From positions 1-38,725 of the forward strand of contig CASGDY010000020.1 of assembly GCA_949300355.1 (NCBI GenBank): a stretch of 38,725 nt of DNA, in the 5' to 3' direction. The position numbers and the translations under genes are program-made. The DNA comes from an uncultured Brachyspira sp. (GTDB lineage Bacteria; Spirochaetota; Brachyspiria; Brachyspirales; Brachyspiraceae). The notes under the pieces were generated by a model. The model was not told the origin of the DNA, ran no database searches, and saw only the letters and a program-made list of their open reading frames with translations. Below are positions 1 to 38,725 of the stretch, piece by piece. Each line of letters opens with the position of its first letter. The stretch's first letter is position 1.

Positions 1-1158
1 ATTTATAAAACTGAATAATGTTACCTTATTTTCAAGTAAGTATAAAAATTCATCTTTGAACATCTCTACAGCTGATAATATACAATCGGATAAATTTCTA
101 ATATATAAACATGAAGCTCCTATGCTTATCATTTCAGCAGTTTCTTTTAAACTTACATAATCGCTGAAAATAGAATTCCCTAAAAGCATTTTATTGATAT
201 AATATTCGCACAAATCAAAGCCGCAATGACAAGGAAAGCATTTACCGCAGGATATTGTTTTGGCATATTGTACTATTTTTAATATTACTCTTATCATACA
301 TCTGTCTTCACGTATGAAACATATTCCTCCGTTTCCTATTTTCATTTTTAATTCATTAAAACATTCATAATCTAATGTCATTTTTTGGAAAGTATTAAAA
401 TCTATAGGAGGATTTAAAAAACCATTAGTAAAAACACATTTTATAGTATAATCTTTATTAAATGCACCTGAGACTTTGGCAATATCTTTCAAAGGAGTAT
501 ACATCTCAAATTCATACAAATCAGCATTTACAAAATCACCTGTAATAGAAAGTATGTAAGTTCCTTTATCTTTGCCCAAACCATAATTTTTAAAACTAAA
601 TGAACCTATATGAGCCAAATATGCAAGCTGCGCTACTGTATCTAAATCAAATATATATTTTTTATTTTCTAAAAAGGAAGGCGTTATTTTATAATTATGT
701 TTATCATAATACGAATCTTCATCATAGATATTAATTTCAATGTCAGAAAAAGTATATGAATCCTCTGCTTCTGCTATAGCTTTTATAAAAATATCTTTTT
801 CTTTTAAATAGAAATTTTTTAATACTATATCTATTCTTTTTATATTAAGAATTTTGGATAAAAAGGTTGATCCGTCTAATATAAGATGAGGATTATTCTT
901 TATTAAGAACTTATCTTTAAATACTAAATAATCAAAAGATGCAGCATTAATGAGAATAAAATCTTCTTTAATGTTTTTGTCAGTAAGTATTTTATATAAT
1001 GCATTCTGGTATGCATTTCTTGACATAACGGAGAAGTCCTGCAAATCATAAATAAATGATTCCTGCAATTTCTGCACAGCTAAATAATCACCAAAATGAT
1101 CTTTATATAACTGAATATTGCTTATATTATTTTCACTATGCAGTACAAATTTTTTCAT
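1..1158 (-). CDS. NuoF-like iron-sulfur protein, partial, with degenerate FMN/NADH sites
   Basis: The frame is open from the ATG at 1158 to the window edge, giving 386 residues with the C-terminus missing. It aligns by eye with the NADH-binding 51-kDa subunit family (NuoF/HydB). A start resembling GGYEAL is followed by a SLBB-like segment. The N3 [4Fe-4S] site is intact, with SCGKCFPC at about residues 303-310 (C304, C307, C310) and a fourth cysteine at C350. The glycine-rich FMN loop (GRGGAGFPTG) and the GAGAYICGEETA segment are both absent; the matching regions read as ordinary polar sequence. It therefore probably carries an Fe-S cluster but does not oxidise NADH in the usual way. Its ATG overlaps the stop of the upstream NuoE-like gene (ATGA), implying translational coupling. 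The part off the edge could add ferredoxin or hydrogenase domains. Confidence 0.62.
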   Translation of the reverse strand, partial: MKKFVLHSENNISNIQLYKDHFGDYLAVQKLQESFIYDLQDFSVMSRNAYQNALYKILTDKNIKEDFILINAASFDYLVFKDKFLIKNNPHLILDGSTFLSKILNIKRIDIVLKNFYLKEKDIFIKAIAEAEDSYTFSDIEINIYDEDSYYDKHNYKITPSFLENKKYIFDLDTVAQLAYLAHIGSFSFKNYGLGKDKGTYILSITGDFVNADLYEFEMYTPLKDIAKVSGAFNKDYTIKCVFTNGFLNPPIDFNTFQKMTLDYECFNELKMKIGNGGICFIREDRCMIRVILKIVQYAKTISCGKCFPCHCGFDLCEYYINKMLLGNSIFSDYVSLKETAEMISIGASCLYIRNLSDCILSAVEMFKDEFLYLLENKVTLFSFIN

Positions 1159-1424
1159 CTTTTTCTTACATGTATAGCTTCTATATACTTAATAATACTT
1201 TTAAAAGACGATTTTGTACATTCCATACCATTAACAAGGACAGGTACAGCATTATGGCAATTATGCATACACTCCATCTCTTTCAGGAGCATACCATCTT
1301 CTGACGGTATGCCTATTTGCAAGTTATAATGCGAACGAATAGATTCTAAAAGCGTGTACGAACCTTTCATAGAACAATGAAGTCCTACGCACACTTCTAT
1401 GACAGTTTTCACATTACTTGTCAT
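1155..1424 (-). CDS. NuoE-like thioredoxin-fold [2Fe-2S] ferredoxin, short form
   Basis: This 89-residue protein matches only the C-terminal thioredoxin-like [2Fe-2S] domain of the 24-kDa NuoE family. The ligand set is visible as C12-x4-C17 and C52-x3-C56, inside VCVGLHCSMKGS and ECMHNCHNA. The N-terminal helical half of full NuoE is missing, as in small stand-alone ferredoxins and in the N-terminal extension of HydB-type hydrogenase subunits. Its stop codon overlaps the start of the NuoF-like gene by four bases (ATGA at 1158-1155), so the two products are probably made together and interact. The likely role is electron transfer between a redox partner and the adjacent Fe-S protein. The cysteine pattern is clear; the physiological partner is unknown. 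Confidence 0.75.
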   Translation of the reverse strand: MTSNVKTVIEVCVGLHCSMKGSYTLLESIRSHYNLQIGIPSEDGMLLKEMECMHNCHNAVPVLVNGMECTKSSFKSIIKYIEAIHVRKR

Positions 1425-1501
1425 AATATTTCTTTCCCATTAATAAACTTCTAAACATTCAAGAGATGAACAAACATTAATATGTATAATGTTATTATAT
1501 A

Positions 1502-1591
1502 TTACTTTTTCTTATGCCTATTTTTGCGTAAACGTTTTTTACGTTTATGCGTAGCCATCTTTTGACGAAGTCTTTTTCTTCCTGAAGGCAT
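1502..1591 (-). CDS. 29-residue basic AURKAIP1/COX24-domain protein
   Basis: This short gene starts at an ATG preceded by GGGAG and encodes 29 residues ending at TAA. The protein begins MPSGRKR, contains KMATHKRKKR and ends RKNRHKKK, so over half its residues are Lys, Arg or His. This is the pattern of the tiny AURKAIP1/COX24-domain proteins found in Bacteroidetes and spirochaetes, whose mitochondrial relative mS38 is a ribosomal protein. A ribosome-associated role is therefore likely, from family knowledge rather than from this sequence. It lies alone between the NuoE-like gene and pepA. Confidence 0.82.
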   Translation of the reverse strand: MPSGRKRLRQKMATHKRKKRLRKNRHKKK

Positions 1592-1763
1592 ATACACTCC
1601 CATTTTTATCTAATTTGAAAATTCATTATAACATTTTACACAAATAATTTCAAGTTAAAACTAAAAACTAATTTCATTTTTTTACATTTATTTAAAATAT
1701 ACAACAATATATTTTTACAGAATAATTAAAAATACTAATAAAAAATATTATTTCAAACAAAAA

Positions 1764-1803
1764 AATAATCATAGCATTTTCATAAAAAAACACTATGACT
1801 ATT
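1764..1803 (-). terminator. Rho-independent terminator of pepA
   Basis: A 12-bp inverted repeat (arms 1764-1775 and 1792-1803) forms a continuous stem on the minus strand if two G-U pairs are allowed, and is followed by a T-rich run. The wobble pairs form only in minus-strand RNA, which fits the upstream minus-strand pepA. Confidence 0.75.
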
Positions 1804-1832
1804 TTATAACTATTAAAAATTAATTTTACTAA

Positions 1833-3308
1833 TTAAAATTTACCTATATCAACAAGTTTTTCTACTGTTTTAGCAAGTAAATAAACTCCTACTCCTGTAG
1901 CACCTTTAGATATATATTTTACATTTACATCACTCATATCTGTACCTGCTATATCCAAATGAGCCCATCTTGCTCCTTCTGTAAAGTATGATAAGAATTG
2001 TGCTGCAGTTATAACTCCGGCATATCTTCCGCCTGAATTTTTTATATCAGCAATATCAGATCTTATATCTTCTTTATATTCATCAAACATAGGAAGTTCC
2101 CATACTCTCTCATAAGTATCATTGCCTGCCTCTTTTAAAGCAGCGGACAAAGCTTCATCATTAGAAAGAAGTCCTGAAGCATGCTTTCCTAAAGCTATTG
2201 AACAAGCTCCTGTTAAAGTGGCAATATCTATTACAAAATCAGGATTATATTTTTTTATTCCATAAGCTAAAGCATCAGCAAGTATAAGTCTTCCTTCAGC
2301 ATCTGTATTAACAACCTCTACAGTAACGCCATTATACATTTTTAATATATCACCAGGATTTATAGCAGCACTTCCTGTTTTATTATCAGTTAAAGGACAT
2401 ATTACAGTAACATTAGCTTCCAAATTCATATCAGATATTAAAAATAAAGCTCCGCAAACAGCTGCAGCTCCAGCCATATCATCTTTCATACCAAGCATAC
2501 TTGTACCAGGTTTTAAAACCATTCCGCCTGTATCAAAAGTAATACCTTTTCCTACCAATAAAATATGTTTTTTAGCCTTAGCTTTCTTATACTGAGCGAT
2601 AAACACTCTAAGAGGATTCTTACTTCCAGCATTAACCCCCAATATTCCATTCATACCAAGAGTTTTTAATTCTTTTTCAGTAAGAACTGTAGTAGTTATT
2701 TTTCTGTTTTCGGCCTGTTTTTTAGCCCTGTCAACAAATGTCAAAGAATTTATAACATTGCTAGGCTCATTAACCATATCTCTTGCCCAAAATATACTGC
2801 TTGCTATTTGATTTGCCTTAGATATAGCATTTTCAGTATCTTTTTTATGTTCAGAAACTAAAAGTATATTCTTAATATTAGATTGTTCTTTCAATCTCTT
2901 ATCGCCTAAATAATTATCAAAACTATAAGAAGAAAGCAATATACCTAAACAAAATTGAATATATGATTCTTCTGAAGCTATTTCAGCAAATAATTCAGCC
3001 ATATCTACTTCTATATCATCTATATGTAAATCTTTCATTATTTTTACCAATGAAGCACCGGCATTCTTCCAAGTTTCATACATATAATTTTTTACTTCTT
3101 TATATGTAATATAAATAACTCTTGTATTGCTTGCAAATGCGAATGCAAATGGAGTAGAAGTATTATAATATTTATCTTTTACCAAACTATTAAATAACTT
3201 TATATATTCTTCATTAAATGAGCATACTTTAAGCTGCTCTTTTTCTACTTTTACAAATACTGCTACAGTATGTTTTTTAATGAAATTGATTGTATGTTTT
3301 AATTTCAT
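1833..3308 (-). CDS. pepA: Leucyl aminopeptidase (M17 family)
   Basis: This 491-residue cytosolic metallo-aminopeptidase removes N-terminal residues such as leucine from peptides. The M17 signatures are intact. VGKGITFDTGG supplies K254 and D259, MKDDMAG supplies D277, and NTDAEGR at 334-340 supplies D336, E338 and R340, the two-metal and bicarbonate-binding residues. The length is typical and the N-terminal half is the usual divergent domain. The start at 3308 is preceded by AAAGGAAC at good spacing. It is a single-gene unit with its own terminator just downstream. Confidence 0.95.
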   Translation of the reverse strand: MKLKHTINFIKKHTVAVFVKVEKEQLKVCSFNEEYIKLFNSLVKDKYYNTSTPFAFAFASNTRVIYITYKEVKNYMYETWKNAGASLVKIMKDLHIDDIEVDMAELFAEIASEESYIQFCLGILLSSYSFDNYLGDKRLKEQSNIKNILLVSEHKKDTENAISKANQIASSIFWARDMVNEPSNVINSLTFVDRAKKQAENRKITTTVLTEKELKTLGMNGILGVNAGSKNPLRVFIAQYKKAKAKKHILLVGKGITFDTGGMVLKPGTSMLGMKDDMAGAAAVCGALFLISDMNLEANVTVICPLTDNKTGSAAINPGDILKMYNGVTVEVVNTDAEGRLILADALAYGIKKYNPDFVIDIATLTGACSIALGKHASGLLSNDEALSAALKEAGNDTYERVWELPMFDEYKEDIRSDIADIKNSGGRYAGVITAAQFLSYFTEGARWAHLDIAGTDMSDVNVKYISKGATGVGVYLLAKTVEKLVDIGKF

Positions 3309-3406
3309 TTTTTGTTCCTTTATGATTTTAAAATAACTTCGATTAATAATTATATATAATGTTTATTTTATGTCAATTATAATATAAAAAAATATTATAA
3401 AAGATA

Positions 3407-3434
3407 TTGCAATATACTACTAAAGGTATATAAT
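3407..3434 (+). promoter_or_regulatory. Sigma-70 type promoter of first LPP20-like lipoprotein
   Basis: TTGCAA (3407-3412), a 16-base spacer and TATAAT (3429-3434) lie about 45 bases before the start codon. The -35 element sits in the palindrome ATATTGCAATAT. The same arrangement recurs before the paralogous gene at 4189. Confidence 0.7.
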
Positions 3435-3478
3435 CGCATATAAGCTTACATATTATTTTATCAGGAGGTTAAAAATAT

Positions 3479-3976
3479 ATGATAAGAAAAATATTTAATG
3501 TAGTAATTTCTATTTCTCTACTATTATTTGTAGTATCATGCGGAACTGGTGTAAGCAGAAGCCAACCAGAAGGCTGGATTAATGATGACACATTCAGAGT
3601 AATGGGAATGGGTTCTCCATCAGACGATATAGACGATAAATTCAGAAGAGAGGTAGTGGCAAAACAAGCAGCTGAATTAGACGCCAAAAATAAAATTGCT
3701 GCTAAAATTGTAGGTTCATATATAGAATCTCTAAGTTCTACTGAAAAAGGCATGATAGATGAATATGTTATTCAGGAAAGAGTTGCCGGAAGAATAAGAG
3801 GTACTTCTGTTGTAGAAAGCAAATGGGACTCTCAGCAAAATTGTACTGTAGTAATGGAACTATATTCAAAAAACCTTAGAAAACAGATGGATAATTTGGT
3901 AACTCAATATCTTAATGAAGTTGGTATGCAATATACTGCTCAGGATGTTGCTGGAATGGTAAGAACTTATAAATAA
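3479..3976 (+). CDS. LPP20-family lipoprotein, copy 1
   Basis: This is a 165-residue predicted lipoprotein. The N-terminus is a charged start, a hydrophobic run and a lipobox ending VVSC at about residue 21, so the mature protein should be anchored in a membrane through its N-terminal cysteine. The body contains the LPP20-like AELDAKNKIAAKIVG helix and ends in a region seen again, almost unchanged, in the gene at 4189. A strong ribosome site (AGGAGG) precedes the ATG. It has its own promoter and terminator, so it is a single-gene transcript. The molecular function of LPP20 proteins is unknown. The two copies look like a recent tandem duplication. Confidence 0.85.
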   Translation: MIRKIFNVVISISLLLFVVSCGTGVSRSQPEGWINDDTFRVMGMGSPSDDIDDKFRREVVAKQAAELDAKNKIAAKIVGSYIESLSSTEKGMIDEYVIQERVAGRIRGTSVVESKWDSQQNCTVVMELYSKNLRKQMDNLVTQYLNEVGMQYTAQDVAGMVRTYK

Positions 3977-3997
3977 TTATTAAAATATGATATTAAA

Positions 3998-4030
3998 AAG
4001 GGCTCCTTAATGGAGTCCTTATTTTTTTTT
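3998..4030 (+). terminator. Rho-independent terminator after lipoprotein copy 1
   Basis: A 9-bp stem (3998-4006 with 4012-4020, one G-U pair) with a 5-base loop is followed by A and nine T residues (4021-4030). It separates the two tandem lipoprotein genes. Confidence 0.88.
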
Positions 4031-4132
4031 AAAATTAAAAATAATAATAATCGATAATATTAAAGCAATTAAAATTTGCTATATTTTTTATTATATTTAA
4101 AATATACGGGTAAAATTATTTTTATTATGGTA

Positions 4133-4160
4133 TTGCAATATAGTATTCAAAATATATAAT
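4133..4160 (+). promoter_or_regulatory. Sigma-70 type promoter of second LPP20-like lipoprotein
   Basis: TTGCAA (4133-4138), a 16-base spacer and TATAAT (4155-4160). Spacing and elements match the promoter of copy 1, and the TATTGCAATATA context is conserved, so the duplication included the promoter. Confidence 0.7.
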
Positions 4161-4188
4161 ACTACAATCAAATTAGGAAGGATTAAAT

Positions 4189-4692
4189 ATGAATAAATTT
4201 ATAAAATTATTTATTATGACATCAATGTTTTCACTGTTTATTATCTCATGCGGAAGCGGAGTAAGCAGAGAAAGACCAGAAGGCTGGATCAATGATGACA
4301 CATTCAGAGTAATGGGAATGGGGTCTCCGGCAGAGGATATAGATATAGATGATAAATTCAGAAGGGAATTAACATCAAAACAAGCAGCTGAATTAGATGC
4401 TAAAAATAAAATTGTAGCAAGAATAGTAGGTTCTTATATAGAATCTTTAAGCTCTACTGAAAAAGGTATGATAGATGAATACGTTATACAGGAAAGAGTG
4501 GCAGGAAGAATAAGAGGAGCTTCTGTTGTAGAAACTAAATGGGATTCTAAACAGAATTGTACTGTAGTTATGGAGCTTTATTCTAAAGGATTAAAAAAAC
4601 AGGTAGATGCATTAATCACAAAATATCTTAATGAAGTTGGTATGCAATACACAGCTCAAGATGTTGCAGGAATGGTAGAAACTTATCAATAA
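4189..4692 (+). CDS. LPP20-family lipoprotein, copy 2
   Basis: This is a 167-residue paralogue of the lipoprotein at 3479. The signal peptide is divergent but the lipobox (IISC) is kept. From PEGWINDDTFRV onward the two proteins are close to identical, differing by a two-residue ID insertion and scattered substitutions. AGGAAGG precedes the ATG. The faster change in the signal peptide than in the mature part suggests selection on the mature protein after duplication. It is probably membrane-anchored with its body in the periplasm or at the surface; the function is not known. Confidence 0.85.
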   Translation: MNKFIKLFIMTSMFSLFIISCGSGVSRERPEGWINDDTFRVMGMGSPAEDIDIDDKFRRELTSKQAAELDAKNKIVARIVGSYIESLSSTEKGMIDEYVIQERVAGRIRGASVVETKWDSKQNCTVVMELYSKGLKKQVDALITKYLNEVGMQYTAQDVAGMVETYQ

Positions 4693-4763
4693 TAATTTTT
4701 ATATAAAATTTATTAGAGATAAAAAATAATTTTTAAATATTGAAAATCTTAAATATTAAAAAA

Positions 4764-4897
4764 GCTAATTATAAAAATTATATTAGCAAAAATAAAAATT
4801 ATAGGTGAAAAAATATTAAAAAGCTAATCATAAAAATTATTTTCCTCTGGCAAGTTTACTTGACTGACTAGCCTTTGAGAAAATAATTTTTATTAGC
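4764..4897. repeat. Two AT-rich inverted repeats with GCTAAT/ATTAGC ends
   Basis: A short inverted repeat (4764-4787) is followed by a longer one with arms 4823-4844 and 4879-4897, which pair over 19 bases apart from a three-base bulge. The enclosed 34 bases contain the small palindrome CAAG-TTTA-CTTG (4851-4862). The structure ends 18 bases before the SDR start codon, so it would lie in that transcript's leader or just before it. It is not a standard terminator because no T-run follows. Confidence 0.6.
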
Positions 4898-4915
4898 AAC
4901 AATAAGGAATTCATT

Positions 4916-5695
4916 ATGTATGTAGAAAATATTAAAGGAAGAACTGCATTTGTATCAGGAGCAAGTGCAGGTATTGGGGAAGCTGTAGCTAAAATGCTTG
5001 CTTCTAATGGAGTTAATCTTATCTTAGCTGCAAGAAGAATAGAGAAACTTGAAACTTTAAAAAATGAATTAGAAAAAAATCATAATGTAAAAGTAACAGT
5101 TATAAAATTGGACTTTGCAAAACCTGAAGATATAGTAAAGGCTATAGATTCTCTTAGTGATGAAGATAAAAAAATAGACATACTCATAAATAATGCCGGT
5201 TTAGCTTTAGGTAAAGACTTATATTATAATAATCCTATAGAAGATTCTCTACAAATGATTAGAGTTAATTGCGAAGGATTAATAGTGTTAACAAGACTTT
5301 TACTTCCATATATATTAAAAAGCAAACATGGACATATAGTAAATCTATCATCTACTGCTGCCGATGAAGCTTATAGCGGAGGTGCAATATACTGTGCCAC
5401 TAAATCTTTTGTAGAAATGTTCGGAGATAGCTTAAGAGTAGAATTGATAGACAAACCTGTAAAAATAACAAATATAAAACCGGGGGCTGTTAATACAGAG
5501 TTTTCTACAGTAAGATTTAAAGGCGATAAAGAAAAAGCTGACAATGTATACAAAGGATTTAATCCTTTATATGCCGAAGATATAGCCGATAATATAGAGT
5601 ATGCATTAACTAGAAAAAGTCATGTACAAATATCAAGTATGACTATAATGGCAGAAAATCAAGGTAGTGCTACTATAATACATAAAAACAATTAA
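4916..5695 (+). CDS. Short-chain dehydrogenase/reductase (YdfG-like)
   Basis: This 259-residue classical SDR is an NAD(P)-dependent oxidoreductase in the cytoplasm. The cofactor loop GASAGIG is at 15-21, NNAG at 92-95, and the catalytic set is S146, Y159 and K163 in YCATK. The overall sequence resembles the YdfG/serine 3-dehydrogenase group, which acts on small hydroxy acids, but substrate cannot be read from sequence. An AAGGAA ribosome site precedes the ATG. It is the first gene of a unit with the 673-residue protein (20-base gap) and the acyltransferase (18-base gap). Confidence 0.9.
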   Translation: MYVENIKGRTAFVSGASAGIGEAVAKMLASNGVNLILAARRIEKLETLKNELEKNHNVKVTVIKLDFAKPEDIVKAIDSLSDEDKKIDILINNAGLALGKDLYYNNPIEDSLQMIRVNCEGLIVLTRLLLPYILKSKHGHIVNLSSTAADEAYSGGAIYCATKSFVEMFGDSLRVELIDKPVKITNIKPGAVNTEFSTVRFKGDKEKADNVYKGFNPLYAEDIADNIEYALTRKSHVQISSMTIMAENQGSATIIHKNN

Positions 5696-5715
5696 TTATT
5701 TAGGGAGTTTTATTT

Positions 5716-7737
5716 ATGGGAGATATAGATAACACTAGAGATCGATTAAAGTTAGATGAACTTAATAAAGATGCCAGAAAAGATTTATTTAATAAATTTA
5801 TAGATGCCGGCGGTGAAGTAGTACCAGATAAGAAGAAGGATAATAATGTTCTTGTAGGATCATCAAAAAAAGGTCAAAATGTAGTAGTAGGCGGAAACAG
5901 CGGCAAAGGTTCTAAAGGCTCTAGTTCTGCCAATACAAAAAATGACAGCAAAGATAAAAATAATAAATCTTCTTCATCTGCTGTAAGCGTTCAAAATAAA
6001 AAAAATAGCGGATTATTTTTTAATATAAAATTATGGTTCAATGCTTTAAGTTCTGGTGTAATCACATTGATGGGCGGAAATGTTAATCCTAAATTCTTAA
6101 ACTTTATAGATAAAAATGTTATAGCTGCCCTATTAGAAATGGACACTTTAATTTTTAATGCTTTGAATCCAAGCGAAGCCTCTGATATAGATGCAAAAGC
6201 AAAACATCAAAAAGTAATTTCTCAATTTGCAAAAACTTTAGATGATTTGGAGTTATTAGAAAGAATAAAAGACCAATATGATGAAGGCGTTTATAAAGAC
6301 TTTTTAAGACCATATAAAGAATTAAACAGCACTGTTATGGTCGAAAGTTATGTAAAAGAAATAAAAGCTATGTTCAGACCGCTTTATGTACTTCATGCTT
6401 ATTCTTCAAGAATAAAATTAGCCGGAGAAAAAGCGATGTTTGCCTATGCTATGGTTGATAATATAAGCAAGGGAATAGTAAACTCTAGAATATCTGCTTT
6501 TAAAAGAGCTGTAGATTTGATATATGGAAAATATTATCCTAAACTATTCACTCTTTTACAGTATGCCTCTAAAGAACCATTAGAAACTATAAATGACTTT
6601 AACCGTTATTTAAATATTTCTGATGAAGATATATTAGGATATTATACTAAATTAAGAAAAGAAAAAGAAAAATTACAAGAAAATAAAATACAGCAGGCAA
6701 AAGAAAATATAGGAAAACAAAAAGACAATGAAGAAGAAAAATTAAGTAAAGTAGAATCCATAGGTGTAAAACTTATAGAAAAATGCGTATCATTCAAAAA
6801 ATCTGACAACAATATAGAATATGAAGCAGATCCTTTTTTCATTGTTCCTATAAAAGATAAAATATATAGAATTAAAGTTTTAATAGACTTTTTAGACAGA
6901 GAGTATTCTGCTGTATTTGTTTCTAATAAGGTAAGATATAATTTAGTTTATGATAATCAGGTAAGAACAGATTATAAAAATGATTTTAATAATATATTCC
7001 TATCATTATCAGATACAAATTCTAGATTAAACGAATATAGTGAGCTTTGCAAAACTATAAACAAAGTAGAAGAAGATAAAACTATGCGTTTTGAACAGAG
7101 AGTTTCTATGCTTTCAGATAAAAACGGTCAACGTTCTTATTTAGCTAAAAATTTAAGAAACACCTATGTCTCAATAATAACACCTTTTAAAAGAAAATTA
7201 GATAAATTATTATTAGATAAAGAAGAAAGAGAAAGAATCATAGAAAACCCTAATGATATATTAAGTTTCTCAGCAGAAATAGGAAAAGGTAAAAAAAGAA
7301 TACAAGGATATAATGTAATGAAAGCATTAACAGAAGCTTATTATTTTATATCCGGACTTAATTATTTAATAACACAGGGTGAATTATCAGGAGCAGGCAT
7401 ATTAATAGAAGGCAGTGATGATGAAGAATTAGATATAAGTACTGCAGAAAAAGAGAAAACAATTGAATCTGCAGCTGCGTCTGATAATACTGCAGAAAAT
7501 ATTAATGCTGATGAAAATACTGATTACGAAAATGAAAACGTTGAAAATAATGCAGAAAATTCTGAAAATCAAACTGCTGAAATCGAAGAATCAAATTCTA
7601 ATAATGATGAAAATTCAGATATTAGTACATCAGATTCAAATGAAATAACATTAAATAATGACGGATTTGATGAATCTTTGGAAGATGAAGATTTGTTTGA
7701 AGATACAGAAAAAGAAGATGAAAATTTAAAACAATAA
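5716..7737 (+). CDS. 673-residue spirochaete protein of unknown function with acidic tail
   Basis: I do not recognise a named family. The N-terminus is charged (DELNKDARKDLFNKF, then AGGEVV), followed by a Lys/Ser/Asn/Gly-rich low-complexity linker at about 35-95. A largely helical body spans about 100-580, with a strongly charged likely coiled coil near 310-345 (lysine, glutamate and glutamine rich). The last 90 residues are almost all Asp, Glu, Asn and Ser. There is no signal peptide or clear membrane segment, so it is probably cytoplasmic or membrane-associated. AGGGAG precedes the ATG. It sits between an SDR and an LpxL-type acyltransferase in one apparent transcript. Confidence 0.85.
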   Translation: MGDIDNTRDRLKLDELNKDARKDLFNKFIDAGGEVVPDKKKDNNVLVGSSKKGQNVVVGGNSGKGSKGSSSANTKNDSKDKNNKSSSSAVSVQNKKNSGLFFNIKLWFNALSSGVITLMGGNVNPKFLNFIDKNVIAALLEMDTLIFNALNPSEASDIDAKAKHQKVISQFAKTLDDLELLERIKDQYDEGVYKDFLRPYKELNSTVMVESYVKEIKAMFRPLYVLHAYSSRIKLAGEKAMFAYAMVDNISKGIVNSRISAFKRAVDLIYGKYYPKLFTLLQYASKEPLETINDFNRYLNISDEDILGYYTKLRKEKEKLQENKIQQAKENIGKQKDNEEEKLSKVESIGVKLIEKCVSFKKSDNNIEYEADPFFIVPIKDKIYRIKVLIDFLDREYSAVFVSNKVRYNLVYDNQVRTDYKNDFNNIFLSLSDTNSRLNEYSELCKTINKVEEDKTMRFEQRVSMLSDKNGQRSYLAKNLRNTYVSIITPFKRKLDKLLLDKEERERIIENPNDILSFSAEIGKGKKRIQGYNVMKALTEAYYFISGLNYLITQGELSGAGILIEGSDDEELDISTAEKEKTIESAAASDNTAENINADENTDYENENVENNAENSENQTAEIEESNSNNDENSDISTSDSNEITLNNDGFDESLEDEDLFEDTEKEDENLKQ

Positions 7738-7755
7738 AATATTAAAGAGGTTATT

Positions 7756-8688
7756 TTGGCTTATAAATCACCGCAAGTTATAATGCTTGAATATATTCCG
7801 CTTCGTATATTGATGGAAATAATGGCATTTATGCCTTATATCATAGTAATATTATTTGCAAAGCTAATTGGTACTTTAATGTACTATCTTGTACCAAGTG
7901 CTAGAAAAGTTGCATTGATTAATTTAAAACAAGCATTTCCTGAAAAAAGTTTTCATGAAAGAAAAGTAATAGCTAAAAGATCTATGAAGTCTATGATTAT
8001 GACTTTTGCAGAGTTTATTAAATCATCAAGAATGTCAGATGAACAAATATTAAAGAGAATAAAAATAGAAGGTCTTGAAAAATTTGATGATGCTTTGCAT
8101 AAAAGTGAAAGAGGTATTGTAACAATTACAGGGCATATAGGAAATTGGGAATATATAGCTTTTTATTTTGCTATTAAAGGATATAATCCTGCTGTAATAT
8201 TCAGACCTCTTGATAATCCAAAATTAGATGCTTATATGCGTTCTTGGAGAGAGAAAAGAGGTATGAAATGTATATCAAGATGGGGCGATTTAAGAGAAAT
8301 ATTTCATGTTTTAAATAATAATAATCCTGTTGCTTTTTTATGCGATCAGAATTATTTAGATGGTGTTTTTGTTGACTTTTTTGGATATCCTGCTGCTACT
8401 GCAGTTGGACCTGTTGCTATTGCTATGAAAACAGGTTCTCCAATGGCTATACTTTACAGTTTGCCTGATAGATACGGACATCATAAAATCATCATACATG
8501 ATATAATGTACATAGAAGAAAAAGAAACTAAAGAAGAAACTATAAAACATAATGTTCAAAGATATACAAAAAAATTAGAGGAAATAATATCAAAATATCC
8601 TGAAAACTGGCTTTGGGTTCATCCTAGATGGAATACTAGACCTAATGGAGAGCCTGAAATTTTTTATAAGAATAATAATTATAAATAG
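7756..8688 (+). CDS. LpxL/HtrB-family lysophospholipid or lipid A acyltransferase
   Basis: This 310-residue inner-membrane acyltransferase transfers an acyl chain to a lipid A-type or related lipid acceptor. The catalytic HX4E motif is seen as H127-IGNW-E132. The following FRPLDNPKLD segment and the later FLCDQN region are typical of the family. The N-terminus has a hydrophobic anchor at about 15-45. The start is a TTG six bases after AAAGAGG; the first ATG downstream (codon 10) has no ribosome site. It is the last gene of the three-gene unit. Which glycolipid is the acceptor in this organism is not known from the sequence. Confidence 0.88.
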   Translation: MAYKSPQVIMLEYIPLRILMEIMAFMPYIIVILFAKLIGTLMYYLVPSARKVALINLKQAFPEKSFHERKVIAKRSMKSMIMTFAEFIKSSRMSDEQILKRIKIEGLEKFDDALHKSERGIVTITGHIGNWEYIAFYFAIKGYNPAVIFRPLDNPKLDAYMRSWREKRGMKCISRWGDLREIFHVLNNNNPVAFLCDQNYLDGVFVDFFGYPAATAVGPVAIAMKTGSPMAILYSLPDRYGHHKIIIHDIMYIEEKETKEETIKHNVQRYTKKLEEIISKYPENWLWVHPRWNTRPNGEPEIFYKNNNYK

Positions 8689-8884
8689 TTTTTTTACTTT
8701 GTTTTTTTTTGATAGGTTTATATTATATATTAAATGTACTAAAACGATAATAATTGTCAGAATAACATTATATAAATAATATAAATTTCTTGATTTTATG
8801 AAACGATGAGGTAATAATCTTCATATAATATTTTCGATTTTATTTTTATTATAATTTTTTATTTAAAAATTAATATTTTTTTAC

Positions 8885-8890
8885 TATAAT
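8885..8890 (+). promoter_or_regulatory. Possible -10 element for htrA
   Basis: TATAAT lies about 65 bases before the htrA start in the 267-base gap. The -35 region is weak (TTTAAA-like), so this is tentative. The rest of the gap is AT-rich with nothing else recognisable. Confidence 0.35.
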
Positions 8891-8955
8891 AAAGTTGTGG
8901 CAAATTATTAAAATTTTAGTCCGAAAAATACATTAGAACTGGAGGTTATGAGTAT

Positions 8956-10467
8956 ATGGAGCAAAAAAAACGTTCATTTATGTTCTTTTTAAACCTTGGG
9001 CTTACATTTACTTTGGTTGGTATAATTATTTCATTTTTCATATTTTCTTATGAAAAAAATTATAAAAAAGATGAGTTCTTGGTTCATGCACAAGCAGCAC
9101 CTGAAAAAACAGCTTTTACAGGTTCATTAGATGGAGCTTTAGCTGTAGAAAATGCTATAAGAGATGTAGTTGATAAAAATATGCCTGCTGTAGTTAATAT
9201 ATCTACAGAAATAGAAGCAGGACAAACTGAAGAAGACAGATATGCTGATGAATTTTTTAGATTTTTCTTCGGCGATCAAATGCCTAGACAAAGAAGAAGT
9301 CAGAAATCTTTAGGAAGCGGTTTCATAATTAATGAAGAAGGATATGTACTTTCTAATTACCATGTTGTGAAAGGTGCTACTAAAATTATGATTACACTTT
9401 ATGGAGAAGAAGGTGAACTTCCTGCAAAACTTATAGGATATGATGAGGCTTATGATTTAGCATTATTAAAAATTGATACTGAAAACAGAACTTTCCCTTA
9501 TGTTGCTTTAGGAGACAGTGATGCTATAGAGCCTGGAGAATTTGCTATTGCTATAGGTAACCCTTACGGACTTAATAATACAGTTACTTTTGGTATTGTA
9601 AGTGCTAAAGGAAGAAGCGATGTTGGTGCTAATAAATATCAGAGATATATACAAACTGATGTTGCTATAAACCCTGGTAACTCCGGAGGTCCTTTATTCA
9701 ATATTCATGGTCAGGTTATAGGAATAAACACATTAATATATTCTACTTCAGGCGGAAGCATAGGTATAGGATTTGCTACACCTATTAATCTTGCTACTTC
9801 AGTAATGACTGACTTAAAAGAAAACGGAAGAGTTACAAGAGGATATTTAGGCATATATTTACAAGATATTGACGGAAATCTTTCAAGAGGTTTGAATGTT
9901 AAGCAAAACAGCGGTGTTTATGTAAGCGAAGTTATACCTGATTCACCTGCTGCAAAAGGAGGCTTACAGGACGGAGACATTATAATAGAGTATGACGGCG
10001 AAAAAATGACTAAATCAGGTGATTTATTCAATAAAGTAGCCACTACTAAAGTAGGAAAAGAAGTTACTGTTAAATATTTGAGAAACGGAAGAGAAAGAAG
10101 CACTAAAATAACTATAGAAGCCAGAGTTGAAGATGAAGAAGTTGTACCTACAAGACAATCTCAGAATAACTCACAAAGCAGTACTCGTTCTTGGATGGGA
10201 TTAGATGTTTCTAATATTACTCCTGAAATATCTCAAAGACTTCAGATAAGAAGCAATGAGAGAGGAGTTGTAGTTCTTAATATGACTCAAAACTCAAAAG
10301 CCTATCAATACGGACTTAGACCTGGAGATGTTATCAAAGCTATCAATGGCATAACAATATCAAATACTGATGATTATGACAACTTTGTGAAATCTTATGG
10401 AAATGATAAGTCCTTTACAATAACTATAAAACGAGCAAGAATGACTTATGTTATAATTATAGAATAG
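8956..10467 (+). CDS. htrA: HtrA/DegP-type periplasmic serine protease with two PDZ domains
   Basis: This 503-residue envelope protease degrades or refolds damaged exported proteins. An uncleaved-looking N-terminal membrane segment (about 8-32) places the body in the periplasm. The trypsin-like domain carries the full triad: H136 in SNYHVV, D167 in YDLAL and S243 in NPGNSGGPL. Two PDZ domains follow, at about 290-395 and 410-503, each with a GL..GD.I pattern. GGAGG at 8941-8945 precedes the ATG by ten bases. It is a single gene closed by a terminator. Confidence 0.95.
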   Translation: MEQKKRSFMFFLNLGLTFTLVGIIISFFIFSYEKNYKKDEFLVHAQAAPEKTAFTGSLDGALAVENAIRDVVDKNMPAVVNISTEIEAGQTEEDRYADEFFRFFFGDQMPRQRRSQKSLGSGFIINEEGYVLSNYHVVKGATKIMITLYGEEGELPAKLIGYDEAYDLALLKIDTENRTFPYVALGDSDAIEPGEFAIAIGNPYGLNNTVTFGIVSAKGRSDVGANKYQRYIQTDVAINPGNSGGPLFNIHGQVIGINTLIYSTSGGSIGIGFATPINLATSVMTDLKENGRVTRGYLGIYLQDIDGNLSRGLNVKQNSGVYVSEVIPDSPAAKGGLQDGDIIIEYDGEKMTKSGDLFNKVATTKVGKEVTVKYLRNGRERSTKITIEARVEDEEVVPTRQSQNNSQSSTRSWMGLDVSNITPEISQRLQIRSNERGVVVLNMTQNSKAYQYGLRPGDVIKAINGITISNTDDYDNFVKSYGNDKSFTITIKRARMTYVIIIE

Positions 10468-10494
10468 TGCTTTAATAAAAAAGTTAATAAAAAG

Positions 10495-10531
10495 GAATTG
10501 CAGGTGTATAAATGTCTGCAATTCTTTTTTT
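10495..10531 (+). terminator. Rho-independent terminator of htrA
   Basis: GAATTGCAG (10495-10503) pairs perfectly with CTGCAATTC (10516-10524), followed by seven T residues. Confidence 0.9.
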
Positions 10532-10625
10532 ATATTAAACGCCTTATATTAATTATGTTAACTATTTTTATATTTTGTACTTGCATTCATAATTGATTTA
10601 ATATATTATTAATGAAATATATTAT

Positions 10626-10656
10626 TTGACAATTGAAATTTAAGTTTTCATATATA
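10626..10656 (+). promoter_or_regulatory. Promoter of alaS operon
   Basis: TTGACA (10626-10631) is a perfect -35 element. The -10 region is a TATATA run (10651-10656), with spacing 17-19 depending on the register. It lies about 35 bases before the ribosome site of alaS. Confidence 0.55.
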
Positions 10657-10687
10657 TAAATGTTCTTAAAAATAGGAGTAGTTTATC

Positions 10688-13291
10688 ATGACACATTTAG
10701 AATTGAGAGAAAAATTTAAAGAGTTTTTTAAAAGTAAAAAGCATGCTATAGAGAAATCATCATCTCTTATACCAATAGACGACCCTAGCCTATTATTTAC
10801 CACAGCGGGAATGCTGCAATTCAAACCTTATTATGCTGGTATAAAAAAAGCACCTTATTCAAGAGTTGCTACTATACAAAAATGTTTTAGACTTTCTGAC
10901 TTAGAAAATATAGGAAAAACAGCAAGACACCATACATTCTTTGAGATGTTCGGTAATTTCTGTTTTATGGGCGATTATTTCAAAAAAGAGGCTATAGAAT
11001 TTGCTTGGGAATTTTCTACTCAAGTTATTAAACTTCCTATTGAAAGAATATATGTTTCTATTTATGAAAAAGACGATGATGCTTTCAAAATTTGGAATGA
11101 GCATATAGGCGTGCCAAAAGAGAAGATTGTAAGACTTGGAAAAAAAGACAATTTCTGGGGACCTGCTGGAGATTCTGGAGCTTGCGGACCTTGCAGTGAG
11201 CTTTATATTGATATGGGTGAAGAGAAAGGATGCGGAAAGCCTGATTGTTTTGTCGGATGCGATTGCGAAAGATATTTAGAGTTTTGGAATTTAGTATTCA
11301 ATGAATTTTTCCAAGATACTGAAGGTAATTTATCTCCTCTTCCTAATGTTGGTATAGATACAGGAATGGGACTTGAAAGATTATGCTATATTACTCAAGA
11401 CGTAGAAAGCAATTATCAAACTGATGTAATGAAGCCTATAGTTGATGCTATAGCTAAAAAATTGAATGTTAAATATGATGATAAAAATAAAACTAAAATC
11501 AATTTAATAGCAGATCACTTAAGAGCATTGGTATTTGTAATATCTGAAGGCTGTACTCCTTCTAATGAGGGAAGAGGCTATGTACTTAGAAGACTTTTAA
11601 GAAGAGCTTTGAAAACTGCAAGCGATTTAGGACATAAAGGTTCTTTCTTAAATGAAATTACATCTTCCGTAGTTAATGTATATAAAGAGATATATGATTA
11701 TCTTCCTAAAGAAGAAGAAAATGTAAAAAGAATATTAAAAGAAGAAGAAAACAAATTCATAAACACAATATCAGCAGGTATGAATAAACTTTATGCTGTA
11801 ATGGAAGAAAATAAAGACAGCAAAGTAATATCAGGCAAAGATGCTTTCATGCTGTTTGATACTTACGGACTTCCTATTGATATAACAGAAGAGGAAGCAT
11901 CAGATCATGGATTTACAGTTGATAAGTCTGGATTTGAAGAGGCTATGGAAGAGCAGAAAAAAAGAAGCAGAGGAACGGGAGAAGATAAAAGATCAAAATT
12001 CGGATATGTTGAAAATTATGAAACTAAATATGTCGGAGAAGAGACTGATAATTTAATAAACGGCGTAAATGCAAAAATAGTTGCTGTATATGAAGATAAT
12101 GCCAAAAAAGATAAAACTTCATCTTCAAAAGCCGTTATTATCACAGATGTTTCACCTTTCTATGGAGAAATGGGCGGACAGATCGGAGATAATGGATATA
12201 TAGAAAACAGCAAAAAAGAAATAATAAAAATTATAGATACTCAAAAGAAAGAAAATACTATTATACATATAGCAGACTGCAGCAGTCATTCTTTAAGTGT
12301 AGGCGAAGAAATAAAATTATTCGTTAATTTCGACAGAAGATGTGCTATAAGAAAAAATCATACAGCTACACATATACTTCAAAAGGTATTAGAGCTTACA
12401 TTGGGAAGCCATGTTAATCAGGCTGGAAGTTTTGTAAATGATGAATATTTGAGATTCGACTTCACCCACCCTGATTCAATTTCAGAAGATACATTAATAA
12501 GCATAGAAAATCAGGTTAATGAGGCTGTATTTAAATCAATGCCTGCTGTAATAAAATATATGCCTAAAGAAGAGGCTATTGCTTGCGGTGCTAAGGCTTT
12601 ATTTGGAGAAAAATATCCCGATACTGTAAGAATACTTGATATAGGAAATGGTTTTTCAGTAGAGCTTTGCGGAGGAAGCCATTTGACAAATACATCAGAA
12701 GTTGGTTTTTTTCATATAGTTAGTGAAGGTTCTGTGGCTAGCGGAGTAAGAAGAATAGAGGCTATCACAGGATTAAAAGCTGCTAATGAAGCTAGTAAAT
12801 TATTCAGTAAAGTGAAAAATTTAGCACATATACTTAATGCTTCAAAAACAGATGAGCTTACTGTAAGGGCTGAAAGTCTTCAAAATGAAGTAAAAAAACT
12901 TCAAAAAGAAATTAAACAGCTTAAAACTTCAGGTGCTTCTGCTGTTTCATTTATGGATAATTTTGAAGATTTGAAAGGAATTAAATTCTATAATTTAGAG
13001 TTTAATGAAGATATTAAAGAAGTTAGGCTTTACGCTGATACTATAAAAGAGAGAGTAAAAGACAGTATTGCTGTAATGATAAGCAAAACCGATTCTTCGA
13101 ACTCCATACTTGTGCAGATAACAGGTAATGCTTTAAAAGAAAAAAAATTATCTGCTAATAATATAATAAAAGATATTATTGCTGCTGCAGGAGGACGCGG
13201 AGGCGGAAAAGATACTTTTGCTCAAGGTTCTATAGATAATGTAGAAAAAGCTAAAGAAGAAATTAATAAATTAAAAAGTAAGTGGTTATAA
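10688..13291 (+). CDS. alaS: Alanyl-tRNA synthetase
   Basis: This 867-residue class II synthetase charges tRNA-Ala in the cytoplasm. The N-terminal aminoacylation core is visible (FTTAGMLQFKPYY, then ARHHTFFEMFGNF). The editing domain has the zinc-site motifs HTATH (in KNHTATHIL) and CGGSH. A coiled coil and the C-Ala domain with a glycine-rich GGRGGGK stretch near the end complete the usual order. The length is normal. AGGAG precedes the ATG. It heads a run of four plus-strand genes, the next starting nine bases after its stop. Confidence 0.97.
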   Translation: MTHLELREKFKEFFKSKKHAIEKSSSLIPIDDPSLLFTTAGMLQFKPYYAGIKKAPYSRVATIQKCFRLSDLENIGKTARHHTFFEMFGNFCFMGDYFKKEAIEFAWEFSTQVIKLPIERIYVSIYEKDDDAFKIWNEHIGVPKEKIVRLGKKDNFWGPAGDSGACGPCSELYIDMGEEKGCGKPDCFVGCDCERYLEFWNLVFNEFFQDTEGNLSPLPNVGIDTGMGLERLCYITQDVESNYQTDVMKPIVDAIAKKLNVKYDDKNKTKINLIADHLRALVFVISEGCTPSNEGRGYVLRRLLRRALKTASDLGHKGSFLNEITSSVVNVYKEIYDYLPKEEENVKRILKEEENKFINTISAGMNKLYAVMEENKDSKVISGKDAFMLFDTYGLPIDITEEEASDHGFTVDKSGFEEAMEEQKKRSRGTGEDKRSKFGYVENYETKYVGEETDNLINGVNAKIVAVYEDNAKKDKTSSSKAVIITDVSPFYGEMGGQIGDNGYIENSKKEIIKIIDTQKKENTIIHIADCSSHSLSVGEEIKLFVNFDRRCAIRKNHTATHILQKVLELTLGSHVNQAGSFVNDEYLRFDFTHPDSISEDTLISIENQVNEAVFKSMPAVIKYMPKEEAIACGAKALFGEKYPDTVRILDIGNGFSVELCGGSHLTNTSEVGFFHIVSEGSVASGVRRIEAITGLKAANEASKLFSKVKNLAHILNASKTDELTVRAESLQNEVKKLQKEIKQLKTSGASAVSFMDNFEDLKGIKFYNLEFNEDIKEVRLYADTIKERVKDSIAVMISKTDSSNSILVQITGNALKEKKLSANNIIKDIIAAAGGRGGGKDTFAQGSIDNVEKAKEEINKLKSKWL

Positions 13292-13300
13292 GATTTTTAT

Positions 13301-13969
13301 ATGAAGAAAAATATTATACTTTTAATATTTGCTGCTGTAAGCTCTTTGCTTATTATTTCATGTTCTGCTAAAGATGTTACATTAAGAAGAATTGAAGATG
13401 TACATAAAGCAGAGCAGAAACTTGCAAAAAATCCTGGCGATGAAGAGACTATATTAGAAGTACTTAATGCTGCACAAAACGGCGGAAGAGAGGTACGCGC
13501 TGAAGCCATATGGGTGCTTGGAAAAATAGAAGCGGATATTGCATACAGTGATTTTCTCCGTGCTAGTGTTGAAGACCCTGATTTTAATGTAAGATGTTTG
13601 GCTGTGCTAGGACTTGGAAAATTAGATGCTAATAATCCTGAAGCTATTGACAGGATTAAAAGAGCTATATCAGATACTGATTTGCAGGTTCAGATAGAAG
13701 GTCTTAAAGTGGCCGGACAAATGAATGCTAAGGCTCTTTTAAATTCTATACTCGATAGTTTATCAAGTAAAAATAAATGGGTTAGAATGGCTGCTGTAGA
13801 AGCATTAAAAGATTATGATGATGCCAGAGTTGACAGATCTTTAAATCTACTAGCTTCTACGGATAAAGACTATGCTGTAAGATCTACTATAAATCAGGTT
13901 ATAGAATATAGAAAAAACAAGAAAAATGCAGTTGAAGAGGAAGTAAAAGAAACTGCAGCAGCAGAATAA
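13301..13969 (+). CDS. HEAT-repeat lipoprotein
   Basis: This 222-residue protein begins with a signal peptide and lipobox ending IISC at about residue 21, so it is probably an N-terminally lipidated envelope protein. The body is built of HEAT-like helical repeats: segments such as VRAEAIWVLGKIE, VRCLAVLGLGKLD and VRMAAVEALKDYD recur every 30-35 residues. Such repeats usually form a curved scaffold for binding other proteins. The last 15 residues are Glu/Lys/Ala-rich. It starts nine bases after alaS with no strong ribosome site, suggesting translation coupled to alaS. Confidence 0.82.
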   Translation: MKKNIILLIFAAVSSLLIISCSAKDVTLRRIEDVHKAEQKLAKNPGDEETILEVLNAAQNGGREVRAEAIWVLGKIEADIAYSDFLRASVEDPDFNVRCLAVLGLGKLDANNPEAIDRIKRAISDTDLQVQIEGLKVAGQMNAKALLNSILDSLSSKNKWVRMAAVEALKDYDDARVDRSLNLLASTDKDYAVRSTINQVIEYRKNKKNAVEEEVKETAAAE

Positions 13970-13995
13970 TAACATAATAGAGGAAAATATATTAA

Positions 13996-14781
13996 ATGAA
14001 TAATAAAATTAATTTTCTTTTTATATTTATAATATTATCTTTATTTATTATCGTATCATGTGCTTCAAAATATTCTTATGTAAGAGTAGATAATATAATA
14101 GAGAAAAATAGAACTATTGCTGTTGCTTCTTTCACTTTTCCAAAAAGTATGACTAATGATTATTGGGATAGATTAAAATATTTAAATACTGAAATATATA
14201 CTGATTTTGTATTAAACAGTTTCATTAGCAATTTTAATTCTCAAAATGAAATGGTTAAGCTTGTAACTTTACAGGAAGCTATAGGAAATAAAGAATTTGC
14301 TAAGCTGCCGAATCATTCTATATTAGGCTCTGATTATGTTGCTGCAACAGGTACTCTTGCCACTAACAGATTGAATGAAGAAACTTTAGCTTTGCTTGCT
14401 GATAAAGTAGACGGAGTAATGTATGCCAAATCTGCTATGTCTTTTTGGTCTCAGAAAGTAAAAATAGATTTTGAGATTTATGATATAGATGGAAATTATT
14501 TATGGATAGATACCATAAATGGAGCTTCTTATTATATAATAGGAGATACAGGAGCACCTACTAAACAAACAGCTTATGAAATAGTTATAGCTGATGTTAT
14601 GAAGTATCAAAAAAGACATGCTGAAGAATTGTATATAGTTATAGATCAGGCCATATCAAATGGGGTAAGCGGATTAAAAGGAAAAGTACCTTATGCATTC
14701 AATACTAATGATATCATATTCACACAAAAAACATTTAGTTTAACTAATGAAGATTATGCAAAAAAGGCGGGTATATATTAA
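13996..14781 (+). CDS. Predicted lipoprotein of unknown function
   Basis: This 261-residue protein has a lipoprotein signal (long hydrophobic run, IIVSC at about residue 22). The mature part opens with RTIAVASF and later has ADKVDGVMYAKSAM and an EIYDIDGNYLW strand. This loosely recalls periplasmic CsgG/LpoB-type folds, but I cannot place it in a family. GAGGAAA precedes the ATG. It follows the HEAT lipoprotein by 26 bases and its stop codon shares one base with the next start, so the three small genes form one transcript with alaS. Confidence 0.8.
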   Translation: MNNKINFLFIFIILSLFIIVSCASKYSYVRVDNIIEKNRTIAVASFTFPKSMTNDYWDRLKYLNTEIYTDFVLNSFISNFNSQNEMVKLVTLQEAIGNKEFAKLPNHSILGSDYVAATGTLATNRLNEETLALLADKVDGVMYAKSAMSFWSQKVKIDFEIYDIDGNYLWIDTINGASYYIIGDTGAPTKQTAYEIVIADVMKYQKRHAEELYIVIDQAISNGVSGLKGKVPYAFNTNDIIFTQKTFSLTNEDYAKKAGIY

Positions 14782-15071
14782 TGGCACAAAAACAAAAAAT
14801 AGAATTAAATTTTAGTGATGTAGATGATTTTCATTTTAAAAAACCACTTAAAGGTTATATGCTTAAAATAGCAGAAGATCATTATGTTATAGGCAATGAG
14901 GATTTAGCTATAAAATCTACAGGAAAAACTCCTAAAGAGGCTGCTGAATTGGTTAAAGAGCAGTTTATAGTTCTTGCTAATGATATAATGTACAAATCAA
15001 AATATGCACCTTTAAGCGAGAGAGAAAGAAAGAAAGTAAATATTATCAATTCTATATGTGATATTATTTAA
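14781..15071 (+). CDS. 96-residue hypothetical protein, possible HicB-like fold
   Basis: This is a small soluble protein whose ATG overlaps the preceding stop (TAATG). The middle reads YMLKIAEDHYVIGNED, then a strand, then STGKTPKEAAELVKEQF. This strand-strand-helix order with a TPKEA turn is like HicB or related small alpha/beta folds. No toxin partner (HicA) is adjacent, so a toxin-antitoxin role is not supported. The tail is basic. It is probably cytoplasmic, and its function is unknown. It is the last gene of the alaS unit, ahead of a strong hairpin. Confidence 0.72.
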   Translation: MAQKQKIELNFSDVDDFHFKKPLKGYMLKIAEDHYVIGNEDLAIKSTGKTPKEAAELVKEQFIVLANDIMYKSKYAPLSERERKKVNIINSICDII

Positions 15072-15084
15072 AAGTATTTATATT

Positions 15085-15136
15085 AAGTTTTAAAAAGTGA
15101 GTATTATTTATTTAATACTCGATCTTTTTAAAACTT
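15085..15136. terminator. Bidirectional terminator between convergent genes
   Basis: A long two-part stem is present: outer arms 15085-15097 and 15124-15136 (13 perfect pairs, T-rich on both strands) and inner arms 15099-15106 and 15113-15120. It lies between a plus-strand gene and a minus-strand gene and can serve both. Confidence 0.85.
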
Positions 15137-15146
15137 CATAAATTAA

Positions 15147-15566
15147 TTATATTTTTCTATAGTCTTTATATTTTTCCATTAATTCATCGAATATTTTAGC
15201 AGCTTCAAATATCAAGTAATCGCATCCTTTTTCTTCATCTCTGTAATGTTCTACTAAATAATCGCAATTAATGCTATTCATTTTTTCATTAAACTTATTT
15301 ATATATTCTGCTTCTATTTCTTTTAAAAGAGTACCTTCATGTCCTCTATCTTCTATAAAAGCCTTAGCAAAAGCCATTATTCCGCCTGTTAATATACCGC
15401 AAGTGATACCAACAGCCATACCGCCTCCAAAGCCTGCCGCCAATTTCAAATCATTTCTATTTATGCCAAGTTCATAAACTTTATTAGCTCCGTAAAGCAT
15501 TTTTTCAGCACAATTCAAATCTTCTGCCTTACCAAATCCGGAATATAAATACTCATATAATGTCAT
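15147..15566 (-). CDS. C_GCAxxG_C_C family putative redox protein
   Basis: This 139-residue protein has the family layout. An early NCAEKMLYGAN cysteine (C19) is followed by the glycine-rich GFGGGMAVGITCGILTGG with a cysteine, then cysteines at NCDYLV and GCDYL. The family is thought to be redox-active from its conserved cysteines, but no reaction is established. It starts 15 bases after the fabH stop with an AAGGAGG site that overlaps the end of fabH, so the two form an operon. Confidence 0.82.
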   Translation of the reverse strand: MTLYEYLYSGFGKAEDLNCAEKMLYGANKVYELGINRNDLKLAAGFGGGMAVGITCGILTGGIMAFAKAFIEDRGHEGTLLKEIEAEYINKFNEKMNSINCDYLVEHYRDEEKGCDYLIFEAAKIFDELMEKYKDYRKI

Positions 15567-15581
15567 AAAATACCTCCTTAA

Positions 15582-16559
15582 TTAGAATTTAATTAAAGTA
15601 GATCCCCAAGTAAGTCCGGCTCCGAAAGCAGTAAGAAGAACATAATCACCTTCTTTTATTCGTCCTGCCTCGAATGCCTCAGTTAATGCTATACCTACAC
15701 TTGCTGCAGATGTATTGCCGTATTTTTGTATATTAATATAAAATTTATCATCATTCAAGCCTAAAGTTTTTGCAACTGCATTCATTATTCTAGTATTAGC
15801 CTGATGAGTTATTATAAGTGATAAATCTTTTAAATCTAAATTAGCATTTTTAACAGTTTTATTAATAGTTTCATCGAAAGTCTTAACAGCCTTTTTAAAA
15901 ACTTCAGTACCTGCCATACTTATAGTATTTGTATTATCTTCAACATTCTCCTCTGTAATAGGATTAACACTTCCGCCGCCTTTTACTATAAGTATTTCAT
16001 CATTAGGCTCAGAACCTATATCTGTTGAAATAATGCCTTTAGAATCATCTGAAGAAGCCTCTAATAAAGCACTGCTAACCCCATCTCCAAATAATATAGC
16101 AGTAGTTCTATCTTCCCAATTAAGTATATCAGAACATTTTTCAGCAGCAACTATTAAAACCTTCTTACATTCTCCGCTTTCTATAAGTGAAGCAGCTGTA
16201 TTTAAAGCATATATATATCCTGAACAAGCAGCAGATATATCAAAAGCAAGACATGAATTTTTTATATTAAGTGCCTTTTGTACAAGTCCTGCAGTAGAAG
16301 GAAATGTATATGATTTTGTAGAAGTAGCAACTATTACAGCATCAACGTCTTCTAATACTGCTCCTTTTTCTTTTAATTTTTTTGCTGCTTTTACTGCCAT
16401 ATCTCCTGTACTTTCTTTTTTATCTGCTATTCTTCTCTCTTCTATTCCTGTTCTTGAAACTATCCAATCATTATTAGTATCTAATTTCTTTTCCAAATCA
16501 TAATTAGTTACTATATTTTCCGGTAAATATGATGATAAATATTTAATACTAGCTTTCAT
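15582..16559 (-). CDS. fabH: 3-oxoacyl-ACP synthase III
   Basis: This 325-residue condensing enzyme starts fatty acid synthesis by joining an acyl-CoA primer to malonyl-ACP. The catalytic triad is complete: C112 in SAACSG, H252 in THQANTRI and N282 in YGNTSAAS. The length and N-terminal start (MKASIKYLSSYLPENIVTN) match the family. AGAGAG lies upstream of the ATG. It is the promoter-proximal gene of a pair with the C_GCAxxG_C_C protein and is not embedded in a larger fab cluster here. Confidence 0.95.
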   Translation of the reverse strand: MKASIKYLSSYLPENIVTNYDLEKKLDTNNDWIVSRTGIEERRIADKKESTGDMAVKAAKKLKEKGAVLEDVDAVIVATSTKSYTFPSTAGLVQKALNIKNSCLAFDISAACSGYIYALNTAASLIESGECKKVLIVAAEKCSDILNWEDRTTAILFGDGVSSALLEASSDDSKGIISTDIGSEPNDEILIVKGGGSVNPITEENVEDNTNTISMAGTEVFKKAVKTFDETINKTVKNANLDLKDLSLIITHQANTRIMNAVAKTLGLNDDKFYINIQKYGNTSAASVGIALTEAFEAGRIKEGDYVLLTAFGAGLTWGSTLIKF

Positions 16560-16676
16560 AAATTTAAACTCTCTTTATATTATTTTATCAATTTTCTTAA
16601 ATCAATTTTAATTTAGAAAAAGATAACAATCATATGATTTTATGTCAATAGTATTATAGTTATAATTAACTATATT

Positions 16677-17306
16677 TTATATATTTTTATCTTTTACTAA
16701 ATAAATCATAGGAACGCTTATCACTGTAACAGCATATTTTACTATGAAATTAAATATAAATATTCCTACCAAAGCATCAAAAGGCAAAGCTCCCCAGAAC
16801 GCTATAGCAACAAATACTAAATTATCTACAGGTATACTGAAAGCATTACTTATTAATACTCTAAGCCATTGATGCTTCTTTGTTATCTTAGTTACAAAAA
16901 GATGATATATTTCTGTATCAACAAGCTCTGATAATGTAGAGCCTAGTATAGATGCTATTGCTATTCTTAAAACAGGGCTTAAAGTCAATTGAAAAGCCTC
17001 ATTAAACTCCCAGCTTGCATCTGCAGGTATTTGAGATATTATATAAAAATAAATAGGAGAAAAAATATTGATAATTGCTGATACTATTATAAGTTTCTGA
17101 GTATTTTTCTTACCTATAGTTTTATGAGCCATATCTCTTATTGTAAAAGCTAATGGATATAGAAATGTGCCTCCGTCAACTGCAAGACTTAAAACATTAG
17201 CTATCTTAACGCTTGCTATATTTGATATCATTTGACAAGCTATATAAGAACAAATAATCAGTATAGTAATAAATGAAATACTAACATCCTCTTCATGTTT
17301 TTTCAT
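16677..17306 (-). CDS. yhhQ: YhhQ/VUT-family queuosine precursor transporter
   Basis: This 209-residue integral membrane protein has about six hydrophobic segments. The layout fits the YhhQ (VUT) family, known for uptake of queuosine precursors such as preQ0 and preQ1: an N-terminal ANVLSLAVDGGTFLYPLAF segment, a STLSELVDTEIYHLF motif and a late ISNAFSIPVDNLVFVAIAFWG segment. The acidic residues in the second and third segments match the family. The upstream region has no visible preQ1 riboswitch. The ribosome site is weak. The substrate assignment rests on family knowledge. Confidence 0.82.
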   Translation of the reverse strand: MKKHEEDVSISFITILIICSYIACQMISNIASVKIANVLSLAVDGGTFLYPLAFTIRDMAHKTIGKKNTQKLIIVSAIINIFSPIYFYIISQIPADASWEFNEAFQLTLSPVLRIAIASILGSTLSELVDTEIYHLFVTKITKKHQWLRVLISNAFSIPVDNLVFVAIAFWGALPFDALVGIFIFNFIVKYAVTVISVPMIYLVKDKNI

Positions 17307-17484
17307 ATTAAAAAACCCATTAATTTGATATATTTAGTTGATATATAATATACTAAAAAAATATTTTAGTCTATAGTTTTTTTATAATAAAAAAAATCTG
17401 TTTTTATATAAAAAAATTACATATTATTTACACAATTTTTATTATATTTATATATAGTTATAAGTTGTTAGGAAGGTCATAAAA

Positions 17485-19114
17485 ATGCTTTATATTATCT
17501 GCAATAGTATTATTAATTTTAATTATTATACTAATAAAAAGAATTTTTAATAACAAAAAAAGTTTATCCCCAAAATATATAAAAAAACAAATAGAAGAAT
17601 TAACAAAGAAAATTAATGAAGATGAAAAAGATTATGTATCTATTTATCAATTAGCAAAACTTAAAGAACAAATAGGTGAAATAGAAGAAGCCTTAAAAAT
17701 GTATGAGCAATTACTTCAGCTTTCTTTCTTTAAAGAAAAAGAAGAATTAGAAATATGTCAAAAACTTGAAACTTTTTATGAGAATTTTGATAAAAATGAG
17801 GAAGCTTTTAAATATACTCTAAAAATTGCCAGATTAGATTCTAATAATATGCCATGTAATATTAAAGTAGGAACTACTCTTTGCAATGAAGGATACTATA
17901 TAATAGCATGCGATTATTTTAATAAGGCCATATTAAATAAAAATGGATTTGATATAGATGATCTTAAAGCGGCAGCATTTAGTTTTTTTAAAACAAAAGA
18001 TTATAAAAAATCTATTGTATTTTTAGAAGAACTTCAGAAAAGATTAGCAAAAGAAAATGATAAAGATATAGATAATATTAATCAAACATTAATATCTATG
18101 TATATGCTTTCTGATGAATTAAATATAGCAAGAGGTTTTATAGAACAGATTATAATGAATAAAAATATCAATAATCAATTATATATAGACAGAATTTATT
18201 TGCATATATTATATAAAGTTCTTGATAATGAAAAGTTTAGAGAATTATATGATAATCTATATAAAAAATATAATATATCAAACCCTAATAAAAAAATATC
18301 CGATTTAGTATTAGACTATTCTTTCTATTCATATTTTTTAAGAGATATAGCTTTATCAAAAAGATTATTTGAAATTATAAATGATTTAAAATTGCCTGAA
18401 TTAAATACTTATAATTTTGACCTTATAATAAAATATTTATCAGATATAAATAAAGCCACAGAACAGCTTAACAAATTAAGAAGTCTAATGAAATTGGATA
18501 ATTCTAAAAATGATAATTATGAAAAGTATGTAGAAAAAGAAGATATTCAAAATTGGGAGAGAGCTGTAGATTTATGGGAAGGTTCTTTTATAGATATAAG
18601 TTATTTAGCTTCTCTTATAACAATACAAAATAATATAAATGTTAAGAAAATATTAGATGAATTAAAAATAGATGAGGATAACAGCAGCAATGAAATGAGT
18701 TTAAAGATTGTGCAGAAAGTAGATAAAATTTATAATATGAATATTATAGATTTCAAAAAATTATGCCAAAATTTAATACGAACAAAATTATCTCATTCTA
18801 TCATACAGGAATATACTGATGCGTCTTCTAACAGCGATTACGGAGATGAGGTTAATTATATAACATACAATATCAAAGGAAATAAAAGAGATACTACTTT
18901 AATATCTTTTAAAAGATGGAAAAAAATTGAAATCGGCGAATTAATGATTAGAGACTTTTTAATGATGATTAATGAATCAGGGGCTAGAAATGGTATTTTA
19001 ATAGTGCCTGTAACATTAAGCAATAGTGCTAAAAGTTATGTTTCATACAATGAAAAAGTAACTGTTTATTCAAGAAATCAATTTAATAATCTTCTTAAAG
19101 AAGAAAAACTATAA
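17485..19114 (+). CDS. TPR protein with degenerate Mrr-like C-terminal domain; apparent N-terminal frameshift
   Basis: The uninterrupted ATG frame is 17699-19114 (471 residues), but that ATG has no ribosome site. The same frame is open back to 17483 and encodes a membrane segment (LSAIVLLILIIILIKRIF) plus coiled helices. The only good start, ATG 17485 after AGGAAGG, is one base out of frame with it. A one-base indel near 17488-17491 would join them. The middle is TPR-like helical repeats. The last 105 residues resemble an Mrr/PD-(D/E)xK nuclease fold (TLISFKRWKK, then IGELMIRDFL and GILIVP). The usual QxK reads SFK and the metal-binding Asp appears replaced, so it is probably not an active nuclease. 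The protein is likely anchored with a cytoplasmic body. It ends at a hairpin shared with the convergent gene. Confidence 0.7.
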
Positions 19115-19136
19115 TAAAAAGCAATTATAAAAATAA

Positions 19137-19173
19137 AAAAGTGATAGTATATTTTACATAAACTATCACTTTT
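19137..19173. terminator. Terminator between convergent genes
   Basis: A perfect 12-bp inverted repeat (19137-19148 with 19162-19173) with a 13-base loop. The T-rich tail is best on the minus strand, serving the lipoprotein at 19197; the plus strand ends in TTTT only. Confidence 0.82.
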
Positions 19174-19196
19174 GAAAATTAAAAATAAGCGAAAAT

Positions 19197-20135
19197 TTAT
19201 TTCAACATTTCTCTATCTACTAAATCATTAGCAGGAACATAATCATTTATTACTTGTGAAAAAACTAAAGTATCAACAAAGCCGCCTCTTTTTATAGAAA
19301 GGAAAAGATCGTTATATTCATTTTCAGGCATACCTAATTTCTTCATAGTTACAGCCTTATAAAATACAGCATCATTAGCAAATCTAGTTCTAGGATATTC
19401 TGTAATTACTCTGTCAAACAAAGCTATAGCTTCCTGAAGTTCATTCTTATCATTAGAATAAGTTTGATAAAGCATACCATTCCATAATAATGAAAGAGGT
19501 TTAAATTTTTCTATAGAAGTTAATCCTTCTACTTTCTTAAAGCATTCATCAGCTAAAGTAATATGATTTTTAACTACAGTATTATTTGATTTTCCTTCTT
19601 TAGCAAGGAAATAATGAACTATACCTTTAAATTGATATAAATGTCCCGCATCAACATCTTCAGGTAAATTATTAAAATCTAATTTATTTATATAGTCTAG
19701 AGCCTGAGTATACTCTTTATTAGCTATCATAACTCTTATTTCTCTAATCATCAAAGGATCATTTTGAGAAGTCCAAGGGCTATAAAAATTATATATAGTA
19801 GCTTTTAATGGTCTTTTTTTAGCAGGCACTACTGCAGCAGAAGATGCTGTAGTGTTATTATCTGTTCTATTAATATTTTGATTAGGCTTGTTATTTACTG
19901 CCTGATTGTTATTAATATTATTATTTGCTGAAGATGACATATTATTTGATGTACTGCCTGTATTATCAGAAAAACCGTTATTAGTTTCAACAACTACATC
20001 ATTGCTTGATGAGTTTTGATATTCCTTTTCTATTTCATTAATATAATCATCTTCTATATTACTTTCAGGTTTTTTACATGATATTGTAAAAACTAACAAT
20101 AAAGCTATTAATATTGCTAAAGACTTCTTTATCAT
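19197..20135 (-). CDS. TPR-containing lipoprotein
   Basis: This 312-residue protein starts at the ATG at 20135, six bases after GGAG; an in-frame TTG four codons earlier lies inside that ribosome site and is rejected. The signal peptide ends with the lipobox TISC and KKPESN, so it is predicted to be lipid-anchored. Residues about 30-105 are a low-complexity Asn/Ser/Thr linker. The rest is helical, with TPR-like segments (EYTQALDYINKLD and AIALFDRVITEYPRTRFANDAVFYKA), the second strongly like the BamD/YfiO type of TPR. A scaffold role in the envelope is plausible; a BamD assignment is not certain. Confidence 0.82.
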   Translation of the reverse strand: MIKKSLAILIALLLVFTISCKKPESNIEDDYINEIEKEYQNSSSNDVVVETNNGFSDNTGSTSNNMSSSANNNINNNQAVNNKPNQNINRTDNNTTASSAAVVPAKKRPLKATIYNFYSPWTSQNDPLMIREIRVMIANKEYTQALDYINKLDFNNLPEDVDAGHLYQFKGIVHYFLAKEGKSNNTVVKNHITLADECFKKVEGLTSIEKFKPLSLLWNGMLYQTYSNDKNELQEAIALFDRVITEYPRTRFANDAVFYKAVTMKKLGMPENEYNDLFLSIKRGGFVDTLVFSQVINDYVPANDLVDREMLK

Positions 20136-20214
20136 TTTCCGCTCCAAACTTATTTTTATATTGTTTTTTTTATTTTCGGAAATTATAAAAAAAGTGTTAG
20201 AATAATATTTATTG

Positions 20215-21162
20215 TTATGATATATAATTTTCTATGTTTTTATAATATAATTTTTGTTTATGTTCTTCTCTAGCATTATCAGCATAAGAGTGTATTTTTT
20301 TGTCGGCATATGCAAAATATCTGTCATATGCTTTTTTGCAGTAATTTTCATGCTTGCCTTTTATTCCTGTAGGAGGATTCTCAAATTTATAAACTCCATT
20401 AACTCTCCAGAAATTTAATATACCTATACTAATAGCATCAACAGGACATCTAAATGCACAGCTTGTACACATTACGCATTTATTTTTGAATTTTATATTC
20501 CCTTTTTCATCATTATAAATATTATTAACAGGACATTTTTTAATGCATAAATTACAATGGGTACAAATCTTTTTTACTCTGAATAAATTACCATTCACTT
20601 TCATAGCAGGATGCTCTATTCTAAATAAAAATGCTATTAATCTTGCGAATGGAAATCTCTTCAAAAAACTTTCCTTGACTTGTAAAACTTCATTAGCCTC
20701 TATAACACATAAAGCCTTAGCAGTTTTCCACATCTTAGCAGCAAACTCATCAGTATGCCTGAATATTATATTATAAGGCATTATATAATGATATTCGTTA
20801 GTAAGCACATAGCCTTTGGGTTTTAATCTTGCCATTAAAGGCTCTGAAGAAATATTATTAATTGTTAAAGGTTCTCCGGAAGTTTTTATAATAAATATCT
20901 TTTTATTGTCTAGCTTTGGAAATAATTTTATTAAATCAAAAATAGGATAAGGGGCATTGAATCCATGTATAGGATAAGCAAGCCCAACATAATCATAATT
21001 TTCAGGATTAGGCATATCATCAAAATTATCGCCTACATTATATACTAAAGTTTCAACGCAGTTTTCTTCAAATATTTTTTTATATTCATTAGATGCTTTT
21101 TCAGTGTTTCCGGTTCCAGAAAAACAGTATATTACAGCTTTTTTGTTTTCATAAATACTCAT
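20215..21162 (-). CDS. EFR1-type flavodoxin-ferredoxin fusion protein
   Basis: This protein of about 315 residues has a flavodoxin domain first (SGTGNT phosphate loop, then YPIHGFNAP) and two [4Fe-4S] clusters near the C-terminus: CTHCNLCIKKCP and CVMCTSCAFRCP, both CxxCxxCxxxCP. This is the EFR1 family layout, thought to pass electrons between an FMN and Fe-S clusters in the cytoplasm. The start is uncertain. ATG 21162 has AGG nine bases upstream, and ATG 21168 is two codons earlier with AGG only three bases away. A TTG at 21246 would add a basic leader not typical of the family. It is monocistronic here. Confidence 0.87.
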   Translation of the reverse strand: MSIYENKKAVIYCFSGTGNTEKASNEYKKIFEENCVETLVYNVGDNFDDMPNPENYDYVGLAYPIHGFNAPYPIFDLIKLFPKLDNKKIFIIKTSGEPLTINNISSEPLMARLKPKGYVLTNEYHYIMPYNIIFRHTDEFAAKMWKTAKALCVIEANEVLQVKESFLKRFPFARLIAFLFRIEHPAMKVNGNLFRVKKICTHCNLCIKKCPVNNIYNDEKGNIKFKNKCVMCTSCAFRCPVDAISIGILNFWRVNGVYKFENPPTGIKGKHENYCKKAYDRYFAYADKKIHSYADNAREEHKQKLYYKNIENYIS

Positions 21163-21495
21163 TCTCATTAACCTACTTTTACATATATTGAAAATATATT
21201 TTATTAATTTTTTTATTGCTATTTTTCTCTGCTTGTATGCTGTCAAAAAATTGTAATTTTAACATATACTTTTAATTAATTAAAAAAATAAGTCTATATC
21301 TAATTAAATAATAAAAACTTACTTTCAGTATACATTAATTATACTAAAGTGTTATATTTTGTCAAAAAATTATTTTCGGTTTAATAGCAAATACAGCAAT
21401 TTTATTTTTGCATAATATAAATATTTTATATATACTGATAATATCTAAAATATTATATAACAGCATTTTTCATATTTTTTCAATATTATTACTCA

Positions 21496-23052
21496 TTAAA
21501 CTTTTTTGTAATGAGCCTTAAAATCTTCATCGAAATAATAAAGCATATTTTCATCTTTATCATGAGAATCATACCAAACCTGTGCAAAGTAAGGATTTTT
21601 TTTAGCAAGCATATCAAAGTTCCATTGATAATCAGGCATACATTTTTCGCACCAATGACCAGCCTTTATCACTGTAAATGGTGAAGCTTCAAATTCATGA
21701 CCTTCTGCACAAGCCCATTTTAATTTTGTATGTAAATCACCTTTAGTCATGCTAGTGCTTAAAAGTTTTCCGCCTCTGAACTCTGCAGCTTTTTTCAAGT
21801 CTTCTATATCAATCTCACTGTCTTTTTTACTTTCATCATAACCATGATTAAGAAGTTTGGCATTCTTTATATCAAGCAAAGCCTTATAATCTATATAATT
21901 TCCTTCTGAGTCTTTATTCTCGAATAATAAATTAAAATTCTCCCATTTCTTAGGCAAATTATCAAAAGCTTCTAAACTTCCGAATGTAGCTATAATCTTA
22001 CCGTCCTCTCCGTTTCTTCTCCAATATGTAGGCGAATTAGGATGAGGTAAAAGTCTTTGTATAGCAAAAAATGATATCAAAGAAGGAGGTACTATTTTAC
22101 CTAATGAATAATACCAATGAGTTTTTCCTATTTCATTCCAATAATCTATAACTGATTCTTTTTGATAAGAGAATAATTCTTCAAGTTTGTGTCCGTCATA
22201 ATACCAAAGTCCATGGAAATTTCTTGTAGCATTCCAATTAGGCTTCATATATGTTTTAGCTGATCCGCCTATGAGTTTAAATCCGTCATTAAAAGTATCA
22301 TAACCTATAAGTCTGTTTTCTGCCTTGCTTCCCAAATTGAAACAGCCCTTCCAGAAATAATCATCTAAATTACCTTTAATATCCTCTTCAATAATTCTTT
22401 TCATTAACAAACCGCTATCTCTTGCAGTAGCCCATTCAAGAGGTGCATTATAGCAAGTATGGAACATTAATCCGTCGCTCATATTATCAGTAAGCATTCT
22501 ATTATGAAGCATTGCTGTTTGTCTTATTATAGCTCTATTTTCTAATGATGAATTAAGTACATATCTTTCTCCTTTCAATTTTGAAAAAGAATAAACGTCA
22601 TAAGAGCTTATAAGTAACGGGTCGCCAACTCTTCCCCAAGGGTGTTTTTCATTTCTATTGCCGTAAAGTGCTACAGTTGATATATGTACAAATTTAGGAC
22701 GTTTATTTTTATCCATTTCTTCCAATATATCAACTATATGCTTGACTCCTACAAAATTTGTAAGATGTGCTAGTTTAGGGTATTGGTCTGATTTAGGAGG
22801 AATAACTGCTGCAAGATTAAGTATATAATGACTATCTTTTATCAATTTCTCACAATCATCTCGCTCATATAAATATCCGTAAATTATCTCTACTCTTTTA
22901 CCATATTGTCTTTTAAAATTTTCACCGGTTTTTTTGCTTTCTTTTCTTACAAGTACTTTTATGAGTTTAATATCCTCTATCTCAATTAACTGCCTTAAAG
23001 TTTCAAGTCCCATATTACCAGTAGCTCCTGTTAAGGCTATTACATATTCCAT
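21496..23052 (-). CDS. Extended SDR (NAD-dependent epimerase type) fused to a zinc-finger domain
   Basis: This is a 518-residue protein. The N-terminal 300 residues form an extended SDR with the dinucleotide loop TGATGNMG, the HISTVALYG strand and the catalytic YSFSK. The C-terminal part is unusual. After a linker, residues 444-474 carry C448-x3-H452 and C468-x2-C471 in a WxCxxGH...WCxxC arrangement, as in treble-clef zinc fingers that follow a W-C-x-x-G-H pattern. The last 44 residues are acidic and aromatic. The substrate is unknown. It is transcribed alone, divergently from the CAP-domain gene. Confidence 0.85.
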   Translation of the reverse strand: MEYVIALTGATGNMGLETLRQLIEIEDIKLIKVLVRKESKKTGENFKRQYGKRVEIIYGYLYERDDCEKLIKDSHYILNLAAVIPPKSDQYPKLAHLTNFVGVKHIVDILEEMDKNKRPKFVHISTVALYGNRNEKHPWGRVGDPLLISSYDVYSFSKLKGERYVLNSSLENRAIIRQTAMLHNRMLTDNMSDGLMFHTCYNAPLEWATARDSGLLMKRIIEEDIKGNLDDYFWKGCFNLGSKAENRLIGYDTFNDGFKLIGGSAKTYMKPNWNATRNFHGLWYYDGHKLEELFSYQKESVIDYWNEIGKTHWYYSLGKIVPPSLISFFAIQRLLPHPNSPTYWRRNGEDGKIIATFGSLEAFDNLPKKWENFNLLFENKDSEGNYIDYKALLDIKNAKLLNHGYDESKKDSEIDIEDLKKAAEFRGGKLLSTSMTKGDLHTKLKWACAEGHEFEASPFTVIKAGHWCEKCMPDYQWNFDMLAKKNPYFAQVWYDSHDKDENMLYYFDEDFKAHYKKV

Positions 23053-23163
23053 TTAACTATCCTCAATACTAATTTTTTTTACATAATATACTATATTTAG
23101 TTTTATATATATAATATACTAAAAACTACTTTTTGTAAATAATGTGTTAAAAGGTATCAAAAA

Positions 23164-23991
23164 ATGAAGACGTTTCATAAATTAATACTAATAATATTAA
23201 GTTTTATTTTTTATGCACAAATATCTTTTTCACAAAATAATAATGAAGCTTCTCAATTATTTCAATTAATAAATAATGAAAGAAAAAAATCTAATCTCAA
23301 TGAATATAAAACAGAAACTCAATTGCAAAATGCAGCTAATAAAAGAGTAAAAGAAATAGCTAACGGAGTAAGAAAATCTACTGCTTTGCAGGATAATAAT
23401 ATACAATTTTCTTCATACTCTGAAGGTTCTATTATTGCAGATATGACAGTAGAACAAGTATTTGCTCAAATGCTTAAATCACAAAGAAATTTAATACTAA
23501 ATAGTAAATTTACTCATGCAGCCGCCTCTGTATACGAAAGTAATGGTAAAAAATATTGGGTAATTATTTATGCGGCTTCAAGAAATGACAGTATAGTAAA
23601 ACAAGAATTAAATATACAAAAAGAGAGAGAAAGAGTTGTTGAATTATGCAATGAAGCTAGAAAGCAAAATAATGTATCTGTTTCTTTGGTATTGGATGCT
23701 AAATTAAGCGAAGCAGCACAGAAAAGAGCAGAAGAATTAATAAAATCATTCTCTCATACAAGACCAAACAGAACAGACTTTTCAACTGTATTAAAAGAAT
23801 ATAATATCACTTATAAAACAGCTGGTGAAAATATAGCTAACGGACAATTTGATGCTGATGATGTTATGAAATCTTGGCTAAAGTCACCAGGACACAGAGC
23901 TAATATACTTCAAAAGAATTTCGGAAAAATTGGAGTTGGTGTATTTGAATATAATGGCAGATTATATTGGGTACAGGTATTTACTAACTAA
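23164..23991 (+). CDS. Secreted protein with two CAP (SCP-like) domains
   Basis: This 275-residue protein has an N-terminal signal peptide (cleavage likely after ISFS, about residue 23) and no lipobox. Two copies of the CAP fold follow. The first, at about 27-150, is degenerate and lacks the usual histidines. The second, at about 155-275, is canonical: NEARKQ, SHTRPN, AGENIANG, SWLKSPGHRANIL and YWVQVF. In the family the histidines and glutamate of these motifs form a cavity that may bind metal or lipid; a catalytic role is not settled. It is probably periplasmic or secreted. No clear ribosome site precedes the ATG. Confidence 0.88.
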   Translation: MKTFHKLILIILSFIFYAQISFSQNNNEASQLFQLINNERKKSNLNEYKTETQLQNAANKRVKEIANGVRKSTALQDNNIQFSSYSEGSIIADMTVEQVFAQMLKSQRNLILNSKFTHAAASVYESNGKKYWVIIYAASRNDSIVKQELNIQKERERVVELCNEARKQNNVSVSLVLDAKLSEAAQKRAEELIKSFSHTRPNRTDFSTVLKEYNITYKTAGENIANGQFDADDVMKSWLKSPGHRANILQKNFGKIGVGVFEYNGRLYWVQVFTN

Positions 23992-24070
23992 TGATTTTAT
24001 ATCAACTTTTAATAAAATAGAAAAGTTTAATTATTAAATAAGAATTTAAATTATAACATTTGTCTTTTTG

Positions 24071-24094
24071 CAACTTTGCCAAAAAAAGTTGATA
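24071..24094. repeat. CAACTTT hairpin repeat, copy 1
   Basis: CAACTTTGCCAAAAAAAGTTG is an imperfect palindrome flanked by TTTTG on one side and ATA on the other. On the minus strand it matches the hairpins at 27351 and 35045 (TATCAACTTTT...AAAAGTTGCAAAA). Confidence 0.65.
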
Positions 24095-24151
24095 TAATTT
24101 TTAATTTATCTAAAAATATAATAATTTTAGTTTTTTTGTTTTATTTTGAAT

Positions 24152-24352
24152 CCCCGCCCTTTTAAATTTATAGTTTTAATTTCAATTAAAAATTTTATTT
24201 ATATTAAAAGCCAAATCAGAAAAAGCATGCCCGCCCAAGTTTTATTTAAATTTATAATGCATATACCGCACGGTAAATAGATTTTTATATATGATTTAAA
24301 TTGAATTGATAATTAAACTTATATTTTTAACTTTGCTCACCGTGCGTTAAAA
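24152..24352 (+). repeat. GC-rich nested inverted repeat, copy A (right end missing)
   Basis: The stretch 23992-24446 has no gene. It holds, in order, CCCCGCCC (24152-24159), GCCCGCCCAAGTTTT (about 24229-24243), ACCGCACG (24265-24272) and CACCGTGCGTTAA (24338-24350). These are the left arms and centre of the family described at 37391; the right outer arms (AACTTGGGCGGG and GGGCGGGG) are absent. Confidence 0.7.
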
Positions 24353-24380
24353 ATAATGCAGTAAAAAAATGCAATAAAAA

Positions 24381-24414
24381 AACAAGAGCACCATTTTTTA
24401 ATAGTACCCTTGTT
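24381..24414 (-). terminator. Rho-independent terminator of the argG-argH unit
   Basis: On the minus strand, arms 24414-24403 and 24392-24381 pair over 12 positions with G-U wobbles, followed by a run of seven T residues. The pairing only works on this strand. Confidence 0.78.
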
Positions 24415-24446
24415 CTATATTTTTTATTTACTTAAAAATAATAAAT

Positions 24447-24788
24447 TTATCTTCCGTTTGATTTAAGCCACTCTTCGTTTATCTTTATTACTTCTAAAAC
24501 AGCACTCTCGCTAGGACTTCCAATCATTGTCTTGTTAGAAACCTGAGCCTCCGGAGTTATACAAGCATAAATATCATCTTCAAAAAGGTCTGACTCTTTT
24601 TTATATTCTTCTATTGAAAGAGTAGAAAGATTTTTGTTGTTGTTTATTGAGTATACTACAAGACGTCCAGAAACACCATGTGCATCTCTGAAAGGCATAC
24701 CCTTCCTTACAAGATAATCGGCAACCTCAGTAGCATTCAAAAATCCTTCATTAACAGAATTAAGCATATTATCTTTATTAACTTTCAT
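24447..24788 (-). pseudogene. argH: 3' fragment of argininosuccinate lyase gene
   Basis: This 113-residue frame is the C-terminal domain of ArgH: NKDNMLNSVNEGFLNATE, then ADYLVRKGMPFRDAHGVSG, typical of the family's C-terminal helix-turn region. It opens at an ATG inside the second copy of a 40-bp tandem duplication and repeats the last eight residues (MKVNKDNM) of the upstream fragment. Deleting one 40-bp copy restores a continuous ArgH of about 462 residues, the normal length. Without that repair the catalytic core and this domain are separate polypeptides. Internal initiation at this ATG is possible but no strong ribosome site is seen. Confidence 0.85.
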
Positions 24789-24844
24789 TGTTTTTAATAC
24801 ATTACATATTATCTTTATTAACTTTCATTGTTTTTAATACATTA
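24765..24844. repeat. Exact 40-bp tandem duplication inside argH
   Basis: 24765-24804 and 24805-24844 are identical over all 40 bases with no match beyond. Because 40 is not a multiple of three, it shifts the argH frame and creates the stop at 24804-24802. Confidence 0.97.
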
Positions 24845-25875
24845 GGAAGTATAGATAAACAATTCTTAACATTCTCTAAAGAATCAAATATACCCTCTTT
24901 GTCCTCCTGCATATCTTTATTGTATGCTAAAGGCAAAGACTTCATCACTGTCAATATAGAAAATAAATTTCCGTAAACCCTTCCAGTCTTTCCGCGAATA
25001 AGCTCAAGTATGTCCGGATTCTTCTTTTGAGGCATTAAACTTGAACCTGTTGTAAACTCATCATCAAATTCTACAAATTTGAATTCTGAAGTAGAATATA
25101 ATATAAGCTCCTCAGAAAAACGGCTTAAATGCATCATTATTATTGATAAAGCAGATTCCACCTCAATAACAAAATCCCTGTCAGATACTGCATCCAATGA
25201 GTTAAGCATAACATTTTTGAAATTGAGAGTTTCAGCAGTTTTTTTGTTGTCTATTTTGTAGGTAGAACAAGCCAAAGCACCTGCACCTAAAGGCATAACA
25301 TCTATTCTTTTGTAGGCATCAGTCAATCTGTCAAAATCTCTTTTAAACATCTCAACATAAGCACCTAAATAATGTGCAAATGTTATAACCTGCGCCCTTT
25401 GAAGATGTGTGTATCCGCTCATATAGGTTTTTGTATGCTCTTTTTGAATGCTTACCAATGTAGAAATTAAATCTAGTATTAAAGATTTTATATTCTCTGC
25501 TTTGTTTTTTAAATGCATTCTCAAATCAAGTGCCACCTGATCATTTCTGCTTCTTCCTGTATGAACTTTTTTTCCTACTTCCCCTACTCTATCAATAAGC
25601 CATCTTTCAACTTGAGTATGAATATCCTCTAATTCAAAATCAAATTGAAGTTTATTATTTTCAATATCATCTAAAATTTGTTTTAAACCATTTATTATAG
25701 TTACGCTTTCTTCAAGAGGAATTATTGAGCATTCTCCAAGCATTTTTGCATGTGCTATGCTTCCTAATATATCCTCTTTATACATCTTACAATCGAAAGA
25801 TAATGATGAATTAAAATCATTAGCTTCCTTGTTAAGCTCTTTAGAAAAGCGTCCCCCCCATAATTTTTCTTTCAT
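24802..25875 (-). pseudogene. argH: 5' fragment of argininosuccinate lyase gene (catalytic core, truncated)
   Basis: This 357-residue frame covers most of ArgH, which splits argininosuccinate into arginine and fumarate. The start MKEKLWGGRF, the HTGRSRNDQ and THLQRAQ motifs, and the fumarase/aspartase-superfamily signature GSSLMPQKKNP at 277-287 are all intact. It ends early, right after MKVNKDNM, because the 40-bp duplication brings in a TAA. The lost part is the C-terminal domain encoded by 24447-24788. The gene begins six bases after the argG stop, so the two are co-transcribed. Activity of the truncated form is doubtful; the tetramer normally needs the whole chain. If the duplication is an assembly error, the gene is intact. 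Confidence 0.88.
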
Positions 25876-25881
25876 AATTAA

Positions 25882-27102
25882 TTATTTTAACCCCATTTTT
25901 TTCACTTGCTCTTTCATCAAAGCATTAACTTTCAAAGGAAGTCCGTAAAGAGTAATGAAGCCTTGAGCATCATGGTGATTGTATAATTCTCCTGTAGTAA
26001 AGCTAGCTAAACTCTGATTATAAAGTGAATAAGGAGAAGTAACACCAGAAGGTATAATATTACCTTTGTATAATTTTAATTTTACTTTTCCTGTTACAGT
26101 TTGCTGAGTGCTGTCAATGAATGCACATAAAGCCTCTCTTAAAGGAGTAAACCATCTTCCGCTATATACTAAATCAGTTAATTTATGAGAAACTACATGT
26201 TTGAAATATAATGTTTCTCTGTCTAAACATAAATGCTCAATTTCTCTATGAGCAGCATAAAGAATAGTGCCGCCCGGAGTTTCATATACGCCTCTGCATT
26301 TGATTCCTACTACTCTGTTTTCTAATAAATCAACTATACCAACAGCATGCTTTCCGCCTATTTCATTTAAGTATTTAACTAAATCAGAAGGAGAGAAAGT
26401 TTTTCCGTCTACTTTAGTTGGTATGCCTTTTTCAAATTCTAATTCTACAAACTGACCTTCATTAGGAGCGTTTTCTATAGTGTTTGATAATTTAAGAAGT
26501 CTTTCATAATTAGGCATATTAGCAGGATCTTCAAGCTCTAATCCCTCATGTGATAAATGCCAAAGGTTCTTATCTCTTGAATAAGAATCATCTTTTTTCA
26601 TAGGAACTTCTATATTTCTGTCTTCCAAATATTTGATTTCTTCTTCTCTTGAAGCAATGTTCCATTCTCTCCAAGGAGCAATGATTTCAAAGTTAGGAGC
26701 TAATGCTTTCACTGTTAATTCAAATCTTACTTGGTCATTACCTTTTCCTGTAGCACCATGTGCTATAGCAGTAGCACCTTCTTCTAAAGCAACCTCAACA
26801 AGTTTTTTTGCTATTAAAGGTCTTGCTGCAGAAGTACCAAGCAAATATTTATCCTCATAAGTAGCTTCAGCTTTAACTATAGGATAAATATAGTCTGTAA
26901 CAAACTCATCTTCGCATTTAACTAATCTGTATTTTACAGCACCAGTTTTTAAAGCTCTTTCCTCTAAACCGTCAGTTTCTGTACCTTGACCGACATCTAC
27001 ACATACAGCGATTACATCATAATCATAATTCTCTTTAAGCCATGGTATAATAACTGTAGTGTCCAAACCGCCTGAATAGGCTAATACTAATTTTTTTTTC
27101 AT
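25882..27102 (-). CDS. argG: Argininosuccinate synthase
   Basis: This 406-residue ligase joins citrulline and aspartate with ATP to give argininosuccinate. The ATP-pyrophosphatase loop [10 protein letters not shown] is at residues 8-17 and the family's [21 protein letters not shown] and ...[15 protein letters not shown] motifs are present. I take the ATG at 27102 as the native start because [12 protein letters not shown] is the normal N-terminus. An exact 24-bp duplication provides a second in-frame ATG at 27126, each behind its own AGGGAT site, which could add MKKKKGFI. The gene is followed by argH after six bases. Confidence 0.95.
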
Positions 27103-27138
27103 GATAAATCCCTTTTTTTTTTTCATGATAAATCCCTT
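27091..27138. repeat. Exact 24-bp tandem duplication at the argG start
   Basis: 27091-27114 equals 27115-27138 over 24 bases, each unit holding a T-run, the start codon complement and the ribosome site. It is in frame, so it doubles the translation start without breaking argG. Confidence 0.95.
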
Positions 27139-27350
27139 ATTATATAAGATATTTTTTATTTATATTAAAAATCTTAAGTTTATTAATTTTTTATCGTTCT
27201 TTTTCCCGCCGCTTTATCAAATAAATATTTATCATTATTCCAACATCGCAAATGTACTTTGTAATGATAATATAATTTTATAAAATTAAAAAGTTTTGGT
27301 ATATACTTAAACAATATAGTTCGTCAATTTATATATTTTTATAGATATAT

Positions 27351-27392
27351 TATCAACTTTTTTGCCGCACAAAAAAGTTGCAAAAAACGCAA
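27351..27392. repeat. CAACTTTT hairpin repeat, copy 2
   Basis: CAACTTTTTTG and the complementary AAAAAAGTTG flank CCGCAC, followed by CAAAAAACGCAA. It is the longest and most symmetrical of the three copies. It lies in the gene-free stretch 27139-27674 upstream of argG. Confidence 0.7.
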
Positions 27393-27460
27393 GTACTACA
27401 ACCTTATATTATTACAATATATATTAAATGTGTGATAATACCTAAAATTTAGGTTACCCC

Positions 27461-27576
27461 TTGCCGCAGGCACGCAGAGCGAAGGCGGACTTCGCCTGTG
27501 CCAATACCACAGGCACTTCCTTCGGTCGCAAAAGAACTGGGGGTTGCCGAAGGCACGCACAGCGGAGGACTTAGCC
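27461..27576. repeat. GC-rich island with direct repeat and hairpins
   Basis: This is a conspicuously GC-rich block in AT-rich DNA. Two imperfect direct copies (27461-27496 and 27544-27576) share TTGCCG.AGGCACGCA.AGCG and GGACTT.GCC. Between them CCTGTG (27495-27500) pairs with CACAGG (27508-27513). Each copy also has a small TGCC...GGCA hairpin. The open frame across it on the minus strand is not gene-like. Confidence 0.65.
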
Positions 27577-27674
27577 CCCACAAATAAATCTAATTTTTTA
27601 ACAAATTATAGTCATTTAGTTATATACTACTTTCTAAATAGTAAAGTTGTAAAATCAATTTAATATTATAAATA

Positions 27675-28608
27675 TTATTCTTTTACTATACTGCTCATTA
27701 TAGCCATTTGAGCATGCATTCTGTTTTCTGCCTCTTCATAAATATATTGAGAATTCATATTGAATGCTTATCTCCTCGCCTTTATGTGCAGGCAAACAGT
27801 GAAGTGCTATAGCTCCTTTATTAGCAAGATCAAATAACTCTTTAGCGAGAGTAAAGCCCTTAAATATATTAAGTCTTTTTTCTTTTTCACTCTCCTGTCC
27901 CATAGAAGCCCATACATCTGTATAAACTACATCGGATCCGCTTACTGCCTCTTTTACATCATTAACAATATCAACAGTACATCCTGTATTTTTTGCTATG
28001 TTCTTAGCTACTTCTATAGTTTTTGCATCAGGTTCATAGCCTTTAGGAACTCCTACTTTAATATTAACTCCTAAAGATGTACAGCCTGTTAAAAGACTAT
28101 TGCATACATTATTACCATCGCCTATATATGTTAATGTTAAGCCTTTCAATTTACCGAAATGCTCTTTCATAGTAAATAAATCCGCCATAATCTGACAAGG
28201 ATGTGAAAGATCTGTCAAAGCATTTATAACAGGTACTTTTGAATATTTAGCAAAATCTTCAACATCGCTATGAGCAAAAGTTCTAATCATAATCAAATCG
28301 CAGTATCTGGAAATAACATTAGAACTATCTTCAATACTTTCTCTCTGTCCTAATATAATCTCATCTTGTTTTAATACAAAAGCATCTCCGCCTAATTTCT
28401 TAATTCCTATTTCAAAACTTAAACGAGTCCTCAAACTAGGCTTTGAAAAATACATCACCATAGTTCTATTTTTCATTATATCTATTTCTTCTCTATTTCT
28501 TACCTTTGATTTTAGCTCGAAGGTATAATCAATCAATGCTGATAATTCTTCGCTTGTAAAATCTTCCAAATTAATAAAATGTCTTCCTGATAAATTAACT
28601 TTTTTCAT
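27675..28608 (-). pseudogene. argF: Ornithine carbamoyltransferase gene with C-terminal frameshift
   Basis: ArgF makes citrulline from ornithine and carbamoyl phosphate. The carbamoyl phosphate loop (SLRTR at 58-62), HPCQ at 136-139 and HCLPAH at 270-275 are intact. The frame then runs HKGEEISIQYEF and stops at 27736 with 290 residues, missing the usual last helix. That helix is present in another frame down to a TAA at 27675: YEEAENRMHAQMAIMSS, matching the family ending ..AENRLHAQKA. A small indel (net one extra base, or a loss of two or about eight) near 27755-27775 explains this. CAATAT occurs on both sides of that spot. The missing helix packs on the carbamoyl phosphate domain, so function is probably impaired. 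Confidence 0.88.
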
Positions 28609-28722
28609 AATTTTTTCCCGTTTAAATTTTTATATTATTTTTTTGAGTAATACTATATATCGTTTTTATAATTTTGCAATATTTTTATTTTGATATTTTT
28701 TAAAAAATAAAATATATAAAAA

Positions 28723-28754
28723 AAACGTATAACATAAAACTATGCCATACGTTT
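28723..28754 (-). terminator. Rho-independent terminator of the FlgN-like gene
   Basis: On the minus strand a 14-bp stem (28754-28741 with 28736-28723, two G-U pairs) closes a four-base loop and is followed by a T-run. Confidence 0.88.
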
Positions 28755-28777
28755 AATTAAGATATAAATATTCTATA

Positions 28778-29287
28778 TTAAACTTGCTTATTTACTAATA
28801 CTGATAATTTCCTATTAACAACATGTTCTTTACCTTTGTTGTTATAGCCTACTTTTTTGCTTTCATTTAAAACTTCTTTCATATTTGCAAATAAATCTAA
28901 AGCTTCATCAAAAAGTTTAGGAGCTAATTTATTTAGATGTTTTAATCTAGCCATTAAAGTAACTAATTCAAGACGAAGTGCTGATATTCTAGCTGTCTTA
29001 TTTAATGGTATTCTTCTAATAATATCAGATAATGTTGCTGTTTCTGATAAATGAGGGAATTTATTTAATACTATCAAATCTATTACATTTTCTCTCATTT
29101 TTCTAAGCTCATTAGCTTCAGTCATTTTTTCATTTTGATGATCACAATATAAATGTATATCCTGTAATCTTGTATTGATTATAGAATTAACTTTTTTCTC
29201 TTCATCTTCTAATATTATTTTGTAAACTTCTATTTCTTTAGATAAAAGAATCTCTATTTTTGTAAGTTCTTCGTATAAGTTAAACAT
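28778..29287 (-). CDS. FlgN-like flagellar chaperone
   Basis: This protein of about 169 residues is predicted to be all-helical. It has long amphipathic helices (MFNLYEELTKIEILLSKEIEV, then ILEDEEKKVNSIINTRLQD), a QNEKMTEANELRKMRENVI stretch, and a C-terminal ARLKHLNKLAPKLFDEALDL helix. Length and pattern fit FlgN, the cytoplasmic chaperone for hook-filament junction proteins FlgK and FlgL. The family is divergent, so this is moderate evidence only. I use ATG 29287 because AAAGGTGGT lies just before it; a TTG ten codons upstream is unlikely. A terminator follows. Confidence 0.55.
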   Translation of the reverse strand: MFNLYEELTKIEILLSKEIEVYKIILEDEEKKVNSIINTRLQDIHLYCDHQNEKMTEANELRKMRENVIDLIVLNKFPHLSETATLSDIIRRIPLNKTARISALRLELVTLMARLKHLNKLAPKLFDEALDLFANMKEVLNESKKVGYNNKGKEHVVNRKLSVLVNKQV

Positions 29288-29391
29288 AAATACCACCTTT
29301 AAGTTAAAGCTAATCAAAATTATTAATCAGCTATGTGATAATTTATCGGCAGTTATTATGATTACTTTACATAATTTTTTAAAATATTATG

Positions 29392-30687
29392 TTAATTTTC
29401 TATATCTATAGATTTTATAGCTTCTAAACATATATCTCTGTATGCAGCATCAGAATAAGTAAACCAAGCAAGCAAAGCAAGTTTTTTAGCTGCACAAGCT
29501 ACTGTAATAATATGATCATTATCTTCCAATTCTTTTTCATATACTATACTTTCTATTTTGTCACTTTGAGATTTTATATCAAGTTTTTCACCTTTATCTT
29601 CTCCGGCAATATCTATCTGTTTTAGTACATATTCCATTATTACATCAATCTCTTCATTAGCAAAAGAGTAAACCTGCATAGCTATATATACATTAATATC
29701 TTTGAATTCTATTAAAGATTTATCATTTTTAAATACATTCATACGCATAGGCAGAATAATAGTAAATCCTGCTGCTATAGAATAACGAGCCCTTTCAAGT
29801 TTGAAACCTATTTGAAGAGTTTGCTGATAATTATCAGTTTTTTTGCTTTCTATGAATCTGGCCAAATTTTCATCATCTAAATAATGAGCAATATCTATAA
29901 GTATATCCCAAGGGTATTTCAATGAAGAATCTTTTTTATATGCTTCCTGAAAAGCATACATAATTTTTTTATACATGGTCTTTTCTTTATTGTCAATAGC
30001 TTCTCTGAATGGGAAATAAAGCCAAATCATACTGATAAAACTTTTAAACCAAAATTTGGCATTCATCTCTTCAGTATCCCATAAAAAGAAATCAGCTGCC
30101 AAAGTTAATCTATCTTCTTCATCGGCATCTATAAAGTCAGTAAACCAATTTTTGCCCCAATATCCCAAAGCAGATAAAGCAAAATACTCTTTTTCTATTA
30201 CAGGGTAATTATAAGGCATAGATATCATAAAATTACTGAAGCCTTTATCATGATGCATTATAAGCATTTTAGCATAATCAGCCAAAGAATTAACAAAAAA
30301 TTTCTTTAAAGATTCAAAATCTCTGTTTTTAAAATAACCGCTTGGATCTTTATGAACTGCATCTTCTTTAAACTCTATATCAAGCCTTCTAGCTATTCTA
30401 TCCAAAACACCTACTATAAATCTATGATATCCTGCTCCGAAAGAACCTGTACTTATAGTTATAAATAAGGTGCCTGTTTTGAACTCAAAATATATAGGGT
30501 CAGCAGAAGGGTGAAAAGAATATATAAGAGTATTACCGTCCTCTATTATAGAAAACTCAGAAATCATTACAAGCGGATTAATATTAACTTCATTTAAAGA
30601 AGAAACTATAGCTTTAAACAATCTGTCTTGGTTAGGAATAACCCTTCTATTATCAAATGTCGCTGACAGCAAAAATTCTATATTCAT
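29392..30687 (-). CDS. 431-residue hypothetical protein
   Basis: I do not recognise a family. The protein has no signal peptide or membrane segment. The first 110 residues look alpha/beta (FKTGTLFITISTGSFG, then YHRFIVGVLDRIARRL). The rest is mostly helical and rich in Tyr, Phe and Trp, with clusters such as LGYWGKNWFTDF and FWFKSFISMIWLYFPF. It is probably a cytoplasmic protein. It lies upstream of the FlgN-like gene with a 104-base gap and could be transcribed with it, which would be the only hint of a motility link. The start has a weak ribosome site. Confidence 0.8.
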   Translation of the reverse strand: MNIEFLLSATFDNRRVIPNQDRLFKAIVSSLNEVNINPLVMISEFSIIEDGNTLIYSFHPSADPIYFEFKTGTLFITISTGSFGAGYHRFIVGVLDRIARRLDIEFKEDAVHKDPSGYFKNRDFESLKKFFVNSLADYAKMLIMHHDKGFSNFMISMPYNYPVIEKEYFALSALGYWGKNWFTDFIDADEEDRLTLAADFFLWDTEEMNAKFWFKSFISMIWLYFPFREAIDNKEKTMYKKIMYAFQEAYKKDSSLKYPWDILIDIAHYLDDENLARFIESKKTDNYQQTLQIGFKLERARYSIAAGFTIILPMRMNVFKNDKSLIEFKDINVYIAMQVYSFANEEIDVIMEYVLKQIDIAGEDKGEKLDIKSQSDKIESIVYEKELEDNDHIITVACAAKKLALLAWFTYSDAAYRDICLEAIKSIDIEN

Positions 30688-30830
30688 TTTAATAAAATTC
30701 TACTTATTTTTATATATTTACATTGTACTATAATAACATTTTTTATTATTTTAGCAATATATATTTAATAAAGTTTTATATATAAAATAGTAAAAATAAA
30801 AAATTTAATATGCTTTAATATTATAAATAC

Positions 30831-30859
30831 TTGACTTTTTTTTAATGATATGCTATTAT
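30831..30859 (+). promoter_or_regulatory. Promoter of tRNA-Val
   Basis: TTGACT (30831-30836), 17-base spacer and TATTAT (30854-30859) with a TGC just before it. The predicted start of transcription is about 15 bases before the tRNA. Confidence 0.72.
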
Positions 30860-30880
30860 AAACAAACATTTCAAAAGAAA

Positions 30881-30953
30881 GGGCGATTAGCTCAGCTGGG
30901 AGAGCGGGTGCCTTACAAGCACTAGGTCGGCGGTTCGAGCCCGTCATCGCCCA
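30881..30953 (+). tRNA. tRNA-Val (anticodon TAC)
   Basis: A 73-base cloverleaf. The acceptor stem GGGCGAT pairs with ATCGCCC. The D arm is AGCTCAGCTGGGAGAGC. The anticodon stem GGTGC/GCACT encloses CTTACAA with anticodon TAC. The T arm contains GGTTCGAGCC and the discriminator is A. CCA is not encoded; a T-run follows immediately and may end transcription. Confidence 0.97.
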
Positions 30954-31099
30954 ATTTTTTTACCTCCAGCAAATAAATCTTTTTTAATAAAAGTTCCTAC
31001 TAAATATAATTTTTTTAACGATAATAAATTTGAATTTAATATTAATACATGTTAATATTATGTAAACAAATAATTTTTTAGAGTAATAATAAAAATAAT

Positions 31100-32188
31100 A
31101 TGACAATTTTACAATATGTTTTAGTAATAATAACTATACTAGTAGTACTGGCATTGATAAGTTTTATAATAAAGGCCGGATCCAAATATAAAGTATTTAC
31201 AATAGCTCTTATGACAATAATTGTATCATCTATATCTGCAGTAGGGATAATATACATAAATAATACTAAAGATATAATGTCTAGTTCTGATTTAAAGCAA
31301 ATTCAGCTTGAAGAAGAGAAAAAAAGAATAAGAAAAGATATAATAATAAGACCAGGAGCAATAGAAACTATAGCACTCCATTTAGCATATTCCAATAGGA
31401 TATCGCCCCCTACTATAAAAAATAGGGAATTAGGATTTTACTTAGACGGGATATGGTTTAACTGGGCTAATGGTAAATTATTAACTGATGAAGATATGAC
31501 TAATCAGGATAATTATATACCTTTCGGTTTTTATCCTTATACTGTAGATGGAATGCCTGAAGTGCAGCAAGAAACTCCTGAAAGAACTAAAGAACTTCAG
31601 GAATATTACAAAAGAAGAGTTAATAATACAAAATATATCAATAATAAATTCTTAGATACTCTTTATGACGGAACAAGCGAAAGGAGTATGGTAAAGCATA
31701 TAAGCACAAAAAGTATATTAGGATATAAAGTAAGAGTTCATGATTATGTATATGAACAGCTTTCTAATGTAAGCGTAGAAGTAAAGCTTATAGCTCAAAC
31801 TAATCAGGAAGTTGAAAATTTCCTAGATTCTTTAAAAATAGTGAGCGGATATGTTTGGAAAATAATTTCAAAAAGTGCAAGCAGAAGCTATCATAGTTAT
31901 GGCGTAGCATTTGACACTTTGCCTAAAAAAAATAATGGTAAGCAAATATATTGGGCTTGGACTAGAGTTAATAATAAAGCTTGGTATGCTGTGCCTTATG
32001 ATAAAAGATGGCATCCTCCTAAAGAAGTTGTTAAAGTATTTGAAAAGTATGGTTTTATATGGGGCGGTAAATGGCATAATTATGACACCATACATTTTGA
32101 ATATAGGCCGGAACTCATTATATACAATAAAATTAAAAATGATGAAGATGCCACCTACGAGCTTATAGAGAAATACGGCATATTCTAA
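31100..32188 (+). CDS. M15-family metallopeptidase (D-Ala-D-Ala carboxypeptidase type)
   Basis: This 362-residue membrane-anchored zinc peptidase is probably active on peptidoglycan in the periplasm. Two hydrophobic segments (about 3-25 and 32-53) anchor it. The C-terminal domain has the M15 signature HSYGVAFD (H265 and D272) and HFE at H332, the expected zinc ligands and acid-base residues, plus a WHPPKEVVKVFEKYGFIWGGKW segment typical of the family. Bond specificity (D,D or L,D) cannot be read here. The next gene starts 23 bases later. The ribosome site is weak. Confidence 0.88.
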   Translation: MTILQYVLVIITILVVLALISFIIKAGSKYKVFTIALMTIIVSSISAVGIIYINNTKDIMSSSDLKQIQLEEEKKRIRKDIIIRPGAIETIALHLAYSNRISPPTIKNRELGFYLDGIWFNWANGKLLTDEDMTNQDNYIPFGFYPYTVDGMPEVQQETPERTKELQEYYKRRVNNTKYINNKFLDTLYDGTSERSMVKHISTKSILGYKVRVHDYVYEQLSNVSVEVKLIAQTNQEVENFLDSLKIVSGYVWKIISKSASRSYHSYGVAFDTLPKKNNGKQIYWAWTRVNNKAWYAVPYDKRWHPPKEVVKVFEKYGFIWGGKWHNYDTIHFEYRPELIIYNKIKNDEDATYELIEKYGIF

Positions 32189-32211
32189 AAATAATCTGCA
32201 GAGAAAATGAA

Positions 32212-33909
32212 ATGGATAATACTATATTCACTAAAAATATAGAACTTTTAAATAAAAATAAATACAATTTTAGGGCTGTAAAAAAATTAATAGAATATAA
32301 TACAGCTAATAATAAATATCAATTAAAGCAAGCTAAAAATGATTTGTTTGCTGTTATGTATAATAATAAACCTTTAACTTCTCTATATAATCCTATGGAA
32401 GAAGCTAAAAGATTAATATCTCAATTCATAACAAACAATAATGAACATATAGGAATATTTTTATCTATTGCTTCATTCTTTCATATAGAATATTTTTTAT
32501 CATTAAATGAAAATAACAAAGCAATCATAATAGAAAAAGATATAGAAATAGTTAAGCTTATTTTAGAGAATTTAAAGCCTTCAAATGAAAATATATTAAA
32601 AAATACAATACTCATTTTGAATGAAGATTTAGAAAATATATTGGCATTCTTTAATTTTTATATGAATGATAATGATTCTAAAAAAATAGTTTATATAAGA
32701 CATATAAGAGCTTCAAATATAGATGATGAAACAAGAGAATATTATGACAATGTTAATATATCTCTTGCTAACAGTATAAAAGAAAAATTAATGTCATTAA
32801 CATCTAATTATTATTTTGCTCCTATATGGGCTAGAAATACATTATATAATATGCATTTCAATGAAGGATACTCTATAAAAACATTCTATAATATATTAAA
32901 AAGAGAAACACCTGTTTTATTAGTATCTGCAGGAGCTTCGGCTGATGATTATATAGAAAATATTAAAGAACTATCAAATACTCATTTTGTTATAGTATTA
33001 TCGCATGCTTTTAATAGCTTAATAAAAAATAATATAAAGCCTGATGCTGTTGTATCTACAGACGGAGGTTTTTATTCATCGATACATTTAAAAGAACTTC
33101 TTAAAAAAGAAAATGAAAATATAAATATATTTACTACACATACAGCATACCCTTTTCCTCTTACTCATATAGAAAACAAAAGAATATTTTATTTCTCACA
33201 TGATGAAAGTTTCGAGAAGATATTATATCCTATAAATGATGATGATAATAACAATATATATTTCTATATGGAAGGAAGCGTTATAATGCCTGCTTTAAGA
33301 ATAGCATACATGCTTAATCCTAAATATATATTACTTGCAGGATGTGATTTTTGTCATATTGATGATAAAACGCATTCTAAATATTCAAATGCTTCTGCTC
33401 ATGATTATATTAACAGCAGCAAATTAAAAACTTTTGAATCTGCTAAATATAAAAGACTTAATGATAATCAAAAAATTAAATGTTATGATAATGTTTATAG
33501 AAATACTTCTTCATCACTTTTAAGTTATAAAAATCATTTTGAATCTTTAATTCAAGAAATTTCTGAAAGCACTGATGTTTTTACTTTAACAGTTCAATCT
33601 GCAAGCATAAAAAACGTAAAAATATACAATACTAACAATGTCAATTCTAATAATAAAAATATAGAAATTACAAGCTATTTAAAAGAGAATATAGATAAAG
33701 AAAAATTAGTAAAAGAAATAGACAATTTCATAAATAACATCAACAAGGAAAATATCAATAAAGAAGACTTTAATAACAATATGAAAAATATTGCTGATAT
33801 AATATCGCCTTGGCATGTTGAAAAATTTGAGAAGTCTGTTATAAGCTATGAAGAGTTAAAAAACTATATGAATAAATGGTACAATGATATAAAATTGCTT
33901 ATTTATTAA
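32212..33909 (+). CDS. DUF115/Maf-like motility-associated protein
   Basis: This 565-residue cytoplasmic protein has at its centre (about 232-290) the DUF115 (MptE-like) core: PVLLVSAGASADD, then an IVLSHAF segment and IKPDAVVSTDGG. This core is shared with the Maf flagellin glycosyltransferases and with 6-hydroxymethylpterin pyrophosphokinase-like enzymes. A flanking helical N-terminal region and an Asn/Lys-rich C-terminus complete it. With a FlgN-like gene and flaB in the same window, a role in flagellin modification is plausible but inferred. It is co-transcribed with the M15 peptidase (23-base gap). Confidence 0.8.
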   Translation: MDNTIFTKNIELLNKNKYNFRAVKKLIEYNTANNKYQLKQAKNDLFAVMYNNKPLTSLYNPMEEAKRLISQFITNNNEHIGIFLSIASFFHIEYFLSLNENNKAIIIEKDIEIVKLILENLKPSNENILKNTILILNEDLENILAFFNFYMNDNDSKKIVYIRHIRASNIDDETREYYDNVNISLANSIKEKLMSLTSNYYFAPIWARNTLYNMHFNEGYSIKTFYNILKRETPVLLVSAGASADDYIENIKELSNTHFVIVLSHAFNSLIKNNIKPDAVVSTDGGFYSSIHLKELLKKENENINIFTTHTAYPFPLTHIENKRIFYFSHDESFEKILYPINDDDNNNIYFYMEGSVIMPALRIAYMLNPKYILLAGCDFCHIDDKTHSKYSNASAHDYINSSKLKTFESAKYKRLNDNQKIKCYDNVYRNTSSSLLSYKNHFESLIQEISESTDVFTLTVQSASIKNVKIYNTNNVNSNNKNIEITSYLKENIDKEKLVKEIDNFINNINKENINKEDFNNNMKNIADIISPWHVEKFEKSVISYEELKNYMNKWYNDIKLLIY

Positions 33910-33921
33910 AAATAATAGTTT

Positions 33922-34138
33922 TTAAATATTAGAATTAAAATATAAAAGCGAGTCGTAGCCACCAAGTAGGTTATTGTAGGCTACAACTGCCGTAGGCAGT
34001 GGACTTCGTCGACGAGCATAGCAATAATAATAAATAATAATTTGTAAATATTAGAATTAAAACATAAAAGCGAGTCGTAGCCAGCTAGTGAGTTTACTCA
34101 CTAGCTTATTGTAGGCGTAGACGAGCATAACAATAATA
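33922..34138. repeat. Two copies of a variable-hairpin repeat
   Basis: The gene-free stretch 33910-34256 holds two direct copies, about 33922-34030 and 34043-34138. Both start TAAATATTAGAATTAAAA, then AAAAGCGAGTCGTAGCCA, and end GACGAGCATA.CAATAATAA. The middle differs. Copy 1 has GTAGCC/GGCTAC and CTGCC/GGCAG hairpins; copy 2 has a perfect nine-base stem, GCTAGTGAG-TTTA-CTCACTAGC. The rest of the stretch is plain AT-rich DNA. Confidence 0.78.
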
Positions 34139-34256
34139 AAAAAAATTAATATTTTTTTATTTCTAATACTTTACAAAAAATTAACGAGAATTATAATTAG
34201 TAAACATAATATATAGTTAAATAAAATTATTAAAATACGGGAGAACTAAAAAACAT

Positions 34257-34796
34257 ATGAAAAAAATTGTATTTGTGTTTATAACATTATTAACAATATC
34301 AATACAGGCATTCTCTGCTGCTGTAACAACACATTATAATAATTGGAAAATAAGAAGAATAACCTATAACAATACTGATACAAAAACTGTTACAATGACT
34401 ATAAAAAACAATAATAGTTTAGAAGTATATATAGCAGCTAGAAATAATCAAGTCAGCGTAAGCATAAACTGGTATAAAGATAAAGTAGATGAAAATACTC
34501 CTGTAGTAGAATATAGTTTCAATAATTCACCTTATAAATCTGTAGAGCCTTTTATGAGATCTTCAAGCGATAATTTCGATATATTATATACAATATCACC
34601 TGCTTTCGGAATCATACAGGAGAAAGAAGTTATTGAATTCTTAAGCAGATTAATAAACAGTAAAACTTTATCAATAAAAGCTAGCAGTAATAGTCAGGCA
34701 TATACTATTGATGTTACAGGATTAAAAGAGGCAATGCAGAAAACTGATTTCTCTGGAACTCTATTAGAAAAATATAAGAGTCAGATATTAAAATAA
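34257..34796 (+). CDS. Secreted protein of unknown function
   Basis: This 179-residue protein has a classical signal peptide (MKKIVFVFITLLTISIQAFSA, cleavage likely near residue 21) and no lipobox. The mature part is predicted to be mostly beta strand at first, with two-strand patterns such as TVTMTIKNNNSLEVYIAA and VSVSINWY, then a helical C-terminus (LLEKYKSQILK). It is likely periplasmic. I recognise no family. GGGAG precedes the ATG. It is alone between two repeat-filled stretches. Confidence 0.8.
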   Translation: MKKIVFVFITLLTISIQAFSAAVTTHYNNWKIRRITYNNTDTKTVTMTIKNNNSLEVYIAARNNQVSVSINWYKDKVDENTPVVEYSFNNSPYKSVEPFMRSSSDNFDILYTISPAFGIIQEKEVIEFLSRLINSKTLSIKASSNSQAYTIDVTGLKEAMQKTDFSGTLLEKYKSQILK

Positions 34797-34821
34797 TAAA
34801 ACTAAAAATTTTGACTTTATC

Positions 34822-35017
34822 ACCGCACGCAGAGCAAAACTAATAATATAATTTTAATAATAATTCAAATTTTATTATATTATAAAATTAAGTTCATCGT
34901 GCGTTAAATAGATTATAAATCTATTTAAAACTTGGGCGGGTGCTAAATTTATAATCAAGCTTTAAAGATAATTAAGATTGAAACTCAAGATAAAGCTATA
35001 AACTTTAAAGGGCGGGG
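34822..35017 (+). repeat. GC-rich nested inverted repeat, copy B (left outer arms missing)
   Basis: Part of the gene-free stretch 34797-35401. It has ACCGCACG (34822-34829) and CATCGTGCGTTAAA in the centre, then AAAACTTGGGCGGGTGC (34927-34943) and GGGCGGGG (35010-35017). The left arms seen in copies A, D and E are absent. Copy C follows in the same orientation. Confidence 0.72.
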
Positions 35018-35044
35018 TATGTAAGTAATCTCTTTATTTATTTT

Positions 35045-35082
35045 TATCAACTTTTCCCGCCGCAAAAGTTGCAAAAGTGCAA
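35045..35082. repeat. CAACTTTT hairpin repeat, copy 3
   Basis: CAACTTTT and the complementary AAAAGTTG flank CCCGCCGC, followed by CAAAAGTGCAA. It sits between nested-repeat copies B and C. Confidence 0.68.
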
Positions 35083-35139
35083 TTTATAATTAACATAAAC
35101 TATATTATTTTTATTAACATTATATTATAAATTTAGTTT

Positions 35140-35262
35140 ACTGTACGTTAAATAGATTATAAATCTAATTAAAACTTGGGCGGGTGCTAAAATTTCTAAT
35201 GAAGCTATAAATATAATTAAGATAAAAACTTAGGATAAAGCAGAAAATTTTAAAGGGCGGGG
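35140..35262 (+). repeat. GC-rich nested inverted repeat, copy C (right half only)
   Basis: It repeats the right half of copy B: CTGTACGTTAAATAGATT, AAAACTTGGGCGGGTGC (35171-35187), then AAAGGGCGGGGTATGTAAGTAAT. The two are close in sequence and direct in orientation, consistent with a local duplication. Confidence 0.7.
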
Positions 35263-35332
35263 TATGTAAGTAATTCTTTAAAGTTAATTTTATTCACTTC
35301 ATTTAGAAAAATAATTAAACTATAAACATATT

Positions 35333-35390
35333 AAAGTTATACTGTGAATATATAAAATTAAAACATTCCTAATAAACACAGCATAACTTT
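35333..35390 (-). terminator. Long hairpin after the LUD gene, terminator-like
   Basis: Fourteen-base arms (35333-35346 and 35377-35390) pair fully on the minus strand with one G-U. The loop is 30 bases and there is no T-run, so it may be an mRNA 3' end stabiliser rather than a classical terminator. Confidence 0.45.
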
Positions 35391-35401
35391 ATAAATAAAA
35401 A

Positions 35402-36034
35402 TTAAAATCCTAATTCTTCATCTATAAATATAATATGTATTCTCTCTTTTATATGGCATTTATTAACTATAATTGTATAAGCACATAATCTTTTTTCTAT
35501 ATCGCAATTTTCTTCATCGCAAACCATATCACCTACACAGCAAGGATTATCCACTTTAAATCTTACAGAATTTTCACCAGCTGCAATGCTTCTTACTCTT
35601 TTTATGGCATCTTCAACTGTATCACAAACTTTATTCCTTCCAACAATTAAAAATACTTTTTTAGGTCCGTAAATAGTAGCAGCTACCCTATTTCCGCCTC
35701 CGTCTGTTGATACTATATCACCATTCTTTGTTATTGCATTGGCTGAACATAAATAAACATCAGATGTAAAAGCTTTAATCTCTGCTTCAGCTTTTAATTC
35801 TTTATTATTTCTGTCTACAAAATTTTTATAGTTTTTTAAACACTCCAATATACCCATTTGATTAACTGAGGTACTTCCTCCAAAGGTAATAGTATAGTCT
35901 TCTTTAATAAGAGATAATACAAACTTTTTAGCTTCTTCTTTGTTAGAAAAAAAATCAAATGCAAAGCCTTTTTTATTGAATTTGTCTTTTAAAACTAAAG
36001 ATAATTTTTGAAAATATTCTTCCTGAACTGTCAT
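35402..36034 (-). CDS. LUD-domain protein (lactate utilisation LutC-like)
   Basis: This 210-residue protein has the LUD domain pattern: ITFGGSTSVNQMGI near residue 50-63, DVYLCSANAITKNGDIVSTDGGGNRVAATIYGPKKVFLIVG in the middle (spread over about 92-132), and a C-terminal cysteine group (NPCCVGDMVCDEENCD). In LutC-like proteins the domain takes part in lactate or ureidoglycolate metabolism, but single-domain forms of this type have no settled reaction. GAGGGA precedes the ATG. It is monocistronic and flanked by repeats. Confidence 0.85.
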   Translation of the reverse strand: MTVQEEYFQKLSLVLKDKFNKKGFAFDFFSNKEEAKKFVLSLIKEDYTITFGGSTSVNQMGILECLKNYKNFVDRNNKELKAEAEIKAFTSDVYLCSANAITKNGDIVSTDGGGNRVAATIYGPKKVFLIVGRNKVCDTVEDAIKRVRSIAAGENSVRFKVDNPCCVGDMVCDEENCDIEKRLCAYTIIVNKCHIKERIHIIFIDEELGF

Positions 36035-36118
36035 AAAAATCCCTCACTTACTTTTAAACTTTAATTTAGTATAGTACAAGTAATATTTTTTTCAAGCAAA
36101 TAAAATTTTATTCTAATT

Positions 36119-36401
36119 CCCCGCCCTTTTTATTTTATTATTTTATTTAGAAATTTTAATTTTAGTATTCCTATAACTTAATCAGAAATTTTAGCACCCA
36201 CCCAAGTTTTTTTAAATTTGTAACTAAAAATATAAATGTAATTATAATTCAAATTTTATCATTCTTTAAATTTCATTTACCGTGCGTTAAAAAATATTAT
36301 AAATCTAATCATCACTTTAGCGGGAATACTTTTTTATTTTGCATTAAAAAATATTTAAGGCTTATAAAATGAAATAAAATCAATGAAGTATGGAGGGCGG
36401 G
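36119..36401 (+). repeat. GC-rich nested inverted repeat, copy D (nearly full)
   Basis: Fills most of the gene-free stretch 36035-36490. CCCCGCCC (36119-36126) opposes GGGCGGG (36395-36401); GCACCCACCCAAGTTTT (36194-36210) opposes a degraded CACTTTAGCGGGAAT (about 36313-36327); and ACCGTGCGTTAA (36279-36290) lies near the centre. The first 100 bases are almost identical to those of copy E. Confidence 0.75.
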
Positions 36402-36490
36402 ATATGTAAAATAAATTTTAAGTAAAATACATTGACATAACTTGTTTTTCTTTTAGAATATTCATATTAATTTTTATTTAGGTTCTTATT

Positions 36491-37321
36491 ATGAAAGTAA
36501 TATTATCAATTATATTAATTTTATTTAATATTAATATTTTATATTCAATGAGTCTTTCTCCAGAAATTGGTATATTTATGAACATAGGCGGTTCAAAAAT
36601 TTTCACTAAAACAGAAGTAAATCAGAATGAATATTCATACCTTGTTGATTTCAAAACAATAAAAGGTGATATATTTGTAGATTTTGAAGCTATTTTTCAA
36701 TTAGGTGTAAAAAACAATATTAATAATAATATAGTTACTGGCTTAACTTCGCTTTTAGAAATAGGATACAGCCCATATATAATAAGTACAACATATAAAG
36801 GTAATGATAAATATAAAGATTATACTTTTACAGATAGAGTTTATCTTTATAGTTTAGTTTTAGGTGCTTTAGAAAAAATAGTTTTTAACAATTTTTCTAT
36901 AGGTATAGGAGCAGGTGTATTATTTCCAATATCTGGTTATGGTATTTCAAATAACCCTGAGAATGTAATAACATCTGTACTTATGCCAATAAGAAATGCC
37001 TCAATGATTTCACCTTATAGTAAGGAATTAGATTATGCATATATAAAAAAGATATTTAAAGTTCCTGTTGCACCATATATAAAGATAACTGCCGAATATG
37101 CATTCAGACCTTATAAAATGGATAATGCTGAAATGGATTTCGTACTTGGAGTATATTTGAATTATAACTTTGGTATGAAGTATGATACTTCTGTATTAAA
37201 TAGCATTATACCAGAATTACATAACGATTATGGCCCTAGCGGCGGAATGTTATATAAATATGATTATTCCAATTTGGATTTTGGTTTTACATTAGGTGTT
37301 TCTTTTAGAGCTTTAGAATAA
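36491..37321 (+). CDS. Predicted outer-membrane beta-barrel-type protein
   Basis: This 276-residue protein has a signal peptide (hydrophobic run to about residue 19, YSM). The remainder alternates hydrophobic and polar residues in short strands rich in Gly, Tyr and Phe, for example FVDFEAIFQLGV, VYLYSLVLGALEKIVF and DFVLGVYLNYNFGM. It ends FGFTLGVSFRALE, a pattern seen in small outer-membrane barrels. No family name can be given. An AGGT ribosome site precedes the ATG. It is transcribed alone and closed by a hairpin. Confidence 0.75.
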   Translation: MKVILSIILILFNINILYSMSLSPEIGIFMNIGGSKIFTKTEVNQNEYSYLVDFKTIKGDIFVDFEAIFQLGVKNNINNNIVTGLTSLLEIGYSPYIISTTYKGNDKYKDYTFTDRVYLYSLVLGALEKIVFNNFSIGIGAGVLFPISGYGISNNPENVITSVLMPIRNASMISPYSKELDYAYIKKIFKVPVAPYIKITAEYAFRPYKMDNAEMDFVLGVYLNYNFGMKYDTSVLNSIIPELHNDYGPSGGMLYKYDYSNLDFGFTLGVSFRALE

Positions 37322-37335
37322 TTCAATATTTAATA

Positions 37336-37375
37336 AAAACCGTTATGATAGTAAGTAATCATCATGGCGGTTTTT
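37336..37375 (+). terminator. Rho-independent terminator of the outer-membrane-type gene
   Basis: A 14-bp stem (37336-37349 with 37361-37374, G-U pairs included), 11-base loop and a T-run at 37371-37375. Confidence 0.85.
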
Positions 37376-37390
37376 AATTTTATTCTAATT

Positions 37391-37727
37391 CCCTGCCCTT
37401 TTTATTTTATTATTTTATTTAGAAATTTTAATTTTAGTATTCCTATAACTTAATCAGAAATTTTAGCACCCACCCAAGTTTTTTTAAATTTGTGCACCCA
37501 CCCAAGTTTTTTTAAATTTGTTGCTCTATTACCGCACGTAGAATAAAACTAAAAATAAAGATTTATTTATAATTCAAATTTTATTATTTTTTTAAATTTC
37601 ATTCACCGTGCGTTAAAAAAAGATTATAAATCTAATCAGCACTGGGCAGGAATGCCTTTTCTTTTTTAATTTATTAAGAAAATAGAAATACATAAATGTA
37701 ATTAGATAAAAATAGATAGAGGGCGGG
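37391..37727 (+). repeat. GC-rich nested inverted repeat, copy E (full), with internal 28-bp duplication
   Basis: This is the best full copy. The outer arms are CCCTGCCC (37391-37398) and GGGCGGG (37721-37727). The middle arms are GCACCCACCCAAGTTTT (twice) and CACTGGGCAGGAATGCC. The centre has ACCGCACG (37531-37538) and CACCGTGCGTTAAA (37604-37617). The 28 bases 37466-37493 are repeated exactly at 37494-37521. It occupies the gene-free stretch 37376-37751. Confidence 0.8.
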
Positions 37728-37751
37728 ATTTAGAAAAAAGCCATAAAACAA

Positions 37752-37794
37752 AAAAATAGCCAGTCCCATTATAAAAATGAGACCAGCTATTTTT
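37752..37794 (-). terminator. Rho-independent terminator of flaB
   Basis: Eighteen-base arms (37752-37769 and 37777-37794) pair fully on the minus strand with G-U wobbles and end in a T-run. On the plus strand the wobble positions become mismatches, so it serves flaB. Confidence 0.9.
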
Positions 37795-37821
37795 AAATTA
37801 GTATGCTATAAACGTACTAAA

Positions 37822-38679
37822 TCATTGTACCAAACGTAAAACGCCTTGAGTCATAGTATTAGCTTGAGCCAACATAGCCAAGTTAGTCTGACTTAAAATT
37901 TGGTCTTTAGCAAATTTAACAGAAGCCTCAGCCATATCAGTATCTCTTATTCTACTTTCAGAAGCTGCAGTGTTCTCATAAGCGATCATCAAGCCTTGAG
38001 CAGTAAGCTCTAATCTGTTCTGATAAGCACCAAGATTAGATCTTTGTTTAGAAACTTTAGTTAAAGCTTCATCAACTATACCGATAGTACTGTTAGCTTT
38101 TTCTATAGAGGAAATAGAGATGCTATTACCTTCACCAGTTTGCAAACCTAAAGCAGCAGCTGTCATAGTTCCTATATACACTCTTCTTCTTTCATCCATG
38201 TTTGCCCCCATATGAAACCACATAGAAGCAACAGGAGATCCGCCTTCATTAGGATTAGAGAATCTTCCAGTTAACATGTTAAGAGTATTGAACTGTGCAT
38301 GGCTAGCAATACGATTAACTTCGTCTACTAACTGAGAAACTTCAACTTGAATAAGCATTCTGTCAGCATCAGTATAGATACCATTAGCAGATTGTACAGC
38401 TAATTCACGAATTCTTTGTAAGATGTCCTGACTCTCTTGAAGATATCCTTCAGTAGTTTGAATGAAAGATATACCATCTTGAGTGTTTCTTTCAGCCTGA
38501 CGTAAACCGCGAATTTGTGTTCTCATTTTTTCAGATACAGCTAATCCGGAAGCATCGTCTCCAGCTCTGTTGATTCTTAATCCAGAAGATAAAGCAGCCA
38601 TATCTTTAGAAAGGTCTACATTTCTGAATTTTAAAGTACGTTGTGCATTTATAGCACTAATGTTGTTATTGATGATCAT
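37822..38679 (-). CDS. flaB: Flagellin (periplasmic flagellar filament core, FlaB)
   Basis: This 285-residue flagellin forms the core of the periplasmic flagellar filament. The conserved N-terminal D0/D1 region ([15 protein letters not shown], then [16 protein letters not shown]) and C-terminal region ([15 protein letters not shown]) are intact. The short middle part lacks the large variable D2/D3 domains of many other bacteria, as usual for spirochaete FlaB. The true start is ATG 38679, six bases after GGAGG (38690-38686). An ATG two codons upstream touches the ribosome site. The promoter would lie beyond or at the very edge of the window. Confidence 0.96.
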
Positions 38680-38725
38680 CGTCATCCTCCATGATATTTA
38701 TTCAAAAAGGCATCCGTGCCTAATT

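Follow-up and report, generated by a model that had tools for sequence, protein, structure and literature searches.

Genomes of Brachyspira contain an interspersed repeat family that is intergenic, confined to this genus, and apparently undescribed so far. We read it, with a probability of roughly 0.5, as an old noncoding and nonautonomous family of the BIME/MITE type, the motifs of which are under sequence-specific selection. The two parts of this reading do not stand equally firm: a mobile origin is favored on balance, and a current role in the host through protein binding is proposed only tentatively. The residual interest of the family lies in an apparent selection on motifs without pairing, in the absence of the REP machinery, and in a steep chromosomal gradient. 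No description of it was found in Brachyspira genome papers or by word searches in the openly readable literature.

Copies, range, and anatomy of the repeat

The family was identified in a window of 38,725 nucleotides (the whole stretch of DNA analyzed) from an uncultured Brachyspira, where it occurs at five places (Table 1); those close orthologous loci of the window that carry a name are all from Brachyspira. A preliminary description of the window had reported an ordered set of motifs at these five places, all of them intergenic, and both points are borne out. The six motifs, A (CCCCGCCC), B (GCACCCACCCAAGTTTT), C (CCGCACG), Cr (CGTGCG), Br, and Ar, are GC-rich within AT-rich DNA, and their spacing is nearly fixed, far above chance: 78 bp from A to B, 36 from B to C, 75 from C to Cr, and, on the right side, 28–29 from Cr to Br and 83–84 from Br to Ar. 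The copies are not equally complete. Those at 24152 and 34822 are half copies, the one at 35140 has a decayed core, the one at 36119 lacks the left core motif, and the one at 37391 is partly duplicated and decayed. The copies had also been called directly oriented. The arms, being close to mirror images of each other, do not allow such a reading; polarity resides in the core only.

Table 1. Copies of the repeat family in the window
Position	Strand	Form	Motifs	Match	Setting
24143..24353	+	Half copy (arm A-B + core X)	A 24152-24159, B from 24230, C 24266, Cr 24341	nhmmer, 141.7 bits	Between convergent CAP-domain gene (end 23991) and argH piece (24447-24788, minus strand)
34809..35025	+	Half copy (core X + arm Br-Ar)	C 34823, Cr 34898, Br 34927, Ar 35010	151.4 bits	Core starts 13 nt past the stop codon of 34257-34796
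35103..35271	+	Second half copy, core decayed (ACTGTACGTTAA)	Br 35171, Ar 35255	Motif and profile match	
36110..36409	.	Full copy (arm-core-arm), left core motif C deleted	A 36119, B 36197, Cr 36281, Br decayed, Ar ~36395	155.3 bits	Divergent intergenic region
37382..37733	.	Full copy, named in the preliminary description; right motifs decayed (GCACTGGGCAGGAATGC, GGGCGGGA)	A CCCTGCCC 37391, B doubled (37469, 37497) by a 28-bp direct duplication, C 37532, Cr 37607, Br decayed, Ar ~37720	Motif and profile match	Terminators of two convergent genes on either side

Some neighboring features of the window deserve mention. The argH piece has its own hairpin terminator, which adjoins the core end of the first copy. 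Two reading frames (24447-24788 and 24802-25875) that jointly encode argininosuccinate lyase meet at a perfect 40-bp tandem duplication (24765-24844), so that the frameshift may be genuine or may stem from the assembly. A separate 68-bp direct repeat (AAAAGCGAGTCGTAGCCA..., 33905-33972 and 34027-34094, 87% alike) lies in the gap before the gene at 34257. Another intergenic sequence, TTGCAACTTTTGCGGCGGGAAAAGTTGATA, often adjoins copies of the family, both in the window (24059-24095 and 35045-35085) and in L012, L020, and G009 (around 2875833).

An iterated profile of 330 columns, scored in bits with nhmmer, finds 53 copies in 400 kb of the closed relative G009, 57 in 400 kb of G013, and 22–23 in 319 kb of G004. 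Over 2.0 Mb of G009 (1.6 Mb plus 0.4 Mb, the interval 1.6–2.6 Mb being covered by pattern matches only), the profile finds 130 copies. The strict core pattern CGCACGN{63,73}CGTGCG has 27–144 matches per genome in 23 of the 26 Brachyspira genomes (102 in the genome that the window comes from), two in G010, and none in G006 and G021; its reversed control has no match in any of the 26. The composite pattern CCCAAG...CGCACG...CGTGCG is positive in the same 23 genomes and absent from 270 other spirochaete genomes, including those of the same family and order, and BLAST with long queries gave only weak matches beyond the genus. The family is thus dispersed and high-copy, and the possibility, raised with the preliminary description, that its copies are confined to this locus is false. 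An origin from plasmids or phages was rejected after searches without matches, in collections where Brachyspira is thinly represented.

The repeat is modular. A core X of about 80 bp (CGCACG...CGTGCG; 79–81 bp in 157 of 201 cases), nearly always complete, is flanked on one or both sides by arms of about 115 bp with CCCRCCC motifs, which gives half copies of about 220 bp and full copies of about 330 bp. Among 193 oriented cores, a single arm is found on one side in 64 and on the opposite side in 63; 59 carry two arms, and 7 carry none. Two arms may also be joined end to end by a palindrome Y (GGGYGGG...TTAAGTTTTAAAACTTAA...CCCRCCC), which measures 49–50 bp in 32 of 43 cases. Successive cores are 330–359 bp apart in 24 of 29 neighboring pairs. 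Cores have a clear polarity, with CGCACGCAGA on the left and ACCGTGCGTTAAAT on the right (median orientation log-odds of 15), and both members share their orientation in 28 of 39 close pairs. The regular spacing, the joint, and the polarity together indicate that the repeating unit is a directional X-arm-Y-arm of about 346 bp. In G007 (C1, 2494348-2495625), at least four closely similar cores form a cluster with spacings of about 233–469 bp, a possible recent tandem expansion.

Turnover of copies and comparison with known systems

Sites without the repeat in relatives, which the preliminary description had proposed to look for, were found. The gap 34797-35371, which holds two half copies in the window, holds a single one in L019 and measures 18–64 bp without any copy in L017, L018, L020, L021, and L024, with a single short hairpin in the last four. 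Likewise, two convergent terminators that directly adjoin in G009 have a half copy between them in G013, and a joined pair of 555 bp in G013 is absent from G009, which retains the terminator. Such empty sites imply that the family has spread. Copies also change by whole modules: at one site, X-arm-Y-arm-X (443 bp) in G004 corresponds to a single X (112 bp) in G009, the exchange lying within about 10 bp at the core end. The window copy at 36110 has orthologs in L012, L019, and G004, and is 99% identical over 111 bp to the copy at 37382. G009 and G013 have instead one full copy, with the left flank of the former and the right flank of the latter, and lack the gene between them (36491-37321). The repeats provide places at which recombination removes flanking genes, this gene being an example; they could also confuse assembly, and they offer typing markers. 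The gene itself has no Pfam match.

The likeness of distant copies in the same genome does not exceed 84%, higher values being found only among neighbors. Thus the family is old, its copies having been inserted or precisely lost on the time scale of species. No two copies far apart were found to be nearly identical, so that the sampled genomes show no recent mobility. The search for target-site duplications, also suggested earlier, gave no clean case at pairs of empty and filled sites, where the AT-rich flanks are about 90% alike at best. A matching transposase was not found either: among the 26 Brachyspira genomes, none has a Y1/RAYT transposase (PF01797; control genomes were positive), and none has an integron integrase (TIGR02249) above the cut-off. 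No gene was seen inside any copy. Hence, the earlier proposal of a nonautonomous mobile element is partly supported, by the dispersal, the copy number, the empty sites, and the gains and losses of 346-bp units, but not by a transposase or target-site duplications, and the copies are old. The family would have spread as nonautonomous DNA into gaps past the ends of genes; by now, recombination between modules would account for most changes of the copies.

Among the closest parallels are REP, BIME, and REPIN sequences, extragenic and palindrome-like units to which host proteins may bind (PMC2817692, PMC3733652). The Brachyspira family resembles them in being high-copy and extragenic, with single, paired, or arrayed units mostly at the 3′ ends of genes and in convergent gaps. 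It differs from them by its unit of about 220–346 bp, against 20–40 bp for REP, and by the two palindromic centers of this unit. A REP/REPIN system driven by a RAYT (IS200/IS605-like) was rejected on the absence of such proteins given above. MITEs, including Correia/NEMIS and ERIC-like elements, provide another example of short, noncoding, dispersed intergenic sequences with empty sites in relatives, and their terminal inverted repeats have a counterpart in the mirror-related arms of full copies. Unlike them, the present family occurs in half, full, and joined modular forms and has no young identical copies, and no target-site duplication or parental transposase (Y1 and integron integrase having been searched) was found for it. 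BOX elements of pneumococci and similar repeats consist of ordered modules in variable numbers. In the Brachyspira family, the modules are a core combined with mirror arms joined by a palindrome.

The cores also recall the attC arrays of integrons, which share a directional imperfect palindrome of about 80 bp and a regular spacing of units. One could then regard the copies as relict integron cassettes, X being an attC-like site and arm-Y-arm-X the cassette. The right end of X, GTTAAAT (60%–96% per base), fits GTTRRRY, the core length varies between 79 and 81 bp, a C.C mismatch is conserved inside the stem, the polarized units of about 346 bp form direct tandem arrays, and at one site exchange between two X lies within about 10 bp at the core end. 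Yet the left end, TTTAC-CG, does not match RYYYAAC, the units are noncoding, the cores stand alone with neither attI nor an integrase ahead of them, and no IntI exceeds the cut-off in the 26 genomes, as noted, which makes this origin highly improbable.

Placement near genes, folding, and motif constraint

Copies are concentrated behind genes. With naive gene calls, gaps between convergent genes account for 28 of 58 sites, against 20% of intergenic bases (p = 1e-6). Of 29 core ends no more than 40 nt away from a gene, 28 are turned to its 3′ end. Where a core end bears no arm, it tends to fall between −8 and +25 nt from a stop codon, and full copies often lie past intrinsic terminators, as at 37391. 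A role as simple terminators is not favored, as separate terminators flank several copies.

The preliminary description had suggested that a copy could fold into one long interrupted hairpin and that the family might be a structured regulatory DNA or RNA. Thermodynamically the hairpin is possible, as full copies fold better than their shuffles (mean z of −5.0; −2.7 for the core X), but no covariation stands behind it. Arms of the same copy are no more complementary than arms taken from different copies. The variable bases of B and Br are anti-correlated (p = 0.004), and those of A and Ar are independent (p = 0.70). In oriented cores, pairing is 0.564 against 0.561 in shuffled ones (z of 0.81); the significant deficit of pairing in unoriented cores came from the mixture of orientations and is gone after orienting. 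Arms that do not covary had been named as evidence against the proposal, and this is what arms, cores, and variable bases show. These results do not support an RNA or DNA hairpin kept by selection; copies fold well because their ancestral design is mirror-like.

The same data bear on the idea that the copies act as hairpin RNAs of 3′ untranslated regions, as terminators or stabilizers of transcripts running from the gene through X and the arms. The position of core ends relative to stop codons and the strong folding speak for it, as does Y, a perfect palindrome followed by T-rich sequence. We nevertheless find it very unlikely: besides the missing covariation in core and arms, many full copies lie beyond or between the intrinsic terminators of genes (e.g., 37391 and the G013 site) and so are unlikely to be transcribed, half copies retain A and B though the partner arm is absent, and no Rfam family matches the repeat.

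The motifs are nonetheless conserved. In 41 pairs of orthologous copies, consensus positions are 96.6% identical when they are GC in motifs (n = 1392), against 91.0% for AT in spacers (n = 6513) and 85.1% for GC in spacers. The difference between motif GC and spacer AT has p = 7e-14, in a test that repeats an earlier comparison with pairs that are not all independent. As the genome has 27% GC, GC positions should decay faster, and their preservation points to selection on the motif sequence, or to gene conversion between copies, which could have the same effect. Alternatively, the copies may be selfish, decaying MITE remnants under no present selection, the conservation being an artefact of finding intact copies. 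Partial copies are indeed many, presence/absence differences and 346-bp changes are observed, and in G009 a core has decayed after its arms were lost. However, the second genome of the constraint test was not subject to ascertainment, and motif GC positions change less than half as often as AT ones despite the base composition, so that we regard this alternative as rather unlikely.

Constraint on motifs without pairing points to recognition of the duplex sequence. In the BIME/MITE-like reading that we prefer, the CCCRCCC and CGCACG/CGTGCG blocks would be read as double-stranded DNA by a putative DNA-binding protein, either a mobilizing recombinase that may since have been lost or a nucleoid or chromosome-domain protein of the host; such recognition would keep the motifs conserved in place. 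Most Brachyspira species have dozens to well over a hundred such repeats and yet no REP-type transposase. The family thereby offers an independent test of whether extragenic repeats are kept by host proteins or by a transposase.

Distribution along the chromosome

In G009, the number of convergent gaps is nearly constant along the chromosome, and their occupancy is concentrated in one half of it. In 200-kb steps from 0 to 1.6 Mb, the repeat occupies 40%, 24%, 18%, 11%, 4%, 0%, 4%, and 0% of these gaps, and between 2.6 and 3.0 Mb it occupies 30% and 32%. In four closed genomes with differently placed dnaA, directional exact cores are centered far from this gene, at 0.47 (G016), 0.42 (G019), 0.37 (G009), and 0.41 (G013) of the genome (Rayleigh p of 6e-7, 5e-10, 7e-5, and 1e-5, respectively). 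A putative genus-specific protein acting on CCCRCCC and CGCACG, motifs that recur at even spacing, might mark or fold the half opposite dnaA, the repeats being chromosome-organizing sites, an idea that we hold to be quite unlikely. The dnaA region has been reported as the most syntenic part of the chromosome (PMC2897892), so that slower turnover there is an ordinary alternative for the gradient.

On the basis of GC skew, the origin of replication of Brachyspira has been located elsewhere than at dnaA (PMC3532143). Together with the changes in the sign of the GC skew of G009 near 0 and 1.46 Mb, this suggests that the repeat-rich half is probably the half of the skew-defined origin. In G009 (C1), dnaA is at 1.17 Mb, the cumulative GC skew peaks at 1.46 Mb and has its minimum near 0, and dnaA is thus not at the skew-defined origin.
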